From: Chloroflexota bacterium
GTDB lineage: Bacteria > Chloroflexota > UBA11872
Assembly (NCBI GenBank): GCA_022826485.1
Contig: JAJDUU010000006.1
Span: forward strand, 1-64,000
Length of the DNA stretch: 64,000 nt
Direction: 5' to 3'
The notes beneath the pieces are model-generated. The model did not search any database, had not been told where the DNA came from, and worked only from the letters and a program-made list of their open reading frames with translations. The translations under genes were made by a program, and so were the position numbers. Positions 1 to 64,000 of the stretch are shown one piece after another. How positions within the stretch are numbered: the stretch's first letter is position 1; every line of letters begins with the position of its first letter.

Positions 1-993
1 CCGGCGGCTCCACCGCCCGCGCCGGCCCCCGCGCCTGCGCCCGTGGCGGCGGCAGCACCCGCCCCGGCGGCCGCTGACGGGCGCGTCAAGTCCTCACCCC
101 TGGCCCGGCGCATCGCCCGCGAATTGGGCGTGGCCCTGGCCGGCCTGGTTGGCAGCGGACCCGGCGGACGCGTCATCGAGCGCGACGTGCGCGAGGCCGC
201 GGCCGCCGCGCCGGTGGCCGCCCCGGCCGTCGCCGTCGCGCCCGCCATTGCCCCCGCTCCCGCCGCGCCGATGCCCGCGGTTGCCGCCGCCACCGGCGAA
301 CCGGCCGCCGGCTCGACCATCCCGGTCACCGGCGTGCGCAAGGTCATCGCCGAGCGCATGCTGCAGAGCCTGCAAGAGACCGCGCAGGTCACCCTGGTCA
401 CCGAGGCCGACGGTCGCCGCTTCCACGAGCTGCGCACCGAGCTGGCCGCCCGCCACGAGCCGACCCTCGGCTTCAAGATCAGCTACAACGACCTGCTCAT
501 CCGGGTCTGCGCCCACGCCCTGCGCGAGCACACCCGCGCCAACGCCAGCTTGGAGGGTGACGCCATCCGGCTGCACGACAGCGTGAACGTCGGTCTCGCC
601 ATCGAGGCCGGCGGCGACCTGGTGGTCGCCAACGTCAAGCAGGCCGACCGCAAGTCGCTGGTCGAGATCGCCTCCGACGTGCGGGGAGTGGTCGACCGCG
701 CCCGCGCCAACCAGCTCGCCCTCGACGACATCACCGGCGGCACCTTCACGATCAGCAACCTGGGCCTCTACGGCATCGACGCCTTCACGCCGGTGCTCAA
801 CCCGCCGGAGTCGGCCATCCTGGGCGTAGGCGCGCTCCGCGAGAAGGCCGTGGCCCGCGACGGCGAGGTCGTCGCCCAGCTCTCGGTCACCCTCAGCCTC
901 ACCTTCGACCACCGCGTCATCGACGGCGCCCCCGCCGCCCGCTTCCTCGCCCGCATCCGGGAGCTCATCGAGCAGCCGTACTTGTTGCTGTAG
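1..993 (+). CDS. 2-oxoacid dehydrogenase E2 (dihydrolipoamide acyltransferase), 5' truncated
   Basis: The reading frame is open from the first base, so the gene starts outside the window and its lipoyl domain(s) are missing. An Ala/Pro-rich swinging linker comes first. A peripheral E1/E3-binding domain follows (SSPLARRIARELGV, then GSGPGGRVIERDV), then a second Ala/Pro linker and the acyltransferase core. The C-terminal DHRVIDG carries the catalytic His and Asp of the HxxxDG motif. The enzyme moves the acyl group from lipoyl-lysine to CoA in a pyruvate-, 2-oxoglutarate- or branched-chain-type complex. The E1 and E3 genes are not visible, so the substrate is open. The family call is firm. Confidence 0.93.
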   Translation, partial: PAAPPPAPAPAPAPVAAAAPAPAAADGRVKSSPLARRIARELGVALAGLVGSGPGGRVIERDVREAAAAAPVAAPAVAVAPAIAPAPAAPMPAVAAATGEPAAGSTIPVTGVRKVIAERMLQSLQETAQVTLVTEADGRRFHELRTELAARHEPTLGFKISYNDLLIRVCAHALREHTRANASLEGDAIRLHDSVNVGLAIEAGGDLVVANVKQADRKSLVEIASDVRGVVDRARANQLALDDITGGTFTISNLGLYGIDAFTPVLNPPESAILGVGALREKAVARDGEVVAQLSVTLSLTFDHRVIDGAPAARFLARIRELIEQPYLLL

Positions 994-1100
994 CGGACGG
1001 GCCGCCGGGCAACGCTGACATGATTCCAGTCGGCCGGGAGTTCGTAGCTACTCGAAGATCTGCAACCTGACAATTGGGTACATTCCCCGAGTAGGCAGAA

Positions 1101-1385
1101 GTGAGCGAGGGTCTTATGGGCGTCGCTGGAATGGTGTTGGGAATCATCGCTGTCATATTTGCGTTCATCCCCGTTTTTGGAGCGTTTATTGCGTTTCCGT
1201 GCCTTGTAGTGGGGTTGCCGCTCTCAGGGGTCGCGATATACCAAGGCCGAAAGCGCGGCACCGGCATAGGGATGGCAATTGCGGGCCTCACCACCTGTAT
1301 CGTGGCGCTCGTCATCACCGTTGTGTGGGTCGCGGTCATTGCTGTTGGCTTGAGTGCTAGCGAGCCAGCGTTGCGCCTAAACTAG
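1101..1385 (+). CDS. Small two-helix membrane protein (DUF4190-like)
   Basis: This 94-residue protein starts at a GTG. It has one long hydrophobic stretch at about residues 6-47, a short basic turn (YQGRKRGTG), and a second hydrophobic helix at about residues 53-83. The G/A-rich helices around a basic hairpin resemble DUF4190-type small membrane proteins, which have no assigned function. Codon usage is slightly less GC-rich than in the flanking genes. A weak AGGCAGAA lies just upstream of the GTG. It may be a single-gene unit between the E2 gene and the toxin-antitoxin pair. No function is proposed. Confidence 0.6.
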   Translation: MSEGLMGVAGMVLGIIAVIFAFIPVFGAFIAFPCLVVGLPLSGVAIYQGRKRGTGIGMAIAGLTTCIVALVITVVWVAVIAVGLSASEPALRLN

Positions 1386-1462
1386 CCTCACCACCAAGAC
1401 GCCGAAATGCCTCGGGGTAACCTGAGATAGCAGGAATCAGCGATCACGGAGGTCCGTCCATA

Positions 1463-2197
1463 GTGGTGACTGCCTCGGACCGGCCGCATCTGGCCTCATC
1501 CCTGGGTCGGCCTGTTGATTCGCTTGAGGGCTCCGACCTCTGGCAAAAGCGGCTGACGCTGCCCACGTATACCGTCGCCGAGGCGGCCCGGTATGCGCAG
1601 GCCAAGCCGCAGACCGTTGGCTATTGGTTCCGGGGAAGCGAGACGTCCGGACCGGCGCTGCCGCGCCGCAAGGCGCGGGAACGTCTGAACTACTTCGAGG
1701 CGGTCGAAGTGGCCTTCGTTGCCGTGTTCAGGAGCTACGGCGTCCGTTTGAAAAACCTGCGGAACGCGCGCGCCTACTTTCAAGCGCTGCTCCAGACCGA
1801 GTATCCGTTCGCCAGCGAGCGCTTCTTCACGGAAGGCTCGCGGATTCTGCGGGAATGGGGAGACCTTCAGGAGCTCGCGGAATTCACCGAAGTCGTCATC
1901 GGCGACGAGCAGGGGCAGCTTGCCTGGGCCGAACTGCTCGGCGAAACGTTCCACACGTTCGACTACGAGCATGGCTTGGCGCTCCGCTGGCACGTGGCCG
2001 GCCGGAGCTCGCCGGTGCAAATTGATCCGCGCATCGCATTTGGAGCGCCGAGCGTACGCGGAATTCCGACCTGGGCGATTCGCGGCCGGAGGCAGGCCGG
2101 CGAGTCGGTTGAGGATATCTGCGACGACTTTGGCCTCGAAGACCACGAGGTGATCGCCGGCTTGGAGTTCGAGGGACTGGAACTCAGGGCAGCTTGA
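1463..2197 (+). CDS. DUF433 antitoxin with N-terminal MerR-like HTH
   Basis: The 244-residue protein starts at GTG, with GGAGG 10 nt upstream. The N-terminal part (about residues 30-70, YTVAEAARYAQAKPQTVGYW) looks like a MerR-type winged helix. The C-terminal part (about residues 185-238, IDPRIAFGAPSVRGIPTWAI and EDICDDFGL) is the DUF433 helix-turn-helix found in antitoxins. Its stop codon overlaps the TTG start of the next gene by 4 nt (TTGA), so the two are translationally coupled. In this arrangement DUF433 proteins normally neutralise a PIN-like nuclease and repress their own promoter. Family and context support an antitoxin; DNA binding and target are inferred. Confidence 0.8.
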   Translation: MVTASDRPHLASSLGRPVDSLEGSDLWQKRLTLPTYTVAEAARYAQAKPQTVGYWFRGSETSGPALPRRKARERLNYFEAVEVAFVAVFRSYGVRLKNLRNARAYFQALLQTEYPFASERFFTEGSRILREWGDLQELAEFTEVVIGDEQGQLAWAELLGETFHTFDYEHGLALRWHVAGRSSPVQIDPRIAFGAPSVRGIPTWAIRGRRQAGESVEDICDDFGLEDHEVIAGLEFEGLELRAA

Positions 2198-2590
2198 CCT
2201 TCTTCTTCGATCGGTGCGTCGGCACCCAGATACCGCGCGCCTTGCAAGCGTTCAAGCGCTTTCCGGTCGAGATTCGGTATCACCAGGAATTCTTCGGCCG
2301 GGGGCAGGCAACGCTCGCGGACGACGCCTGGATGGAGCCGGTGGTGCAACAGGGCTGGGTGGCTGTGACGCAGGACTACCGCTTCCACCGAGTGGGCGTC
2401 ACGCGTGAAGCGGTCAGGCAACACAAGGCGTCCGTAGTTCTATCTCTGGGGCGCAAGTGCGCAGGCCTGGGAAGCAACCCGAGTGCTCCTCTGGGCGCTG
2501 CCCCGAATGATCGAGCGCGTGCAGGTCAGTCAGCCGCCGTACGTCTATCGAGTCGAGAGAAGCAGCAGGATTCGGGCCGTTTCTCTCTAG
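2194..2590 (+). pseudogene. PIN-like toxin (VapC45/DUF5615-type), broken by a +1 frameshift near 2440
   Basis: Starting at the TTG coupled to the antitoxin, the frame encodes a PIN-like N-terminus (FFFDRCVG, then VTQDYRFH, the usual acidic positions). After about residue 82 it turns into low-quality Arg/Ser/Gly sequence. Moving one base forward at 2441 restores a coherent C-terminus beginning YLWGASAQAW and ending at TAG 2588-2590. One extra base around 2440 (gtagtt-c-tatctc) explains the break. The repaired product would be about 131 residues, the right size for this nuclease family. Either the toxin is inactivated or the assembly has an indel. The uncorrected frame would run on to 2646. Confidence 0.75.
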
Positions 2591-2960
2591 TCTTCAGCCC
2601 CGTTCGCGGCCCTCGCGAACCAGGTCGACAACCTCATCGGCGGTGAGGTCGAGGTCGACGCCTTCGACATCGAGTGGCGAGCGCACCGTGGATACAGGCA
2701 CGCTTCGGCGGCCGGAGCCGCGTAATGCGCTGGATCGGCGCGAGCGGTCTGCCGAGGGATTGCCGGACGGTTGTTTGGTCTGTTGCGGGAGTTTGGACAT
2801 GGCTATACGAGATTGCACGCCATCGGGCAGGCAGCGCGTCCCAAAGGTACTCCATCGGCAGTGCCCTTGATGACGGCGATTTGCGGTAGCGGGTCACTGT
2901 GCCATCGAGGCGCGGCGTGGCGACCCACCACCGGTGGGCGCTCTCGCTCCGTCAGGTCAC
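2591..2960. other. Gene-poor stretch with possible antitoxin relic
   Basis: No convincing intact gene lies between the toxin and the amidohydrolase. On the minus strand the last 25 or so codons before 2594 read like a real protein tail (VEGVDLDLTADEVVDLVREG, then an RER-type end). The codons before it are Arg/Ser-rich noise. This may be the degraded C-terminus of a small antitoxin-like protein, but the match is by feel only. Confidence 0.25.
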
Positions 2961-2970
2961 ACTCGGACCT

Positions 2971-2998
2971 GGATTCCGGCTTCCGCCGGAATGACGGA
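2971..2998. repeat. REP-like palindrome (GGATTCCGGC/GCCGGAAT type)
   Basis: GGATTCCGGC, a TTCC loop and GCCGGAATgACGG form an imperfect inverted repeat. The same core (CGTCATTCCsGCgaaGsCGGAATCC, either orientation) recurs in at least seven other intergenic gaps of this window. It lies 84 bp upstream of the amidohydrolase start. Confidence 0.75.
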
Positions 2999-3081
2999 AC
3001 CCAAATCACCCACTCCCCTCTTTTTCGAGAGTCTCGCGGCCGCCAGGCATCATGCGCCGGAGAGACTGAGGAGCCTAGACC

Positions 3082-3915
3082 ATGAACTTCGTCGAGTCCC
3101 ACGTCCACATCTGGACCGTCCGCGATCGACGCTTTGGCAAACACCCGGACTCCGACTTCACGCCCGATCGCGAAGCCGCGCCGGCGGACCTGTTCGCGGC
3201 GCAGGACGAAGTCGGCGGCGTGGCGTGGACGGTGCTGATTCAGCCGCGCTACTACCTGTGGGACAACGCCTATCTGGCGCAGGCCGCCGAGGCGCATCCG
3301 GATCGCCTCGTCGTCGCCGGACGCGTGAACCCGATGGACCGTGATGCACCGGGGCAGCTGCGGGAGCTCATGCAGTGGCCCGGCTATCGGGGCATCCGTC
3401 TGGCGGCGACCGAGGATCCCGCCACGCGTTGGCTCGACGACTCCTCGCAGGACCCGCTCTGGGAGGCCGCCGCCGATACCCGCGCAACCATCGGCCTGCT
3501 CATCCAGTGGCGGCAGCTCCCCCAGGCCGCGGCCATGGCGACCCGCCATTCCGACGTCACGGTCGTGATCGACCACCTCGGGTTCCCGGACTACGACGAT
3601 CCCGACTCGCTGGAAAACCTGCTGGACCTTGTCCGCCTCCCAAACGTCTACGTCAAGCTCTCGGGCTATCCCCACAACACCGGCGACGCCTATCCCTATC
3701 TGCGCGCCCGACCCTTCATCCAGCGCATGCTCGACGCCTTCGGCGCGTCGCGCGTCATGTGGGGCAGCGACTGGCCGGTCTGTCTCGCCCACGCGAACTA
3801 TGGTCAGGCCTTCACGTCCGCCTGGGAGCTGCCCTGGCTGACCGACGGCGACCGCGACTGGATCTTCAGTCGCACCGCCCGCGCCGCGTGGCGCATCCCG
3901 GACGCTCAATCCTGA
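3082..3915 (+). CDS. Amidohydrolase family 2 (TIM-barrel metal-dependent hydrolase, COG3618)
   Basis: The protein has 277 residues and a clear SD (GAGGAG, 8 nt before ATG). It opens with ESHVHIW, the H-x-H metal-binding strand of the amidohydrolase TIM barrel. It continues with VVIDHLGFPD (third metal/substrate His) and ends with WGSDWPV, the conserved C-terminal Asp strand. This layout matches the group containing L-fuconolactonase, 4-sulfomuconolactonase and 2-pyrone-4,6-dicarboxylate lactonase, which hydrolyse sugar or aromatic lactones. No neighbouring gene identifies the substrate. A strong hairpin follows the stop codon. Family assignment is firm; the reaction is not. Confidence 0.85.
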   Translation: MNFVESHVHIWTVRDRRFGKHPDSDFTPDREAAPADLFAAQDEVGGVAWTVLIQPRYYLWDNAYLAQAAEAHPDRLVVAGRVNPMDRDAPGQLRELMQWPGYRGIRLAATEDPATRWLDDSSQDPLWEAAADTRATIGLLIQWRQLPQAAAMATRHSDVTVVIDHLGFPDYDDPDSLENLLDLVRLPNVYVKLSGYPHNTGDAYPYLRARPFIQRMLDAFGASRVMWGSDWPVCLAHANYGQAFTSAWELPWLTDGDRDWIFSRTARAAWRIPDAQS

Positions 3916-3924
3916 GTTAAAGAA

Positions 3925-3963
3925 ATCCGGGTGCAAGGCCGGGCGGAGGCCTTGCACCCGGAT
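3925..3963. terminator. Bidirectional terminator hairpin between convergent genes
   Basis: A perfect 16-bp inverted repeat (3925-3940 ATCCGGGTGCAAGGCC, 7-nt loop, 3948-3963) sits between the converging amidohydrolase and thioredoxin genes. It has no long U-tract, but the position and stability fit an intrinsic terminator serving both strands. Confidence 0.7.
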
Positions 3964-3981
3964 GAAGTCCGGGAAAGCGCC

Positions 3982-4329
3982 CTACGCGGGCTGGAGGTGA
4001 CCCTCCAGTTGCGCCCGCAGGTGCTTTTCCGGAAGGACGCCCACGACTCGATCGACTTCCTGGCCGTTCCGGAAGAGGATCAGCGTGGGAATGCCGCGAA
4101 CGCCCAGGTGATTCGGCGCATCGGGGCTTGCGTCCACGTCCACCTTCACGAACTTCACGCGTCCGGCAAGCTCGCTGGCGAGCTTCTCGAACGTCGGCGC
4201 GAGCATACGACACGGCGCGCACCATTCGGCCCAGAAGTCGACGATCACGAGGCCGTCGGCCTCGAGGACTTCCTGCTGAAAGTCGGCGTCGGTTGCGTGC
4301 GTCAGGTTGTCGGCCGTGTCGGCGACCAT
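3982..4329 (-). CDS. trxA: Thioredoxin
   Basis: From the ATG at 4329 this is a 115-residue single-domain thioredoxin. The active site is W36-C37-A-P-C40, with Ala in place of the usual Gly (CAPC rather than CGPC). The conserved Asp lies in VIVDFWAEW and the cis-proline loop is RGIPTLILF. It is a cytoplasmic dithiol reductant with no signal peptide. An upstream GTG at 4365 could add 12 residues; the ATG fits the family start better. It is the last of three same-strand genes (HTH/zinc-ribbon, small conserved protein, thioredoxin), though spacing suggests loose linkage. Confidence 0.93.
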   Translation of the reverse strand: MVADTADNLTHATDADFQQEVLEADGLVIVDFWAEWCAPCRMLAPTFEKLASELAGRVKFVKVDVDASPDAPNHLGVRGIPTLILFRNGQEVDRVVGVLPEKHLRAQLEGHLQPA

Positions 4330-4492
4330 TGCTCGGCCCTGAGTGGAGGTGAGATTTCCCGGCACCCCAACCTTAGGCCGGGCCGGAGGCCGCGTCGGTC
4401 GGAATCTTCACAAAAGCCGACGGTATTCACGCGTCGCCACACGACGCAGCAATCCAGACCCGCTGGCCGGCATTCGGCCGGCCGGCGCCGAG

Positions 4493-4717
4493 CTACTCGA
4501 TCTTGATCTGCTCGGCTGACGAGCCCTGACGCTCTGACGGATCCAGCGTTTGGATGCCGGCGTCCAGCACCTCACGCAAGCTCAGCAGCACCTCGCGCAC
4601 GGCGCCGCGCATGTGGACGCTGGCTTTGCCCACCCCGAGCTGGGGCCGGTCGATTTCGATCGTGATGCGAAGCGGCGCGCGGTGCTGCTGGGCGCCGTTC
4701 GCCGCACCCTCTGTCAT
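4493..4717 (-). CDS. Small protein of unknown function (74 aa)
   Basis: ATG at 4717 opens a 74-residue frame. Its centre reads like a structured domain: LRITIEIDRPQLGVGKA looks like a beta strand and turn, followed by an amphipathic helix, HMRGAVREVLLSLREVLDAG. The last 16 residues are polar. It lies between the HTH/zinc-ribbon gene and trxA on the same strand. I do not recognise the family. Protein-like composition and position support a real gene. Confidence 0.5.
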   Translation of the reverse strand: MTEGAANGAQQHRAPLRITIEIDRPQLGVGKASVHMRGAVREVLLSLREVLDAGIQTLDPSERQGSSAEQIKIE

Positions 4718-4802
4718 AGCCTCGTGCCGCCTCCCGTCCGTGCCTGCCGATTCGCAGTATATGACCCGACCTGGCGCCGGCGATGAAGCTCGAGCGGCGT
4801 GG

Positions 4803-5285
4803 CTATGCCTGCGTCGCGGGCATGGCGCTGGCCACCGGCTCGCCGCAGTAGGCGCAGAACCGCGAGTCGGCGCGAATGATGCGTCCGCACGTCTCGCACA
4901 CCGTCTCCAGCGGCAGCTGCTCGCCACAATTCACGCAGTATTTGGCGTCCCAGGGATTGGAAGCGCCGCACGCACCGCAGCCGCGGTCGATGGTCCCGCT
5001 CGAGGTGGGCGAGGCCCCCGCCCCGCGCGGCGCGGACTGCGCGCGGGCCCGCCGCAGCAGTGCCACCTCCAGGCCGAGAATCGCCGCCACCGCGTCGAGG
5101 TCGTTGTCGGGCACGTGCATGATCTTGCCCGTTTCCACGTCGCTCACCCACGGGCGATCGCGGTCGATGCGGCTCGCCAGCTCAGCCTGCGTCAGACGCT
5201 TGCGCTTGCGGGCGCTGAACAGCATCGCGCCCAGAGGGCCGCGATCGATGTCGCGAAACGCTCGCTTCTGCAGCTTGCGCCGCAC
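4803..5285 (-). CDS. XRE-family HTH protein with double zinc ribbon
   Basis: Starts at GTG with GGAGG about 8 nt upstream; 160 residues. Residues 18-75 are a Cro/XRE helix-turn-helix (RKRKRLTQAELASRIDRDRP, then WVSDVETGK). After an Ala/Arg/Ser linker come four CxxC knuckles (CGACG, CVNCG, CETCG, CAYCG) that should form two zinc ribbons at about residues 102-150. DNA binding is expected. The ribbons may serve protein contact or metal sensing, as in other zinc-ribbon regulators. No operator or target is visible. The architecture call is solid; the role is unknown. Confidence 0.82.
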   Translation of the reverse strand: MRRKLQKRAFRDIDRGPLGAMLFSARKRKRLTQAELASRIDRDRPWVSDVETGKIMHVPDNDLDAVAAILGLEVALLRRARAQSAPRGAGASPTSSGTIDRGCGACGASNPWDAKYCVNCGEQLPLETVCETCGRIIRADSRFCAYCGEPVASAMPATQA

Positions 5286-5416
5286 CGCTCGCCCCTCCGA
5301 AAACCCGCCATTCGCGGGGGCGGAATGCTAGCACGCCGCACATGCACCGTCTATGGGATTTGGGAACAAAATCCCTAATCCTCTTCTGCCACGCCTCACA
5401 TTGCCCGATATTGTTC

Positions 5417-6586
5417 CTACAACCGGTCCTCGGCGTGAGTCACGTATCGGACGGCCGCCAGCGCTCCCAGGACCATCAGCGCGCCGATCAGCACGAACAC
5501 GCGCTCCAGCCCCAGCCACTCGCCCAGCACACCGGCGCTCACCGGGCCCAGGAACATGCCCAGCGCATAGACGCCCTGGAACACGCCCATCGCCGTCGCT
5601 CGCTCGGCGGGCGCCGCGCGCTCGATGCTGTGCGCCATGAGTGCGGGGAACACCAGCCCGCGACCGAATCCCCCGATCCCCTGCACGATGGTGAGCACCG
5701 CCAGGTTCGGCAGAATTGGAATCAGCAGACTCGAGACCGCCGTCAAGGCAAACCCGACGACCGCGGCCAGGCGTCCATTCAGCCGCGCCCCGGCGCCCAC
5801 CAGAACCAGCGCGCCCGCGCCGTTGGCCGTGATGGCGACGGTCGCCAGCAACCCCAGGTCGAAGTTGCTCGCCCCGAGCGAATCGGCCCACAGCGGCACG
5901 AAGGCGAACGTGAGCCCAAACTGCGCGTATTGCAGCAGGGCGGCCAGCGACGCGGCCACCAATGTGCTGCGGCGCGTGCCGGCGCGAGCCAGCGTCTGCA
6001 CCCGCGGCGGCTGTTCCTGGAGGGGGCGCGCATGGTCGGGCAGCGGCAGCAGCACCGCCGCGCCCACCACGCCCAGGCCGACGGCGACCCAAAACGTCGT
6101 GGCGACCGTGCTGACCTCGGCCACGGCTCCGCCGATCAACATGATCACGACCTGGCTCGCCGCGCTCAGCCCCACGGCGATGCCGGTCGCTCGGGCCACC
6201 GTCCGGCTGGTGAAGAACTCGGCCAGATGCACCGAGGCGATCACGAAGGTCGAGGCGCCCAGGCCCGTGACGGCCCGCCCGACGACCAGCAGCCACGCCG
6301 CCGGCGACAGCGCCAGCGCGGCCGCCCCCGCCGCGTTGGCCAGCATGCCGCCGATCAGGAACGGTTTGCGGCGCGCCACGCGATCCGACCACACCCCGAT
6401 GGGAATGCGCAGCAGGAGCTGCGTCAAACCGTACGCGCCCACAACCAGCCCAACCATCCCCAGCGAAGCCCCCAGGTCGCGGGCGTACGTCGGCAGCACC
6501 GGCACATAGACGTAGAGCGACATCCAGAACAGCACGTGGGCGGCAGTGGCGAGCGCGCGGTGGGTGTGAGCCGGTGCGCGTATCAC
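5417..6586 (-). CDS. Major facilitator superfamily transporter
   Basis: The 389-residue protein starts at GTG and is almost entirely hydrophobic helices, consistent with 12 TM segments. Between TM2 and TM3 is the MFS loop signature in variant form, GVWSDRVARRKPFLIGG. A second-half equivalent lies near GRLAAVVGF. A central Arg/Gln-rich cytoplasmic loop (about residues 185-205) separates the two six-helix halves. It resembles drug- or sugar-efflux members (DHA1-like), but substrate cannot be assigned. The gene starts 23 bp after the LysM gene's stop and may be co-transcribed with it and ugd. Confidence 0.88.
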   Translation of the reverse strand: MIRAPAHTHRALATAAHVLFWMSLYVYVPVLPTYARDLGASLGMVGLVVGAYGLTQLLLRIPIGVWSDRVARRKPFLIGGMLANAAGAAALALSPAAWLLVVGRAVTGLGASTFVIASVHLAEFFTSRTVARATGIAVGLSAASQVVIMLIGGAVAEVSTVATTFWVAVGLGVVGAAVLLPLPDHARPLQEQPPRVQTLARAGTRRSTLVAASLAALLQYAQFGLTFAFVPLWADSLGASNFDLGLLATVAITANGAGALVLVGAGARLNGRLAAVVGFALTAVSSLLIPILPNLAVLTIVQGIGGFGRGLVFPALMAHSIERAAPAERATAMGVFQGVYALGMFLGPVSAGVLGEWLGLERVFVLIGALMVLGALAAVRYVTHAEDRL

Positions 6587-6608
6587 TCGGTGAGCGGCGC
6601 GCGCGCCG

Positions 6609-7028
6609 CTATTCCGACGGAATGGTGAGCTGCTGACCGATCTGCAGGCTGTCCGGGTCCACCAGCCGGTTGGCTTGCACCAGCTCTTCCACCGTCAGTC
6701 CAAATCGTCCGGCGATGCCGGACAGCGTGTCGCCGGCCTGCACCGTGTAGACGAACGGCGTGGGAGTTGGCGTGGGTCGCGCCACCGGCGTCGCCGTCGG
6801 CGTCGGGTTGGGCGTCGGGGTGGCGATCACGTTCTCGAATGCCCGGTTGGGGTCGTCGATGATCGCCGTCGGGCTCACCACCGGCGACTGCGTGGGCGCC
6901 GGCTCGGCGGTGTTGGGATCTTCGGGGCGGAGCAGCAGAAACCACAGCAGGAACACCAGGAACGCCACCACCAGCATGCCAACGAAAAGCTCGCTGCCGC
7001 GTCCTACCGTGCGGTCGGAATCCTGCAT
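6609..7028 (-). CDS. Membrane-anchored LysM protein
   Basis: The protein has 139 residues. An N-terminal helix (about 14-34, FVGMLVVAFLVFLLWFLLL) anchors it. A 50-residue Pro/Thr-rich spacer (TPTPNPTPTAT) follows, then one LysM domain at the C-terminus (about 93-138, YTVQAGDTLSGIAGRFGLTV, then LQIGQQLTIP). LysM binds peptidoglycan or related glycans, so the domain should face the cell surface. The TP-rich tether is typical of the exported proteins in this window. It sits between ugd and the MFS gene on the same strand. Confidence 0.87.
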   Translation of the reverse strand: MQDSDRTVGRGSELFVGMLVVAFLVFLLWFLLLRPEDPNTAEPAPTQSPVVSPTAIIDDPNRAFENVIATPTPNPTPTATPVARPTPTPTPFVYTVQAGDTLSGIAGRFGLTVEELVQANRLVDPDSLQIGQQLTIPSE

Positions 7029-7103
7029 GCGCCGCTCGGCCTAGCTGTCCGCGGTGCGGAGCGGGAGCGTCGGTGGCGGCAGCGGCAGTCGCCGCATCGC
7101 CGT

Positions 7104-8444
7104 CTACGCGCCGCCGGCCACGGGGGCCATCGTCTCGTGGGCCGACGCGCGCGGCGAGCGGCCCATGGCGTAGTAGGCAAACCCAAGCTGGGCCATGCGC
7201 GCGGGATCGTGCATGTTGCGTCCGTCCACCAGCACATTGCCGCGCATCGCCGCCCGCATCGCCGCCCAGTCCAGCTCCCGGAACTCGTTCCACTCGGTGG
7301 TGATCAGCACCGCATCGGCGTCCTGCGCCGCCTCGAGCGGTGAGGCCGTCAGCGTCATGCGGTCGCCGAGCTCCTCCCGCGCCCTCGGTCCGGCGACCGG
7401 ATCGTAGGCGCGCACCGCGGCCCCTTCGCCCGTGAGCAGGTGGATGATGTCCACCGCCGGGGCGTCGCGCACGTCGTCGGTGTTGGGTTTGAAGGACAGG
7501 CCCAGCACGGCGACGGTCCTGCCGCGCAAATCGTCCAGGCCATCTCGCAGCTTGCGCACGGCCGAGTGCCGCGCGTCGCGATTGATCTCCATCACCGCGC
7601 GCAGCAGCTGCGGGTGGCAGCCGTGGACCAGCGCCATGTGCTCCAGCGCGCGCACGTCCTTCGGGAAGCAGCTTCCGCCCCACCCGATGCCGGCGTTCAG
7701 ATAGCCGCGGCCGACCCGCCGATCCAGCTCCATGCCGCGCCCGACGACCTCGACGTCGGCGCCCAGGGCCTCGCAAATCGCCCCCATCTCATTGATGAAC
7801 GAAATGCGCGTGGCGAGGAAGGCGTTCGAGGCGTACTTGATCATCTCGGCGGTTCGCAGGTCCGTGATGATGATGGGGCAGTCGAACGTCCGGTAGAGCT
7901 CGGCCACCCGCCGGGCGGCCGCCTCGTCGCCCGAGCCGATCACCACCCGGTCCGGCTTGAGAAAGTCCTGAATCGCGGACCCCTCGCGTTGAAACTCGGG
8001 ATTCGACACGACCGGAAAGTCATCGGCCCCGTGCTCCCGCAGAATGCGCGAGATCAGGTCTCCCGTGCCCAGCGGCACGGTGCTCTTGGTGACGATCGTC
8101 GCCCCGGCGGTCATCAGGGGGGCGAGGGTGGACACGGCGGCATCGACGCCCGCCAGGCTGGCCTCACCGGCCGCGCCCGTCGGCGTGTCGACGGCGATGA
8201 AGATGAACTCGCGACCGGGGACTGCCTCGTCGTAGTCGGTGGAGAACCGCAGGCGGCCGGCGCGCACGCCGCGATCGATCAGCGTCTCCAGACCCGGCTC
8301 GTAAATCGGCACGCGCCCCGCGCGCAGCGACTCGATCTTCGCCTCGTCGATGTCGAGGCACGTCACCTCGTGGCCAAGGTCCGCGAAGCACGCGCCGACG
8401 GTCAGCCCCACGTAGCCAGTGCCCACCACCGATAGCGTGCTCAG
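7104..8444 (-). CDS. ugd: UDP-glucose 6-dehydrogenase (UDP-glucose/GDP-mannose dehydrogenase family)
   Basis: Oxidises UDP-glucose to UDP-glucuronate with two NAD+. The Rossmann motif is GTGYVGL, the catalytic Cys lies in GWGGSCFPKD, and the C-terminal UDP-binding domain contains LGLSFKPNTDDVRD. The nearest standard start, GTG 8429, would begin at V-V-G-T-G and delete the first beta strand. Five codons upstream a CTG (8444) lies 8 nt after GAGGAG and restores the expected LSTLSVVGTGYVG N-terminus; an in-frame TGA lies just before. I therefore extend to the CTG, giving 446 residues. It likely supplies glucuronate for surface polysaccharide. Confidence 0.9.
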   Translation of the reverse strand: MSTLSVVGTGYVGLTVGACFADLGHEVTCLDIDEAKIESLRAGRVPIYEPGLETLIDRGVRAGRLRFSTDYDEAVPGREFIFIAVDTPTGAAGEASLAGVDAAVSTLAPLMTAGATIVTKSTVPLGTGDLISRILREHGADDFPVVSNPEFQREGSAIQDFLKPDRVVIGSGDEAAARRVAELYRTFDCPIIITDLRTAEMIKYASNAFLATRISFINEMGAICEALGADVEVVGRGMELDRRVGRGYLNAGIGWGGSCFPKDVRALEHMALVHGCHPQLLRAVMEINRDARHSAVRKLRDGLDDLRGRTVAVLGLSFKPNTDDVRDAPAVDIIHLLTGEGAAVRAYDPVAGPRAREELGDRMTLTASPLEAAQDADAVLITTEWNEFRELDWAAMRAAMRGNVLVDGRNMHDPARMAQLGFAYYAMGRSPRASAHETMAPVAGGA

Positions 8445-8599
8445 GGGCCGTGCTCCTCACGCCGGCCGCTGCCGGCACGATGCCTTGCCACCCCCAAGTT
8501 TAGTAGGCCCGCGGCGACTAGTGCCGGAGTCGCTTGCGATCGGTCCCGGCGGGGTGCGATAGGCTCGCGAGCCGCTGGGAGCAGTCGACCTGAGGACCG

Positions 8600-9808
8600 G
8601 TGTCGAGCAGGCCGCGAGTGCATGACTTTCTAGAGACGCTGGCGTGCGGCGCGTGCGGTCGTGAGCACGACGCGCGCCGCATTCACACGGTCTGCGAGGC
8701 GTGCGGTCACTCGCTGCTCCCGCGTTACGACTTGGACCGTGTTTCGCGCGCCGTCACGCCGGATGAGGTGGCCCGCCGTCCGCGCGGCATCTGGCGCTTT
8801 CGTGAGCTGCTGCCGCCGGTGGCCGGAAGCGACGGCGCGGACCTCGGCGCGGGCGATACGCCCCTGTTCCCCCTGCGACGCCTGGGCCGGCGGCTCGGCA
8901 TGTCCAATCTCTGGCTCAAGGACGAGGGGGCCAATCCGACGGGAACGTTCAAGGCGCGCGGGGCCGCCGTCGGGGTCGCCGCGGCCGCCGCTCTGGGTGT
9001 CCGCGAGCTGGCGATACCCACCGCCGGTAACGCCGGCAGCGCCTGGGCGGCCTACAGCGCCGCCGTCGGACTGCCGATCCACGTGGTGATGCCGGTCGAC
9101 ACGCCGCCTCCCATCAAGGCGGAGTGCGCCGCCTACGGCGCCGACCTGACCGAGGTCGACGGCCTCATCAGCGACGCCGCGCGCATCGTGGGCGAGCGCG
9201 CCGCGCGCCACGGTTGGTTCGACGCCTCCACCATGCGCGAGCCCTATCGCGTCGAGGGCAAGAAGACCATGGGGCTCGAGATCGCCGAAGCGTTCGACTG
9301 GAAGCCGCCGGACGCCGTGCTCTACCCCACCGGCGGCGGCGTGGGACTCATCGGCATCTGGAAGGCCATGCGCGAGCTCGACGAGATGGGCTGGCTGAAG
9401 GGTCCGCCGCCGCGGCTGATCGCCGTCCAGGCCGCCGGTTGCGCTTCCATCGTGCACGCGTGGGAGGCGGGCGCGGCGACGGCCGAACGGGTGGCGGACG
9501 CCCACACCATCGCACCCGGACTGCGGGTGCCGCTGCCCTTCGCGCATGCCCTGGTGCTGCGGGCCATGCGCGAGACGGGCGGAACGGCCGTGGCCGTCGG
9601 CGACGACGAGCTGATCGCCGCCATGTCGGAGCTGGCCGAAAGCGAGGGCGTCTTCGCCTGTCCCGAGGGCGCCGCGCTGCTGCCGGCGCTGCGGAGGTTG
9701 CTCGAGCAGGGCGACCTCGAGCACGACGCGACCGTCGTGCTACTCAACACGGGCAACGCCCTCAAGTACACCGACCTCGTGCACGCGCCCGAGGGGTCTG
9801 CCACATGA
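8600..9808 (+). CDS. thrC: Threonine synthase
   Basis: The 402-residue PLP enzyme has an N-terminal zinc-ribbon-like knuckle pair (CGACG, CEACG) common in bacterial/archaeal threonine synthases. The PLP-lysine segment NPTGTFKARGAAV follows, then TAGNAGSAWAAY, which binds the cofactor phosphate and substrate. It converts O-phosphohomoserine to threonine. The C-terminal half keeps the glycine-rich YPTGGGVGLIGIW phosphate loop. The GTG at 8600 sits only 3 nt after GAGGA; a GTG at 8618 is an alternative start. It stands alone, without homoserine kinase or dehydrogenase nearby. Confidence 0.92.
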   Translation: MSSRPRVHDFLETLACGACGREHDARRIHTVCEACGHSLLPRYDLDRVSRAVTPDEVARRPRGIWRFRELLPPVAGSDGADLGAGDTPLFPLRRLGRRLGMSNLWLKDEGANPTGTFKARGAAVGVAAAAALGVRELAIPTAGNAGSAWAAYSAAVGLPIHVVMPVDTPPPIKAECAAYGADLTEVDGLISDAARIVGERAARHGWFDASTMREPYRVEGKKTMGLEIAEAFDWKPPDAVLYPTGGGVGLIGIWKAMRELDEMGWLKGPPPRLIAVQAAGCASIVHAWEAGAATAERVADAHTIAPGLRVPLPFAHALVLRAMRETGGTAVAVGDDELIAAMSELAESEGVFACPEGAALLPALRRLLEQGDLEHDATVVLLNTGNALKYTDLVHAPEGSAT

Positions 9809-9862
9809 GAATCGCCGTGCGCACCCCATCCACCATTCCCGCGAAGAGAACCCTTGGCAAAA

Positions 9863-9889
9863 CCGTCATTCCCGCGAAGGCGGGAATCC
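9863..9889. repeat. REP-like palindrome
   Basis: CCGTCATTCCCGC-gaa-GGCGGGAATCC forms an inverted repeat between thrC and the hydroxyacid dehydrogenase gene. It belongs to the same family as the copies near 2971, 22901, 41718, 45186, 45289, 48091 and 49961. Confidence 0.8.
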
Positions 9890-9965
9890 ATCCGTCATTC
9901 AATCTGGGGCCGCCCACAGCGCGTGTCGTTCATCCCGAACCCGCCCCGTATTGGCAAGGGTCACC

Positions 9966-10946
9966 ATGAGCGCCGCCGCACCGCCAACCGTGATGGTCAC
10001 CGAGGCGATCGATCCCGCCGGGGTCGTGCGCCTCCTGGAGTTCGCCCAGATCGTCACGCCCGCCGCCGCCAGCGAGGGCGCCATCATCGAGCAGGCGGAG
10101 TCCGTGGACGCGCTGCTCGTGCGCGTGGCGCCGATCACGGCGCGCGTCATCGACGCCGCGCCGCGCCTGCGCCATATCCAGAAACACGGCGTGGGCGTGG
10201 ACGCCATCGACGTGGCCCACGCGACGGCACGCGGCGTTCCGGTGAGCTTCACGCCCGAGGCCAACGCCACGGCGGTGGCCGAGCACGCGGTGACGACTGC
10301 GCTCTCGGCGTTCAAACGGCTGGCGATCCAGGACGCCATCGTGAGCGCGGGCCAGTGGCGGGCGGCCATGACCCTCCCGGTGCATGAGCTGGCCGGACGC
10401 ACGGCGGGCGTCGTGGGGGGCGGGCGAATTGGGCGAAAGGTCATCCACGCCCTGGTGCACGGATTCGGCATGCGTGGGCTGATCTTCGATCCCTATCTCA
10501 CGCCGGCGGACGTGGCGGACGAGGACATCGAGCTGACGGACTCTCTGCCTGAGTTGCTGGGGCGGGCCGACCTGGTGTCGCTGCACGTGCCGCTGACGCC
10601 GGACACGCGGCATCTGATCGACGCCGACGCGCTGGCCGCCATGCGACCGACCGCCGTGCTGGTCAACACGTGCCGCGGCCCGGTGGTCGACGAAGCCGCG
10701 CTGGCTCAGGCGCTCCACGACGAGCGCATCGCCGGGGCGGCCATCGACGTCTTTGCCGAAGAGCCGCCGGCGTCGAGCCCGTTGCTCCTGGCGCCCAACG
10801 TCTTGCTGTCGCCCCACTTTGCCGGGCTCACGGTGGAATCCAACCGGCGCATGGCCGTGCACGCGGCGGAGGAAATCCAACGCGTCTTGGCCGGCGAGCC
10901 GCCGCGGTGGTGCATCAATCCCGCGGCGCTGGGGGCGTCGGGCTAG
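9966..10946 (+). CDS. D-isomer-specific 2-hydroxyacid dehydrogenase (phosphoglycerate dehydrogenase-like)
   Basis: ATG 9966 follows AAGGG by 5 nt and gives 326 residues. The fold is a split catalytic domain around a Rossmann NAD domain, GVVGGGRIGRKV. The catalytic residues are the Arg in NTCRGPVVDE, the Glu in DVFAEEPP and the His in SPHFAG. TPEANATAVAEH is the hinge typical of SerA-type enzymes. There is no C-terminal ACT domain, so it is a short form. It may oxidise 3-phosphoglycerate or another D-2-hydroxyacid. Family is certain, substrate is not. Confidence 0.88.
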   Translation: MSAAAPPTVMVTEAIDPAGVVRLLEFAQIVTPAAASEGAIIEQAESVDALLVRVAPITARVIDAAPRLRHIQKHGVGVDAIDVAHATARGVPVSFTPEANATAVAEHAVTTALSAFKRLAIQDAIVSAGQWRAAMTLPVHELAGRTAGVVGGGRIGRKVIHALVHGFGMRGLIFDPYLTPADVADEDIELTDSLPELLGRADLVSLHVPLTPDTRHLIDADALAAMRPTAVLVNTCRGPVVDEAALAQALHDERIAGAAIDVFAEEPPASSPLLLAPNVLLSPHFAGLTVESNRRMAVHAAEEIQRVLAGEPPRWCINPAALGASG

Positions 10947-10981
10947 GGGAGAATCGACCGCCCAGCCGGAGGAGACACGCC

Positions 10982-11572
10982 ATGGCGACCGCACGCCGCA
11001 TCGACCGCCTGCGGTCCGTGGCGGCTTCGCGGCAGGCCGGTCTCACGGTCGTGTTGGAAGACATCCACGATCCGCACAACGCAGAGGCCGTTTTTCGCAG
11101 TTGCGACGCGCTGGGTGTGCAGCAGGTCCATCTGATCTTCGAGCGCGAGGCGCCGTTCAAGCCACGCCGCATCGGCAAGGCCTCGTCCGCCTCGGCCAAC
11201 AAGTGGCTGAGCTTTACGGTGCACCGCTCGACCGCCGCGTGCCTGGGGGCGCTGCGAGCGTCCGGCTACGAGTTGGTCGCCGCCGCCCCGCCTCCTCGGG
11301 GGTGCGAGCTCGCGGCCGCCGATCTCACGGCGACGCGGCTCGCCCTGCTGTTCGGCAACGAGCACCGCGGGCTCTCCGAGGAGGCGCTGGCCGCGGCCGA
11401 GCAGGTCATGAGCATCGCCACGGTCGGCATGGTGCGCAGCCTCAACCTCTCCGTCGCCGCCGCCATCTGCCTCCACGAGGCCACGCGCCAACGCGCCGCG
11501 ACGGGCCGCGACTTCCGCCTGTCGACCGAGGAGCAGGCCCGGCTCGTGGCCGAGTGGCTCGACCGTGCCTAG
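10982..11572 (+). CDS. trmH: tRNA (guanosine-2'-O-)-methyltransferase, SpoU/TrmH family
   Basis: The 196-residue SPOUT enzyme shows the three SpoU motifs in order: EDIHDPHNAEAVFRSCDALG (motif 1, Asn and Arg), LLFGNEHRGLS (motif 2) and SLNLSVAAAI (motif 3), which form the knotted SAM site. The C-terminal helix region (STEEQARLVAEWL) resembles the TrmH tail. Length and motifs fit TrmH, which methylates G18 in the tRNA D-loop; another SpoU target cannot be excluded. It starts 36 bp after the dehydrogenase stop, with a GGAGGA-type SD just upstream. Confidence 0.85.
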   Translation: MATARRIDRLRSVAASRQAGLTVVLEDIHDPHNAEAVFRSCDALGVQQVHLIFEREAPFKPRRIGKASSASANKWLSFTVHRSTAACLGALRASGYELVAAAPPPRGCELAAADLTATRLALLFGNEHRGLSEEALAAAEQVMSIATVGMVRSLNLSVAAAICLHEATRQRAATGRDFRLSTEEQARLVAEWLDRA

Positions 11573-11641
11573 CGTGGTGAGTGGAGCGCGGCGCACGCCC
11601 CGACTATGCTCGATGCGCGCCACGAGCAGGAGTCAACGCTC

Positions 11642-12187
11642 ATGACCGGGGATGTCTTCTACCGCGAGGTCAAATCGGCGCGCTCCCCCCGCGGGTCCAT
11701 CGTCCCGCCCGGGTGCCGCGTCGAAACCGTGGACGGTCGCCAGGAGCTCCGCATTCCGGCGGACGTCACCCAGGTCGAGACGCCGATCGTCTTTCCTGGA
11801 TTCACCGTCGTCGTCGAGGGCGACGAGCTGAACGTTGACGGACCGACCATCGTCGACGCGGCGCTCGCGGCCGAAGGCCTGGAAGCCCCAAACACGGTGC
11901 TGACGAGCCAGAAAGAGGTCGAGGTCATCGGGCTCCTGCGCGTCAAGTCGGTGCGCGCGCGCATCATTCGCGGCGCCCGCATCGAGGCCCAGGCCATCGA
12001 CGCCGGCGTTTCCACGCGGGCCGAGGAGGCCATCGTGGCCCGCCGTGTGACCGTGCGCGACGGCACCGTGCGGACGCCGCAGCTCATCGCCGACGACGTC
12101 GGCGGCGAGAACGCGGCCGAGTCCCACGTCGGCTGGGACGACGCGCTGGCGCAGGGCCTCGTGCCGGAGTGGCTGCACGACAGCTGA
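11642..12187 (+). CDS. Conserved-looking protein of unknown function, beta-rich
   Basis: ATG 11642 follows AGGAG by 9 nt and yields 181 residues. The sequence has short alternating hydrophobic strands with regular polar turns (VEVIGLLRVKSVRARIIRGA, then IEAQAIDAGVSTRAEEAIVA). That pattern suggests a right-handed beta-helix or bactofilin-like stack. There is no signal peptide and no Cys. It follows trmH by 69 bp on the same strand. I do not recognise the family; the coding call rests on SD, composition and strand pattern. Confidence 0.6.
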   Translation: MTGDVFYREVKSARSPRGSIVPPGCRVETVDGRQELRIPADVTQVETPIVFPGFTVVVEGDELNVDGPTIVDAALAAEGLEAPNTVLTSQKEVEVIGLLRVKSVRARIIRGARIEAQAIDAGVSTRAEEAIVARRVTVRDGTVRTPQLIADDVGGENAAESHVGWDDALAQGLVPEWLHDS

Positions 12188-12232
12188 GGACGGCCTGAAT
12201 AAGCCGATCAACGCTGCACCAATCAGTTCGCC

Positions 12233-12268
12233 CTGAGCCTGTCGAAGGGGCTTTCGAACGGATTGGGA
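12233..12268 (+). repeat. 36-bp dispersed repeat, copy 1 (upstream of methyltransferase)
   Basis: CTGAGCCTGTCGAAGGGG followed by CTTTCGAACGGATTGGGA. It matches the copy at 13138-13173 at 32 of 36 positions in the same orientation; the two flank the methyltransferase gene. A degraded related tail (GAACGGATTGGGG) also occurs at 45439-45451. Confidence 0.8.
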
Positions 12269-12319
12269 CGCTCGGGGGCCGAGACGCCCGTACTCGTTCG
12301 GAGGGTCGCTGACGCCGCG

Positions 12320-13123
12320 ATGGATGCCGATCCCGCGTCCGACGCTGACGGCTACACCCTCTTCGCGTCGGTCTACGACCAGTGGCAGCGGACCTACGGC
12401 GCCGAGTACGCCGATCTCGTCGCGCCGCGCGTCGACCGGCGACTGGCCCGGTTGGTCGGCGGACCGCCCCGCAACCTGATCGACCTGGCCTGCGGTACCG
12501 GCACGCATGCGCTGCGGCAAGCCAGGCACGGCGTCGCCGTTACGGGGCTCGACCTGTCGCGGGCCATGCTCGCCATCGCGCGGGCGAAAGCCGAGGCTGC
12601 CGGATATCCCCTGACGCTCGTCCACGCAGACATGCGCTCATTCGACCTGCCCAAGCCCGTCGATGCCGTGACGTGTCTCTACGCCTCGCTCAACCACCTG
12701 GCCGATGCAGCGGACCTTGCCCGCGCGTTCGAGCGCGTGGCCGCGCACCTGCGTCCCGGCGGCGCGTTCGTGTTCGACCTCAACACCCGCGCCGGATTCG
12801 AGGCGCTGTGGCGCGAGCCGGGCACGGACCGTGCCCCCGGACTCACGATCGATCGGCGCTACGTCTGGGACGAGGGCGATCCCTGGGTCCAGATGCATCT
12901 GACCATCGAGCGCCGATCCGGTGAAACCATCGAGCGCGGCCAGTCCGTGCTCCGGGCGCGGTGGTTCGAGGATCGAGAGGTTCGGGCGGCGCTGGCCGGC
13001 GCGGGACTGGCGCTTGCGGATTGCACGCCCTTCAACCCCTTTCCCGAGGTCGAGCGACCGGGCATCAAGCAGCTCTGGTCCGCAACGCGCCCCGGCGCGT
13101 CAATCCGTTCGTCCCTTCGGTGA
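12320..13123 (+). CDS. Class I SAM-dependent methyltransferase
   Basis: From ATG 12320 the protein has 267 residues. It has a Rossmann methyltransferase domain: motif I LIDLACGTGTHALRQA, motif II VTGLDLSRAMLAIA, then VDAVTCLYASLNHL (post-II/IV), followed by a C-terminal beta-rich extension (WVQMHLTIERRSGETIERGQ). This is the Methyltransf_25 plus C-terminal domain layout often annotated only as class I methyltransferase. The substrate is unknown. The ORF could be extended to TTG 12263, but that start lies inside a dispersed repeat. The 3' end runs into a second copy of the repeat family. Confidence 0.83.
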   Translation: MDADPASDADGYTLFASVYDQWQRTYGAEYADLVAPRVDRRLARLVGGPPRNLIDLACGTGTHALRQARHGVAVTGLDLSRAMLAIARAKAEAAGYPLTLVHADMRSFDLPKPVDAVTCLYASLNHLADAADLARAFERVAAHLRPGGAFVFDLNTRAGFEALWREPGTDRAPGLTIDRRYVWDEGDPWVQMHLTIERRSGETIERGQSVLRARWFEDREVRAALAGAGLALADCTPFNPFPEVERPGIKQLWSATRPGASIRSSLR

Positions 13124-13137
13124 ACTCAGGGCAGGCT

Positions 13138-13173
13138 CTGAGCTTGTCGAAGGGACTCTCGAACGGATTGGGG
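13138..13173 (+). repeat. 36-bp dispersed repeat, copy 2 (downstream of methyltransferase)
   Basis: CTGAGCTTGTCGAAGGGA followed by CTCTCGAACGGATTGGGG, in direct orientation with 12233-12268 (32/36 identity by eye). It is preceded by a short inverted segment (CGTTCGTCCCTTCGGTGAAC), which makes the element partly palindromic. Confidence 0.78.
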
Positions 13174-13211
13174 CGAATCGATGCACGGCCCCGGCATTGT
13201 CTAGAGGCTTC

Positions 13212-13880
13212 CTACAGCGGGCCGAGCCGCGCATAGCTGGTGGGGTCGTCCACGCCGGCGTCGATGAACCCGCGCCGCCGCTCGCCGCACTTGCCGCACA
13301 CGCCGCAGTGTCCGCCGTCGACCGGGTCGGCGCACGAGAGCGCATGCTGCACCGGAAGGTGGGCGCCGGCCCGAATCACGTCGGCCTTGTGCATGCCGGC
13401 CAGCGGCGTGAGGATGTGAACCGGCGCATCCAACGCTAGGCCGGTCGACTGCTCCAGGCTGCGAAAGAACTCCGGCCGGGCGTCCGGAAACGGATTGCTG
13501 GCCAGAATGCCGATGGCAATGTGGGCAATCCCATGAATCGCGCCATAGGTCGCCGCCGTGCTCAAGAGCAACAGGTTGCGGCCCGGCAGATACCACTCCT
13601 CGTCCGGCCGGCTGGCGTCGGGCACCGCCTCGCCGCCGGTGCTCCAGTGCCGGCCGTAGAGCGACCGCGCGCCAAGATCGAGCTCGACGAGGGGCTGCAC
13701 CGCTGACGCGCCCAGCGCCTCGAAGTACCGTTCCAGGGCGTCCCGCTCGGCGTCTTCCCACTGCAGCCCGGCCCGCACGAACAGCGGTGTCACCCGCTCG
13801 TACTCGCGCGTCAGCAGGCCCGCCATGATCGCGCTGTCGAGCCCGCTCACCAATGCGGCCACCGCTTGCTTCTGCGGCAT
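13212..13880 (-). CDS. queC: 7-cyano-7-deazaguanine synthase (QueC-like)
   Basis: The 222-residue length is normal for QueC. The C-terminal zinc motif is intact (LSCADPVDGGHCGVCGKCG, four Cys), as are LPGRNLLLLSTAATYG and the HKADVIR-type strand. QueC converts 7-carboxy-7-deazaguanine to preQ0 with ATP and ammonia. The N-terminal PP-loop reads LVSGLDSA; the family norm is SGGLDS, so the first Ser-Gly is changed to Val-Ser. That may weaken ATP binding or mark a divergent subfamily. It is divergent from the SDR-queD pair, which supports a deazapurine role. Confidence 0.85.
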   Translation of the reverse strand: MPQKQAVAALVSGLDSAIMAGLLTREYERVTPLFVRAGLQWEDAERDALERYFEALGASAVQPLVELDLGARSLYGRHWSTGGEAVPDASRPDEEWYLPGRNLLLLSTAATYGAIHGIAHIAIGILASNPFPDARPEFFRSLEQSTGLALDAPVHILTPLAGMHKADVIRAGAHLPVQHALSCADPVDGGHCGVCGKCGERRRGFIDAGVDDPTSYARLGPL

Positions 13881-14000
13881 GCAACCTGCTCCCGGCCCGT
13901 GCGGGAACGTACACGGCCCCGCGCGGAACCCATGCTAGGTTAGAGGCCACCGCTCTGCTTCCGGGCGCGACCACGGCGGTCGCGCACCAACGAGTCGCCC

Positions 14001-14735
14001 ATGGATCTTCGAGGCGCCACGGTCGTTGTGACCGGCGGCGCGATTCGCGTCGGACGCCACGTCGCCGGGCGCCTGGCCGAGCGCGGCGCCAACATCGTGG
14101 TGAACTACCGCACCTCGGCGCGCGAAGCCGAGGCGGCCGTGGCGGAGTTCCGCGGGCAGGGCGTGGGCAGCCTGGCCGTCCAGGCGGACGTGTCGACCCA
14201 CGCCGGCGTGCAGGCCATCCTGGACGCGGCGATCCGCGAATTCGGGTCGGTCGAGGTGCTCATCAATAACGCCTCCATCTACGGCCCGACGCCCTTCGAC
14301 GAGCTCGACGAGGCGGACTTCGACCGGAACATCGCCGTCAATCTCAAGGGCCCGTACCTGGGATGCTGGCTGTTCGGACGGCACATGCAGGCGCAGGGTC
14401 GGGGCAAGATCGTCAACGTCGCCGACTGGGCCGTGGAACGCCCCTACGTGAATTACGCGCCCTATTTCGTCGCCAAGGGCGGCGTCGTGGCGCTCACCCG
14501 CGTCATGGCCAAGGAGCTGGCGCCCGCCGTCCAGGTGAACGCCGTGGCGCCGGGACCTATCCTGATGCCGGCCGACTTCGACCAGGAGACGATTCGCGCG
14601 GTGGAGCGAGCCACGCCCCTCGGACGCATCGGGGACCCCGAAGACATTGCCCAGACGATTCTCTATCTCGTCGAGGGCACCGATTTCGTGACGGGGGCGG
14701 TGATTCCGGTCGACGGCGGCCGCACCGTCTCGTGA
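14001..14735 (+). CDS. Short-chain dehydrogenase/reductase, pteridine-reductase-like
   Basis: The 244-residue SDR has the NADPH loop TGGAIRVGRHVA, typical of pteridine reductase PTR1/FolM rather than the usual TGxxxGIG. NNASIYGPTPF (NNAG strand) and catalytic YFVAK (Y-x3-K) follow. The C-terminus has the GAVIPVDGGR motif of classical SDRs. It lies 17 bp upstream of queD/PTPS and divergent from queC. A pterin or dihydropterin substrate is therefore plausible, though a generic 3-oxoacyl-reductase-like activity remains possible. Confidence 0.8.
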   Translation: MDLRGATVVVTGGAIRVGRHVAGRLAERGANIVVNYRTSAREAEAAVAEFRGQGVGSLAVQADVSTHAGVQAILDAAIREFGSVEVLINNASIYGPTPFDELDEADFDRNIAVNLKGPYLGCWLFGRHMQAQGRGKIVNVADWAVERPYVNYAPYFVAKGGVVALTRVMAKELAPAVQVNAVAPGPILMPADFDQETIRAVERATPLGRIGDPEDIAQTILYLVEGTDFVTGAVIPVDGGRTVS

Positions 14736-14752
14736 GCTAACGGAGGCCCTTG

Positions 14753-15211
14753 ATGTTCGAGATCGTCAAACACATCGACTTCTGCTTTGGCCACCGCCTG
14801 CTGGACTACGACGGCAAGTGCAACCAGCCCCACGGCCACAACGGCCGCGCGGAGATTCGCCTCCAGGCGGAGTCCCTCGACGACCTGGGCATGGTCGCCG
14901 ACTTCCGGGACGTTCGGCGCACCGTCGAGGCCTGGGTCAACGCCAATCTGGACCATCGCATGATCCTGCGGCGCGGCGACCCCTTGATCGACGCGATCGA
15001 AGGCCTCGGCCAGGAGGCCTTCGTGATGGACGAGAACCCAACCACCGAGAACATGGCCCGCATGTTGTTCCACCAGGTGCGGCAGCTTGGACTGCCCGTG
15101 GTGGCCGTGACCCTGTGGGAGACGCCGGATTCCTACGCCACGTTTGCGCCCGAGCCGGCGCGCGCGGCGCGGCCAAACGGCTCGGCGCGCGCCGCGGTGA
15201 CGTCCAACTAG
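14753..15211 (+). CDS. queD: 6-carboxytetrahydropterin synthase / PTPS family (QueD)
   Basis: ATG 14753 follows GGAGG by 6 nt; 152 residues. The zinc ligands are HRLLDYDGKC-side His and HGHNG (His-x-His). The catalytic Cys lies in DGKCNQPHGHN. MVADFRDVRR and NLDHRMIL are conserved PTPS strands, and PTTENMARML with VTLWETPDSYA is the substrate-binding Glu region. QueD makes 6-carboxytetrahydropterin from dihydroneopterin triphosphate, feeding QueE and QueC. Placement next to a PTR1-like SDR and queC supports this pathway; queE is not in the window. An Ala/Arg-rich 20-residue tail is unusual. Confidence 0.88.
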   Translation: MFEIVKHIDFCFGHRLLDYDGKCNQPHGHNGRAEIRLQAESLDDLGMVADFRDVRRTVEAWVNANLDHRMILRRGDPLIDAIEGLGQEAFVMDENPTTENMARMLFHQVRQLGLPVVAVTLWETPDSYATFAPEPARAARPNGSARAAVTSN

Positions 15212-15224
15212 CTCGCCGGGGCGC

Positions 15225-17126
15225 ATGGCCGTGCGGGCGTTTTCCGGGGCCCATCGGCCAATCCGACAGCGGCTGGGCGGAGCGTGTGCCGGCTTGATTG
15301 GCTGGCGCGCGGCGCTCGGCGCGGTGGGGCTGCTCGTGGTTATCGCGCTGGGAGGCTGCGAGCCGACGCCCGATGACCTGGCTCCGACCGCCGCGCCGTC
15401 ACCGGCCGCGGTCGCGTCAACACCCGCGGCCACGCCTGCGCCTCGTCCGGCGCCCGAGCCGACGTCGACGGCGTCCGATACCCCCACGCCCCGACCCCGG
15501 GCCGACTTTGGCGACGCGCCCGACGGCGTCGCCGCCGGCTACCCGGATTCGCGAGTGATCGGCCGCTTTCCGACGCGGCTGTCCTCGCTCATGACCGACG
15601 GTCCGGGCGCCCACGTGCGCTGGCCCGGTCTCGACCGGCTGGGATCCGAGGTGACCGCCGAGTCGGACGCCGACGATTCGGCCGACGCCGACGGCGTGCC
15701 CAACCTCGTCAATCAGGACGCGGGGGACGACGGCGTGCTCGGCCTCACGGTGAGCCTTGAGCCGCCGGCGTTGGCGCGGCTCACCGTGGCCGTCACGCTG
15801 GGTTCCGCCGCTCCCGCCGGTCCGCGCCTCATCAATGTCCTGATCGACATCGACCGCGACGGCCGCTGGACGAGCCCCGTGGAATGGGTGCTACGGGATT
15901 GGGAAGTGGAGCTCGAGCCGGGCGCCTCCGAGACCTTCGTCAGCCCGGGCTTCTCCCTGCTTGACGGCCAGATGCTGCCCGAAGGGGCGTGGATGCGGGT
16001 GCTGCTCACGCGCGAGAGCCTGGCCGGCGCGCCGTGGGACGGCAGCGGAAGCTGGGATTTTGGCGAGGTCGAGGACTACCAGCTCGCCCTGCCGGTGATT
16101 GCACGGCCCGACGGTTCTCGTCCGGCGCTCGCGGTCGTGGAGTGTCCCGGCCCGCTCGAGTGGATCGAGGCGGTGATCGTCATGGAGGCCGCCTGCGCCG
16201 TCACGAATATCGGCGAGGAGGGAGACTTCACGGCGCGCGTCGTGCGCAGCGCGGGTTCGGTCACGCTCATTCCCGACACGGTGGCGAGCGAGACCCTGCA
16301 CGCCGGCGCCACGCGGACCGCTGCGTTCGTGCTCGTGCGCGCCGACGCGGAAACCAACTGGAGCGTGCGCCCCATCACGGTGTCACTGGCCGGGCAGGTT
16401 GAATCCGGCGTGGTGGTGCTCGGCCTCACGCCGCATCGAACCGCCATCAGCGCCGCCCCCGCCAATCCAACCGTGCGCACGTTTGATCGCGACGCGCAGG
16501 AGGACTACTTCGACATCACCAACCTGTCCCCGACGCAGGGCTTCGGGTTCGCTGACATTCAGCGGGTCGCCCTTGGCGCGGCCGCCATTGACAGCGTTGG
16601 ACTCGACGTTCTGCGCCGGACGTATTTCACAGTGGGTGGATTGAGTGGGGCGGTGGACGGCGGTTACGTAGCCGCCATCATCGACATGGTGGACCCCATC
16701 CCGCTGGCCGAGTCCGCCCTCGGCTGGCGCGTCTCCCTGGCGCTCGAAGCCAACGACAACCCCGACGACGACTGGCGCCCGCGCGTGCGGGATTTCGACC
16801 TCTATCAGGGCACCGACCACTGGTACGAGATCATCTATCTGCCGACGCTCGATCCCGTGTGGCGCATTCAGCGCCGCGTCGCGGTGGCGCCGTCACAGGC
16901 GCTGCCCTCGAACGCCGTCGCCTTTATCGACGGACGTCGCGTGCTGTTGCTGATCCCGGAATCCGAGCTCGAGCGCCAAGTCGCCGACTTGCGATTCCGC
17001 GTCATGACCTTCGTGCACGAGCCCGACGATCCGAGCGGGACGGAAAAGCCGTCAATGGCCGATGTCTTTCCCCCGCTCGATCAGCCGTTGCAAACGTTCG
17101 GCCCTCGCACCGATCCGCTCGGCTAG
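15225..17126 (+). CDS. GEVED-domain lipoprotein
   Basis: The 633-residue protein has a signal segment (about 29-44, AALGAVGLLVVIALGGC). A lipobox LGGC is followed by a Pro/Thr/Ala-rich tether. The mature part begins with DFGDAPDGVAAGYPDSR and has an Asp-rich stretch (SDADDSADADGVPNL) like calcium-binding spacers. It then reaches WDFGEVEDYQL, the GEVED signature of large exported bacterial proteins. The remaining 300 residues look like beta-sandwich repeats of unknown fold. It should be surface-anchored. It starts 14 bp after queD but is functionally unrelated to it. Role unknown. Confidence 0.78.
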   Translation: MAVRAFSGAHRPIRQRLGGACAGLIGWRAALGAVGLLVVIALGGCEPTPDDLAPTAAPSPAAVASTPAATPAPRPAPEPTSTASDTPTPRPRADFGDAPDGVAAGYPDSRVIGRFPTRLSSLMTDGPGAHVRWPGLDRLGSEVTAESDADDSADADGVPNLVNQDAGDDGVLGLTVSLEPPALARLTVAVTLGSAAPAGPRLINVLIDIDRDGRWTSPVEWVLRDWEVELEPGASETFVSPGFSLLDGQMLPEGAWMRVLLTRESLAGAPWDGSGSWDFGEVEDYQLALPVIARPDGSRPALAVVECPGPLEWIEAVIVMEAACAVTNIGEEGDFTARVVRSAGSVTLIPDTVASETLHAGATRTAAFVLVRADAETNWSVRPITVSLAGQVESGVVVLGLTPHRTAISAAPANPTVRTFDRDAQEDYFDITNLSPTQGFGFADIQRVALGAAAIDSVGLDVLRRTYFTVGGLSGAVDGGYVAAIIDMVDPIPLAESALGWRVSLALEANDNPDDDWRPRVRDFDLYQGTDHWYEIIYLPTLDPVWRIQRRVAVAPSQALPSNAVAFIDGRRVLLLIPESELERQVADLRFRVMTFVHEPDDPSGTEKPSMADVFPPLDQPLQTFGPRTDPLG

Positions 17127-17238
17127 TTCGGGCGTCGCGCCTGACCCGGCTGGCTCTCATCCGAGATTCCCCGGAGTGCCACTGCGCCGCGCGTGGCGTA
17201 AGGTTCGCAGGCAGCGCTCCGGGAGAGACACGCCGCTG

Positions 17239-18840
17239 ATGCGAGGTCATGTCGGCCGGCGTCGCGTGCTGGCGCTCGGCGCGACATCGGCGCTGGCCGC
17301 CACGGTCCTGGGCCCCGCCACCTCGCTGCCGGCGAGCGCCGAACCTGCAGCTGCCGCTCCCGAACACGACTTTCCCGTCGAAGACGGCCGCCACTATCCG
17401 CAAGGGAGCGACGAGTCCGGCCGCGGCTACGAAGTCCGCAACGTCGGCGACGCCAAATGGTGGGATGGCTACCGCGGCCTCGGCGGACTGCCGGTGCTGG
17501 GTCCGCCGCGCAGCGCGACATTCGCGGCCAATGGCTTCGAGTATCAGGCCCTGCGCTACGGCCTGCTGCAATGGAAGCCGGGCGAGGGTCGGGTCGTGCT
17601 GGCGAACGCGCTGGAGATCATGGACCGCGCGGGGCTTACCGATTGGCTCCACGTCGCGCGCCAGGTTCCACGCCCCATCGAAGACGACGGCTCGACGTCG
17701 TTCCAGCATGCCGTCGAAATTCGCACCGGCTGGCTCACCGACGACGCAATCCGTGGAGTGTTCGAATCCAATCCTGATCCCATCGGTCGACTCGTCTGGA
17801 CGGCCGACCACGCCCGCGACCGGTGGGGGCTGCCGATGTCCCGGCCCGAGCGCCTGGGGCCATTCGTGGCGCAGCGATTCCAGCGCGGCGTCCTGCAGCA
17901 CTGGATCGAGGAAGTGGAGGGTCTCCCAGCGCCCGGCAGCGTGACGACGGTGCTGCTGGATGAGGTGCTGCGGCACGCCGGCTTAATGCCGGAGGCGGCG
18001 CTCGCTCCCGTCGACTCCGCGGCGGCGGCGACCCAGGCAGCCGGAAACACCCTCGGCGACCAGTTGGAATCCGCCATCACCGCCCGCCTGGTCGGCGAGC
18101 CGGGCAACTGGGCCGTCTATGCGGCGCCTTCGGGATCCGACGCCGAGGTCGCCATCAACGCCGACTCCGTGGTGCGCGCGGCGAGCCTGTGGAAGCTGGT
18201 CGTCCTCGTCGAAGCCTTCCGCCAGCGCGCGGTCATCGGTCTCAGCTTCGACACCATGCTCGAGATGAACCAGAGCGTGCTCGACCGCGTCGATCCTCCG
18301 GCATCGCTCGCGCCCGGCCGGCGCCTCACGATCGCAAACGCGTTGGAACGGACCATGACCTTCAGCGACAACTCGGCGGCCGTCTTGCTTGCCGACCGCA
18401 TCGGCTACGCCAACATGCAGTGGACGCTGGGTCAGCTTGGTCTAACCGCCACCGACGTCCTGACGACCCACCCGGTGACCACGGCGCGCGAGGCGGCCAT
18501 GCTGCTGGAGGTTGCGCTGGGTATGCGGCCCGCGCACTGGTCGCGGACGCTGGACGACGTGCAGGACATGCGCACCCTGCTGCTCGGCGAAACGCGCAAC
18601 AACCGTATTCCCGCCCGCTTGCCCGCGGGGACGCCCGTGGCCCACAAGACCGGCGACCTCGCCGGGATTTCCAACGACGCCGGAGTCGTCTACGTCTCGA
18701 CCGGGCCGGTCACCATCGTGATCCTGGCGCAAGACGTGCCCGCACACGACCGCGCCGAGGCGACGTCGGCCGAGATCGCCGCCATGGTCGTCGGCGGCTA
18801 CGACCCCCAAGTTCTGCAAGGTTCCTCGCCAGCGGGCTGA
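17239..18840 (+). CDS. Exported class A beta-lactamase-fold serine hydrolase with N-terminal repeat module
   Basis: ATG 17239 gives 533 residues. A Tat-like signal (GRRRVLALGATSALAAT) precedes a 180-residue module (about 60-245). This module closely resembles the one in the minus-strand protein at 28463-29815 (GLPMSRPERLGPFVAQRFQR against GLPMSYPETFGPFVVQRFQR). The C-terminal half is a penicillin-recognising fold: S316-L-W-K319 (SxxK), S376-D-N378 (SDN) and K470-T-G472 (KTG). I do not see a clear Omega-loop Glu, so beta-lactam hydrolysis is uncertain; peptidoglycan or ester hydrolysis is equally possible. Confidence 0.85.
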   Translation: MRGHVGRRRVLALGATSALAATVLGPATSLPASAEPAAAAPEHDFPVEDGRHYPQGSDESGRGYEVRNVGDAKWWDGYRGLGGLPVLGPPRSATFAANGFEYQALRYGLLQWKPGEGRVVLANALEIMDRAGLTDWLHVARQVPRPIEDDGSTSFQHAVEIRTGWLTDDAIRGVFESNPDPIGRLVWTADHARDRWGLPMSRPERLGPFVAQRFQRGVLQHWIEEVEGLPAPGSVTTVLLDEVLRHAGLMPEAALAPVDSAAAATQAAGNTLGDQLESAITARLVGEPGNWAVYAAPSGSDAEVAINADSVVRAASLWKLVVLVEAFRQRAVIGLSFDTMLEMNQSVLDRVDPPASLAPGRRLTIANALERTMTFSDNSAAVLLADRIGYANMQWTLGQLGLTATDVLTTHPVTTAREAAMLLEVALGMRPAHWSRTLDDVQDMRTLLLGETRNNRIPARLPAGTPVAHKTGDLAGISNDAGVVYVSTGPVTIVILAQDVPAHDRAEATSAEIAAMVVGGYDPQVLQGSSPAG

Positions 18841-18944
18841 AAGCACGGACGCTCCCGCAAGCTTCGGTGCGCGATCCCACGCACCACCGGGCAACGTGGG
18901 CAGTACCATCGGGGCACAGACACGCGTTGCTCATGGAGCGGACC

Positions 18945-19649
<705 letters not shown>

Positions 19650-19715
19650 CCGGCTGCGTTCGTCGCCCTCGCTACGCCGCCGTACGCTTATGGCGCTGAC
19701 CGCAAGGATTCTCTG

Positions 19716-22700
19716 ATGTCCCTCGATCCGACCTACGCCGACCTGGCGCTCGATCGCGCCGTGGCCGACGTCGACCCGCTGGTGGCCGATCTCATCGAGC
19801 GCGAGCACGCGCGTCAGCGCGACAAGCTCATCCTCATCCCGTCCGAGAGCCTCACGCCCAAGCCGGTGCGGGACGCGCTGGCCTCGCCCTTCACCAGCAT
19901 CTACGCCGAGGGCTATGCGGCGGCCGCCATGATCCGTGAACAGGAGGCGGCGCTGGGGGACCTCGACCGGCAGCTCGCCCGCACCCGTCGTTACGGCGAT
20001 CGCCGCTACTACCAGGGCAATGAGTTCAGCAACCTGGTGGAGGCGCTGGCGCAGCGGCGTTGCGCCGATCGCTTCGCCAACGATCGCGTGGCCGCGGACC
20101 GGCTGTGGGTCAACGTGCAGCCGCTCTCGGGCGCGGCGGCCAATAACGCCGTCGAGGAAGCCCTGCTCGAGCCCGACGACACCATCATGGGCTTGGCCCT
20201 GGCCCACGGCGGGCACCTGAGCCACGGCGCGTCCGTCAACCGGTCAGGACGGCGATTCAAGTCGACCAGCTACCGAATCCCGGGGCCCGACGCGCAGCTC
20301 GACTACGACGAAATCGCGGCGCGCGCCAAGGCCGCCCGCCCCCGGCTCATCATTGCCGGCTATACCTCGTACCCCTGGGCGCCCGACTGGGTACGATTCC
20401 GCGCCATCGCCGACGACGTGGGCGCCCTGCTGATGGCCGACATCTCGCATCCGGCCGGTCTCGTGGTCGCGGGCGCCTATCCCTCGCCGGTGGGCATCGC
20501 CGACGTCGTGACGTTCACCACGCACAAGACGCTGTTCGGCCCGCGCGGCGCCGTGATCCTGTCGCACCGGCGCGACCTGATGCGCGCCATCGATCGCTCG
20601 GTGTTTCCCGGCGAGCAGGGCGGCCCGCACCTCAACAAGATTGCCGCCATGGCGGTCATGTTCAAAATGGCGGCCACCGAGGCCTTCCACCGCACCCAGC
20701 ACCAGATCATTGCCAACGCCCGGACGCTGGTCGACGCCCTGGAAGCCGAGGGCGTGGGCGTGGCCTACGGCGGCACCGATACGCATCTGTTCGTGGTGAA
20801 TCTGCGCCGGGTCGGCGCGCAGGGGGATCTGCGGGGCGAGCCGGCCGTGCGCATGCTGGAAGCCCTCGGCGTGGTGGCCAATCGCAACTCGGTGCCCGGC
20901 GACCGCGGCTTCGCCGCGCCCACGGGTATACGCATGGGCACGCCCTGGCTGACCCAGCGCGGCTACGGCGCGGACGACATGAAGACACTGGCCGGCATCT
21001 TGGCGCGCGCATTTCGCGCCATGCACGGCGTGACCTACAGCGGCCGCAGGACCCCGCGCTACCGCGGTCGCATGGCCTACGACGCCATGCGGTCCTTGCG
21101 TGCGGAGGTGCTCGACTTTGCCCGGCGCGGGCACGCCGAGGGACCGCCCCCCAGCGACCCGCCCACCAGCACTAGCGGCGTCCTGGCGGTTCGCGGCGCT
21201 CGCGCGTTGCCCTTCTTGGACGAGGTCGCCAACCGGCGCGTGCGCGATCTCGAACCGGGGCAGTCGCGTCACGTCGCTCTCGCGGGTCCTCCGGGCAGCG
21301 CACAGGTGAATGCGATGGTGGTCCGACCCGCGGAAGATGCCGAGGTCTCGGCCTGGATCGTCGTCGACCCCGATCGCGCCGTCGAACTGGCCGACTGGCT
21401 CCAGGCGGCCTCGGACGGCTATGTGATCGTCGATCCTAACGAGCCGAGCCGGAAGCTCAGCGGTCCCGTCTCGGTGACCGTGGCCGGCGGCGACGCTGCG
21501 GACGCCCTGGCAAAGTCTGGAGTCGCCGGCGCGCCGCTGCCGGACGCGCCGCCCGACGATGCGTCCCGCCCCTGGTTCGTGGGCCGGCGCCCGGTCGCCG
21601 CCGGCGACGACGGCCCGCAGCCGTTCGAATGGCGCGAGCCCGAGTCCGAGGAGCTGCACCACACGCCGCTGCACCCCTTCCACGCCGAGCACGCGAAAAA
21701 GCTGATCCCCTTCGCCGGCTGGGACATGCCGGTCTGGTACACGAGCATCGCGGCGGAGCACGAGGCCGTGCGGAAGACGGCCGGACTGTTCGACGTGGGG
21801 CACATGGGCGTTTTCGCCGTCTCCGGCCCCGACGCCGCCGAGTTCCTGGACCTCGTCGTCACCGGCAGCGCCACCCGCCTGCGCGTGGGACGTGCGGCCT
21901 ACACCTACCTGCTCGACGCCGACGGCAACTGCCTGGACGACCTCATCATCTATCGCCTGGCCCGCGACCGGTTCATGGCGGTGGTCAACGCGGCCAACGC
22001 GCCGAAGGCTTGGGCCTGGCTGACGGGCGTCAACGACGGCGCCCATCAGGTCATCGCGGGCGACGGCGCCGCCCGATTGCCCGTTCGCGCCGAGCTCCTG
22101 GATCTCAAGAGCCCGGCCGCGGGCGACGCGGCGCGGCTCGACCTGGCGTTCCAGGGGCCGCAGTCGCGCCGGGTGCTGCAGCGGCTGGTCGCCACGGACG
22201 ACGAGCGGCGCGCCCTCGACGCCATGCGCATGAATCACGTCCGCGCCTTCACGCTCGCTGGCGCCGACGTCGAGATTTCTCACACCGGCTATACGGGCGA
22301 GGCGACCGGCTTTGAAATCTTCGTGCACCCCGACGCGGCGCGCACCGTGTGGGACGCGATCCTGGAAGCGGGCGCCCGCGACGGCGTCGTGCCCGTTGGA
22401 CTCGGCGCCCGCGACTCCACGCGCACCGAGGCTGGCTTCCCGCTCTACGGACACGAGCTCGCCGGGCCGCTGGACCTCACGCCCGGCGACGCGGGATTTG
22501 GTCGCTTTGTGAAGGCCTACAAGCCGTTCTTCGTCGGACGCGATCCCTTTGTGCGGCGCGAGGCCGAGCGCAAGTCGGCCATCGTGCGCTTCTCGATCGC
22601 CGACGAGCGGGTGCCGATGGCGCGGCAGGGCGATCCCGTCACGGACCCACGCGGCGCCTGGATCGGCACGGTCACCAGCGCCACCCGCACGTCCAGCGGT

Positions 22701-22880
22701 CGCCAGATCGGCATGGCCCACGTCGGCACCCGGCACACGCGCCGCCGCACCGAGCTCCGCATCTTCGCCGGCGTGTCCGCCCGTCGCGCCAGCCGCCCCC
22801 AATCCCCCGCCGACCTGGCCCCCGGCGGCCGCTACGCCCTCCCCGCCGCCGCCACCGTCATCCGGCGGTTTCGCGGGTAG
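19716..22880 (+). CDS. Fused serine hydroxymethyltransferase - aminomethyltransferase (SHMT-GcvT)
   Basis: One 1054-residue frame joins two folate enzymes. Residues about 1-470 are SHMT: ILIPSESLTPKPVRDALAS, GGHLSHGASVN, and the PLP-lysine K271 in VTFTTHKTLFGPRGAV. Residues about 647-1054 are GcvT: PFAGWDMPVWY, GLFDVGHMG, the catalytic Asp in NCLDDLIIYRL, and GARDSTRTEAG. Residues about 485-640 form a middle segment resembling a degenerate GcvT/YgfZ folate-binding half-domain. SHMT interconverts serine and glycine; GcvT releases methylene-THF from the glycine-derived aminomethyl group. Fusion may channel THF or glycine. No gcvH or gcvP is visible. No riboswitch fits in the 66-bp leader. Confidence 0.93.
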   Translation: MSLDPTYADLALDRAVADVDPLVADLIEREHARQRDKLILIPSESLTPKPVRDALASPFTSIYAEGYAAAAMIREQEAALGDLDRQLARTRRYGDRRYYQGNEFSNLVEALAQRRCADRFANDRVAADRLWVNVQPLSGAAANNAVEEALLEPDDTIMGLALAHGGHLSHGASVNRSGRRFKSTSYRIPGPDAQLDYDEIAARAKAARPRLIIAGYTSYPWAPDWVRFRAIADDVGALLMADISHPAGLVVAGAYPSPVGIADVVTFTTHKTLFGPRGAVILSHRRDLMRAIDRSVFPGEQGGPHLNKIAAMAVMFKMAATEAFHRTQHQIIANARTLVDALEAEGVGVAYGGTDTHLFVVNLRRVGAQGDLRGEPAVRMLEALGVVANRNSVPGDRGFAAPTGIRMGTPWLTQRGYGADDMKTLAGILARAFRAMHGVTYSGRRTPRYRGRMAYDAMRSLRAEVLDFARRGHAEGPPPSDPPTSTSGVLAVRGARALPFLDEVANRRVRDLEPGQSRHVALAGPPGSAQVNAMVVRPAEDAEVSAWIVVDPDRAVELADWLQAASDGYVIVDPNEPSRKLSGPVSVTVAGGDAADALAKSGVAGAPLPDAPPDDASRPWFVGRRPVAAGDDGPQPFEWREPESEELHHTPLHPFHAEHAKKLIPFAGWDMPVWYTSIAAEHEAVRKTAGLFDVGHMGVFAVSGPDAAEFLDLVVTGSATRLRVGRAAYTYLLDADGNCLDDLIIYRLARDRFMAVVNAANAPKAWAWLTGVNDGAHQVIAGDGAARLPVRAELLDLKSPAAGDAARLDLAFQGPQSRRVLQRLVATDDERRALDAMRMNHVRAFTLAGADVEISHTGYTGEATGFEIFVHPDAARTVWDAILEAGARDGVVPVGLGARDSTRTEAGFPLYGHELAGPLDLTPGDAGFGRFVKAYKPFFVGRDPFVRREAERKSAIVRFSIADERVPMARQGDPVTDPRGAWIGTVTSATRTSSGRQIGMAHVGTRHTRRRTELRIFAGVSARRASRPQSPADLAPGGRYALPAAATVIRRFRG

Positions 22881-22900
22881 CTGGGACCTCTTCGCCAACC

Positions 22901-22986
22901 GTCCGTCATTCCGGCGAAAGCCGGAATCCAGATAAAGTTGCGGGCGTATTGGGCGCACCTGGACCCGGGCCTCCGCCGGGGTGACG
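22901..22986. repeat. REP-like palindromes downstream of SHMT-GcvT
   Basis: 22901-22929 is GTCCGTCATTCCGGC-gaaa-GCCGGAATCC, a clean inverted repeat of the window-wide family. A diverged second palindrome (GACCCGGGCCTCCGCCGGGG) lies at about 22962-22981. From here to the MNT gene at 23210 I see no intact gene, only the duplicated 3' end described separately. Confidence 0.75.
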
Positions 22987-23067
22987 AGGGGACCGGCCCT
23001 CAGGCCGCCCATCGCCATTCATCCCGATTTCAGACCTGTGGCGGTCGCTTATAAGCCGGGTCGTCGC

Positions 23068-23120
23068 TAGATCAATAGCGCACACACGGCCGGCAGCCCG
23101 GTGAGCATGCGGTGCCCGGT
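23068..23120 (-). pseudogene. Duplicated 3' end of the BNR-repeat gene
   Basis: Read on the minus strand, this segment encodes MLTGLPAVCALLI and a TAG stop at 23068-23070. The complete gene at 24326-25228 ends TLTGLPAVHALAI and TAA. Amino-acid and nucleotide similarity are clear over the last 12-13 codons and fade upstream. It is the remnant of a second copy, on the other side of the MNT/HEPN pair, in the same orientation. Confidence 0.6.
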
Positions 23121-23209
23121 GAAGGTGGTCCCGAGAGGAGGTTGGGTTACGCTGTGACTAGTCCCACGACGATACGCGACGAAGAACCAGCGTGGGGAAT
23201 ACCCGGCGC

Positions 23210-23560
23210 ATGATGAAGAAGCTCGATAGACGGCCGGTTCGAGGGATGCTCGACCAACGCACCTTGGATGACATCGTTGAGCGCATTGTCGAGGTGGCGG
23301 CGCCGGAGAAGATCATTCTCTTCGGGTCGGCCGCTCGAGGCACGATGGGACGCAACAGCGATGTTGATCTGCTCATCGTCAAGCGCGGTACTGATCTGCG
23401 TAAGCTCACTGGCCAGGTATACCGCCGGCTGCACGGCGTGGGCGCCGCCGTGGATGCGATCATGGTCACTCCCGATGATGTGGAACGGTACCAAGATACC
23501 CACGCATTAGTGATCAAGCCTGCGCTGCAGGAAGGCAGGGTCGTATATGAAGCCTCCTGA
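23210..23560 (+). CDS. MNT-type minimal nucleotidyltransferase (antitoxin-like)
   Basis: From ATG 23210 (GTG 23192 is an alternative) this is a 116-residue protein. ILFGSAARGTMGRNSDVDLL is the GS-x10-DxD nucleotidyltransferase signature. It overlaps the HEPN gene by 14 bp. In MntA/HepT-type systems the nucleotidyltransferase adenylylates and silences the HEPN RNase; the pairing here suggests the same. The gene order (MNT first) is common. Codon use is less GC-rich than the core genes nearby, which fits acquisition. The biochemical role is inferred from family and pairing. Confidence 0.85.
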   Translation: MMKKLDRRPVRGMLDQRTLDDIVERIVEVAAPEKIILFGSAARGTMGRNSDVDLLIVKRGTDLRKLTGQVYRRLHGVGAAVDAIMVTPDDVERYQDTHALVIKPALQEGRVVYEAS

Positions 23561-23939
23561 GCGTTTCCCACCCGCCGATCCCAGAGAATGGCTGAACCGA
23601 GCGCGAAGTAACCTAGCCCGAGCGAAGAACCACATTCCGGGCGTCTATCTTGAAGACCTGTGTTTCGATGCGCAGCAGGCGGCCGAGAAGGCTGTCAAGG
23701 CCGTGATGATTGAGCGCGGCATCGACTTTCCCTACGTTCATGACCTCGCGCATCTGTTGTCGGTGCTTGAGGAAGCTGGTGAGACGATTCCAGAACACAT
23801 CCGTGCAGCAGGAACGCTTACGAACTACTCGTCGACCGCGCGCTACCCCAATATCGGCAGCCCGGTTTCCGTCCAAGAGCATTCGGAAGCTGTAGCAATA
23901 GCTGAATCGGTGGTCCATTGGGCCGAAAGACGCCTATGA
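23547..23939 (+). CDS. HEPN-domain protein (toxin-like partner)
   Basis: The 130-residue all-helical protein has DPREWLNRARSNLARA at the start, CFDAQQAAEKAVKAVMIERG in the second helix and YVHDLAHLLSVLEEAG in the third. These are typical of PF05168-type HEPN proteins, as is the NYSSTARYPN segment near the end. I do not see an obvious R-x4-6-H catalytic motif, so RNase activity should not be assumed. Translation is coupled to the MNT gene. The pair sits between a duplicated gene end and an AT-rich stretch, which suggests a mobile module. Confidence 0.85.
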   Translation: MKPPERFPPADPREWLNRARSNLARAKNHIPGVYLEDLCFDAQQAAEKAVKAVMIERGIDFPYVHDLAHLLSVLEEAGETIPEHIRAAGTLTNYSSTARYPNIGSPVSVQEHSEAVAIAESVVHWAERRL

Positions 23940-24325
23940 TCTCCAGCGATTAATATAGATTGCCGAGACGGCACGCACCTGTTCAGTATCCTTTCACAAT
24001 CCGGTAACACCATTGCTACTCTGCATCACCTGAGTGATTGATGCTTATATCCTGAGAAGATTTCATGATTTCCAATAGTCCACTCGCTGCTCCAAGAACT
24101 CCTTCTGTGCTTCGCAAATTGCCGAATTCTCATTGATCGCCTCCGGAATGCCATCAACATATAGCAGAAATGCAGTTTATTCTTTATTTGTTTGATAAAC
24201 GTAACTCCTAAACTGGAGTGGCTGGCGGACCACATGCCAATCTGTATGTCTGGGTCAGTGTGCTCGTATGTAGTTGGTTGAGTTGGGTGGTTCGTACCTA
24301 TGAGATGGGCTCATTTAGAACACAG
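23940..24325. other. AT-rich stretch without an intact gene
   Basis: About 390 bp are clearly more AT-rich than the surroundings. A 37-codon open stretch on the minus strand (24063-24178; segments LLYVDGIPEAINENSAI and EFLEQRVDYWKS) looks protein-like but has stops on both sides and no start. It may be debris of a foreign gene. Nothing else is recognisable. Confidence 0.4.
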
Positions 24326-25228
24326 TTATATTGCGAGTGCGTGCACGGCCGGCAGCCCCGTCAACGTCTGGGTCCACGTTCGCCCGGCGTCGGCCGAGTT
24401 ATAGAGCGCCCCGTCGGGACCTGCAAATGCCGCGTGGGGGCCATCGGCCACCAGACTGTGCGTGTCGATGTTGCCGTCGAAGTGGTCGGGCAGGCCGTCT
24501 TGGCAGCGCACGAAGGGCTCGTCCCCGTTGAGCGAGCGCCGATACAAAGCCGCATCCTGTCCGCCGGGTCCGCGCGCGACTGAGAGCAGGATCGTGGAGC
24601 CGCTCAGGGCCACGGCGCGGGCATAGGTCGCGTCGAGGCCGGTGGCGTCCATTTCCCACGAGTCGCCCCGGTCGCGCGAATCGGCCAGCCCGCGCGCCGT
24701 GGCCGCTAGCAGCAGGCCCTCATGGCCTGCGGGCGCGATGACTTGGTGCGCGTCGGCGCGGATGTCCAGCGCCGTCGCCTGCCAGGTCGCGCCGTCGTCG
24801 TCCGACCGCAGCACCCCGCCCACGTGCACGTTGGCGTAGAGCGCGCCCTGATCGTCCCTGGCCAGGGAGCGAGTCGCCGGCGGCCCGCCCCACGGCGTGA
24901 ACCAGTGCTCGCGACCCTTGGCCTCATCGAAGCCGGCCACCGGCACGAGCGCCGCGCCGTCCAGCTCTCGGAGATACGCGCCCTCGGTTCCAATAAGAAC
25001 GCCTGCGGGCCCTGGCACGACGCACGTCAGCGCGGGGTCGCTCAGGGCTCCCGCTGAGGCCGCTACCGTCATTCGACCGCCCTTGAGTCGCCAAATCTCG
25101 CGCCCGTCCACGACCATCCACGCGTCATCCGGGCGACCGGCCAGCGCGCGGATCGACCGTCCGCCCAGACCCAGCGACGCGCCCTCGCCGTCTCGCAGGC
25201 CCTCGCGAGTCCCGATGAGCAGCCTCAT
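24326..25228 (-). CDS. BNR/Asp-box beta-propeller protein
   Basis: ATG 25228 has GGAGG 7 nt upstream; 300 residues, no signal peptide. Three Asp-boxes (S-x-D-x-G-x-T/S-W) are visible: RSDDDGATW near residue 141, DSRDRGDSW near 183 and NSADAGRTW near 275. Such boxes cap propeller blades in sialidase-like and YCF48/photosynthesis-assembly-like proteins. No catalytic Arg triad or RIP motif is apparent, so glycosidase activity is not supported. The 3' end is duplicated 1.2 kb downstream, beyond the MNT/HEPN pair. The function is unknown. Confidence 0.78.
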   Translation of the reverse strand: MRLLIGTREGLRDGEGASLGLGGRSIRALAGRPDDAWMVVDGREIWRLKGGRMTVAASAGALSDPALTCVVPGPAGVLIGTEGAYLRELDGAALVPVAGFDEAKGREHWFTPWGGPPATRSLARDDQGALYANVHVGGVLRSDDDGATWQATALDIRADAHQVIAPAGHEGLLLAATARGLADSRDRGDSWEMDATGLDATYARAVALSGSTILLSVARGPGGQDAALYRRSLNGDEPFVRCQDGLPDHFDGNIDTHSLVADGPHAAFAGPDGALYNSADAGRTWTQTLTGLPAVHALAI

Positions 25229-25280
25229 GTCAGCGCCTCCGCCTTGCCGGCTGCTTGCAACCTGGCAGCGTCGGTCGCGC

Positions 25281-26093
25281 TCATCTGGCGGATTCTGCAG
25301 GCGGGATGGGGTTCGCATCCTGGGGCTCGCTCTCGGGCAGGGGGCGGTGGAGGCGCCAGGAATAGCAGGCGTGGCACATGCACTGCGCCGTGTTCGCGCT
25401 GATGTGGGTAAGGCCGTGGAGTCGGTCGCCTTCACGGTCGAACTTAGGCAAGAGTGTGTTGAAATCCCACGCCAGGCCCTTCTCGTAGCTCCCCCACGTG
25501 GCATTGGTCACTAGGTCGGCTGCCTGGAGCAACCGTGTTCGCGAGGCACGGGTGAAGAGCGGAATGTCGGCAAGGTTGCGGGTGCGACTCCATTGCGTGC
25601 CGTCACGCAGAATCCGGTCGCCTAGCGTTTCCAGACGCTCGCGATAGTTCGATTCCGCGACGATCACGAGGCCGCGTTGTGTGTCTCCCAGGTGGTGGCG
25701 CCGACTTAGCATGAGATCAAACCTGCTGATCACGTCCTCGAAGGCGACCTCATATGGGTCGCGGGGAGCAACGTGCACGCGATCCACCACGGTCGCGAAG
25801 AGCACGGGATGGGGCGAGTCACGCAGAGCGGCATATGCGGCCACCAGCAACTCACGGCGCTCCGACCCTGTTAGCTGGTCGTATGGCGCCCGTGCGCGCT
25901 CCCCCTCCCTGACGCGAAGGGGCGATGCGTGGAGCTCAACCGAGGCGTGCGTTTCGGGATAGAAGCGCTGTACGATCGCATCCAGGTCTTGCTGGAGCCA
26001 ATACGCACTGCGCTCAAAGATCGCAAGACCGCCCACAACGACATGACTGGTGCCGGGATGTGTACCGGCTTCATCCAGGTACAGCAATTGCAC
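25281..26093 (-). CDS. DUF3800 protein
   Basis: The 270-residue protein starts at GTG with QLLYLDEAGTHPG, the first acidic strand (YxDExG) of DUF3800. The second acidic region is VIVAESN and the C-terminal one RLLQAADLVTNA. This pattern resembles an RNase H-like metal site, and DUF3800 genes are frequent in genomic islands and near defence genes. A Cys-rich end (CMCHACYSW) is notable. The activity of this family is not established. It lies beside the BNR gene on the same strand in the accessory patch. Confidence 0.82.
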   Translation of the reverse strand: MQLLYLDEAGTHPGTSHVVVGGLAIFERSAYWLQQDLDAIVQRFYPETHASVELHASPLRVREGERARAPYDQLTGSERRELLVAAYAALRDSPHPVLFATVVDRVHVAPRDPYEVAFEDVISRFDLMLSRRHHLGDTQRGLVIVAESNYRERLETLGDRILRDGTQWSRTRNLADIPLFTRASRTRLLQAADLVTNATWGSYEKGLAWDFNTLLPKFDREGDRLHGLTHISANTAQCMCHACYSWRLHRPLPESEPQDANPIPPAESAR

Positions 26094-26291
26094 GAAAACA
26101 TCTCCGGGACTGGAAATATCGAACGGGCGACCTGAGAGGCCGCCCGTATAGCGCGGACAAAATTTCTGTGCGTTGCAGCCGGCTGGGCGTGAGCCCTACG
26201 GACCTACGGTACCCGAGCAGTCCTGCCAGCCACCATGATCGTCCGTGGCGATACGGTGAATGTCAAGTGCCCGAAGCGTCGGCTATGACGG

Positions 26292-26909
26292 TCAGCCGAC
26301 GTTTACTGCCTTGAAGCAGTAGGGATGATGCGGCGGCGGAACCAGCCCCGTGGCCTCCAGGAATCCGCGCGCCACGCCCGGCCCCATGAACGCAAACGTC
26401 TTCCGCAGCACCTTGATCTTGTCCTCGGCGTCCTCGGGAAGCTGCCGCAAGAACGTCGCCAGGTCGCCATGCTCGGCCTGGAGCTCGAGCACCGTCCGCG
26501 CGTTGGCGATGGCCGCGTCGATCTTCTTCGCGCTGCGCACCACGTTGGGATCGTTCATCAGGCGCGTCACCTCGGCGGGTCCATAGGATGCGACGGCGTC
26601 GATGTCGAAGGCGTCGTACGCCCGGCGCAGGCTCTTGCGTTTGTTCCAGATCAGCGTCCAACTCAATCCGGCGTGGAAAACCTCCAGCATCATCCGCTCG
26701 AAATACTCGCGGTCGTCCGCCGGCGGCTCGCCCCAGAACTCATCGTGATAGATCGTCAGGTCCGGGTTGCGCTGGGCCCACTCGCAACGCATCGTCTGCC
26801 CTGCCGCGCGTCGCAACCCGGCATCGGCCATGTCCTCCGGCGTGGCGGATTTTCGCAGCTTCACGCGGCGCGGCGGCACTACCCCGTCCGGCTGGCGTCG
26901 CGATGCCAT
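26292..26909 (-). CDS. tag: DNA-3-methyladenine glycosylase I
   Basis: The 205-residue protein matches Tag. CEWAQRNPDLTIYHDEFWGE holds the N-terminal zinc ligands Cys and His. GLSWTLIWNKRKSLRRAY is the base-pocket helix region, and the C-terminal HHPYCF supplies His and Cys. Tag removes 3-methyladenine from alkylated DNA as a monofunctional glycosylase. A purine-rich SD (GAGGAGG) precedes the ATG by 4 nt. About 25 N-terminal residues are a basic extension. It lies upstream of the DUF3800 gene but is a core repair gene. Confidence 0.9.
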   Translation of the reverse strand: MASRRQPDGVVPPRRVKLRKSATPEDMADAGLRRAAGQTMRCEWAQRNPDLTIYHDEFWGEPPADDREYFERMMLEVFHAGLSWTLIWNKRKSLRRAYDAFDIDAVASYGPAEVTRLMNDPNVVRSAKKIDAAIANARTVLELQAEHGDLATFLRQLPEDAEDKIKVLRKTFAFMGPGVARGFLEATGLVPPPHHPYCFKAVNVG

Positions 26910-26974
26910 ACAGCCTCCTCGGCGGTCGCGGTCGTCGGCTCCGAGAATAGCGGCCTGCGACGAATCCCGGCCAC

Positions 26975-28261
26975 CTACGGTCCCACGCTGACGCGGTGAT
27001 ACCGCTTGCGTCCGGCCCGCAGCAACAGGCCGTCGTCCGGCACCTGGGATCGGTCGACGGTCGCCTCCGCGTCCTCGGCGCGCGCTTCGCCGACGTAGGC
27101 CCCACCCTGCGCGATGAGCCGGCGCGCGGCGCCCCGTGACGGCGCGAGGCCGGTGCGCACTAGCAGGTCGACGATTGAGATGCCCGCCTCCAGCTCAGCC
27201 TCGGACACCGTGGTCGTGGGCACGGTTGTCGCCGTGACGCGGAGGGAGCCCTCCAGCTTTCCAAGAGAAGCTGAGCCGCTCAGTCGCGTTTCGCCCCGGA
27301 ACAGTGCCCGGGCGGATTCTTGGGCGGCGTCGGCCGCCTCGCGACCGTGCACGGTCGCCGTCACGTTGTGCGCGAGCGCCTGCTTGGCTCGCCGGATATC
27401 CGCGCCCCGCAGGTCGCGCAACGCCGCAACCTCCGATGTGGGCAGCGTCGTGAGCATGCCCAGCGCCTGCGGCACCACGGCGTCGGCCAGATTGATCCAG
27501 TACTGATAGAAGTCGAACGGCGGCGTGCGGTTCGGGTCCAGCCACACCGCGCCCGCCGCCGTCTTCCCCATCTTGGCGCCCTCCGCCGTCGTCAGCAGCG
27601 GGGCCACCAGGCCGAACGCCTGCGCGCTCTCCACGCGGCGTATGAGGTCGACGCCGGCCAGAATGTTGGACCACTGGTCGCTGCCGGCGATCTGCAGCGT
27701 GCAGTCGTATTCGCGGTAGAGATGCAGGAAGTCGTAGGCCTGCAGCAAGCGATAGTTCAGCTCGATGAAATTCAGGTTCTCGCCGGCCTCCAGGCGCTTG
27801 CGGTAGGTGTCGGTCGCCAGCATCTCGTTCACGCTGAAGTGGCGACCGATGTCGCGCAGAAACTCCAGGTAACCCAACTCCCTGAGCCAGTCGGCGTTAT
27901 TGAGCACCAGGGCGTCGCCGTCGCTGATGTCGACGAACCGCTCCAATTGGGTGCGAATCGCGGCGACGTTCGCCGCCACGTCCGCTTCCGTGAGCAGCGC
28001 CCGTGTGTCCAGCCGATCCGATGGGTCGCCGATCATCCCCGTGCCGCCGCCGGCAATCAGGATGGGTCGGTGGCCTGCCTGCTCCAGGTGGTGCGCCATC
28101 ATCAGCGTCACCAGGTGGCCGGCGGTCAGACTGGACGCGGTGGGATCGAACCCGACGTAGAACGTGAGCGGCCGGTCCAGGGCGCGGCGCAGCGCGTCGG
28201 CGTCGCTGGTGGCCGAGATCAGGCCGCGCGCGTCGAGAACGTCAAGGGCATTGGCTGGCAT
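26975..28261 (-). CDS. tyrS: Tyrosyl-tRNA synthetase
   Basis: The 428-residue protein has the bacterial TyrRS layout: catalytic Rossmann domain (YVGFDPTASSLTAGHLVTL), the tyrosine-binding strand GSDQWSNILAG, the KMSKS equivalent KMGKT, and a C-terminal S4-like RNA-binding domain (APSRGAARRLIAQGGAYV). It charges tRNA-Tyr. The class I HIGH motif reads T-A-G-H where most family members have H-x-G-H, so the first His is a Thr. All other landmarks are intact and length is normal. It is the only aminoacyl-tRNA synthetase here. Confidence 0.95.
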   Translation of the reverse strand: MPANALDVLDARGLISATSDADALRRALDRPLTFYVGFDPTASSLTAGHLVTLMMAHHLEQAGHRPILIAGGGTGMIGDPSDRLDTRALLTEADVAANVAAIRTQLERFVDISDGDALVLNNADWLRELGYLEFLRDIGRHFSVNEMLATDTYRKRLEAGENLNFIELNYRLLQAYDFLHLYREYDCTLQIAGSDQWSNILAGVDLIRRVESAQAFGLVAPLLTTAEGAKMGKTAAGAVWLDPNRTPPFDFYQYWINLADAVVPQALGMLTTLPTSEVAALRDLRGADIRRAKQALAHNVTATVHGREAADAAQESARALFRGETRLSGSASLGKLEGSLRVTATTVPTTTVSEAELEAGISIVDLLVRTGLAPSRGAARRLIAQGGAYVGEARAEDAEATVDRSQVPDDGLLLRAGRKRYHRVSVGP

Positions 28262-28462
28262 GGTGCTACTCGTGGTGGAAGGCGCCTGGCGTCGGCGCCG
28301 GCATATGTCGCATGGCGTGCCACGGGGTGGTCACGCGAAGCCGGCGGTGTATCGCTAGGCGACGACCGCCGGCCGCCTATATGCCCGGCGCGTGCGGGGC
28401 TCCGGGGCGTTCCAAACAGCCATGAACGATGCTAGGCGGCGACGGTCCGCAACGTCAATGGC

Positions 28463-29815
28463 TCAATGATGCTGCGAGCACTGCTCGGCCCACCCATCCT
28501 CAACCAACGCGCGGACGGTTTCGCTGCCCGCCTGCACCGCTTGCAGCCGGGCGTTCTCCATCAGTTCCAGGGCCGATTGCGGATTCTCGGCGCCGGCGGA
28601 TCCCATCAGCGCGCTCCAGGCGCTCGCCTCGGCGGTCATGGCGCGGATCTCCGCCTCGAGACAGGCAGTTTCTGACGGCACGTACCGCGCATCGTGGAAA
28701 TCCGCCAGATGCTGCAACTCGTGCGCGAGCACTGCCGCCACGGCTTCGGTGCGCTCGTCTTGGAGGTCGCGGCTGACAGCGATGCGCGATGGTGGATTGA
28801 ACGTCGCGTAGACGTTGGTTGCGAGCGACCGATAGCGGATCGGGGCGGAGACCTCGGCGGCGGCCTCCAGGCCCGGCGCGGCCGACGGCACCCCCTCCAG
28901 CAGCCGGAGCGCTTCGGCCAGCGCGTCGTCGACGACGTTGTAGGTCCGCTCGGTCGCGGTGGCAAGGACGGTGCCCACGTAGATCTCGTCGTCATCGCGC
29001 AGATCCAAGATGCGCGTGTCGTCATGCGCGTGCGGCGCGATGACCGGCGAGTCGCCCAGGAGCAAGTCCTTGTAGTGATCGCCGCTGTTGATCAGCAGCA
29101 CGGTGCCCGCCGGCGGGCCGCCGTCCACCGCTTCAACCCAGTGCTGCAGCGCCGTGCGCTGGAAGCGCTGCACCACGAACGGCCCGAACGTCTCGGGATA
29201 CGACATGGGCAATCCGTGGAGCTCGATGGCGGCATTCACGCTGTCGACCTCAATGGGATTGGCGAGGAAGGCCTGCGTGATGGCCGGATCGGTCATCCAG
29301 CCCATCCGCACCGCCCGTGCGTCGGCGAGCGACGTCGAATCGTCGGTTTCGGTGCGAGGAATCGAGCGTGCATAGAGCGCGTCGTCGAATCCGGACTCAC
29401 GAAGGATCTCGTAGGTATTGGCCAGCTGGACCCTCTGCTCGTCTGGCGACCATTGCATCAGCGCACGCTGGGTGAGCTGATAGATGAAACCGCCCGGGCC
29501 GATCCACGGCCGCGAGGACGGATATCCCATCACCTCGACGCCGCCATAGCGTGCGAACGCGTCGAAGAACCGCGGACCGTCGGCAAAGTTGCGCACGCCA
29601 AAGCCCACGCCGTCCTCGCCCAGTCCTGGATAGAACCGGCCTGACGGGACGGCAATCGCCACGCGAGACCCTTGTTTGGCAGCGTCGACGTCGGGCTCTC
29701 GGGCGCCAGCGGCGCTCGATGCCGCCACGGCGGCGACGAGCCCCAGCCCCAGCGCGACCGCCCGGATTCGCCGCAGCCAGCCGCGTCCCGCCTGTCCGGT
29801 CGAATTCTGCGGCAC
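28463..29815 (-). CDS. Exported protein: shared N-terminal module plus HExxH metallopeptidase-like domain
   Basis: The 450-residue protein starts at GTG with a Sec signal (about 17-38, AVALGLGLVAAVAAS). Residues about 62-245 are the same module as in the plus-strand protein at 17239-18840 (FGVRNFADGPRFFDAFARYG; LMQWSPDEQRVQLANTYEIL). The C-terminal part contains VAAVLAHELQHLADFH, an HExxH zinc motif (365-369), and a downstream Glu in ETACLEAEI that could be the third ligand. It is likely an extracytoplasmic zinc peptidase of gluzincin type. It is divergent from selD with a 54-bp gap. Substrate unknown. Confidence 0.8.
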   Translation of the reverse strand: MPQNSTGQAGRGWLRRIRAVALGLGLVAAVAASSAAGAREPDVDAAKQGSRVAIAVPSGRFYPGLGEDGVGFGVRNFADGPRFFDAFARYGGVEVMGYPSSRPWIGPGGFIYQLTQRALMQWSPDEQRVQLANTYEILRESGFDDALYARSIPRTETDDSTSLADARAVRMGWMTDPAITQAFLANPIEVDSVNAAIELHGLPMSYPETFGPFVVQRFQRTALQHWVEAVDGGPPAGTVLLINSGDHYKDLLLGDSPVIAPHAHDDTRILDLRDDDEIYVGTVLATATERTYNVVDDALAEALRLLEGVPSAAPGLEAAAEVSAPIRYRSLATNVYATFNPPSRIAVSRDLQDERTEAVAAVLAHELQHLADFHDARYVPSETACLEAEIRAMTAEASAWSALMGSAGAENPQSALELMENARLQAVQAGSETVRALVEDGWAEQCSQHH

Positions 29816-29869
29816 GGACTACACCCTCTGGAGCCATGCGGCGCCTCCCGCGTACTGTAGATTGCCAGA

Positions 29870-30955
29870 ATGACCCCAGATGTGACGCGACCGAAGCTCA
29901 CGCGGTATTCGCCCGGCGCCGGCTGAGCCTGCAAGCTCAGCCCGACCGAGTTGGCGCACGTGATGCGCCGCATGCCGCAGATGGCGCACGTCGACCTGTT
30001 GGTGGACGCCGCCACGATGGACGACGCCGCCGTCTATCGGATCCGCGACGACCTCGCTATCGTGGCGACCATCGACGTCTTTACGCCCATCGTCGACGAC
30101 CCCTACGACTTTGGCGCCATCGCGGCGGCGAATGCCCTCAGCGACATCTACGCGATGGCCGCCACGCCGATATTCGCGCTCAACCTGGCCGGGTTCCCGC
30201 GCGACACGCTGCCACTCGACGTGCTGGCGGAAATCCAGCGCGGCGGCGCCGACACCGTGCTCGAGGCGGGCGCCGTGGTCGGCGGCGGGCACTCCGTGGA
30301 CGATCCGGTGCCCAAGTTCGGCATGGCGGTTGTCGGCACGGCGCATCCCGATGCGCTCATCACCAACGCCGGGGCGCGTCCCGGCGACCTGCTGGTGCTC
30401 ACCAAACCCATCGGGACGGGCATCATCAGCACCGCGCTCAAGCACGACGCCGCGCCGCCGGAGGTGTTGGACGCCGCCGTGGCCAGCATGCGGACCCTGA
30501 ATCGAGCGGCCGCCGACGTCGCCGCCACGTTCGGCGCGCACGCCATGACGGATGTCACCGGCTACGGGCTCCTGGGGCATCTGCGCGAAATGATGCAAGC
30601 CAGCGGCTGCTCGGCCACCGTGTTTGCCGACCAGGTGCCGGTGCTTCCGGGGGTGCGTGACCTCATTGCCGCGGAGGAGGTGCCCGGCGGCACGGAGCGC
30701 AACCTGGCGGCGCTCGACGGCCAGGTGGAGTGGGTGGCGGAGTTGCCCGACGCGGAACGGCTGCTGCTCGCTGACGCCCAAACCAGTGGCGGGCTGCTCA
30801 TCGCCATTCCGCCGGAGGATGAGCACGCGCTTCGCGATGCGCTCGCCGGGGCGGGTGTGTTGGCAGCGGCCACCGTCGGACGGGTGGCTGCCCGGCGCGG
30901 GGCCCCGCTGGCGGTGAGCCTTTCGCGCCTGGAGCCCGACATTGCCACCCGCTGA
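29870..30955 (+). CDS. selD: Selenide, water dikinase; selenocysteine-containing SelD
   Basis: The frame from ATG 29870 runs RYSPGAG, TGA (29924-29926), ACKLSPTELAHV, then continues without interruption to 30955. In SelD the motif is S-x-GAG-C/U-x-C-K, so the in-frame UGA falls exactly on the catalytic Cys/Sec position (residue 19, followed by C21 and K22). A SECIS-like hairpin lies 25 nt downstream. Read as Sec, the protein has 361 residues, the normal length. It uses ATP to convert selenide to selenophosphate. VDDPYDFGAIAAANALSDIY, VVGGGHSVDDP and TDVTGYGLLGHL are the AIRS-like ATP-site motifs. A plain ORF call would start at TTG 29951 and lose the active site. Confidence 0.9.
29952..29970 (+). 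promoter_or_regulatory. Candidate bacterial SECIS hairpin in selD
   Basis: GGCGCA (29953-29958), loop CGTGA (29959-29963) and TGCGCC (29964-29969) form a perfect 6-bp stem, extendable by one T-G pair. The loop begins 32 nt after the UGA, has G at its second position and a GU step. These features are expected of SelB-binding bacterial SECIS loops. It lies inside the coding sequence, as in other bacterial selenoprotein genes. Confidence 0.65.
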
Positions 30956-32159
30956 CGACGCCCGCGTCATCCTCTACACGGGCAAGGGCGGTGTGGGCAA
31001 AACCAGCGTCGCCGCCGCCACTGCCCTGCGCTGCGCCGAGCGCGGCCTGCGCACCATCGTGCTCAGCACGGATGCCGCGCACAGCCTGGGCGACTCGCTC
31101 GACCAACCGCTGGGCCCCGAGCCGATCAAGGTGGCCGAGCGGCTATGGGCGCAGGAGTGCGACATCTACTACAACCTCGAAACCTATTGGGGCACGGTGC
31201 AGTCCTGGGTCGAGGCGCTGCTCACGTGGCGCGGCGTCAGCGATCTGCTCGCCGAGGAGATCGCCGTGCTCCCGGGCATGGAGGAGCTCGCCAATCTGCT
31301 CTGGATCACGCGTCACGTCGAGTCCGGCGACTTTGACGTGGTGATCGTGGACTGCGCGCCCACCGGCGAGACGCTGCGCCTGCTGGCGTTTCCCGAGGTC
31401 GGTCGCTGGTGGATGGACAAGCTGCTGCCGATCAATCGTCAGCTCGCCCGCATGGTTCGCCCCATGGCGCGGCGCGTCACCGATCTGCCGCTGCCGGAAG
31501 ACTCGGTATTCGTGGCCATGGGCGAGTTGGTCGAGGAGCTGGAGAAGCTGCGGGTGTTGCTCACGCGTCCGGGCCAATCGACCGTCAGAATCGTGGTGAA
31601 CCCCGAGAAGATGGTCATTCGCGAGGCCCAGCGCAGCTATACCTACCTGACGCTCTACGACCACATCACCGATGCCCTGGTCGTGAACCGACTCGTCCCG
31701 ACCGATGCCACCGGTGACTTTGCCGCGAGTTGGCGCCGCATGCAGCAGCGCTATATGCGCGAAATCCACTCGATGTTCGACCCCGTGCCCGTGCTGCAGA
31801 TTCCGCACTTCCCGGAAGAAGTGGTCGGCCTGGACCGGCTGCGGGCGATGGGCGACCGGATGCATGGGGATCAGGACCCGGCCGCGGTGCTCGTCCGGGA
31901 GCGGCCGTATCACATCGCCCAGATCGACGGCGAGTTCGAGTTTCAGATTCCGGCGCCCTTCATCGACCGCCGCGACGCGGCGCTGATTCGTCGCGGAGAC
32001 GAGCTCGTGGTTCGCATGGGCGCGGCGCGTCGCAACATCGTGCTGCCGCGCGCCCTGGCCCGCATGGAGCATCAACGCGCGCGGCTCGAGGAGGGCCAGC
32101 TGCGAATCAGGTTCGCGCCGCGCCCCTCGGCCGGGGCGCCGCCGGACGCCGCCGATTAA
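30942..32159 (+). CDS. ArsA/GET3-family ATPase
   Basis: The 405-residue protein starts at TTG 30942 inside the selD end (14-bp overlap), with GGAG 7 nt upstream, so translation is probably coupled. It has the deviant Walker A GKGGVGKTS, switch I DAAHSLGDS and switch II region DCAPTGETLRLL. The C-terminal 90 residues form an HSP20/ArsA-C-like beta-sandwich (FEFQIPAPFIDRRDAALIRR). There is one ATPase domain rather than two, and no arsB/arsR nearby. A GET3-like chaperone or metalloid-linked role is possible. The link to SelD is context only. Confidence 0.85.
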   Translation: MPPADDARVILYTGKGGVGKTSVAAATALRCAERGLRTIVLSTDAAHSLGDSLDQPLGPEPIKVAERLWAQECDIYYNLETYWGTVQSWVEALLTWRGVSDLLAEEIAVLPGMEELANLLWITRHVESGDFDVVIVDCAPTGETLRLLAFPEVGRWWMDKLLPINRQLARMVRPMARRVTDLPLPEDSVFVAMGELVEELEKLRVLLTRPGQSTVRIVVNPEKMVIREAQRSYTYLTLYDHITDALVVNRLVPTDATGDFAASWRRMQQRYMREIHSMFDPVPVLQIPHFPEEVVGLDRLRAMGDRMHGDQDPAAVLVRERPYHIAQIDGEFEFQIPAPFIDRRDAALIRRGDELVVRMGAARRNIVLPRALARMEHQRARLEEGQLRIRFAPRPSAGAPPDAAD

Positions 32160-32164
32160 GCAGC

Positions 32165-32198
32165 CAGGCGCCCAGGCGGTGAACCGCCTGAGCGCCTG
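32165..32198. terminator. Nested hairpin terminator between arsA and crp
   Basis: CAGGCG (32165-32170), CAGGCGGT (32173-32180), a 2-nt loop, ACCGCCTG (32183-32190) and CGCCTG (32193-32198) make two perfect stacked stems. They separate the 3' ends of the convergent arsA and crp genes. There is no U-run, but the geometry fits a bidirectional terminator. Confidence 0.65.
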
Positions 32199-32236
32199 AG
32201 GATTCCCGTTCGCCGGTCAGACGACGGGCGTGTGGG

Positions 32237-32908
32237 CTAGCTCCCCGTGGGGTAGTAGCCCAGGAGCTGCTGGAGCTTCGCGAGGCTCAGAATCGAGATC
32301 AGCCGCTTACGCCCTTGCGCCGGCGCCAGCGCGCCCGCCCGCCGCAGCGTGCTGATGGCCAGGCTCACGCTTTCGCGCACCGTGCCCAGTCGTTGCGCCA
32401 ACTCTTCGTGCGTCACTTCCAGGTCCGTGGTGCCCTCGCGTTCGGCCATCTGCAGCAGGGCCAGCGCCACCGAGTCGGCCACGCTGGCCAGGGCCGTGTG
32501 GCTCGCCCGCGTTTCGACCGCGGCCAAGCGCCGGATCTGCGAGCGAACGAGCTCCACGCCAAAGGTCGGGTGCTTGCGCAGCACGCGTTGAAAGGCGGCG
32601 CCTTCGAGCCAGGCCACGTGGGCCGGCGCGTCGGCCTCGATGAAGGTGCGCTCGTGGGTATCGCTCGGGAAGAGGTTCTCGAACCAATCTCCCTGTCGGA
32701 GCGATGCGGCGGCCAGCTGTTTGCCCTTGGGGCTCAGCCGCCAGACCGTGACCGCCCCGTCGCACACGATGCCGACCCGCGGACGGTCCACCGCCGGATC
32801 CATCACGAGGTCGCCGGCGCGATAGGCCGCCGGGTGCGCGCCTTCGGCGCGCAGATTAGCCATGAGCTTGGCGCCCACGGACCGGTCGCCGTCAGTGTTC
32901 GACGACAT
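32237..32908 (-). CDS. Crp/Fnr-family transcriptional regulator
   Basis: The 223-residue protein starts at ATG with GGAGGAG 9 nt upstream. The N-terminal cNMP-binding-type beta-roll spans about 20-130. A long dimer helix (HPTFGVELVRSQIRRL) follows, then a Crp winged helix at 165-215 with recognition helix TVRESVSLAISTLRR. No Cys cluster for an Fe-S site is present, so it is not a classical FNR. The roll lacks an evident full cAMP phosphate pocket, so the ligand is unknown. It is isolated between two terminator-like regions. Confidence 0.87.
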   Translation of the reverse strand: MSSNTDGDRSVGAKLMANLRAEGAHPAAYRAGDLVMDPAVDRPRVGIVCDGAVTVWRLSPKGKQLAAASLRQGDWFENLFPSDTHERTFIEADAPAHVAWLEGAAFQRVLRKHPTFGVELVRSQIRRLAAVETRASHTALASVADSVALALLQMAEREGTTDLEVTHEELAQRLGTVRESVSLAISTLRRAGALAPAQGRKRLISILSLAKLQQLLGYYPTGS

Positions 32909-33032
32909 TGTCGACCACTCCTCCGTTTAGCACGGGCGACGTCCGCCACGTCATTTGGAGCATAGGCCGCCGACCGCAGCGAATCATGAGAATCGGGTGA
33001 GGATGTGACGCCGGCTGCGGTGGGATCCTGCG

Positions 33033-34472
33033 TCAGATTTGATACCTCACAGCCGCGCCTTCGACCGTCGGGCTCGGGTCACCGTCCGCAGGGAGACGCA
33101 CCTCGAAGATCGCGCCGCCAAGCTCGCTGCGTCCCGCCTCCACGCTTCCCCCATGCGCTTCGGCCACGCGCTTGACGATCGTCAGGCCCAGCCCGGTGCC
33201 GCCGGTCGCGCGCGACCGCGAGGGATCCACCCGGTAGAACCGCTCGAAGATGTGGGGCACGTGCTCGGGGTCGATCCCGCGGCCATCGTCCGCCACCGCC
33301 AGCCGCGCCATGCCGTTGTGCCGACGCACGTCAACGTCGATCCGTCCCGCCGGTTCCGTCGCCGTGATGGCGTTCTGCACCAGGTTTCGCAAGGCGCGCT
33401 CCAGCTTGTCGATGTCTCCGGCGACCAGCACCTCGCCGTCCCCGCGCACCCGCAACTCGCGCCCGCCCGCCAGCGGTTCGAGGTCGTGGACGGCTCGCTC
33501 GGCCAGCGCGCGCACCTCCACCGGCTCGAACCGCATTTCCGTCGCGGCGTCCAGCTCCGCGATCGCCAGGAGATCGTCCACGATCCGCTGCATTCGCGTG
33601 GCTTCGCGCAGGATCGCGATCGAGGCTTCATCGTCATTGCCGGCTGATGCGCTGCGGCACAAAAGCTCGGCATTGCCGCGTATCACGGTCAGGGGCGTCT
33701 TCAGCTCATGTGACGCGTCGGCCAGGAACCGGTGCTGCGAATTCACCAGCTGCTCGATCGAATCGAGCATCCGGTTGAAGGTCCGACCCAGCGTCTTGAT
33801 CTCGTCCCCGCCCTTCCCAACCTCGATCCGCCGGCTCAGGTCCCCGACCTGATAGATCGCCTCCGCCGTGTGGGTCAGCGCCTTGACCGGGTTCATGGAC
33901 TTGCGCGTGAGGTACAGCCCGCTCACCAGGGCCACGGCCACGACGCCGGCCATGCCGCCGAGCAGATAGCCGTGGAACGGCAGAATGGCGCCCTCGGCGA
34001 CGTCGACTGAGCTGGCGACCTGCAGCACGCCCTCCATCTGGCCCTGCCACACGATCGGAGCCGACAGGACGCGTATGCGGCTGCCGTCCTGCAGCCGCAC
34101 GTCCTCGAACTGCTCGTCGCCCGTGCGCAGCGCCTCGTACACGCCCGGAGTCACCGGGAGCTGCCGTCCTTGCAAATTGGCCGACGTCATTTCGGGGATG
34201 CCCGACGGACTCACGAATTGGTGATAGATGTCGGGTTGCGCCAGTTTGGTCGCGATCGAGTCGGGGAGGAGACCCAACGTCGGTTGCACGCCCGCGATCG
34301 GCTGGCCGGCCTCACCGAGCTCCAGCACGTGGCCCACACGGCCTTGCAGCGCCACGTCCACTTCGCTTCGCACCCGCGCCGCAAGCAGAAAGTGCAGCAG
34401 CAGCCCAAAGCCGAGCACCGTCGCCACCACGAAGCCCACGTACCACAGCGCCAGCTTGAGCCGGATGCTCAT
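33033..34472 (-). CDS. Two-component sensor histidine kinase
   Basis: From ATG 34472 the protein has 479 residues: TM1 at about 8-30, an extracytoplasmic sensor of about 130 residues, TM2 at about 168-189, HAMP at about 190-245, and HisKA with phospho-acceptor His255 in ADASHELKTPL. The ATPase has N-box LRNLVQNAI, G1 VADDGRGIDPEHV, F-box IFERFYR and G2 GGTGLGLTIV. Its ATG overlaps the TGA of the response regulator gene upstream (ATGA), so the pair is co-translated. The signal is unknown. Confidence 0.93.
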   Translation of the reverse strand: MSIRLKLALWYVGFVVATVLGFGLLLHFLLAARVRSEVDVALQGRVGHVLELGEAGQPIAGVQPTLGLLPDSIATKLAQPDIYHQFVSPSGIPEMTSANLQGRQLPVTPGVYEALRTGDEQFEDVRLQDGSRIRVLSAPIVWQGQMEGVLQVASSVDVAEGAILPFHGYLLGGMAGVVAVALVSGLYLTRKSMNPVKALTHTAEAIYQVGDLSRRIEVGKGGDEIKTLGRTFNRMLDSIEQLVNSQHRFLADASHELKTPLTVIRGNAELLCRSASAGNDDEASIAILREATRMQRIVDDLLAIAELDAATEMRFEPVEVRALAERAVHDLEPLAGGRELRVRGDGEVLVAGDIDKLERALRNLVQNAITATEPAGRIDVDVRRHNGMARLAVADDGRGIDPEHVPHIFERFYRVDPSRSRATGGTGLGLTIVKRVAEAHGGSVEAGRSELGGAIFEVRLPADGDPSPTVEGAAVRYQI

Positions 34473-35170
34473 GCGGCTGCCTGTCGCAGCACGTAGCCAA
34501 CCCCTCGCACGGTGTGGATGAGCCGTGGGTGACCCTCCAGTTCGAGCTTGCGTCTGAGGTAGCCGACGTACACGTCCACCACGTTGGACACGGCCCTGGG
34601 TTGGTGGCCCCACATGCGATCGAGCAACTCGCCCCGGGTGAGGACGCGGCCCGGTTGCTCCATCAGGGCGCGCAAGAGGTCGAACTCGGTCTGCGTCAGG
34701 CTCACGGTCTCACCCATCGCGCTGACCTCCCGCGCGCCGAGGTCCATCTGCACGCCGCCGAAGGCCAGCACCCGGCGGTCGGCCGGCCCATGGCGCCGCA
34801 GCAGCGCCCGGACCCGGGCCACCAACTCGCCAAAGGCGAAGGGTTTGGGCAGGTAGTCGTCGGCTCCGGCGTCCAGACCGCGTATGCGGTCGGCCACGCG
34901 GTCCCGCGCCGTCAGGAACAGCACCGGCACGTCGTTCTTCGCCCGCACCCGGGCCAGCACGTCGAATCCGTCCAGTCCCGGCATCATCACGTCCAGGATC
35001 ACCACGTCGGCCGCGCCGGCATTGATGGCCTCCAGCGCCTGCGCGCCATCGGAGGCGACGCGCACGTCGAACCCCTCGATGCCCAGGCCGCGACGCAACA
35101 TATCCAGGATCGCCGGATCGTCGTCAACCGCCAGAATCCGGGGCGTGGGTTCAACCTCGGTGCGCGCCAT
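34469..35170 (-). CDS. OmpR/PhoB-family response regulator
   Basis: The 233-residue protein has a receiver domain (about 11-125) with acidic pocket VDDD and phospho-acceptor Asp60 in VVILDVMMPGLDG. Thr and Lys switch residues lie in LFLTARD and YLPKPF. A C-terminal winged helix (about 140-230) contains VSLTQTEFDLLRALMEQPGR and IHTVRGVGYVLR, typical of OmpR/PhoB. It is transcribed first and overlaps the kinase by 4 nt. The promoter lies upstream of 35170; no repeat operator was recognised. Confidence 0.94.
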   Translation of the reverse strand: MARTEVEPTPRILAVDDDPAILDMLRRGLGIEGFDVRVASDGAQALEAINAGAADVVILDVMMPGLDGFDVLARVRAKNDVPVLFLTARDRVADRIRGLDAGADDYLPKPFAFGELVARVRALLRRHGPADRRVLAFGGVQMDLGAREVSAMGETVSLTQTEFDLLRALMEQPGRVLTRGELLDRMWGHQPRAVSNVVDVYVGYLRRKLELEGHPRLIHTVRGVGYVLRQAAA

Positions 35171-35296
35171 GTGCCGCCGGCCTATCCCGTCGGAGGCACG
35201 GCAGGGCCCCGGCGCCGCCCGACGTGGTTGGGCCTCGGCTGTGTCGCCATGCCGCTCTGCATCCGACTGCCTGCCCGCAGTGTAGTGATCCGAGAC

Positions 35297-36136
35297 TCAC
35301 CCACGCACGAGGTCCGTTTCAACGATCCGCCGCAGGATGCCCACCGCGTCAAGGAGCTCCGCCGTGTCGTCGATCCGCGCGATCTGAATGACGACCCCGG
35401 CGACGCCGTCACGATGGGCCACCGCCACGCGAGCCTCGTAGATGTCGCCGCCGCTGGCCACGCGCGTGCGAGCAGCGCCCGAGGCGGTACCGATTCCCGG
35501 CGACGGCAGCGGCTCGAGCTCGGTGACCTCGGCGGCCCGCGCCGCCGCCTGGAGGCCTTCCACCAGGCCGCGCGCCAGGCTTTCGAGAAAGGTGTCCGGT
35601 CGCTCGATGATCCCCGTGATCACCTGCAGGTCCACGGTCTCGACCGCGCGCCCCGCCAGCACCAGCGCGAGAAGGAAGGGTTCGCCGCGTCGTACCACCA
35701 GGGGGTCGAGAAACTGGTCGGCCAGGCCCACGGCCGCGGCCGTGATCTCGTCGGTTCCGGGCTGGAACACCGTCAGCGCGGGGTCGTCCGACAAGTCCGC
35801 AGGTTCCGGCAGCAGCGCCAGGAGCTCCGCATCGGTGGGAGGCACCGGACCCGCGGGTGTCGGCGGAATCGTCGGCGATGCTGTTGGCGCCGGTGACGGC
35901 TCGGCCGTCGGTGAAGCCACCGGGGTCACCGGCGGCGCCGGCGCCAAAAACGGCGTCACCGTCACGGATGGCGTGGGTGTTGGCGTCGCGGTGGCGAATG
36001 GGATCGGGGTCCATGTGGGGGTTGGGCCGGGCGTAGCCGTCGCCGGCGGGCGAGCCGCGGTGGTCGGCGAGCCCGGCAGGTCACAGGCGCCCAGGATCGC
36101 ACCGAGGAGCAGTAGGACGGCGCCGGACCTGATCAA
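35297..36136 (-). CDS. Lipoprotein of unknown function with T/P-rich tether
   Basis: A TTG start gives 279 residues. The signal (AVLLLLGAILGAC) ends in a lipobox LGAC, followed by a 90-residue Thr/Pro/Ala-rich linker with ATPTPTPSVTVTP-like repeats. The 150-residue C-terminal part is a mixed alpha/beta domain (DLSDDPALTVFQPGTDEITA; RVAVAHRDGVAGVVIQIARI). I do not recognise it. It lies downstream of the aminopeptidase gene on the same strand with a hairpin between them. It is probably a cell-surface lipoprotein. Confidence 0.68.
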   Translation of the reverse strand: MIRSGAVLLLLGAILGACDLPGSPTTAARPPATATPGPTPTWTPIPFATATPTPTPSVTVTPFLAPAPPVTPVASPTAEPSPAPTASPTIPPTPAGPVPPTDAELLALLPEPADLSDDPALTVFQPGTDEITAAAVGLADQFLDPLVVRRGEPFLLALVLAGRAVETVDLQVITGIIERPDTFLESLARGLVEGLQAAARAAEVTELEPLPSPGIGTASGAARTRVASGGDIYEARVAVAHRDGVAGVVIQIARIDDTAELLDAVGILRRIVETDLVRG

Positions 36137-36195
36137 TGCGCGCGCGGCGGTGGCGCTGACGTGGTGTGGCGTGACTGGCGACCCTCACGATGCAG

Positions 36196-36222
36196 GCCCG
36201 CGATTCTAGTGGGGCCGCGGGC
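36196..36222 (-). terminator. Hairpin downstream of the aminopeptidase gene
   Basis: GCCCGCG (36196-36202) and CGCGGGC (36216-36222) form a perfect 7-bp stem with a 13-nt loop, 11 bp past the aminopeptidase stop on the minus strand. It is a plausible terminator without a U-tract. Confidence 0.4.
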
Positions 36223-36232
36223 GACCTGGCGC

Positions 36233-37246
36233 TCAGCGAGCGGTCGTCACGCGCTCTCCGTCCCGGATGATGACCCGGCCGTCGACGTGAATGGTGGGAC
36301 GCGCAATGACCCCGTCGAGGTGGAACGGCACGTCGACGGTTCCGCCAATGTGAAGGCTCGCACCCAACGCCACGTGCGCCGTGCCCGCCACCTTCTCGCT
36401 CTCCAGGACGTTGCCGCTCAGCCGGGCCGTCGGGTTCGTGCCGATGCCGAGCTCGGCGACATTGCGCGCGCCGTCGCCCAGATCCTCGAACACCGCCTCG
36501 AGTTGCGCCGCGCCGGACCCATCCACCGCCACGGCCAGGCCGTCCTGCACGCGGATCCGCATGGGTGGATCCGGTGGGGATTCCGGAAACATCGACTCCG
36601 CGTCGATCACCACGGTCCCGGAGGCGGTCCCCTCCACGGGAGCAATGAACGCTTCGCCCGCGGGGAGGTTTCCCATGTCGCCCGGCGACGTGAAGTGTCC
36701 GGTGTCCGCCATCGCGCCCCGATCCCGCGCGCTGAACGTCAGATCGCAGCCGCCCGGCGAGGTGAGCGTGATCTCGGCGCCGGCGCTCAGAATGTCGGCC
36801 AGCTCTCTGGAGGCTTGAGCTACCGCCGAGTAGTCCGCCGCCAGCGTGCGCATGGCCATCTCGTAGGTGATCGACGGCATGCTGGCCACCCGCGCGCCGG
36901 CGTCGGTCGCCGCCGTGCGCGCGCCCGTGTGCGTCAGCGACCTCGACGTGGGCAGCACGCACACCGTCGCCGTGCGCATGGCCTCGGCGACGTCCGGGGG
37001 CGGCTCGCTGCCGTGGCGCTCGGCCACCGGCATCACCAGCAGCGTCACGTCGCGGGCGTGCCGCAGCGCGCCCGCGTAGAACAGGTCGCCGATGGACTGC
37101 CGGGGAGGGTCGGTGACGACCACCACACGATCATCGGCGCGCACCGCCAGGCACTGCCGCATCACGTTGTCGACCATGGCCGACTCGTCGGCGGTCAGCG
37201 CGCGCGGTGGATGCGCGTCCGGTCGCAGGGAAGCAACGTGGCCCAT
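36233..37246 (-). CDS. M29-like leucyl aminopeptidase / NicX-type metalloprotein
   Basis: The 337-residue protein belongs to the COG2309 fold (aminopeptidase T, AmpS, NicX). The metal-ligand landmarks are in order: GNLPAGEAFIAPVEG (Glu), NVAELGIGTNPTA (second Glu), GTAHVALGAS (His) and FHLDGVI (His-x-Asp). The first 120 residues are the Rossmann-like N-terminal half (VVVTDPPRQSIGDLFY). In peptidases these ligands hold two metals; NicX-like relatives are ring-cleaving dioxygenases. Sequence alone does not separate them. No catabolic operon is adjacent. Cytoplasmic, single gene. Confidence 0.82.
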   Translation of the reverse strand: MGHVASLRPDAHPPRALTADESAMVDNVMRQCLAVRADDRVVVVTDPPRQSIGDLFYAGALRHARDVTLLVMPVAERHGSEPPPDVAEAMRTATVCVLPTSRSLTHTGARTAATDAGARVASMPSITYEMAMRTLAADYSAVAQASRELADILSAGAEITLTSPGGCDLTFSARDRGAMADTGHFTSPGDMGNLPAGEAFIAPVEGTASGTVVIDAESMFPESPPDPPMRIRVQDGLAVAVDGSGAAQLEAVFEDLGDGARNVAELGIGTNPTARLSGNVLESEKVAGTAHVALGASLHIGGTVDVPFHLDGVIARPTIHVDGRVIIRDGERVTTAR

Positions 37247-37330
37247 GCGGAGTCTCCGAATCAGTGATCTGGGGAATGATATCCGCGGCGCGATTCCCGG
37301 CGCCCGGCTGGAGCTTCGCCGACCCGATGC

Positions 37331-38845
37331 CTAGCCGCGTGAGAGAACCTGCGCCGCTGACCGAACCGCCGCGGCGTCGTGTCCGATGACCAGCAGCACC
37401 GAATCCACCAGACGCTGCACATGCGCCGTGCGGCGGTCACCCCGCCAGGTCGCCCTCGCGGCGTCCACTTCCGACGCGCCCGGTCCCAGACCGCCGCCGA
37501 CCAGGTGGTCGACCATTGCCGTCCAGAACTCGTTGAGGTCACGCTCCGAATCCCAGCGAAACTTCATGACCAACAGTCCTTGGCCGGCCTCGTTCCGATA
37601 CAGCGCATAGGCATCGCCGCCCCACCCCGCCGCCGCTTCCGTCGCCGCCGAGGCGAACTGCGTTCCTCCAAGCCACACGCTCACCATGAACTCACCGAAC
37701 ACGTCACGCCGCACCTCGCTCCAGCCGGCTGGCAGCGAGTCGATGAGTGGTGGCAGGTCAACCTCCAGCGGCGCTTCCCGCGCGAAGTACTTCGCCGGAT
37801 GCAGCACCTGCTCGGTTGATGCGGGCAATCGGGCATAGGCGGCGTCAACCGCACGCCAACCGCCGTCCAGCAAGGCCGCCACGAACGTTGGGCCGGACAC
37901 GTAGGGAAAGAGCAGCACGGCCTGCAACGCCGGCGGCGTCTGGGAGAACGCATCGTCGGGCGGCTGCTCGGACGATCCCGGTCCGGCGAGTTCCTCCCGC
38001 CGCAGCTGCCGCATGGCGTACTGCAACCCGGCCACCGTCGCATCGCCTTCGACAAGCGCCACAAATGCCGCCAAGGCATCCTGATTGTCTTCGACGCTTG
38101 CCTCCAGCGCGTCCAGGTCGAACGCCCGGTCCTGCAGCGCATGCACGTATTCGTGCGCCAGCGTCACGAGAATCATCGGAGCTGCCGCATCGTGGTCGCC
38201 GATGACGACGATCTCCTCGGACTCCGAGTCGTAGAAGCCCGCAACTTGCTCGCTATAGAGCGCCAGTTGCAGCTCGTAGAGGTTCTGCTCCGGGCGAATC
38301 AGACCCAGCAACTCCCACTCCAGTTGATCGGCCGCAACCTCATCCGCCGGGTACTCCTCCTCGAATTCGGCGATGAGCCACACCGCAAACTCTTCCGGCG
38401 TCATCAGCGACGCTGGAACGTCCCACGGTTCGAGGCCGCGCCAGGCCGCCAGCCTCGGGCTCATCTCCGCCAGCAGCGCCGCGAGCTCCGGCGCCACCCG
38501 ACCCGCCGGCTGTGGCGTGACGGTCGGGGTCGGCGTGGGCGACAGGACGCCGGGCGTTGGCGTTGGGATGGGTGTCGGCGTTGGCTCGGGCGTCGGCGTG
38601 GCGGCTGCCGGTTCAGCCGTGACGGTGCGTGAGACCTCCGCGCGAACGCCTGTCGGGACCGCCGTCGCCACCGCCGCGGTCGTCCCGTCCGGCGGTTGCG
38701 CGTCGTCCGCGGGGACGCATGCCCAGGCCAGCGTCAGTGCAAGCGCCAGCGCCGCCGGCCACCGGAGACGTCGATGCAGCGGCCGCAATCTCACGAGAAT
38801 CTTGCGCGCATCGGCTAAGTAGGCGCGGAATCTGGCGTGACCCAT
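37331..38845 (-). CDS. Lipoprotein with HExxH metallopeptidase-like motif
   Basis: From ATG 38845 the protein has 504 residues. The signal (about 30-42) ends with lipobox LAWAC at Cys43, then a TPTPEPTPTPIPTPTP tether. LVTLAHEYVHALQDRAFDL (H231-E-Y-V-H235) is an HExxH zinc site, and the Glu in LVEGDATVAGLQYAM is a likely third ligand. This layout recurs in uncharacterised Chloroflexota lipoproteins. The rest is helical with no recognised domain. It may be a surface zinc peptidase. Substrate unknown. It is transcribed away from the amidase gene. Confidence 0.75.
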   Translation of the reverse strand: MGHARFRAYLADARKILVRLRPLHRRLRWPAALALALTLAWACVPADDAQPPDGTTAAVATAVPTGVRAEVSRTVTAEPAAATPTPEPTPTPIPTPTPGVLSPTPTPTVTPQPAGRVAPELAALLAEMSPRLAAWRGLEPWDVPASLMTPEEFAVWLIAEFEEEYPADEVAADQLEWELLGLIRPEQNLYELQLALYSEQVAGFYDSESEEIVVIGDHDAAAPMILVTLAHEYVHALQDRAFDLDALEASVEDNQDALAAFVALVEGDATVAGLQYAMRQLRREELAGPGSSEQPPDDAFSQTPPALQAVLLFPYVSGPTFVAALLDGGWRAVDAAYARLPASTEQVLHPAKYFAREAPLEVDLPPLIDSLPAGWSEVRRDVFGEFMVSVWLGGTQFASAATEAAAGWGGDAYALYRNEAGQGLLVMKFRWDSERDLNEFWTAMVDHLVGGGLGPGASEVDAARATWRGDRRTAHVQRLVDSVLLVIGHDAAAVRSAAQVLSRG

Positions 38846-39004
38846 GCGTCCTATCGTTGCCGGCCTGCGGGAGTGTGGGCACGAGCCACGTGACGGCAAG
38901 TCTCTTGACCCAATGCACGCGAGGATATCCTTCGCGCTCGCGGCGCAGTGTGCCGGCTCCTACACTCGCGCCGCCTGGTCGAACGCCCTTGCGGAGCCGC
39001 CGCC

Positions 39005-40420
39005 ATGTCACCCGACGATCTGGCCTACGCGCGCGCCGTTGACATCGCGCGCTGGATTCGTGGCGGGCAGCTAACCGCGCACGCGGCGGTAACGGCGAGC
39101 CTCGACCGGATCGAAGCCGCGGACGCGCGCCTACACGCCTTCGTGGACCTGGCGCCGGAGCGAGCGCTGGCCGCGGCCGCCGCGGCCGACGCCGCCGTGA
39201 GCCGCGGCGACTCGCTGGGACCGCTGCACGGTGTGCCGGTGGCCGTCAAGGTGCAGGTGCAGGTCGAGGGCATGGCGTTCCACCGGGGCTCGCGGCTATT
39301 CGCGGACGACGTGGGTGAACGCGACGCCCCAGCCGTCGAGCGGCTCAAGCGTGCCGGCGCCATCGTCGTCGGCATGACCGCCATGCCCGAGTTCGGGCAC
39401 CTGGCCTTCGCCCACAGCCCCATGGGGCCGACGACGCGCAATCCCTGGAGCCACGGGCACACGGCCGGTGGATCGAGCAGCGGATCGGCCGTGGCGCTGG
39501 CCGCCGGCTATGTGCCGCTGGTGCTCGGCTCCGACGGCGGCGGGTCCATCCGCATCCCGGCGAGCTGCTGCGGCGTGTTCGGCATCAAGCCGTCCCTGGG
39601 CCGCGTGCCCTATGTGCCCATCGTCGGTGGCCGCGACGCCGTCTCACACCTGGGGCCCATGGCGCGCTCGGCGGCGGATATGGCGCTGGGGTTGGCCGTC
39701 ATTGCCGGGCCGCACGACGCCGATTTGATCACGCTGCCGCCCGACGAGGCCGACTATCGCGAGGCGGCGGTCGCCGGCGTCGACGGCGGCCGGGTGGCCT
39801 GGGCGCCGCAACTGGGCGCCGATGCGGTCGACGCCGAGGTGGTGGACATCTGCACGACCGCGCTCGACGCCTTCCGCGCGGCCGGCTGCGAGATTGCCTC
39901 GGTCGAGCCCATGCTCAGCGATGCCACGCGCGAGTGGGCCGCCCTGTTCACCACGCTGCTCGCCGCCCAGGTGGGACACCGGATGGACGAGGTGCGGGCC
40001 GTGAGCGAGGCCAGCCTGCTCGCCGCCGCCGAAGCCGGGCTCGTGGTCTCCGGCATGGAGATGATGGCGGCGGGATCCGCGCGGCGCCGGCTCTGGGACG
40101 AGATGGCCGACCTTTTCGCCCGGCACGACGTGGTGGTGACGCCCACCCTCCTGATGCCCCCGCTTCCGATTGACGAGCCCGACGGCCGCCCCGCCGATCC
40201 CAACGTCTGGGCCCAGCGCTGGTTCCGCCACGTCTATCCCTTCAACATGACCGGCCAGCCGGCGGCGACGGTCCCCGCCGGGATCACGCGCGACGGTCTC
40301 CCGGTCGGGCTGCAAATCATCGGCGCCCGTCATGCCGACGCCGACGTGCTGCGCTTCGCGGCGGCATTCGAGGCCCATTGGCCCCAGGCCCATGCCCGGC
40401 CGCCCACGCCTGAGCCGTAA
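39005..40420 (+). CDS. Amidase signature family protein
   Basis: From ATG 39005 the protein has 471 residues. The Ser-cisSer-Lys triad is present: Lys in GVPVAVKVQVQVEG, cis-Ser in HTAGGSSSGSAVAL, and nucleophile Ser in GSDGGGSIRIPAS. The glycine-rich amidase signature is intact, and the C-terminal PFNMTGQPAATVPAG strand is typical of GatA-like and amino-acid amidase members. It hydrolyses a carboxamide; gatB/gatC are not adjacent, so it is more likely a free amidase than GatA. Substrate unknown. Confidence 0.9.
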   Translation: MSPDDLAYARAVDIARWIRGGQLTAHAAVTASLDRIEAADARLHAFVDLAPERALAAAAAADAAVSRGDSLGPLHGVPVAVKVQVQVEGMAFHRGSRLFADDVGERDAPAVERLKRAGAIVVGMTAMPEFGHLAFAHSPMGPTTRNPWSHGHTAGGSSSGSAVALAAGYVPLVLGSDGGGSIRIPASCCGVFGIKPSLGRVPYVPIVGGRDAVSHLGPMARSAADMALGLAVIAGPHDADLITLPPDEADYREAAVAGVDGGRVAWAPQLGADAVDAEVVDICTTALDAFRAAGCEIASVEPMLSDATREWAALFTTLLAAQVGHRMDEVRAVSEASLLAAAEAGLVVSGMEMMAAGSARRRLWDEMADLFARHDVVVTPTLLMPPLPIDEPDGRPADPNVWAQRWFRHVYPFNMTGQPAATVPAGITRDGLPVGLQIIGARHADADVLRFAAAFEAHWPQAHARPPTPEP

Positions 40421-40539
40421 CGCGCCATCGGCTACCATGACTCGGAAAAAGAACGTAGCCAGGCTGGCCCCGCCTACTGTGTGTTCCGCATTGGTGGGTG
40501 GCGGCGCGCCGGGCACGCCCGGTTCATGAAGGACAGGCG

Positions 40540-41661
40540 ATGACCAGTCGCTCCGGTGGTCTCGAAGGGGTCGTGGCCGGTACCTCGGCGATCAGCTCGA
40601 TCGACGGTCTGGCCGGCAAGCTCACCTACCGTGGGATCGATATCTTCGATCTCGCCAGTGACGCCACGTTTGAAGAGGTGGCGCATCTGCTCTGGCACGA
40701 CGAGCTGCCGACGCAGAGCCAGCTCGACAGCTTGCTCAATGAGCTGTCCGCCGCCTATGCCCTGCCCCCGCCGGTCGTCGATGCCCTGCGCCTCGTCCCC
40801 CGGTCCACGCCGCCGATGGACGCCCTGCGCAGCGGTGTCTCCATGTTGGGTGCGTTCGATCCCGACCTGGGCGACAACTCCCTCGAGGCCAACGCGCGCA
40901 AGTCGGTGCGCCTGCTCGCGCAGGTGTCGGCCGTCGTGGCCACCTTCGCCCGGCTCGCGGCCGGCAACGAGCCCATAACCTCCGCGGAAGGCCCGGTCGC
41001 CGACGCCTTCCTCCAGATGTACACCGGAGAGCGCCCCGACGAGACCGCGGCCCGGGCCCTGGACGTGCTGCTCGTGTTGCAGGCCGACCACGAGCTCAAT
41101 GCCAGCACCTTCGCGGGCCGTGTGATCGCCGCCACCCTTTCCGACATGCACTCGGCCGTCACCGGCGCCATCGGCGCGCTGCGCGGTCCCCTGCACGGCG
41201 GCGCCAACCAGGGCGTGATGGAGATGCTGATCGAGATCGGGTCACCCGATGCAGCCGAGGACTGGGTGCGCGAACGGCTGGCCCGGCGCGAGCTCATCAT
41301 GGGATTCGGTCACCGCGTCTACAAGACCGCCGATCCTCGCGCCACCATCCTTCGCGGAATGTCCCGGGAGCTCAGCCGCACGTCCGGCCACCCCGAGTGG
41401 TTCGAGATTTCCCAGGTGGTCGAGCGCGTGATGATGGACGAGAAGGGGATCGACTCCAACGTGGACTTCTTCTCCGCCACCGTCTACGCCGCGCTTGGAC
41501 TGCCGGTCAACCTGTTCACGCCAATTTTCGCCATGAGCCGCACCAGCGGGTGGACTGCCCACGTGCTGGAACAGCTAGGCGACAACCGGCTGATCCGACC
41601 CCGCGCCGAATACATCGGGCACACGGACCGCGCCTACACCCCCATGGCGGAGCGCGCCTAG
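40540..41661 (+). CDS. gltA: Citrate synthase family protein
   Basis: ATG 40540 follows AAGGA by 6 nt; 373 residues, the short bacterial/archaeal form. The catalytic residues are His in GPLHGGANQG, His in MGFGHRVYK and Asp in SNVDFFSATVY. CoA/oxaloacetate contacts lie near MSRTSGWTAHVLEQ. It condenses oxaloacetate with acetyl-CoA; short forms may also act as 2-methylcitrate synthase, and no prp genes are nearby to decide. A separate promoter likely lies in the 120-bp gap after the amidase gene. Confidence 0.92.
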   Translation: MTSRSGGLEGVVAGTSAISSIDGLAGKLTYRGIDIFDLASDATFEEVAHLLWHDELPTQSQLDSLLNELSAAYALPPPVVDALRLVPRSTPPMDALRSGVSMLGAFDPDLGDNSLEANARKSVRLLAQVSAVVATFARLAAGNEPITSAEGPVADAFLQMYTGERPDETAARALDVLLVLQADHELNASTFAGRVIAATLSDMHSAVTGAIGALRGPLHGGANQGVMEMLIEIGSPDAAEDWVRERLARRELIMGFGHRVYKTADPRATILRGMSRELSRTSGHPEWFEISQVVERVMMDEKGIDSNVDFFSATVYAALGLPVNLFTPIFAMSRTSGWTAHVLEQLGDNRLIRPRAEYIGHTDRAYTPMAERA

Positions 41662-41717
41662 CCTCGAGGGTCCGGCTCGTTCGTTGCCCCTCCCTCACTC
41701 AAACCAAGGCGTAGCCC

Positions 41718-41745
41718 CTCCGTCATTCCGGCGAAGGCGGGAATC
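41718..41745. repeat. REP-like palindrome upstream of rpmH
   Basis: CTCCGTCATTCCGGC-gaa-GGCGGGAATC is a slightly imperfect copy of the window-wide palindrome in the 225-bp gap between gltA and rpmH. I saw no DnaA boxes in this gap. Confidence 0.7.
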
Positions 41746-41886
41746 TAGCGTCCGCCGTGTCTGTTGCCCCACGGGTAGGGGCGGTTCGCGAACCGCCCGC
41801 GCACCGCACTCGGGGGCAATCCAAGCGTCCCGCGGTGCTACACTTCACGCCCGCGGCATGTCTTGTCGCCGCGCCCTTCCCCTCCG

Positions 41887-42021
41887 ATGAAACGCACGTA
41901 CCAGCCCAAAGTTCGCAAACGCAAGCGTGAGCACGGCTTTCGTGCCCGCATGTCCAGCCGATCCGGGCGCGCGATTCTTCGCCGCCGGCGGCGTAAGGGT
42001 CGCAAGCGGCTCACGGTCTAG
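41887..42021 (+). CDS. rpmH: Ribosomal protein bL34
   Basis: ATG 41887 encodes 44 residues beginning [18 protein letters not shown] and ending in an Arg/Lys-rich tail ([13 protein letters not shown]). This is the full, highly conserved L34 sequence: basic, helical, and inserted deep in 23S rRNA. It heads the rpmH-rnpA-yidD-yidC-jag cluster. The usual neighbour dnaA is absent; the upstream gene is gltA. Confidence 0.97.
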
Positions 42022-42069
42022 GCCGCTGGCGCTCGGGATGGGCCGCGGTTTCCTCGGCGTGAACGCTCC

Positions 42070-42420
42070 ATGAGCGACCGCCATCGGCTGCGCCGTACCG
42101 CCGACATTGCCCGCGTGCGGCGGCGCGGCCGGCGAGTCGCCTGCCCCTATTTCGTGCTCTTCGTCGCGCCGGGCTCGGCCGAGTCAACGCGCCTGGCCGT
42201 CACGGCGCCTCGCCGCCTCGGCACGGCCGTGGCGCGCAACCGCATGCGCCGGCGCCTGCGGGCGGCGTTCCAGCCGCACCTGACCACGCCGCAGCCGGTC
42301 GTCGACATGGTGGCCCAGGCCCGCCCGCCGGCGCGCGACGCTCCGTGGGCCTGCCTCGGGCGCGCGGTTGCCCAGTCCGTGGCGCGGGCGCGCGCCGCGC
42401 ACGCACCGAGCCTGGCGTGA
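42070..42420 (+). CDS. rnpA: Ribonuclease P protein component
   Basis: The 116-residue protein has the RNR motif GTAVARNRMRRRLRAAF and the N-terminal RLRRTADIARVRRRGRR. It supports the RNase P RNA in removing tRNA 5' leaders. Its last 30 residues are Ala/Arg-rich and lengthen the tail. The stop overlaps the yidD start (GTGA), indicating coupling. Gene order after rpmH is the common bacterial one. Confidence 0.95.
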   Translation: MSDRHRLRRTADIARVRRRGRRVACPYFVLFVAPGSAESTRLAVTAPRRLGTAVARNRMRRRLRAAFQPHLTTPQPVVDMVAQARPPARDAPWACLGRAVAQSVARARAAHAPSLA

Positions 42421-42626
42421 AACGCCTGGTGCTGGCGCTCATCCGCGGCTATCAGCGGTGGCTGTCCGGCGGGCTCGGGGCCAACTGCATCTACCACCCC
42501 ACCTGCTCCGAGTTCGCCCACACCGCCATCGAGCGCCACGGCGTGGCTCGGGGGGGATGGCTGGCGCTGCGTCGCATTGCCCGCTGCCACCCCTTCGCCG
42601 CCGGCGGCTTCGACCCGGTGCCCTGA
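42417..42626 (+). CDS. yidD: Membrane protein insertion efficiency factor
   Basis: Starts at the GTG overlapping the rnpA stop; 69 residues. The signature is NCIYHPTCSEFAHTAIERHG, with an amphipathic N-terminal helix (LVLALIRGYQRWLSG) and CHPFAAGGFDPVP at the end. YidD helps YidC insert membrane proteins. It lies 15 bp before yidC, in the standard order. Confidence 0.94.
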   Translation: MKRLVLALIRGYQRWLSGGLGANCIYHPTCSEFAHTAIERHGVARGGWLALRRIARCHPFAAGGFDPVP

Positions 42627-42641
42627 CGGCAGGCCCGCGAC

Positions 42642-44282
42642 ATGGAGCTTTTTTCCAGCATCGGCGAGACCTGGCAGACGTGGGCCGTCAACCCGCTCAG
42701 CGAGGTCCTCAACATCATCCGCGACGGCGTTGGCAGCTATGCCATCGCCATCATTCTGTTCACCATCGGGATTCGCACCCTGATGGTCCCGCTCACCGTC
42801 AAGCAGATTCGCTCCCAGCGGCGCATGCAGGTGCTGCAGCCCGAGATGGCGGAGATCCGCCGCAAGTACCGAAACGACCGCCAGGCGCAGTCGCAGGCCA
42901 CGATGAAGCTCTACAAGGAGCACGGCGTCAGCCCGCTCTCGGGCTGTCTGCCCATCTTCGTGCAGCTGCCGATCCTGCTCGCGCTCTACGGCGGCATCCT
43001 GACCCTGAGCGGCCGGGGACTCCTCAACGAGCAATTCCTCTGGTTCAACCTGGCGCGCGAGGACTCCACGATCCCGATTCTTGGCGAAACCAGCCCGACG
43101 TCCCCCACCGACGTCCACCTGGCGACGACGTTTCCAATCACTCCGCTCGAGTCGCAGTTGGCTGCGGAGTTTGCCGGCCAGAACGCCAACTTCCGCTTCA
43201 CCATCGATACCGTCGACCCCGCCGATTCGGCGGCCGCGGTCGCCAGCGGGCGCGCGAGCGCGGCGTTTGTCGAGGAGCGGATGGATCTCGCCGAATTCCC
43301 GCCCGGCACATCGGAAGCGCGGCTCGTCCAGGCGGCCGCCTTTGTGGTGGAGCGTGATCGGCCGGTCACGCGGCTTACCGAGCCCGAAGCCGCCGGGATT
43401 CTGCGCGGCGAGATCACCGATTGGTCGCAGCTCGGCTTGCCGCCCGGCCCGATCAATGTCTTCGGCCTGGGGAACGACATCGGCACGCGGAACCTGCTCT
43501 CGACGCTGCTCCTCGACGGCGAGCCGATTCCGCCGCGGACCATTCAACTGCGGGCGACGGTCGAGGATTACGTCGCGGAGCTCATCGCCGATCCCGGCTC
43601 GCTCGGCATCTCCGGGCCGGTCGTGCACGACAACGTGCGCATGGTCAACATCGAGGCCGAAGGCAAGGAGCGCGCCTTCTCGGCGAACGTGGCGGCGCTG
43701 CGGGATGAGAACTATTCCCTGGCCCGTGAGGCCTACGTCTATTGGGCGCCGGGCGAAACCGACGGCGAGAGGTTCGTGCAGAAGTGGTGGGACAGCCGCG
43801 AGGGGCAGACCGCCGCCGGCAACGCCGGGTTCACGCGCATCCCGATTCAACAGGACGTATTCGGACAGGGCGGCTTTTATATCTCGCTGCTGGCGCTGCT
43901 CGCCGGAGCCTTCCAGTTCGTGCAGGCTCGGATGATGGCCTCACGGACGGCCGAGGGCCAGCAGGCGACGGTGAATCGAGTCATGCAGTTCATGCCGATC
44001 ATCGTGGTCATCTTCGCCTGGTCGTTCCAGGCGGGCCTGGTGCTCTATTGGGTAATTTCCAGCATCATTGCCATCGTGCAGCAGTACTTCACCACCGGAA
44101 CCGGCGCGCTGATTCCCGCGCACTGGCCCATCGCCCGCGACCTGACGGCCCGACAGGCCGCCCCGACCCCGGCCAAGACCTTGGAAGACACAGCAACCAA
44201 CGAAGCGGTGAGCCGCAGCCCCGGCGAGGGCGTGGCGACGACACCGCGGCGGCGACGACGTCGAAGGAGGCGCAGTGGCTGA
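42642..44282 (+). CDS. yidC: YidC/Oxa1 membrane insertase with PstS-like extracytoplasmic insertion
   Basis: The 546-residue protein has an Oxa1-type core: TM1 with the groove Arg (AIAIILFTIGIRTLMVPLTV, R45), cytoplasmic hairpin (about 52-100), TM2 (LPIFVQLPILLALYGGI), TM3 (about 410-428), and TM4/TM5 at 447-481. A basic tail ends in an Arg-run for ribosome contact. Between TM2 and TM3, normally a short outer loop, lie about 255 extra residues (about 150-405). These read like a PstS/SBP domain: PVTRLTEPEAAGILRGEITD, DWSQLGLPPGP, GNDIGTRNLL, FVQKWWDSREGQTAAGNAGF. The fold and side of the membrane are inferred. Confidence 0.93.
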   Translation: MELFSSIGETWQTWAVNPLSEVLNIIRDGVGSYAIAIILFTIGIRTLMVPLTVKQIRSQRRMQVLQPEMAEIRRKYRNDRQAQSQATMKLYKEHGVSPLSGCLPIFVQLPILLALYGGILTLSGRGLLNEQFLWFNLAREDSTIPILGETSPTSPTDVHLATTFPITPLESQLAAEFAGQNANFRFTIDTVDPADSAAAVASGRASAAFVEERMDLAEFPPGTSEARLVQAAAFVVERDRPVTRLTEPEAAGILRGEITDWSQLGLPPGPINVFGLGNDIGTRNLLSTLLLDGEPIPPRTIQLRATVEDYVAELIADPGSLGISGPVVHDNVRMVNIEAEGKERAFSANVAALRDENYSLAREAYVYWAPGETDGERFVQKWWDSREGQTAAGNAGFTRIPIQQDVFGQGGFYISLLALLAGAFQFVQARMMASRTAEGQQATVNRVMQFMPIIVVIFAWSFQAGLVLYWVISSIIAIVQQYFTTGTGALIPAHWPIARDLTARQAAPTPAKTLEDTATNEAVSRSPGEGVATTPRRRRRRRRRSG

Positions 44283-45132
44283 CCATCCAACCGACTCATC
44301 CGACGCTCTGGAGAGCATCGAAGCGTCCGGCGCCTCGGTCGAGGAGGCGCTGCGCCAGGCCCTGCGGCAACTCGACGCCACCATCGACGACGTCGACGTC
44401 GAGATTCTGTCCAGCGGCGGCTCGCGCTTGCTGCGTCGCGACGCCGAAGCGCGCGTGCGTGTGGTGCGCCGCGAGCGGCCCTTCTCCGCCACCATCGACG
44501 ACGTGGAGCATGAGCCTCCGGGCGAAGCCGACGTCGAACCCCCGCCAAGAGCCGCCGAGCCCAGCGAGCCGCCGGTCGAACCGCCTCCGCCCGCTCCGCC
44601 GGCGCCCGAACCCGTGGAGGAGCCCGTCGCGGAGCAACCGGCGCCCCGTGCCCGCGCGTCTCGGACCCTGGTCGAGAGCGGCGAAGAGCTGCAGGACATC
44701 GTCGAGGATTTGCTCGCGGGCATGCTGGATCGCATGGGATTCATCGCCGAAATCGAGCTCGTCGAAGAGGATCCGCTCGCCTACAACGTCGTCGGCGACG
44801 ACGACTTTTCCAAGCTCATCGGCAGGCATGGGTCCACGCTGCGGTCGTTCGGCTACCTCATCAACCTCATGGCCGGACGGCAGCTCGGCCAGCCGTGCCG
44901 CGTGCTCATCGACGTCAACAGCTATCGCGCTCGCCGCGCCGATCACCTGCGCGAGCTTGCCGAGACGCTCGCCGACGAGGTGATCGAGACCCAGGAGCCC
45001 GTCACGCTCGAGTCCATGCCCGCCAACGAACGCCGGCTCATCCACGTGGCCCTGGCCGACGACGAAAACGTCCGCACCTACAGCATCGGCGAGGGCGATG
45101 AGCGCCGGGTCGTGATCAGCCCCAGGGCCTAG
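44275..45132 (+). CDS. jag: Jag/KhpB RNA-binding protein
   Basis: The 285-residue protein starts at GTG 44275 inside the yidC end (8-bp overlap). It has an N-terminal Jag domain (ASGASVEEALRQALRQL), a long Pro/Glu-rich linker (about 85-125), a KH domain (SKLIGRHGSTLRSFGYLINL) and a C-terminal R3H domain (SMPANERRLIHVAL). KhpB/Jag forms an RNA-binding complex with KhpA that affects cell elongation. Position after yidC is standard. The linker is longer than in most homologues. Confidence 0.93.
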   Translation: MADHPTDSSDALESIEASGASVEEALRQALRQLDATIDDVDVEILSSGGSRLLRRDAEARVRVVRRERPFSATIDDVEHEPPGEADVEPPPRAAEPSEPPVEPPPPAPPAPEPVEEPVAEQPAPRARASRTLVESGEELQDIVEDLLAGMLDRMGFIAEIELVEEDPLAYNVVGDDDFSKLIGRHGSTLRSFGYLINLMAGRQLGQPCRVLIDVNSYRARRADHLRELAETLADEVIETQEPVTLESMPANERRLIHVALADDENVRTYSIGEGDERRVVISPRA

Positions 45133-45141
45133 AAGACCGCC

Positions 45142-45181
45142 GCTCAAGTCCACTCTCCTCGGAGGGAAAATTGTCTTGAGC
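45142..45181. terminator. Possible terminator after jag
   Basis: GCTCAAG (45142-45148) and CTTGAGC (45175-45181) pair over 7 bp, enclosing a small inner stem (CTCC-TC-GGAG) and an AAAA run. It sits 9 bp after the jag stop. Stability is moderate, so this is tentative. Confidence 0.35.
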
Positions 45182-45185
45182 CCTT

Positions 45186-45355
45186 CCGTCATTCCGGCGG
45201 AGAGCCTGCCCCGGACTTGATCCGGGGCCGGAATCCAGTCCGGCCGAACCCGGGGTCGCACCGGATACTTGGCGTAGAGCCTGCCCCTCCGTCATTCCGG
45301 CGAAGGCCGGAATCCAGTCCGGTCGAACCTGGAAGCGCGCCGGATGCTTGGCGTC
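45186..45355. repeat. Tandem REP-like units between jag and pfkB
   Basis: Two copies of the CCGTCATTCCGGC...GCCGGAATCC palindrome (45186-45236, with an inner CCCCGG/CCGGGG stem, and 45289-45315) are each followed by AGTCCGGyCGAACC and CCGGATrCTTGGCG. This makes a tandem repeat of roughly 100 bp. The 322-bp gap from 45133 to 45454 holds no gene; its last part is a degraded copy of the 12233-type repeat (GAACGGATTGGGG) abutting the pfkB start. Confidence 0.7.
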
Positions 45356-45454
45356 GGGCGGGTCTCAGACCCGCCTCTACAGGCTTATGCAAGAGTCTCC
45401 GGAAGCGGACAGGCTCTCGGCCTTCCGCAGGGGCTGCCGAACGGATTGGGGAAC

Positions 45455-46342
45455 ATGGAGGCGAAGGCATCCTCTTCTTCTGAAAGGCTCCCTGGCACGG
45501 CCACGCAGCACCCTCGCTCGACCTACCTCACGGTCGGCCACGTCACCCGCGACCTCCATTCATCGGGATGGGAATTCGGGGGAACGGCGTATTACAGCAG
45601 CCTCGTGGCGCAACGCCTCGGGATGCTCGTCACCGCGGTCACCCGTGCCGCCGCGGCGGACGCCGACGCGCTGGCGGCGGCATGCCCCGAGATTCGATGG
45701 GTCGCTCGCGCCGCGCCGGCCACGACGTCCATGCGCAACACCTACGGGCTGCAAGGCCGAACCCAGCACGCCCCGGAGGTCGCCGCGCCTATTGCTGCCG
45801 CCGACTTGGACGGGCTACCCGATGAGTTCGCGGTCGTGCACCTGGCGCCGGTCGTGGGCGAGATCGGCCCGGACCTGCTCGGCCACCTGCCGCACGCCGA
45901 CCTCACGGGGCTCACCGCGCAGGGCTTGCTCCGCCGCGTGGATCCCGACGGCGCCGTGCAGGGGCGAGGCTGGCCCGACGCCAAGGACATTCTCGACGCC
46001 ATCGACGTGCTCGTGCTGAGCAGCGAAGACATCGCCTCCGACCCCGCCGGCGCTACCGCACATCTCCAACGCGCGCGGATCGGTGTGCTCACGCGCGGGC
46101 CGTTGCCGGTGCAGGTGTTTGCGGACGGCGACTGTTCGGAGATTCCCGTCCGCCGCGTTGCCGACGCTAGTCCAACCGGCGCCGGCGACGTATTCGCGGC
46201 TGCCCTGTTCGTCAATCTGCAGCGCACCGGCCGGCTCGGCGACGCCGTGCAGACCGCCGCCGCCATCGCCACGCGCTGGGTCGAGCGTCGGTGGGACGCC
46301 TTCCCATCGGACCCTGAGCCCCCAACGCCCGGCCCGCGATGA
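45455..46342 (+). CDS. PfkB-family carbohydrate kinase
   Basis: From ATG 45455 the protein has 295 residues. The C-terminal PfkB signature ASPTGAGDVFAAALFV carries the catalytic Asp. GWEFGGTAYYSSLVAQRLG resembles the N-terminal Gly-Gly substrate region. The family phosphorylates sugars or nucleosides with ATP. The protein is short and lacks an evident lid-strand signature, so the substrate is unknown. Its stop overlaps the rqcH start by 4 nt (ATGA). The upstream 110 bp are dispersed-repeat DNA. Confidence 0.82.
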   Translation: MEAKASSSSERLPGTATQHPRSTYLTVGHVTRDLHSSGWEFGGTAYYSSLVAQRLGMLVTAVTRAAAADADALAAACPEIRWVARAAPATTSMRNTYGLQGRTQHAPEVAAPIAAADLDGLPDEFAVVHLAPVVGEIGPDLLGHLPHADLTGLTAQGLLRRVDPDGAVQGRGWPDAKDILDAIDVLVLSSEDIASDPAGATAHLQRARIGVLTRGPLPVQVFADGDCSEIPVRRVADASPTGAGDVFAAALFVNLQRTGRLGDAVQTAAAIATRWVERRWDAFPSDPEPPTPGPR

Positions 46343-48030
46343 ACTTCGACGTCCTCACCCTGGCGGCGGTGCGCCGCGAGATCGAGGACCGCGCCGTCGG
46401 CGGACGCATTCAGCGCGTCGTGGCGCCTCAGCCCAACCGGATTGGGCTGGAGATCTACGCCAACCGCGCCGCGCAGCATCTGCTGATCCAGGCCGGACCG
46501 GTGAATTCCCGCGTGCACTTCGTGCGCGATCGCCTGCATGCCGGCAAGGCCCCGCCGAGTCCGCTGCTCCTGCTGTTGCGCAAGTGGGTGCGCGGCGGTC
46601 GCTTGGTGAGCGCGTCGCAGCTTCCCGTCGAGCGCGTGCTCGTGTTGCAGATGCGCGCGCGTCCGAACGCCGACGGGCCCGTGGTCGAGCACCGACTCAT
46701 CGTTGAGATCATCGGCCGGCAGGCGAACGTCATCCTGGTCGACGAGCAGGGGCTCATCCGCGATGCGCTGCGCCGGGTCCCCGGCGATGGCGGGCGCCGC
46801 CGCATCATGCCGCGCGCGCCCTACCAGCCACCCGCCCGGCTGTCGCTCCCGGCTCCGAGCATGGCCGCGCCCGCCGACGTGTCGGCGCAAGCCCGTCCCG
46901 GCGTGCCCGCCTGGCGCGCGCTGCTGCAGGCGGTTGGGGGCGTGAGTCCCACGCTCGCCCGCGAGTCGCTGGCGCGTGCCGGCGTCGATCCCGGAGCGCC
47001 AAGCCTCGACGTTGCAGCCTGGCCGGCGGTGCTCGCGGCGCTGCGCGACATTGCGGCTGACGTCGACGCCGGCGCGACGCATCCGTGCCTGGTGCCGACC
47101 GACGGCGGCTGGCAAGCCTTCGCGCCCTATGCCCTGACGCACCTCGATCGGCGCAGCCAACCGGTCGAGTCGATGAGCCATGCGCTCGAGACCTACTACG
47201 AGTCCGACGAAACCGCGTCGTCGGTCGACACGGTCAAGTCACGGGTTCTGGAGCCGCTCAGTGCGGCCATTGACCGGATCGAACGTCGCATCGCGTCCCT
47301 GCGCACCGCGGCGCCGACGGGCGCGGAGATCAGCGCCGCGCGCGCCGCCGGCCAGGCGCTGCTGGAGCATGCGCACCAGATTCCGGTCGCCGCCGGTCAC
47401 TTCGAGGCGCACGGGCAGCGGCTCGTGCTCGACCCCGCCAAATCGGTCGGCGCCAATGCCCAAACCTATTTCGCGCGCTACCGCGACCTCAAGCGCGCCG
47501 CGCGTCTGACGCCGCGACGCCTACGGCGGGCCGAGTTGGAGCTGGCCTTCTTGCGGCAGGCGGCGGATGACCTGCGGCGATCGGACTCAGCGATCGTCTC
47601 GCGCCAGATCGAGGGTCTATTGGCTGAAGCCGGCCACCTGCGCCCGCCGCGCCGCAAGCGACGGGCTGGACCGGCGGCGCCGGTCGAACGCCGCCTGCAC
47701 GGGCATCGTGTGCTCGCCGGACGCACCGCGGCCGAAAACCACCGACTCACGTTCAAGGATTCCGCCCCCGACGACCTCTGGTTTCACGCCCGCAACATGC
47801 CGGGCGCCCACGTGCTGCTGCGCGATCCGGGCGACGATCCGGCGCCCGAGCTGATCCACGCCGTGGCCCGGCTGGCCGCGCACCTGAGCGCCGGCCACGC
47901 CTCGACCGCCGTCGACGTCGACGTGACCCGCCGCCGCCACGTGCGCGCCATCCGCGGCGCCGGACCGGGTCAGGTCACCTACCGCAACCACCGCACCCTC
48001 CGCGTCGCCCCGCTCACCGACGACCATTGA
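46339..48030 (+). CDS. rqcH: RqcH/NFACT-family ribosome quality-control protein
   Basis: The 563-residue protein shows the NFACT layout. The N-terminal domain (MNFDVLTLAAVRREIEDR) has RIQRVVAPQPNRIGLEIYA and LLLRKWVRGGRLVSA. A helical coiled-coil middle follows (about 295-450), then the C-terminal NFACT-R domain DLWFHARNMPGAHVLLRD. RqcH recruits tRNA-Ala to stalled 50S subunits and adds Ala tails. Where functional RqcH has an Asp-Arg pair, this protein reads PVERVLVLQM (Glu-Arg). Coupled to pfkB by ATGA; the pairing has no known reason. Confidence 0.88.
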   Translation: MNFDVLTLAAVRREIEDRAVGGRIQRVVAPQPNRIGLEIYANRAAQHLLIQAGPVNSRVHFVRDRLHAGKAPPSPLLLLLRKWVRGGRLVSASQLPVERVLVLQMRARPNADGPVVEHRLIVEIIGRQANVILVDEQGLIRDALRRVPGDGGRRRIMPRAPYQPPARLSLPAPSMAAPADVSAQARPGVPAWRALLQAVGGVSPTLARESLARAGVDPGAPSLDVAAWPAVLAALRDIAADVDAGATHPCLVPTDGGWQAFAPYALTHLDRRSQPVESMSHALETYYESDETASSVDTVKSRVLEPLSAAIDRIERRIASLRTAAPTGAEISAARAAGQALLEHAHQIPVAAGHFEAHGQRLVLDPAKSVGANAQTYFARYRDLKRAARLTPRRLRRAELELAFLRQAADDLRRSDSAIVSRQIEGLLAEAGHLRPPRRKRRAGPAAPVERRLHGHRVLAGRTAAENHRLTFKDSAPDDLWFHARNMPGAHVLLRDPGDDPAPELIHAVARLAAHLSAGHASTAVDVDVTRRRHVRAIRGAGPGQVTYRNHRTLRVAPLTDDH

Positions 48031-48070
48031 CCGCCTGGCAACTCCCGGTCGAGTCCCTTCCCCCTGGAAC

Positions 48071-48157
48071 GAGACCCTTGCAACACTCCTCCGTCATTCC
48101 CGCGAAGGGAGACCCTTGCGCAACCCCTTCGTCATTCCCGCGAAGGCGGGAATCCAC
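48071..48157. repeat. Tandem REP-like units between rqcH and mutM
   Basis: Two successive units share GAGACCCTTGC followed by CGTCATTCCCGCGAAGG (48071-48109 and 48109-48157). The second also carries the closing arm GCGGGAATCC. A further CTGCAAGGGTCTCGTCGAAGG lies at about 48220-48240, partly the reverse complement. The 307-bp gap to mutM holds nothing else recognisable. Confidence 0.72.
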
Positions 48158-48337
48158 CCCTCATTGAACCTGGGGGCGGAGAGGATGCGTCCGGTCACCC
48201 CCAACCCCGGCTGGATTCTGCAAGGGTCTCGTCGAAGGGGGAAGGCTAGGATGGGTCGGCGGCTGACGAGCCGAATATGGCCGGTCTCAGCCCCACCCGC
48301 TCGCGGCCGTCCCAGCGCCGCCCATCCCGCAGCCTCC

Positions 48338-49159
48338 CTATCCCCGCCGCCGCTGACACCGCGGGCAAATGTGCGTCCCCCGCTGTCCAACCACCAGCCG
48401 CTCAATCGCGCGCCCGCAGCGCGGACACGGCTCCCCGGTGCGCTGGAAGACGTTGAGCCGCTCCTGATATCGCCCGCGCTCGCCGCGGCTTCCCACGTGC
48501 GTGAGAAAGCTCGTGCCGTCGTACTCGATCCCCGCCCGCAGCGTGGTCACGATCGCCCGCGCCAGGTTGTTCAGCCGCCGCAGGCTCAGCGATCCGGCCG
48601 GTGTGTCCGGGTGAATGCGCGCCAGCCACAGCGCTTCGTCGGCGTAGATGTTGCCCACGCCGGCCACGATCCGTTGGTCCAGCAACGTCGGCTTGATGGC
48701 CCGGCGACGACCGCCGACCGCCGCCTGCAGCACGCGACCGTCGAACCCCGGTTCCAGCGGTTCAGGCCCCAGGTCCGCCAGCAGCGCGTCAACCCCTGGC
48801 GGCGGCAGCAGCCAGGCCCGGCCGAAGCGCCGCACGTCCACGAAGTGCAGCGCCGGTCCCTCGTCGAACTCGACCACCAGGCGCGTATGCCCCACCGGAT
48901 CGTCCGCCGGACGCAGGAAAATGCGACCGCTCATCATCAGGTGCAGCACCAGCGCGCCGTCGTCCAGGTGCAGCAGTAAGTACTTCCCGCGGCGGTCGGC
49001 GCGTTGCACGGCTTTCCCGCGCAGGCCGCGGCCGAACCCCGCGACTGACGGTGCGTGCACTAGGCTTGCGTCGCGAACCTCCGTCCGCACCACGCGGCGA
49101 CCCACGATGGCGGCGGCAAGATCACGTCGAATCGTCTCGACTTCCGGCAACTCGGGCAT
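48338..49159 (-). CDS. mutM: Formamidopyrimidine-DNA glycosylase
   Basis: From ATG 49159 the protein has 273 residues starting MPELPEVETIRRDL: the N-terminal Pro2 nucleophile and Glu3 are intact. NIYADEALWLARIHP is the H2TH region, and the C-terminal zinc finger is CPRCGRAIERLVVGQRGTHICPRCQ. It excises oxidised purines (8-oxoG, Fapy) and nicks the strand. The intercalation/Lys region is standard. Length is normal. It is divergent from the VTT gene with a 20-bp gap. Confidence 0.95.
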   Translation of the reverse strand: MPELPEVETIRRDLAAAIVGRRVVRTEVRDASLVHAPSVAGFGRGLRGKAVQRADRRGKYLLLHLDDGALVLHLMMSGRIFLRPADDPVGHTRLVVEFDEGPALHFVDVRRFGRAWLLPPPGVDALLADLGPEPLEPGFDGRVLQAAVGGRRRAIKPTLLDQRIVAGVGNIYADEALWLARIHPDTPAGSLSLRRLNNLARAIVTTLRAGIEYDGTSFLTHVGSRGERGRYQERLNVFQRTGEPCPRCGRAIERLVVGQRGTHICPRCQRRRG

Positions 49160-49179
49160 GGCCGCCTTGCGCGTGACTC

Positions 49180-49818
49180 GTGACCGCTGAGGATACGCAC
49201 CGCGCGTCGCCGCCACCGGACCCGCAGGCGCCGCCGGGAGACGATGCTCCCGCCGATGGCCCGCTGCGACTGCCCAGCCGGCGAATGCTCTGGCTGCAGA
49301 TTGCGCTGCTCGTCGTCGCCATGGGCGGCAGCATTGCCGCCATCCCATTCGCGGGCGAGATCCGCGAGGCCGGCTGGACGGGCTTCATCTTGTTGTTCCT
49401 CCTGTCCGTGCAGTCCGGCGCGCTGTTCATGCTTCCCGGATTCGGCTTTGCCAGTATCGGCGCCTTCGCCATCGTCTTCGGCGACCCGTGGCTGCCGGCG
49501 CTGGTGGGCACCACGGGCCAGGTCATCGGTGAGATGGTGTCGTACCTGCTGGGAGCCACCGGGTCGCCCTGGATCCGGCGGCAGAAGGCCTACCTGCGGG
49601 TCGAGGCCTGGATCAAGCGCTGGGGGCTGCTGGTGGTGTTCGTCATCGCCGCCGTCCCAAATCCGGTGTTCGACATTGCCGGCGCGGTCGCCGGCGCCGC
49701 CGGCCTGGGCTGGAAGCGCTTCTTCGTCGCCTCGTGGGCCGGACGCCTCATCAAGAACGTCATCATCGCGTTCCTGGTGCTCGGCGGCGCGTCGCTATTC
49801 GAACGCTGGCTGAGCTAG
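49180..49818 (+). CDS. VTT/SNARE-associated (DedA-like) membrane protein
   Basis: The 212-residue protein starts at GTG with a 35-residue Pro-rich cytoplasmic head, then about five hydrophobic segments. The VTT core is recognisable: LPGFGFASIGAFAIVFG near the re-entrant loop, then GEMVSYLLGATGSPWIRR, and the C-terminal GLGWKRFFVASWAGRLIKN. Such proteins act as lipid scramblases or flippases in other organisms; no specific role is shown here. It is transcribed away from mutM. Confidence 0.85.
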   Translation: MTAEDTHRASPPPDPQAPPGDDAPADGPLRLPSRRMLWLQIALLVVAMGGSIAAIPFAGEIREAGWTGFILLFLLSVQSGALFMLPGFGFASIGAFAIVFGDPWLPALVGTTGQVIGEMVSYLLGATGSPWIRRQKAYLRVEAWIKRWGLLVVFVIAAVPNPVFDIAGAVAGAAGLGWKRFFVASWAGRLIKNVIIAFLVLGGASLFERWLS

Positions 49819-49960
49819 AAGACTTCTGATCAAGTCCGCTCCCCCCTAAGAAACCCGTGCGTAAGCTCTCCCGTGGAGCCTGGACCTGCACGCCAAGCTC
49901 CGCTGGAGGGGATCGGCAGGGCCCCTTTGAGCGGGAAGGCTGTGATGGGGGATCCTCCTT

Positions 49961-50045
49961 GTCATTCCCGCGCAGGGAGACCTTTGCGTAATCCCTCCGT
50001 CATTCCCGCGAAGAGCCTGCCCCGTACTCGATACGGGGCGGGAGT
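49961..50045. repeat. REP-like units in the gap before vapBC
   Basis: GTCATTCCCGCGCAGGGAGA (49961-49980) and CCGTCATTCCCGCGAAG (49997-50013) are copies of the window-wide family. The second is followed by GAGCCTGCCCCG and a small CCCCGTACTC/GATACGGGG palindrome like that at 45186. The gap 49819-50128 has no gene. Confidence 0.68.
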
Positions 50046-50128
50046 CTACCGGACGCTGAACCTGTTAGCCCACGCGTAGGGGCGACGCATGCGTCGCCCT
50101 TGCCTCTTTATTCAAAGGTCTCCGGAGG

Positions 50129-50179
50129 CGGGAATCCACCCCTCCACTGCCTCCGCGTCCGCCACGTCCACGACCCGCC
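50129..50179 (+). repeat. 51-bp direct repeat, left copy flanking vapBC-1
   Basis: CGGGAATCCACCCCTCC, then CTGCCTCCGCGTCCGCCACG and TCCACGACCCGCC. It matches 50941-50991 at 49 of 51 positions in the same orientation. The copies bracket the first vapBC operon exactly. Confidence 0.85.
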
Positions 50180-50188
50180 AGCCGCATG

Positions 50189-50226
50189 ATTATGCACTGA
50201 TGCGGTAATGTTATGCTCTGCATAAT
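50189..50226 (+). promoter_or_regulatory. Palindromic operator candidate at vapB-1 start
   Basis: ATTATGCA (50189-50196) and TGCATAAT (50219-50226) are a perfect 8-bp inverted repeat. Within it, TTATGC-TCT-GCATAA (50211-50225) forms a second, closer palindrome. The right arm overlaps the vapB ATG (50225). Repeated half-sites in AT-rich sequence immediately before an RHH antitoxin gene suggest the autoregulatory operator. Confidence 0.65.
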
Positions 50227-50482
50227 GCGAACCACCATTTCGCTCGATGACCAGCTGGCTCGACGTATAGGTCGGGAAGCTGCCGCGCGGGGCTTGAGCG
50301 TCAGCGCCTTCATCGCCCGGACCCTGGATGATGCGCTCAAGCGCCGCGAACCAACCCCCGCGCCGCCGTTTCGACTCGTGACCGTTCGCGGCAGTCGACC
50401 GCGTCGCGGCGTGGACCTAGATCGGCCACGCTCGATTGACGTCGGTGACGATCAGGGCCGGTACAGCCCCCGGGGCGCCTGA
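50225..50482 (+). CDS. Ribbon-helix-helix antitoxin (VapB-type)
   Basis: ATG 50225 gives 85 residues. The N-terminus MRTTISLDDQLARRIGREAA is an RHH strand and helix, and GLSVSAFIARTLDDALKRR is the second helix. The C-terminal half is Arg/Asp-rich and probably disordered until it binds its toxin. It is 6 bp upstream of the PIN-domain gene. An inverted repeat overlaps the start, which fits autorepression. The antitoxin role is inferred from architecture and pairing. Confidence 0.82.
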   Translation: MRTTISLDDQLARRIGREAAARGLSVSAFIARTLDDALKRREPTPAPPFRLVTVRGSRPRRGVDLDRPRSIDVGDDQGRYSPRGA

Positions 50483-50488
50483 CCGCGG

Positions 50489-50932
50489 ATGCTGCTGCCC
50501 GACGTCAACGTCCTGATCTACGCGCACATCGAGGATTCGAGTCCGGATCACCCCGCCTACGCCGCCTGGGTCACCCGCCTGGCGACCGGACAGGAACCAT
50601 TCGCCTTGTCGGTGCTGGTGCTGGCCGGGTTCGTCCGCATCGCCACCAACCCACGAATATTCGATCCGCCATCGACCACTGGTACGGCGTTTGCTTTCGT
50701 CTCGTCGCTCGTGGAACGGCCGACGGCGCGCATCGTCGGCCCCGGGCCCGACCACCTCGCGATCTTCGAGCACCTGTGCCGGGACTCCGCGGCAACCGGA
50801 AAGCTGGTGGCAGACGCTCAACACGCGGCAGTGGCCATCGAGCACGGGTGCACGATCGTTTCCACGGACGCCGATTTCAGCCGATTTCCGGGGCTCCGCT
50901 GGCACCATCCGTTAGGGCCATCGGCGCCATAG
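50489..50932 (+). CDS. PIN-domain toxin (VapC-type)
   Basis: The 147-residue protein starts MLLPDVNVLIYAHIEDS (first catalytic Asp, D5). Further PIN acidic residues lie in LVADAQHAAVAIEHG and VSTDADFSRFPGL. VapC proteins are Mg-dependent RNases, often cutting tRNA or rRNA. It is preceded by the RHH antitoxin and flanked on both sides by 51-bp direct repeats. The target is unknown. An extended loop (IATNPRIFDPPSTTGTAFA) is typical of the TA_VapC subgroup with long alpha-2 regions. Confidence 0.87.
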   Translation: MLLPDVNVLIYAHIEDSSPDHPAYAAWVTRLATGQEPFALSVLVLAGFVRIATNPRIFDPPSTTGTAFAFVSSLVERPTARIVGPGPDHLAIFEHLCRDSAATGKLVADAQHAAVAIEHGCTIVSTDADFSRFPGLRWHHPLGPSAP

Positions 50933-50940
50933 GGCGGCAG

Positions 50941-50991
50941 CGGGAATCCACCCCTCCGCCGCCTCCGCGTCCGCCACGTCCACGACCCGCC
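50941..50991 (+). repeat. 51-bp direct repeat, right copy flanking vapBC-1
   Basis: CGGGAATCCACCCCTCC, then GCCGCCTCCGCGTCCGCCAC and GTCCACGACCCGCC. Identical to 50129-50179 except at two positions. It begins 9 bp after the vapC-1 stop. Confidence 0.85.
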
Positions 50992-51105
50992 CCTTATCTC
51001 TAGCGCCCCTTCGCCAAGTAACCACCGTCCCAAGAGGATGACCAGCGGCGCCCCGCGCCAGATACTCGTCTCCGTATATGAGTGTCCGTACAAGGACGTG
51101 TGGCG

Positions 51106-51354
51106 ATGGCCCGGCTGGATGTACGGCTCGACGCCGAGCAACGACGGCGGCTGGAGGAGCTTGCGGAAACCAGCGCCAGGCCCATCTCCGACGTCGTGCG
51201 CGGCCTGATCGACGACGCCTATGAAGACGTTCTGCGCGAGCGTCGCCGACAGGCTGTCGAGCGACTGATCAAGCTGGAAGTCGAGGACCCGCCGGACGCG
51301 GCGGCCCTCTCGCGCGAGCTGGAGGCGGCCCATGAGCCCGGCGGCCTTCATTGA
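51106..51354 (+). CDS. Antitoxin of second vapBC pair (RHH-like)
   Basis: ATG 51106 (GTG 51082 is an alternative) encodes 82 residues. MARLDVRLDAEQRRRLEELA is followed by RPISDVVRGLIDDAYEDVL, an RHH pattern with a long helical, acidic C-terminus for toxin binding. Its 3' end overlaps the next PIN gene by 23 bp, which is strong coupling. It lies only 115 bp after the 51-bp repeat that closes the first module. Confidence 0.75.
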   Translation: MARLDVRLDAEQRRRLEELAETSARPISDVVRGLIDDAYEDVLRERRRQAVERLIKLEVEDPPDAAALSRELEAAHEPGGLH

Positions 51355-51790
51355 CGCCAACGTGCCGATCTACGCCGCCGGTCGAGAGCATCCCTATAAG
51401 GCGCCCTGCGCCCGCGTGCTCATGCTGGCCGCCGAGCACCCGCAATCGTTCGTCGCGGACGCCGAGGTCTTGCAGGAGCTTGTCCACCGCTACGTAGCCT
51501 CAGGCCGGTGGACGTTGGGCCGCGAGGTGCTTTTCAGCTTCGCCGAGGTCATGCGCGACCGCATCGAACCCGTCTACGCGAAAGACATTCTTGAAGCCGC
51601 AGATCTGGCCGACCGGAGTCCCGACATCAGCGCCCGCGACCTCCTCCACGCCGCCGTCATGCAGCGCGTGGGCGCCACGGAAATCGTCTCCGTGGACTCC
51701 AATTTCGACCGCCTGCCGGGCATCACCCGTCTGGACCCGATGCGCGTCGAAGATTGGGGCGAATCCCAACGTCACCGACCGCGTCGGTAG
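51332..51790 (+). CDS. PIN-domain toxin of second vapBC pair
   Basis: The 152-residue protein begins AAFIDANVPIYAAG (catalytic Asp), continues with AEVLQELVHRYVASG (Glu) and DISARDLLHAAVMQRVG (Asp), and ends with IVSVDSNFDRLPG (Asp). This is the full PIN acidic set. It is not closely similar to the first VapC, so the two modules are separate acquisitions rather than a tandem duplication. Expected to be an RNase, restrained by the overlapping antitoxin gene product. Confidence 0.86.
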   Translation: MSPAAFIDANVPIYAAGREHPYKAPCARVLMLAAEHPQSFVADAEVLQELVHRYVASGRWTLGREVLFSFAEVMRDRIEPVYAKDILEAADLADRSPDISARDLLHAAVMQRVGATEIVSVDSNFDRLPGITRLDPMRVEDWGESQRHRPRR

Positions 51791-51868
51791 GCGTGCGTTA
51801 ATCCGGACCGGGCCGGATAATATGGGGCTTGACGGTTCGCGTTCCGATCCGAAACGGAGCAGTGCGTC

Positions 51869-52930
51869 ATGGTCAACTACGAGAACTTGAAGCGCCGTAT
51901 CGACCAGGGTGAGGTGATCGTCTTGGACGGGGCCATCGGCACCGAGCTCCAGTCCATGGGCGTGCCCATGGACCCCGCGGCGTGGTGCGGTCCCGGCAAC
52001 TACACCCACGCGGCGACCGTGCGACAGATGCACGAGCGCTACATCCGGGCGGGGGCCGACATCATCACCACCAATACGTTCAACACCCTGCGCCCGGCGC
52101 TCGAGGCGTCCGGCTTCGGCGAGTTGGTGCGGGAGATCAATACGCGGGCTGTGGACGCGGCGCTGGAGGCGAGAGACCGGGCCGCCGGCGACAAGTCCGT
52201 CTACATCGCCGGCTCCATCTCCTGCCGAATCCCCATTCGCGACCGTCGAACTGGGACCCTTCTCGGCGGCACTGGCTACGGATATGGCGCCAGCCTTTCC
52301 GTGGACGAATTGAGGTCCTACGCCGAAGAGCAGGCGAACATCCTGGCCGAGTCCGGCGTGGACTTTTTCTTGATTGAGAATCTGTGGGCCGATAACGAGT
52401 CACGGGCCATAGCCGCGGAGGCGGCGAAGGCCACGGGACTCCCGGTATGGGTGGCCTTCACGGCCTCGGTGGCGCACGACGATCACGCGGTGCGCATGAG
52501 TTTCGGCGAGGACCGTGACTACAGCAGCGGCATCGGCATGCCCCTGTGGACGTCGAGCTGGCGGCCGGTCGACGACGACAAGAGCCTGGCCGACGGCATC
52601 GACGAAATTGCAGCCCTGGGTCCCGACGTCCTTGGAATCTTCCACAGCCGGATTGATGAAACCGCCGCGGCCCTGGAGGTCATGCTCGACCGGTGGTCGG
52701 GGCCCGTCGTCGTCTATCCCGATGCTGGCCGGGAGGACTATCTGGAGACTTGGCAGGACAGCAGCGTGGCCAACGAACAGACGGTGGCGGAGTTGACGCG
52801 GGAAGCGGCCACGTGGGTCGAAATGGGCGCCCAGATCATCGGCACCTGCTGTGGATTCGGCGCCGAGTACACCCGGGCGCTGAGCGGCGCCCTGCCGGAG
52901 CGGATCGAATCGCCGCGAAACGGCGCGTAG
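51869..52930 (+). CDS. Homocysteine S-methyltransferase-family protein
   Basis: The 353-residue TIM-barrel protein has GGAG 9 nt before ATG. VIVLDGAIGTELQSMG is the N-terminal signature, GADIITTNTFNT the second strand, and GTCCGFGAEYTRAL holds the C-terminal Cys pair that ligates zinc. The third zinc Cys of the family, usually in a G-x-N-C loop, is replaced by VLGIFHSRIDE, with His at or next to that position. It may use a different ligand set or another methyl acceptor. It is followed by two FAD enzymes, suggesting methylated-amine or betaine use. Confidence 0.83.
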   Translation: MVNYENLKRRIDQGEVIVLDGAIGTELQSMGVPMDPAAWCGPGNYTHAATVRQMHERYIRAGADIITTNTFNTLRPALEASGFGELVREINTRAVDAALEARDRAAGDKSVYIAGSISCRIPIRDRRTGTLLGGTGYGYGASLSVDELRSYAEEQANILAESGVDFFLIENLWADNESRAIAAEAAKATGLPVWVAFTASVAHDDHAVRMSFGEDRDYSSGIGMPLWTSSWRPVDDDKSLADGIDEIAALGPDVLGIFHSRIDETAAALEVMLDRWSGPVVVYPDAGREDYLETWQDSSVANEQTVAELTREAATWVEMGAQIIGTCCGFGAEYTRALSGALPERIESPRNGA

Positions 52931-53010
52931 GTGCGGCTCACGCTGAAGCCAGAGTTATTCAAGCGAATCTGACCTAGAACAGACCTCCGGATCTACGGGA
53001 GGGACTTCAG

Positions 53011-54543
53011 GTGGAATCGAAGCCGCTGCTGGTAGTCGGGGCGGGGGTGGCGGGCACGGCCGCCGCCATCGAGGCGGCCCGAGCCGGCGTGCGAGTCACG
53101 CTCGTCGACGAGAACCCCATCGACTACTCCATGATGCGGCTGGACGTTCCGCAGTTCTTCGGCAGACGCGCCGCGGACCCGCTGCCCGACAGGGATCTGC
53201 TGCTTGAGCGAGTGGTCGCGTCAAACGACGACCTGGCGGAAGCCGAGGCAGCCGGCGTCGAGGTCCGGTTGGGGACCTGTGTCTGGGGCGCCTTTCGAAA
53301 TTCCGCCACCAGCCGGGTGCTCGACGGTCCGCAGCTCGGGCTGGCTGACGCCGAGCGGTCGTGGATGATCAAGTACGACCGGCTCATCGTGGCCGCCGGC
53401 GCCCGGGACCTGGCGATGTCCTTTCCCGGGTCGGGCATGGCGGGCGTCATGGGCGCCAACGGCGCGCACGCGCTGATGAGCCGGTACCAGGCCTTGACCT
53501 CGCGTCGCATGGTGGTTCTGGGCTCCGGGGACCTCGGCCTCGCCACCGCCGGGATGGCGCAGGATTGCGGAGTCGAGGTAGCCGCCGTCGTGGACGTTGC
53601 CTCCTCGGCGCGCGGCGACGAGGCCCTCGTGTCGCGGTTGCAGGGCGCGGGCGTGGAGCTCTACACGTCCCACACCGTCAAGGAAGCCGTCGGCAGCGCC
53701 GGCGAGATCGAGTCCGTCGTGCTGGTCGAAATCGACGACGACTGCGAGCCTGTCGCCGGCACCGAGAAGGTCGTCGCCGCCGATACCGTCTGCCTCGCCA
53801 TCGGCCTGGTGCCCAACGTGGAGCTTCTCGGGCTCCTGGGATGCGACCTCGCGTTCCAATCCGATCTCGGCGGGTGGGTGCCGGACCGCGACGACCGGGT
53901 GCGGACCAGCGTCGAATCCGTATTCGTCGCCGGGGATGTCGCCGGATTCCACGACGGCATGGTTCAGGACGCCGAGATTGCACGAAGTCAGGGCCGGCTG
54001 GCCGGACTCGCCGCTGCCGAGTCGCTAGGTGCGATCGCCGAAGCCGAGGCCCTCGCCCGGAGTGATGAGCTCCAGCCGACGGCGTACGACGCCATACCCG
54101 CCGACGTGCTCTCCGGGTGGCGGCGATGGCATCGATCCCTCGTCAACGCCGGTGGGATGAACGTCTTCGTGTGCCAATGCGAGGCGGTCACGCGCGCCGA
54201 GGTCATCGGCTTGCAGCCGCCGCGCTTTCTGGAGTGGGAGTCGCAGCAGGCGGGCCGCCGCGGCCTGCGCGCCCAGTCGGGGGATGAACCGGTCAACGCC
54301 GACCGGGTCAAGCGCCTGACACGGGCCGGAATGGGCCACTGCCAGGGCCGGCTGTGCCGTGAGCAGGTGTCGCTGCTGCTTGCCGACGAGTCCGGCGCCG
54401 ACATCGCCGAAATACCTTGCATGTCCTACCGGCCCCCGGTGCGGCCGCTCCCGCTGCGGATCATGTGGCCCCACGACGAGCCGGAGCAGGTGCGCCAGGA
54501 GTGGCCCAAGTGGTTCAGCCCGACGCACCGGGTGCTGGGATAG
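53011..54543 (+). CDS. FAD-dependent oxidoreductase with BFD [2Fe-2S] domain (opine/sarcosine oxidase alpha-like)
   Basis: The 510-residue protein begins with the FAD-binding LLVVGAGVAGTAAAIEAARA, has a second dinucleotide fold VVLGSGDLGLATAGMAQ, and SVFVAGDVAG near residue 310. The C-terminal domain has CQCEAVTRAEVIG and GMGHCQGRLC, a bacterioferritin-associated-ferredoxin-like [2Fe-2S] site. This matches the A subunit of opine, nopaline or hydrogen-cyanide-forming oxidases and the alpha part of sarcosine oxidase. It probably forms a complex with the next gene product. It follows the methyltransferase gene by 80 bp. Confidence 0.85.
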   Translation: MESKPLLVVGAGVAGTAAAIEAARAGVRVTLVDENPIDYSMMRLDVPQFFGRRAADPLPDRDLLLERVVASNDDLAEAEAAGVEVRLGTCVWGAFRNSATSRVLDGPQLGLADAERSWMIKYDRLIVAAGARDLAMSFPGSGMAGVMGANGAHALMSRYQALTSRRMVVLGSGDLGLATAGMAQDCGVEVAAVVDVASSARGDEALVSRLQGAGVELYTSHTVKEAVGSAGEIESVVLVEIDDDCEPVAGTEKVVAADTVCLAIGLVPNVELLGLLGCDLAFQSDLGGWVPDRDDRVRTSVESVFVAGDVAGFHDGMVQDAEIARSQGRLAGLAAAESLGAIAEAEALARSDELQPTAYDAIPADVLSGWRRWHRSLVNAGGMNVFVCQCEAVTRAEVIGLQPPRFLEWESQQAGRRGLRAQSGDEPVNADRVKRLTRAGMGHCQGRLCREQVSLLLADESGADIAEIPCMSYRPPVRPLPLRIMWPHDEPEQVRQEWPKWFSPTHRVLG

Positions 54544-54553
54544 ACGGCGGCCC

Positions 54554-55714
54554 ATGGACAGCGCGGACGTAGTCGTCATCGGGGCTGGCGTTTCGGGCCT
54601 CAGCTCGGCCTATTTCCTCGCCAAGGCGGGCCGTGACGTCGTCGTCGTCGACAAGGGAATCGTGGGGAACGAGGCGTCCGGGCGCAACGGCGGCATGGTC
54701 AGCGAGCGGGTCGACGAGCCGGCGCTGATTCCGCTGGCCGTCGAAGCCACCAGGACCTGGGAGACGCTGGCCGATGAGCTGGGCCACCCCACCGAGTTCG
54801 TCCAGCAGGGTCGACTCCAGGTCGCCGTGACCGAGGAGGAGATGGGCGCCCTCTTCGCGGAACGGGACAACGCGCTGCGCCACGGGCTGCACGCGGAAAT
54901 GGTCGATCCCGGGGAGATTCGGGACCTGATTCCGGGCATCACCGAGCGGACGCTCGGCGGGCTCTTTTTCGCCAAGGGCGGCCACGCCAATACCCAGCTG
55001 GCGGTGCAGGCGTTCGCCTGGGCGTTTCAAGACCTGGGAGGCCGGCTCTATCAGAACACCGCCGTCACGGGCTTCCAGGTCTCCGGCGACCGGGTGACGT
55101 CGGTGGAAACGACCGCCGGCCCGATCGCGGCCGACATGGTCGTCGCCGCCGCTGGGCCCCAGACCGGGCTGATGGCGGGGCTGGTGGGCGTTCACATTCC
55201 CGTGGCGCCGGCAAGGGTGGAGATTCTGGCGACCGCTCCCCTAGAGCCCCTCTTTCCCCTCGCCCTGGTGGGCAACGGACTCTACGGACACCAGGCCGTC
55301 CGAGGAAACCTGCTGTTTGGCGGCGGCGCCCACGAATGGACCGACGTGGACCTCACCACCGAGCCCGGCAAGCCCAACACGCCGCTCATCAGGAGCATCG
55401 CCCGGCGGCTCGCGGAGCTGCTGCCGGACCTGGCGGACGTGCCGGTGATTCGAAGCTGGGCCGGCGTGGTGGAACAGGCCCCGGACTACATGCCGATCAT
55501 CGACATCCTGGAGAACCCCAGCAACTACGTGGTGGTCACCGCCTCGGCCCACGGCTTCGGCATCTCACCCGCCACCGGCAAGGTCGTCAGCGACCTGGTC
55601 CTCTACGGCGAAACCAACATCGACATCGGCGGCCTGGGCCTGGGACGCTTCGCCAACGTCAAGCCCAACTGGCGCCATCAGCGCGGCTGGACACCCGCTC
55701 CCAACCGATCCTGA
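54554..55714 (+). CDS. DAO-family FAD amine oxidase (opine/sarcosine oxidase beta-like)
   Basis: ATG 54554 gives 386 residues. The Rossmann start is VVVIGAGVSGLSSAYFLAKA, and GNEASGRNGGMVSER is the typical DAO flavin loop. VVAAAGPQT and the C-terminal TASAHGFGISPATGKVVSDL complete the FAD/substrate fold. Members oxidise N-substituted amino acids such as sarcosine, dimethylglycine, opines or glycine. It begins 10 bp after the alpha-like subunit, so the two are likely a heteromeric oxidase. Substrate unproven; proximity to a methyltransferase favours N-methyl compounds. Confidence 0.86.
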   Translation: MDSADVVVIGAGVSGLSSAYFLAKAGRDVVVVDKGIVGNEASGRNGGMVSERVDEPALIPLAVEATRTWETLADELGHPTEFVQQGRLQVAVTEEEMGALFAERDNALRHGLHAEMVDPGEIRDLIPGITERTLGGLFFAKGGHANTQLAVQAFAWAFQDLGGRLYQNTAVTGFQVSGDRVTSVETTAGPIAADMVVAAAGPQTGLMAGLVGVHIPVAPARVEILATAPLEPLFPLALVGNGLYGHQAVRGNLLFGGGAHEWTDVDLTTEPGKPNTPLIRSIARRLAELLPDLADVPVIRSWAGVVEQAPDYMPIIDILENPSNYVVVTASAHGFGISPATGKVVSDLVLYGETNIDIGGLGLGRFANVKPNWRHQRGWTPAPNRS

Positions 55715-55836
55715 CCGCCGCGCCCGCGGACTGCCTTAATCCTGACGGTGCCGTGTGGACGCCGGGAAACGCCCATAACCGGCAAGTGAACAGCGGCAAC
55801 GGCGGTCGGACTTCCGGAGTTTGGACGGCGTACCAG

Positions 55837-56922
55837 CTATACCTCCGCCGACTCCTCATACTCTGCGATGATCGTGTGACTCATATGCGCTAGGTGCGGC
55901 TCCGCGCCCAACGAGTCGATTGAGTCATAGGAGAGGAATGAGCACTGAGCGTGTATGGGGCGTTTCCCTAGACCCGAGAACGCTGGCCTACCGATTTCAC
56001 GAAGGACCTGATCCCGCTTCCCGGTCGGGGCCACAATATGTAGTTTGATGTCGATGTCCGGCTGAAGGGCCAGAAGGTCGGCCATTCGCAAAAGCCCCGA
56101 GTAGATCGCGGTGGTGTGCTCGACTTCAAACGCCCTCGACATTGACCGACCCCTGAGCCAAAGTACGTCAATTTGCTCTACAGTCCTCATAGTCGCGTGA
56201 TCGAACTTCAGGGGCAGATCGTCCAGAAACTTCTCGCGCATCGTCGCCGGGATGAGTTCTAGCACCCGCGACTTATCATTCCGAGGCACCCAGATACGAA
56301 AGCCCATTTCCGCCCCGATCTGCGCCACCTTGGCCTGATATTTGATCGACTCTCGAACGTCTGGTTCCGGTCCATTATCCACGACTTTAATCTTATTCTC
56401 GTCCCCGTTTGGTATAGGCTCCTTGTCGATGCGTGCAAGCGCACGATTGTCCTTTTCGGTGAGCGGATAGCTCTTTGGATGCGTCTGCTGCCTCTTCACC
56501 AAGTCAACCAGGAAAGCGCCGTCAGCTTCTGTGAACTTGTTGAGTGATGCCCGAAAAAAACCTGTCCAAGACGTTGTTCCCTTTTCGTGCTGATTTGTAA
56601 TGCTCAGTTCATTCCAAATCTTATCGTCGTGGATTGGTATAGAAGATTCAAAGTCTAGCGTGACTATTGGCTTGACCTTGAAGCGAACTGTAAATTCATT
56701 TAGCTCATCACGAATCGGACTGTTGTCGCGGTAGGCCGTCGATTCAGCCCGAAGGATGCCGCACCACCGAGAGAGACGAGTCAGATAGCAGAGAAAAATG
56801 TCGCCTTCGCTGACTCGATTTGCTTGCTGCCATTGTCGCTCTCGAAATCCCGTGACAGTTGCGCCGCTTTCGAGGAACGCAAGCCACGTCTCTGGAGTGA
56901 ACAGGTCTAGAAAGTACGTCAT
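55837..56922 (-). CDS. EVE-like domain protein with C-terminal nuclease-like domain
   Basis: The 361-residue protein is clearly less GC-rich than its neighbours. Residues about 1-150 resemble an EVE (PUA-like) fold (TPETWLAFLESGATVTGFRE; GDIFLCYLTRLSRWCGILRA), a reader of modified bases. The C-terminal part has IDVLWLRGRSMSRAFEVEHT followed by a helix with SGLLRMADLLALQPDID. The D...E-x-E pattern and context resemble a PD-(D/E)xK nuclease core without an obvious Lys. A modification-dependent restriction role is inferred. It ends 133 bp from tRNA-Ala, a common island site. Confidence 0.65.
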   Translation of the reverse strand: MTYFLDLFTPETWLAFLESGATVTGFRERQWQQANRVSEGDIFLCYLTRLSRWCGILRAESTAYRDNSPIRDELNEFTVRFKVKPIVTLDFESSIPIHDDKIWNELSITNQHEKGTTSWTGFFRASLNKFTEADGAFLVDLVKRQQTHPKSYPLTEKDNRALARIDKEPIPNGDENKIKVVDNGPEPDVRESIKYQAKVAQIGAEMGFRIWVPRNDKSRVLELIPATMREKFLDDLPLKFDHATMRTVEQIDVLWLRGRSMSRAFEVEHTTAIYSGLLRMADLLALQPDIDIKLHIVAPTGKRDQVLREIGRPAFSGLGKRPIHAQCSFLSYDSIDSLGAEPHLAHMSHTIIAEYEESAEV

Positions 56923-57054
56923 ATACCCTCCGTCGCGACCAATGCCACAAACGGTGTGTTGTCAGTCATGCGGGCTTTGCAGGAGTCGGGGTTGAGTGCG
57001 TGCATGCCATCCGAATGCGCCCTCGATGCAAACAGTCTCGATGCTCTCCAGCGC

Positions 57055-57130
57055 TGGTGGACCCAGTCGGACTCGAACCGACGACCTCCTCAATGCCATT
57101 GAGGCGCTCTTCCAACTGAGCTATGGGCCC
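57055..57130 (-). tRNA. tRNA-Ala (anticodon GGC)
   Basis: The 76-nt minus-strand sequence folds as a full cloverleaf: acceptor GGGCCCA/TGGGTCC (one G-U), D-arm GCTC...GAGC, anticodon stem CCTCA/TGAGG with loop ATGGCAT, and T-arm GTCGG-TTCGAGT-CCGAC. The discriminator A and 3' CCA are encoded. Anticodon GGC reads Ala codon GCC. It sits between the AT-richer EVE-like gene and the core genes to the right. Confidence 0.97.
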
Positions 57131-57243
57131 CGGAGCCGACATTATGCCCCGTGCCTGGGTGGGGCGTCGGACATTGGCAAATCGGGCGGTGGATCAGCTT
57201 GCACAGAACCAGTCGCTTTCCAGCGGCGCTGCCAGAGTCCGAT

Positions 57244-57276
57244 ACCCTCTCCCTCTGGGAGAGGGTAGGGTGAGGG
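57244..57276. terminator. Perfect hairpin downstream of the MobA-like gene
   Basis: ACCCTCTCCC-TCT-GGGAGAGGGT is a perfect 10-bp stem, followed on the plus strand by AGGGTGAGGG. It lies between the 3' end of the nucleotidyltransferase (57330) and the tRNA and may terminate the former. It also resembles a common dispersed CCCTCTCCC-type repeat. The surrounding 57131-57329 holds no gene. Confidence 0.5.
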
Positions 57277-57329
57277 TCCGGGGCGAGGGAACGCTTCCGC
57301 CCCACACGTGCCAATGGAAGCAAGTCGAC

Positions 57330-58001
57330 TCACTTCTGCAAGCCAAAGGCGGCTAGGGCTTCGGCGTAGGCCGCGCGGGTGTTCAGGTTCAGTAGCACGT
57401 GGGGATAGTCCGTCGGCGCGTCGCGCAGGCGCGCCGCGTGGCGGCGGACCACGGCGCGGGGGCCTTGGGAGGCGTCGTCCACGGCGGCCAGCTCTCCGCG
57501 CAGGTCGCCGGGGAAGATCACCGGATGCCCATGCCGCCCCTCGTGCAGCGGCCGCACGATGTCGCCGGGGGCGTCGCGCCAGCCGGTCACCAGGTCCGCG
57601 AGCGCGTCGGCATGCAGCGGCTGGTCCACGCTGACGAGCAGGATGCCGGCGCAGTCCCCAGACAAAGCGCCGGCTGCACAGGCGACGGACGTGGCGCGGC
57701 CGTTCGCGTAGTCCGGGTTGTGCACCGTGCGCGCGGTCAGGCCGTCCAGCGCCGCCCGCACCTCCTCGGCGCGATGGCCGGTGACGACGACCACCTCGGC
57801 TACCTCATCGAGGGCCGCGAGGGTCCGCACCTGGTGCGCCACCAGCGAAACGTCGCCCCAGCGGATCAGCGGCTTGGGCGAGCCGAAGCGCTCCGAGCGC
57901 CCGGCCGCCAGCACGACGGCGCAGAGCCTGGGCGCGGGCCGGGCGCCTATGAGTGGGCGTCGGCGGCGACGCCGCGGCGCAGGTTGTTCACCTCGGCGCA
58001 C
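57330..58001 (-). CDS. MobA-like NTP transferase
   Basis: The nucleotidyltransferase core is clear: CAVVLAAGRSERFGSPKPL (NTP loop with Lys), VVVVTGHRAEEV, and GILLVSVDQPLHADALADL with the metal Asp. This matches the MobA-like/MocA group that transfers CMP or GMP to molybdopterin, or acts on other small acceptors. The start is uncertain. GTG 58001 overlaps glcD by 55 bp; a start at the ATA of ATAG (57948-57950), overlapping the glcD stop, would give a more typical N-terminus. About 200 residues are homologous. Confidence 0.83.
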   Translation of the reverse strand: MRRGEQPAPRRRRRRPLIGARPAPRLCAVVLAAGRSERFGSPKPLIRWGDVSLVAHQVRTLAALDEVAEVVVVTGHRAEEVRAALDGLTARTVHNPDYANGRATSVACAAGALSGDCAGILLVSVDQPLHADALADLVTGWRDAPGDIVRPLHEGRHGHPVIFPGDLRGELAAVDDASQGPRAVVRRHAARLRDAPTDYPHVLLNLNTRAAYAEALAAFGLQK

Positions 58002-59419
58002 GAGACCGCGGTGGGGAAGATCTTGCCCGGATTGAACAGATTGCGCGGGTTGAAGACCTGTCGCAGGCGTTGCATGCGCTCCAGGTCGTGGTCGCAGAAC
58101 ACGAGCCCCATGTTGTGGTGCTTCTCCATCCCGATGCCGTGCTCGCCGCTCAGCATGCCGCCCGCGTCGGCGCAGACCTGCAGCACGGACGTGCCGCACT
58201 CGATCACGCGGTCCAGGGCGCCGGTTTCGCGGTCGTCGAACAGCAGCAGGGGGTGCAGATTCCCGTCACCGGCGTGAAAGACGTTGGCGATGGTGATCTT
58301 GAAGAAGTCGCTCACCCCCGCGATCTGCGCCAGCACGTCGGTGATGGTCGTGCGGGGGATCACGCCGTCCTGCACGTAGTAGTTAGGCGAGATGCGTCCC
58401 ATGGCACCGAACGCGCTCTTGCGCCCGAGCCAGAGCAGCGCCCGTTCGCGCGCGTCGGCGGCCACGCGCACCTCGGCCGCCCCGTGCTCGGCGAACACCC
58501 TCCGGATCGCCGCTTCCTGCGGCTCGAGCTCGGCGGCCACGCCTTCCAGCTCGATCAGCAGCACGGCGGCCTTGTCGGTGGGCAGGTTGGCCGCCGGCAC
58601 GTATTGGGCGATGGCCTCCAGCGAAATCTGGTCCATCATCTCCATGGCCGCCGGAACGATGCCCGCGGCAATGATTCCCGATACCGCCGCGCTGGACTGC
58701 GCGACCTCGCCGAACGACGCCAGCATGGTGCGGACCTGGTCCGGCGTGCGAACCAGGCGCACCACGGCTTTGGTCGCGATGCCGAGCGTGCCCTCGCTGC
58801 CGCAGAAGAGCCCCGCCAGGTCATAGCCGGGGTGGTCCAGCGCCGCGCCGCCGGCCGTGACGATGCGGCCGTCGAGGGTGACGAACTCGACCCCGAGCAC
58901 GTGGTTGGTGGTCACGCCGTGGAGCAGCGTGTGCGGTCCGCCGGCGTTGGTGGCGATGTTGCCCCCGATCGTGCAGGCCGCCTGGCTCGACGGATCCGGG
59001 GCGTAGTGAAATCCGTACTGGCATGTGTGTGCGCTGAGGTCGGCGTTCACCACGCCCGCTTCCACCACCGCGCGCATGTTGCGGTAGTCCACCTCGAGGA
59101 TGCGGTTCATGCGCGAGGTGCTCACGACGATGCCGCCGCAGGCGGCAATAGCCCCTCCGCTCAGCCCGGTGCCCGCGCCGCGACCGATGATCGGCACGCC
59201 GAGCTCGTGCGCAACGCGCACCACCGCCTGGACCTCGGCGGCGTCCCGTGGGAACACCACGGCGTCGGGCAGCGCGTGCTCCACCGAGCCGTCGTAGGCG
59301 TAGATGGCCACCTCGTCGGGCTCGGTCATGACCCAGTCGTCGCCAATGGCGCGACGCAGCGCGCCGCCAAGCGCGATCCGACCCACGCTGAAGGTCGAGG
59401 CGGCGGTGGCGCTGGCCAT
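57947..59419 (-). CDS. FAD-linked oxidase (glycolate oxidase/D-lactate dehydrogenase GlcD-like)
   Basis: The 490-residue protein has the PCMH/VAO FAD-binding region (VPIIGRGAGTGLSGGAIAAC; GGNIATNAGGPHTLLHGV) and the C-terminal FAD-oxidase cap with HAGDGNLHPLLLFDD and GEHGIGMEKHHN. These match GlcD and bacterial D-2-hydroxyacid dehydrogenases. The Fe-S subunit GlcF and GlcE are absent, so it may pass electrons elsewhere or be a standalone dehydrogenase. It overlaps the MobA-like gene downstream. Family certain, substrate (glycolate, D-lactate, 2-hydroxyglutarate) unknown. Confidence 0.9.
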   Translation of the reverse strand: MASATAASTFSVGRIALGGALRRAIGDDWVMTEPDEVAIYAYDGSVEHALPDAVVFPRDAAEVQAVVRVAHELGVPIIGRGAGTGLSGGAIAACGGIVVSTSRMNRILEVDYRNMRAVVEAGVVNADLSAHTCQYGFHYAPDPSSQAACTIGGNIATNAGGPHTLLHGVTTNHVLGVEFVTLDGRIVTAGGAALDHPGYDLAGLFCGSEGTLGIATKAVVRLVRTPDQVRTMLASFGEVAQSSAAVSGIIAAGIVPAAMEMMDQISLEAIAQYVPAANLPTDKAAVLLIELEGVAAELEPQEAAIRRVFAEHGAAEVRVAADARERALLWLGRKSAFGAMGRISPNYYVQDGVIPRTTITDVLAQIAGVSDFFKITIANVFHAGDGNLHPLLLFDDRETGALDRVIECGTSVLQVCADAGGMLSGEHGIGMEKHHNMGLVFCDHDLERMQRLRQVFNPRNLFNPGKIFPTAVSCAEVNNLRRGVAADAHS

Positions 59420-59532
59420 GATGCCCCTACGCTACGACGGCAGGGCGGGCGGTGCAATGCGGGGACGGGTAATAGACTGGCGCGCCCGACGGTGCGCGGC
59501 TGTTGTCACGACGGCCGGTGATCGGACAGTGA

Positions 59533-62124
59533 GTGATTGAGTTGAATCGCGGAATGGCGGCCCGCGCATGGCCGGGGATCGCGGCCGCGGCCATTGCGCT
59601 CGCCGCGTTCCTCGTCGTGCTGGCGGTGGATGATCGAAGCGCCGAGCCGCCCACGGTGGAGCCGACCCCACAGGCCACCCCGGAGCCAAGCCCGGAACCC
59701 ACGCCGGAGCCGACCCCCGAGCCGACGCCGGAAGCCACCCCGGAGCCAACGCCGCCGCTAGTTTCGATGGTCGAAATGGGGCGCATGGTCTATGCGCTCC
59801 ACTGTGCGGTCTGTCATGGCGATGACATCGGCGGAGGGATCGCCCCGTCGCTGGCAGGGCCCGAGCTGCCCGAAAGCTATGCAACGGCGCTCGACCTCTA
59901 CGACTACATCCGCGACCGCATGCCGGCCGGCGGCGTGGGCCCCGGGGGCCTGACCGACCCCGAGTACCTGCAGACCACCGCTTTCATCCTCAACCAGCGC
60001 GGCGAGCTGGCCGGCGACGCCAATCTCACGCTTGAAACGGCCAATGAGACCTTGTTGGCGCCGACGGACGCGGCCCTCGCGACGGCGACCCGCTCGGCGG
60101 CGCCGGCCGCCACCGCGGCGCCGGTGCTCACGCCGGCGGCCAGCGGCAACACACCGCCGCAAGCGCCCGTCCTGGTCGAGCCGGCGACCGCGCTCCTGCG
60201 CGGTGGGCTGTCACCGGTCTTCGTCACGTTGCAGACGGGGCTGTTTGTCGACGCGGAAGCGGACGACCGGCACACGGCCACGGAATTCGGCATCTGGCAA
60301 CTGCGCGGGATGACGCGAGTGTGGACGGCCATGGTCACCGAAGCCCCGCTGGACCAGGCGACGCTTGAACGCGGAGGATTCGAGGGGCCGCTGGCCGGGC
60401 GCATGGGGCTGCATCACAAGACGATCTACGCGATCCGTGCGCGCCACCGGGATTCCAGCGGCGACCCGCTCAGCGAGTGGTCGGCATGGTCGGACCTTTG
60501 GATGGTCTCGACCTACCCGGAGCACTTTCCGGTCACCAAGCCAATGCGGGTGCGAGACATTCAGCCGGACAGCTTGCGCTGGCAGACGGACGACGGCACG
60601 CCGGTTGCGCTGACCGCCGGCGCCGCGCTGCTGATCACTAGCCCGCTCGGCGAATTGCACGAGATCACAGCGGCGAACACGGGCGAGGCCGTGCGGGACT
60701 TCGCGCCGGCCGAGCGCTATGGGAGCGTGTTCTTCAAGTTCCAGGCGGGCGCGGACGGGCTCGATATCCCAGCCTCGGAGCTGTCGTTCCTGGATGCGAC
60801 CGGGGTGCGCAGATTCGCGTGGCTGCCCCAACTCAATCTCGATCCTGGCGCGGTGCTGCTTGCAGCGCCGACGTCATCGGGCGCCGTCCACTTCGAACCG
60901 GACGACACGCCGCTGGACCGGGCCGACACGGAGCCAAAGCTCGATGCAGACTCAATGGCGCGCACGGCGGCTGTGCCGTGGAGGGCGCGTGAGGGATTTC
61001 GCGTCGAGCTGGCGGCTACCGGATTCACATTGCCGGTGCAGATTGCGGCGGTACCGGAACCGGCGGATGAGCCCGGCGCGCCGGTGGCCTATATCACCGA
61101 GCTCTACGGCTCGGTCAAGGCGCTGGGCAACGACGGCTCGGTGTGGACGTACGCAACCAACATCCTCGACGAACGGCCCTCTGAATCGGTGGCGAAACTC
61201 GACGGCGAAACGGGCACGTCGGGCATCGCGGTGGATCCGGAATCGGGTGATGTCTACGTCACCACCACCTACCGCGTCGGCGAGAACCTGCACAACAAGA
61301 TCGTGCGCCTGGAGAGCGACGACGGCGGACGCACGGCGGCGCGCGCCGTGGACGTGCTGCGCATGGACGACGAAGTGACCGGACCCTCGCACCAGATTCA
61401 CGGCCTGCTCTTTGGACACGACGGCCTGCTCTATGTGGCAGTCGGTGACGGCTACGAGTCATTTGACGAAGGCTCCACCGTGAACACGCGCGCGGTCGAC
61501 GATGCCTACTTTGGCGGCAAGATTCTGCGCCTGAACCGGGATGGCAGCGCGCCGGCCGACAATCCGCATTTCGACCCCGCGCAGCCCGACGCGCCGGTGT
61601 CCTATCAGTGGGCCAAGGGGATGCGAAACTTCTTCGCCCTCGTCCAGCGTCCCGGCGACCAGGCGGTCTATACGGCCGAAAACGGAAACAATATCGATCG
61701 CCTGTTGCGGCTGGAGGCGGGACAACACTACGGCTATGCGGGCTCCGACAGCAGTCTCTTGCAGCGGGGTCTGTGGTACTTCAACCCGTCGATTGCGCCT
61801 GTGGGGCTCGCCTTTGCGGTCGATGGTCCGTTCCCTGCGGAGCGTCGGGGCAATCTCTATGTGGCCGCGTTTGGCAAGGGGTTCATCAAAGGGACCGCCG
61901 AACGGGGCAAGGAAATCTGGGAGGTCGAGCTGGACGCTGCCGGGGCTGTGGTGGGACGCCCGGAACGGTTCGTGATCTACGTCGGAGGCCTCTTTGCCCC
62001 GGTCACCGGAATGGCCTACTTGGCGGACGGCCTGTACTTCCTGGATTTCGGCCCCGAGCACCCGGAGGACACGAGTCCGGGCGCCACTGGGCTTCTTTGG
62101 CGCGTGGTGCCTGACGCCGGCTGA
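59533..62124 (+). CDS. Membrane-anchored cytochrome c fused to sorbosone/glucose dehydrogenase-like propeller
   Basis: The 863-residue protein starts at GTG (ATG 59554 possible). An N-terminal helix (about 13-32) and a TPEPTPEPTPEATPEP tether precede a class I cytochrome c: C91-A-V-C94-H95, with axial Met in RDRMPAGG. A 200-residue beta domain with RDSSGDPLSEWSAW follows, fibronectin/Ig-like. The C-terminal half is a GSDH/PQQ-type propeller (FRVELAATGFTLPVQIAAVP; YYVAVGDGYESFDEG-like blades; QWAKGMRNFF). It may oxidise sugar or alcohol outside the cell and pass electrons to its own heme. Cofactor use is inferred. Confidence 0.84.
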   Translation: MIELNRGMAARAWPGIAAAAIALAAFLVVLAVDDRSAEPPTVEPTPQATPEPSPEPTPEPTPEPTPEATPEPTPPLVSMVEMGRMVYALHCAVCHGDDIGGGIAPSLAGPELPESYATALDLYDYIRDRMPAGGVGPGGLTDPEYLQTTAFILNQRGELAGDANLTLETANETLLAPTDAALATATRSAAPAATAAPVLTPAASGNTPPQAPVLVEPATALLRGGLSPVFVTLQTGLFVDAEADDRHTATEFGIWQLRGMTRVWTAMVTEAPLDQATLERGGFEGPLAGRMGLHHKTIYAIRARHRDSSGDPLSEWSAWSDLWMVSTYPEHFPVTKPMRVRDIQPDSLRWQTDDGTPVALTAGAALLITSPLGELHEITAANTGEAVRDFAPAERYGSVFFKFQAGADGLDIPASELSFLDATGVRRFAWLPQLNLDPGAVLLAAPTSSGAVHFEPDDTPLDRADTEPKLDADSMARTAAVPWRAREGFRVELAATGFTLPVQIAAVPEPADEPGAPVAYITELYGSVKALGNDGSVWTYATNILDERPSESVAKLDGETGTSGIAVDPESGDVYVTTTYRVGENLHNKIVRLESDDGGRTAARAVDVLRMDDEVTGPSHQIHGLLFGHDGLLYVAVGDGYESFDEGSTVNTRAVDDAYFGGKILRLNRDGSAPADNPHFDPAQPDAPVSYQWAKGMRNFFALVQRPGDQAVYTAENGNNIDRLLRLEAGQHYGYAGSDSSLLQRGLWYFNPSIAPVGLAFAVDGPFPAERRGNLYVAAFGKGFIKGTAERGKEIWEVELDAAGAVVGRPERFVIYVGGLFAPVTGMAYLADGLYFLDFGPEHPEDTSPGATGLLWRVVPDAG

Positions 62125-62153
62125 GTTCCCCCGGCGGGCCGGACACCCGCGAG

Positions 62154-63665
62154 ATGAGCGACCCCTCCGGATGGAGCGGCGCGAGCGCCGGATACTCTGA
62201 CGCGGACGCCGTGCCGGTTGGGAATGCGCTGCACGCCATGGCCACCATCATTCACGACAACGTGCTCGGGCCGATTGAGCTCGAGGCGCCCTTGCTGGCG
62301 CTGGTGGATCACGCCGCCGTGCAGCGCCTCCGGCGGCTGGAGCAACTTGGCACGGCCTCGCTGGTCTTCCCCGGCGCGCGCCATACGCGCTTCGCCCATT
62401 CCATCGGCGCGCAGGAAATCATGCGCCGCGTGTGGCGGCGGCTGGAAGAGACCGATCCGCCGCCGGGAATTGATCTCGCCGCCGAGGGGCGGCTGCTCCG
62501 AGCGGCGGCGTTGCTGCACGATCTGGGGCACTATCCGCTGTCGCACGTCGTCGAGCCCATCGCCGCGCGGCTGCACCAGTCCGCCGTTCCCGCCGCCGAT
62601 TCCGAATTGGACCCGGCCTGCGAGTCGGACTGGCTGCAACTGGCGGCGACGGCCGCCTCACGCCCGCCCCCGCCGTCGGACGTGCATCACGAGCGCCTGG
62701 CCGCCGAGATCATCAAACGCGATTCCGCCCTGCAGCGCGGCATCGACGCCTATGTCGGGCGACCCGGCGCCGCCGCCGAAATTCAGGCGCTGCTGAAGCA
62801 CCACGGCGGCCCGCGGTATCGCCGCCAGCTCATCGCCTCGCACCTCGACGTCGACCGCCTCGACTATCTGCTGCGCGACGCGCACAACGCCGGCGTGCGC
62901 TACGGCGGGGTCGAGCTCGAGCATCTCATTCGCCGCATGCGGCTCGGGAGCGACGGCGCGGGTGAGCATGCGGTGTACGTCGAGTCACGTGGCCAGCCGG
63001 CGCTGGAACACTACCTGCTGGCTCGGCGCTTCATGTACAGCCAGGTCATCTTTCACAAGACTGTCACCGCGTTCTCGGTGCTCGTGGCGGCATTCTGGAT
63101 ATCGCTGGCGCTTCGCGACCGATCGCCCCTGACATCGCTGGTCGGCCTGCACCAGGCCCTGGACGACGGCACGTTCCGACGCTTCGACGATCACTGGCTC
63201 TGGAACGAGGCCGCGCGCCGCGCCGATCCGGCCGGCCGCGGCATGACCGCGCGCATCGCCTCGGCCCTGATCGATCGACGCCCGCCGCTGCTGGCGTGGG
63301 AGCACCGCGCGCGCGGGCCACAGGCGCCGGCCGACGTGCTGGAGCAGTTCAATTCGGCCAGGCGAGCGATCGCCGACGCCGCACGCGTGGAGGCCTCGGA
63401 CATCTTCTTCACCGACCAGGTCGTCGCCGGTCTGGCGGGCGACGACGGGGACTCGACCGCCGGCGAACCGCCGCTCGTGGGTGATCCGGGCGGGGAGCTT
63501 CGTCCGATTGCCGAGGCCCCGGATTCGGCGCTCCAGGGCGCCGCCGGGCAGCCCCAGCGCCTGGCTCGGCTCTACGTCATGCGAACCGGTGTCCGGGACG
63601 CCGATGCGAAGCGCCGGGACCAGGTGCGTCAGGCATTCCTCGCGCACCTGGACGCGCCGGAGTGA
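62154..63665 (+). CDS. HD-domain phosphohydrolase (COG1078-like)
   Basis: The 503-residue protein carries HD metal motifs in order: PGARHTRFAHSIGAQ (first His), LLHDLGHYPLSHVVEP (His-Asp), DVHHERLAAEI, and HLDVDRLDYLLRDAHN (Asp). This is the dGTPase-related COG1078 layout (e.g. YwfO-like). It hydrolyses nucleotides or similar phosphates in the cytoplasm. The C-terminal 180 residues are variable. It starts 29 bp after the cytochrome-dehydrogenase stop but is probably functionally separate. ATG choice follows the ORF; an internal M is also possible. Confidence 0.86.
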   Translation: MSDPSGWSGASAGYSDADAVPVGNALHAMATIIHDNVLGPIELEAPLLALVDHAAVQRLRRLEQLGTASLVFPGARHTRFAHSIGAQEIMRRVWRRLEETDPPPGIDLAAEGRLLRAAALLHDLGHYPLSHVVEPIAARLHQSAVPAADSELDPACESDWLQLAATAASRPPPPSDVHHERLAAEIIKRDSALQRGIDAYVGRPGAAAEIQALLKHHGGPRYRRQLIASHLDVDRLDYLLRDAHNAGVRYGGVELEHLIRRMRLGSDGAGEHAVYVESRGQPALEHYLLARRFMYSQVIFHKTVTAFSVLVAAFWISLALRDRSPLTSLVGLHQALDDGTFRRFDDHWLWNEAARRADPAGRGMTARIASALIDRRPPLLAWEHRARGPQAPADVLEQFNSARRAIADAARVEASDIFFTDQVVAGLAGDDGDSTAGEPPLVGDPGGELRPIAEAPDSALQGAAGQPQRLARLYVMRTGVRDADAKRRDQVRQAFLAHLDAPE

Positions 63666-63675
63666 TGTCGACGGA

Positions 63676-64000
63676 CTAAGGGTCGCAGCAGCCGCAGCAG
63701 AGCTGCTCGATCGCGTCCAGCAGCGCGTCGCGATGGTCGAACGCAATCTCGTCGGGCAACTCGTTGATCGGAAACCAGCGCGCATCGGCGGCGTCGTCGC
63801 CGGCGGTGACCGCGGGCGGCGCGGACAGCCGGGCGCCGAAGACGATGCCGATGATGCGTCCGCGGGGATCCCGGTCCGGATGACCGTAGGCGCCGATGTG
63901 CTCCAGCGAATCGATGGCGATGCCGGTCTCCTCGCGCAGCTCACGTTTGGCCGCGTCCGGCAGGTCCTCGTGCGGCTCCACGAACCCGCCTGGAATGGCC
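63676..64000 (-). CDS. NUDIX hydrolase, N-terminus beyond window
   Basis: The frame is open to the right edge. The NUDIX box is complete: GGFVEPHEDLPDAAKRELRE followed by ETGI, with conserved Gly, Glu and the REUXEE core. Upstream residues (AIP) show the protein extends beyond 64000. The C-terminus (about 60 residues) ends with a Cys-rich LCCGCCDP tail. NUDIX enzymes cleave nucleoside diphosphates linked to X, often in house-cleaning; the substrate is unknown. Only about 108 residues are visible. Confidence 0.9.
   Translation of the reverse strand, partial: AIPGGFVEPHEDLPDAAKRELREETGIAIDSLEHIGAYGHPDRDPRGRIIGIVFGARLSAPPAVTAGDDAADARWFPINELPDEIAFDHRDALLDAIEQLCCGCCDP

Follow-up and report, generated by a model that had tools for sequence, protein, structure and literature searches.

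The only YidC membrane protein insertase of a Chloroflexota bacterium carries, within the TM2-TM3 extracytoplasmic loop of its insertase core, a domain with the fold of a PstS-type substrate-binding protein (SBP); the domain has kept its two lobes, has lost its oxyanion site and remains under purifying selection. In YidC, which is both essential and almost universal, the main known example of a large extracytoplasmic domain is P1, located between TM1 and TM2. The protein described here is a variant of this known family, with a well-supported anatomy and a function that we infer: with a probability of roughly 0.55, the domain is a ligand-less binding-protein ectodomain reused for protein contact, in docking or as a chaperone. 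The fixation of a binding-protein domain in a core loop of a family's only YidC shows that the loop accepts whole folded domains, and it documents an SBP fold without a ligand site that is still selected. With it, an extracytoplasmic domain is known to have been gained by an insertase a second time, independently, which allows the purpose of such domains to be addressed by comparison.

The yidC locus and the insertase core

The yidC gene lies in the usual housekeeping cluster rnpA-yidD-yidC-jag of the window, the 64,000-nucleotide stretch of contig JAJDUU010000006.1 that was analysed (Table 1), and its reading frame is open with no internal stops. The product is the sole PF02096 protein of the genome. 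It scores 196.9 bits on the YidC family profile TIGR03592 (cut-off 84.3) and 179.1 bits on PF02096 (60KD_IMP; cut-off 35), the YidC match to the latter being split into two pieces. Both the five-TM core (TM segments by hydropathy) and the conserved TM1 groove arginine are present; this residue, R45, aligns to the groove arginine of B. halodurans YidC2 (3wo7) and is invariant across the 19 genomes of the family. The earlier note's claim of a complete core on both sides of the insert thus holds. The core looks functional by sequence and, since no other YidC is encoded in the genome, the protein is presumably active as an insertase. Its cytoplasmic poly-arginine tail is likely ribosome-facing. 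A nine-arginine C-terminus is common to the whole family and partly to the sister family, and two YidC genes are found in the Chloroflexota genome G338 (L084, L097).

Table 1. Coordinates of the yidC locus, of the inserted domain and its motifs, and of related features at other loci
Feature	Coordinates	Strand	Residues or remarks	Basis
rnpA, RNase P protein	42070..42420	+	conserved neighbour	
yidD, insertion efficiency factor	42345..42626	+	conserved neighbour	
yidC, membrane protein insertase with PBP-fold ectodomain	42642..44282	+	546 aa	
TM1	42744..42800	+	about 35-53, bears groove arginine R45	hydropathy
TM2	42945..43001	+	about 102-120, inside to outside	hydropathy, PF02096
FLWFNLAREDS	43035..43067	+	132-142, normal YidC outer-loop segment directly before insert	alignments
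Inserted PBP_like_2 (periplasmic-binding-protein fold) domain	43068..43868	+	143-409	Pfam, profile, AlphaFold2, Foldseek, NCBIfam
Degenerate ligand loop 1 (SBP GSxT)	43122..43142	+	here TTFPITP region	
Degenerate ligand loop 2 (SBP GGGSxxG)	43206..43232	+	here DTVDPADS region	
Degenerate ligand loop 3 (SBP DxxxxSR)	43257..43280	+	here SAAFVEER region	
Retained SBP scaffold motif LTxxxxxxILRGEITDW	43374..43424	+	245-261	
Degenerate ligand loop 4 (SBP RxxxSGT)	43464..43490	+	here LGNDIGT, only GT kept	
TM3-TM5, C-terminal half of insertase core	43872..44090	+		hydropathy, PF02096
Poly-arginine tail	44247..44273	+	R536-R544, cytoplasmic	
jag/khpB (Jag_N, KH, R3H)	44275..45132	+	8-base overlap with yidC stop	
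YidC insert, f53 genus (G173)	L089:1774-2334			
YidC insert, f53 genus (G215)	L090:1774-2343			
YidC insert, f53 genus (G159)	L091:940-1500			
Ser/Thr protein kinase-PBP_like_2 fusion, Chloroflexota genome	L140:3-1763			

Fold and origin of the inserted domain

The junctions of the insert were set by alignment. Insert-free YidCs of the sister family read FLWF-NLA..DRTI..YISxLA, and the same flanks in the window's family read FLWFNLARED-S-T-I [insert] GGFYISLLALLAG; the insert, flanked by the conserved NLA..D-x-T-I segment on one side and by the YIS of TM3 on the other, is therefore residues 143-409. The earlier note had placed it at 43086-43860 with about 255 residues; its position between TM2 and TM3 is correct and its extent is slightly larger, at about 265 residues. 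The insert is acidic (38 D/E versus 20 K/R) and has no cysteines, and the hydrophobic segments of the protein, the positive-inside pattern and the charge indicate that it probably faces the outside of the cell. In the nomenclature of PMC8675477 it falls within h4h5, the region of the Oxa1 superfamily between H4 and H5 (between TM2 and TM5) that is described there as hypervariable. In sister-family YidCs (L023, L024 and L026) this loop is altered in another way, being expanded by roughly 20-40 residues between TM2 and FLWF.

Profile and structure comparisons agree with the proposed SBP similarity, and the SBP-type motifs quoted for the insert are present in the sequence. PBP_like_2 (PF12849) matches YidC residues 151-371 with E=1.8e-15 (57.8 bits, cut-off 27), a phmmer search with the insert alone recovers solved PstS proteins at 2e-5, and a profile built from the 19 inserts matches solved PstS structures over nearly the full length at 1e-8 in a PDB profile search. 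An AlphaFold2 model of the insert (pLDDT 86.7, pTM 0.80), computed from an alignment of 18 relatives and 48 free SBPs and so partly dependent on the sequence result, has a two-lobed alpha/beta binding-protein fold whose top Foldseek matches are all PstS-type with probability 1.00. With TM-scores of only about 0.5-0.65 and an rmsd of at least 5 A over the full length, the modelled domain may differ from most solved structures in how its lobes are oriented, or this orientation may be poorly predicted. A model of the whole 546-aa protein from 19 close relatives only reached a pLDDT of 40 and was set aside, and no placement of the domain over the membrane is taken from it. Searching a viral fold library with the insert gave merely general SBP-like matches. 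The fold residues I253, G256, W261, Y358, Q389 and G396 are retained. On the PstS subfamily profile TIGR02136 the insert scores 43 bits, far below the cut-off of 206.6, and 'PstS-like' applies to it for ancestry and fold only.

Each of the 19 family genomes (6 and 13 species in two genera) has the insert at full length and without internal stops, and the inserts of the two genera are 46% identical. In other families of the class, the complete YidCs that were examined have lengths of about 325-365 aa and no insert, and among 400 Chloroflexota genomes (~380 of them outside the family) no insert-bearing YidC was found beyond this family. A scan of contigs from 84,980 species, which provides the coverage of phyla beyond Chloroflexota, required two short peptide patterns and could therefore overlook distant cases. 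Its 16 loci are all of this kind, and every one bears the title of a Chloroflexota or Chloroflexi MAG. Searches of the open-access literature gave no description of a YidC with an SBP domain. Several loci have isolate names (RHO, COS) suggestive of sponge hosts. Elsewhere, long open reading frames close to SBP matches (e.g. L072) proved to be normal pstS genes with pst genes next to them, and the other split or weak PF02096 matches inspected are contig ends, N runs, diverged loops, or YidCs of a genus with a different insert (below).

Nearly all of the source genomes are assembled from metagenomes, which could point to an error of assembly or binning or to a wrongly joined frame. This explanation is refuted by the recurrence of the same junctions across two genera and 19 genomes, the intact frame, the purifying selection described below, and the presence of the insert in the YidC of a closed 3.0-Mb chromosome (OY282448.1), one of the 16 loci of the contig scan, and its probability is negligible.

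In a tree with 49 free SBPs the inserts form one clade on a very long stem, apart from all of these; because of this, the origin is a single ancient acquisition in the family ancestor, which was fixed and then diverged fast. Descent from the genome's own PstS is rejected, as that protein groups with the other free SBPs, and with the inserts in a separate long-stemmed clade the donor cannot be named.

The search for other YidCs with an insertion at this loop also recovered a different case. Three genomes of another Chloroflexota genus (f53) have an unrelated insert of ~170 residues in the TM2-TM3 loop, located upstream of an FLWLPSLGQPD segment, whereas the insert of the window's family follows the corresponding segment. 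It has no Pfam match and no convincing PDB match; by eye its C-terminal part is Ig- or cohesin-like. With two unrelated inserts in the same loop, foreign sequence has been received there at least twice in the phylum.

Ligand-site loss and selection on the domain

Phosphate is ligated in PstS by the GSxT, GGGSxxG, D/SR and R..SGT loops. The best-conserved positions among 48 SBPs include these loops (GSxT, GGGSxxG, D....SR and R...SGT) together with the scaffold LT..Q...I..G.I.NW and the Y, Q and G residues. In the YidC inserts the scaffold positions are kept and the ligand positions are replaced, by different residues in each genus. Inspection for the phosphate-ligating residues shows that one genus has only G281-T282 left and the other hardly any, and ligand loop 4 is entirely gone in most of the sister genus. 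Identity between the genera is 12/33 at ligand-loop positions versus 122/267 over the whole insert. The genome also carries a separate intact PstS (TIGR02136, 281.7 bits), whose gene adjoins pstC- and pstA-like genes on contig C44; the yidC insert is not in a pst operon. Phosphate capture is therefore covered elsewhere, and the degeneration of the loops in both genera together with this separate PstS makes phosphate binding by the YidC domain unlikely. The PstS-like domain proposed earlier thus stands as to fold and ancestry, and its phosphate site is lost.

The inserted domain is under purifying selection, with dN/dS of 0.06-0.15 in most within-genus pairs and 0.236 in the most diverged computable pair. 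It evolves faster than the YidC core, for which dN/dS is 0.02-0.09. Across the family 76 insert positions are invariant, and 38 positions are constant in the family but uncommon among free SBPs (e.g. R227, Q230, R238, R240, R244, W368 and W383), a pattern that suggests a new surface under selection.

These observations bear on two other readings. The domain could close on a small molecule, perhaps not phosphate, and couple nutrient state to membrane-protein insertion. The predicted SBP fold, which is complete in both lobes and probably has a cleft, is consistent with this, as are the purifying selection and the fusion of PBP_like_2 to sensory proteins elsewhere in the phylum, such as the Ser/Thr kinase at L140. 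However, if a ligand had been conserved, the cleft should be conserved as well, and here the four ligand loops are degenerate, differ between genera and vary more than the remainder of the insert, and an intact PstS is encoded elsewhere; we regard such ligand gating as improbable, although some different, unrecognised ligand might conceivably be bound. Alternatively, the domain may act as a structural spacer or envelope anchor, adding bulk, stabilising the TM2-TM3 loop or linking to the envelope with no role towards clients. The loop does tolerate foreign domains, as the insert of the f53 genus attests, h4h5 is hypervariable across the Oxa1 superfamily (PMC8675477), and constraint on the insert is lower than on the core. 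Yet 46% identity between genera and 76 invariant positions, many of them family-specific, are more than a spacer needs, and occasional loss would be expected where all 19 genomes retain the insert; a spacer is accordingly an unlikely explanation, if a credible one.

Candidate roles and comparison with known systems

The earlier note had offered ligand sensing, binding of substrate proteins and loss of ligand binding as possible functions. Phosphate sensing is made unlikely by the loss of the ligand loops in both genera, and the other two are preferred jointly, in the form of the ligand-less ectodomain for protein contact. According to this proposal, a PstS-type domain was built once into the TM2-TM3 loop of the housekeeping YidC in the ancestor of one Chloroflexota family and most likely no longer senses a ligand. 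It would sit as a rigid ectodomain over the membrane groove and there hold the outer segments of client proteins as they emerge, provide a docking site for partners such as SecDF, or do both. The precedent is E. coli P1, a domain in contact with SecD/SecF whose cleft has been proposed to accommodate unfolded chains (PMC7618853), and by analogy a similar protein-contact role may apply here; SecDF is present in the genome. As YidC alone translocates segments of typically <30 residues (PMC8675477), export of the ~265-residue loop should itself require Sec. In a more specific version, which we offer only tentatively, the former solute-binding Venus-flytrap would close on emerging client segments and serve as a membrane-protein chaperone gained independently of P1.

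The monoderm YidC/SpoIIIJ proteins (B. halodurans YidC2, 3wo6/3wo7) share the five-TM core, the groove arginine and the type of gene neighbourhood with the window YidC, but have a short TM2-TM3 loop where the latter has ~265 residues of SBP fold. YidCs of the E. coli type (3wvf, 4utq) likewise bear a large folded extracytoplasmic domain on the insertase. As the earlier note rightly pointed out, however, P1 lies elsewhere, between TM1 and TM2, and has another fold, whereas the insert is PBP-like, lies between TM2 and TM3 of the core and was acquired separately. PstS-type proteins (PF12849, TIGR02136; 1twy, 4gd5, 9l8j, 4jwo) have the fold, the scaffold motifs and a significant profile similarity in common with the insert, which differs from them in its lost ligand residues, its lack of a signal peptide or lipobox of its own, and its location outside a pst operon. 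In the Chloroflexota Ser/Thr kinase fusion (L140) the same SBP family was recruited onto another protein in the same phylum, but there PBP_like_2 lies at the end of a signalling kinase, whereas in the window YidC the domain is inside a transporter loop.
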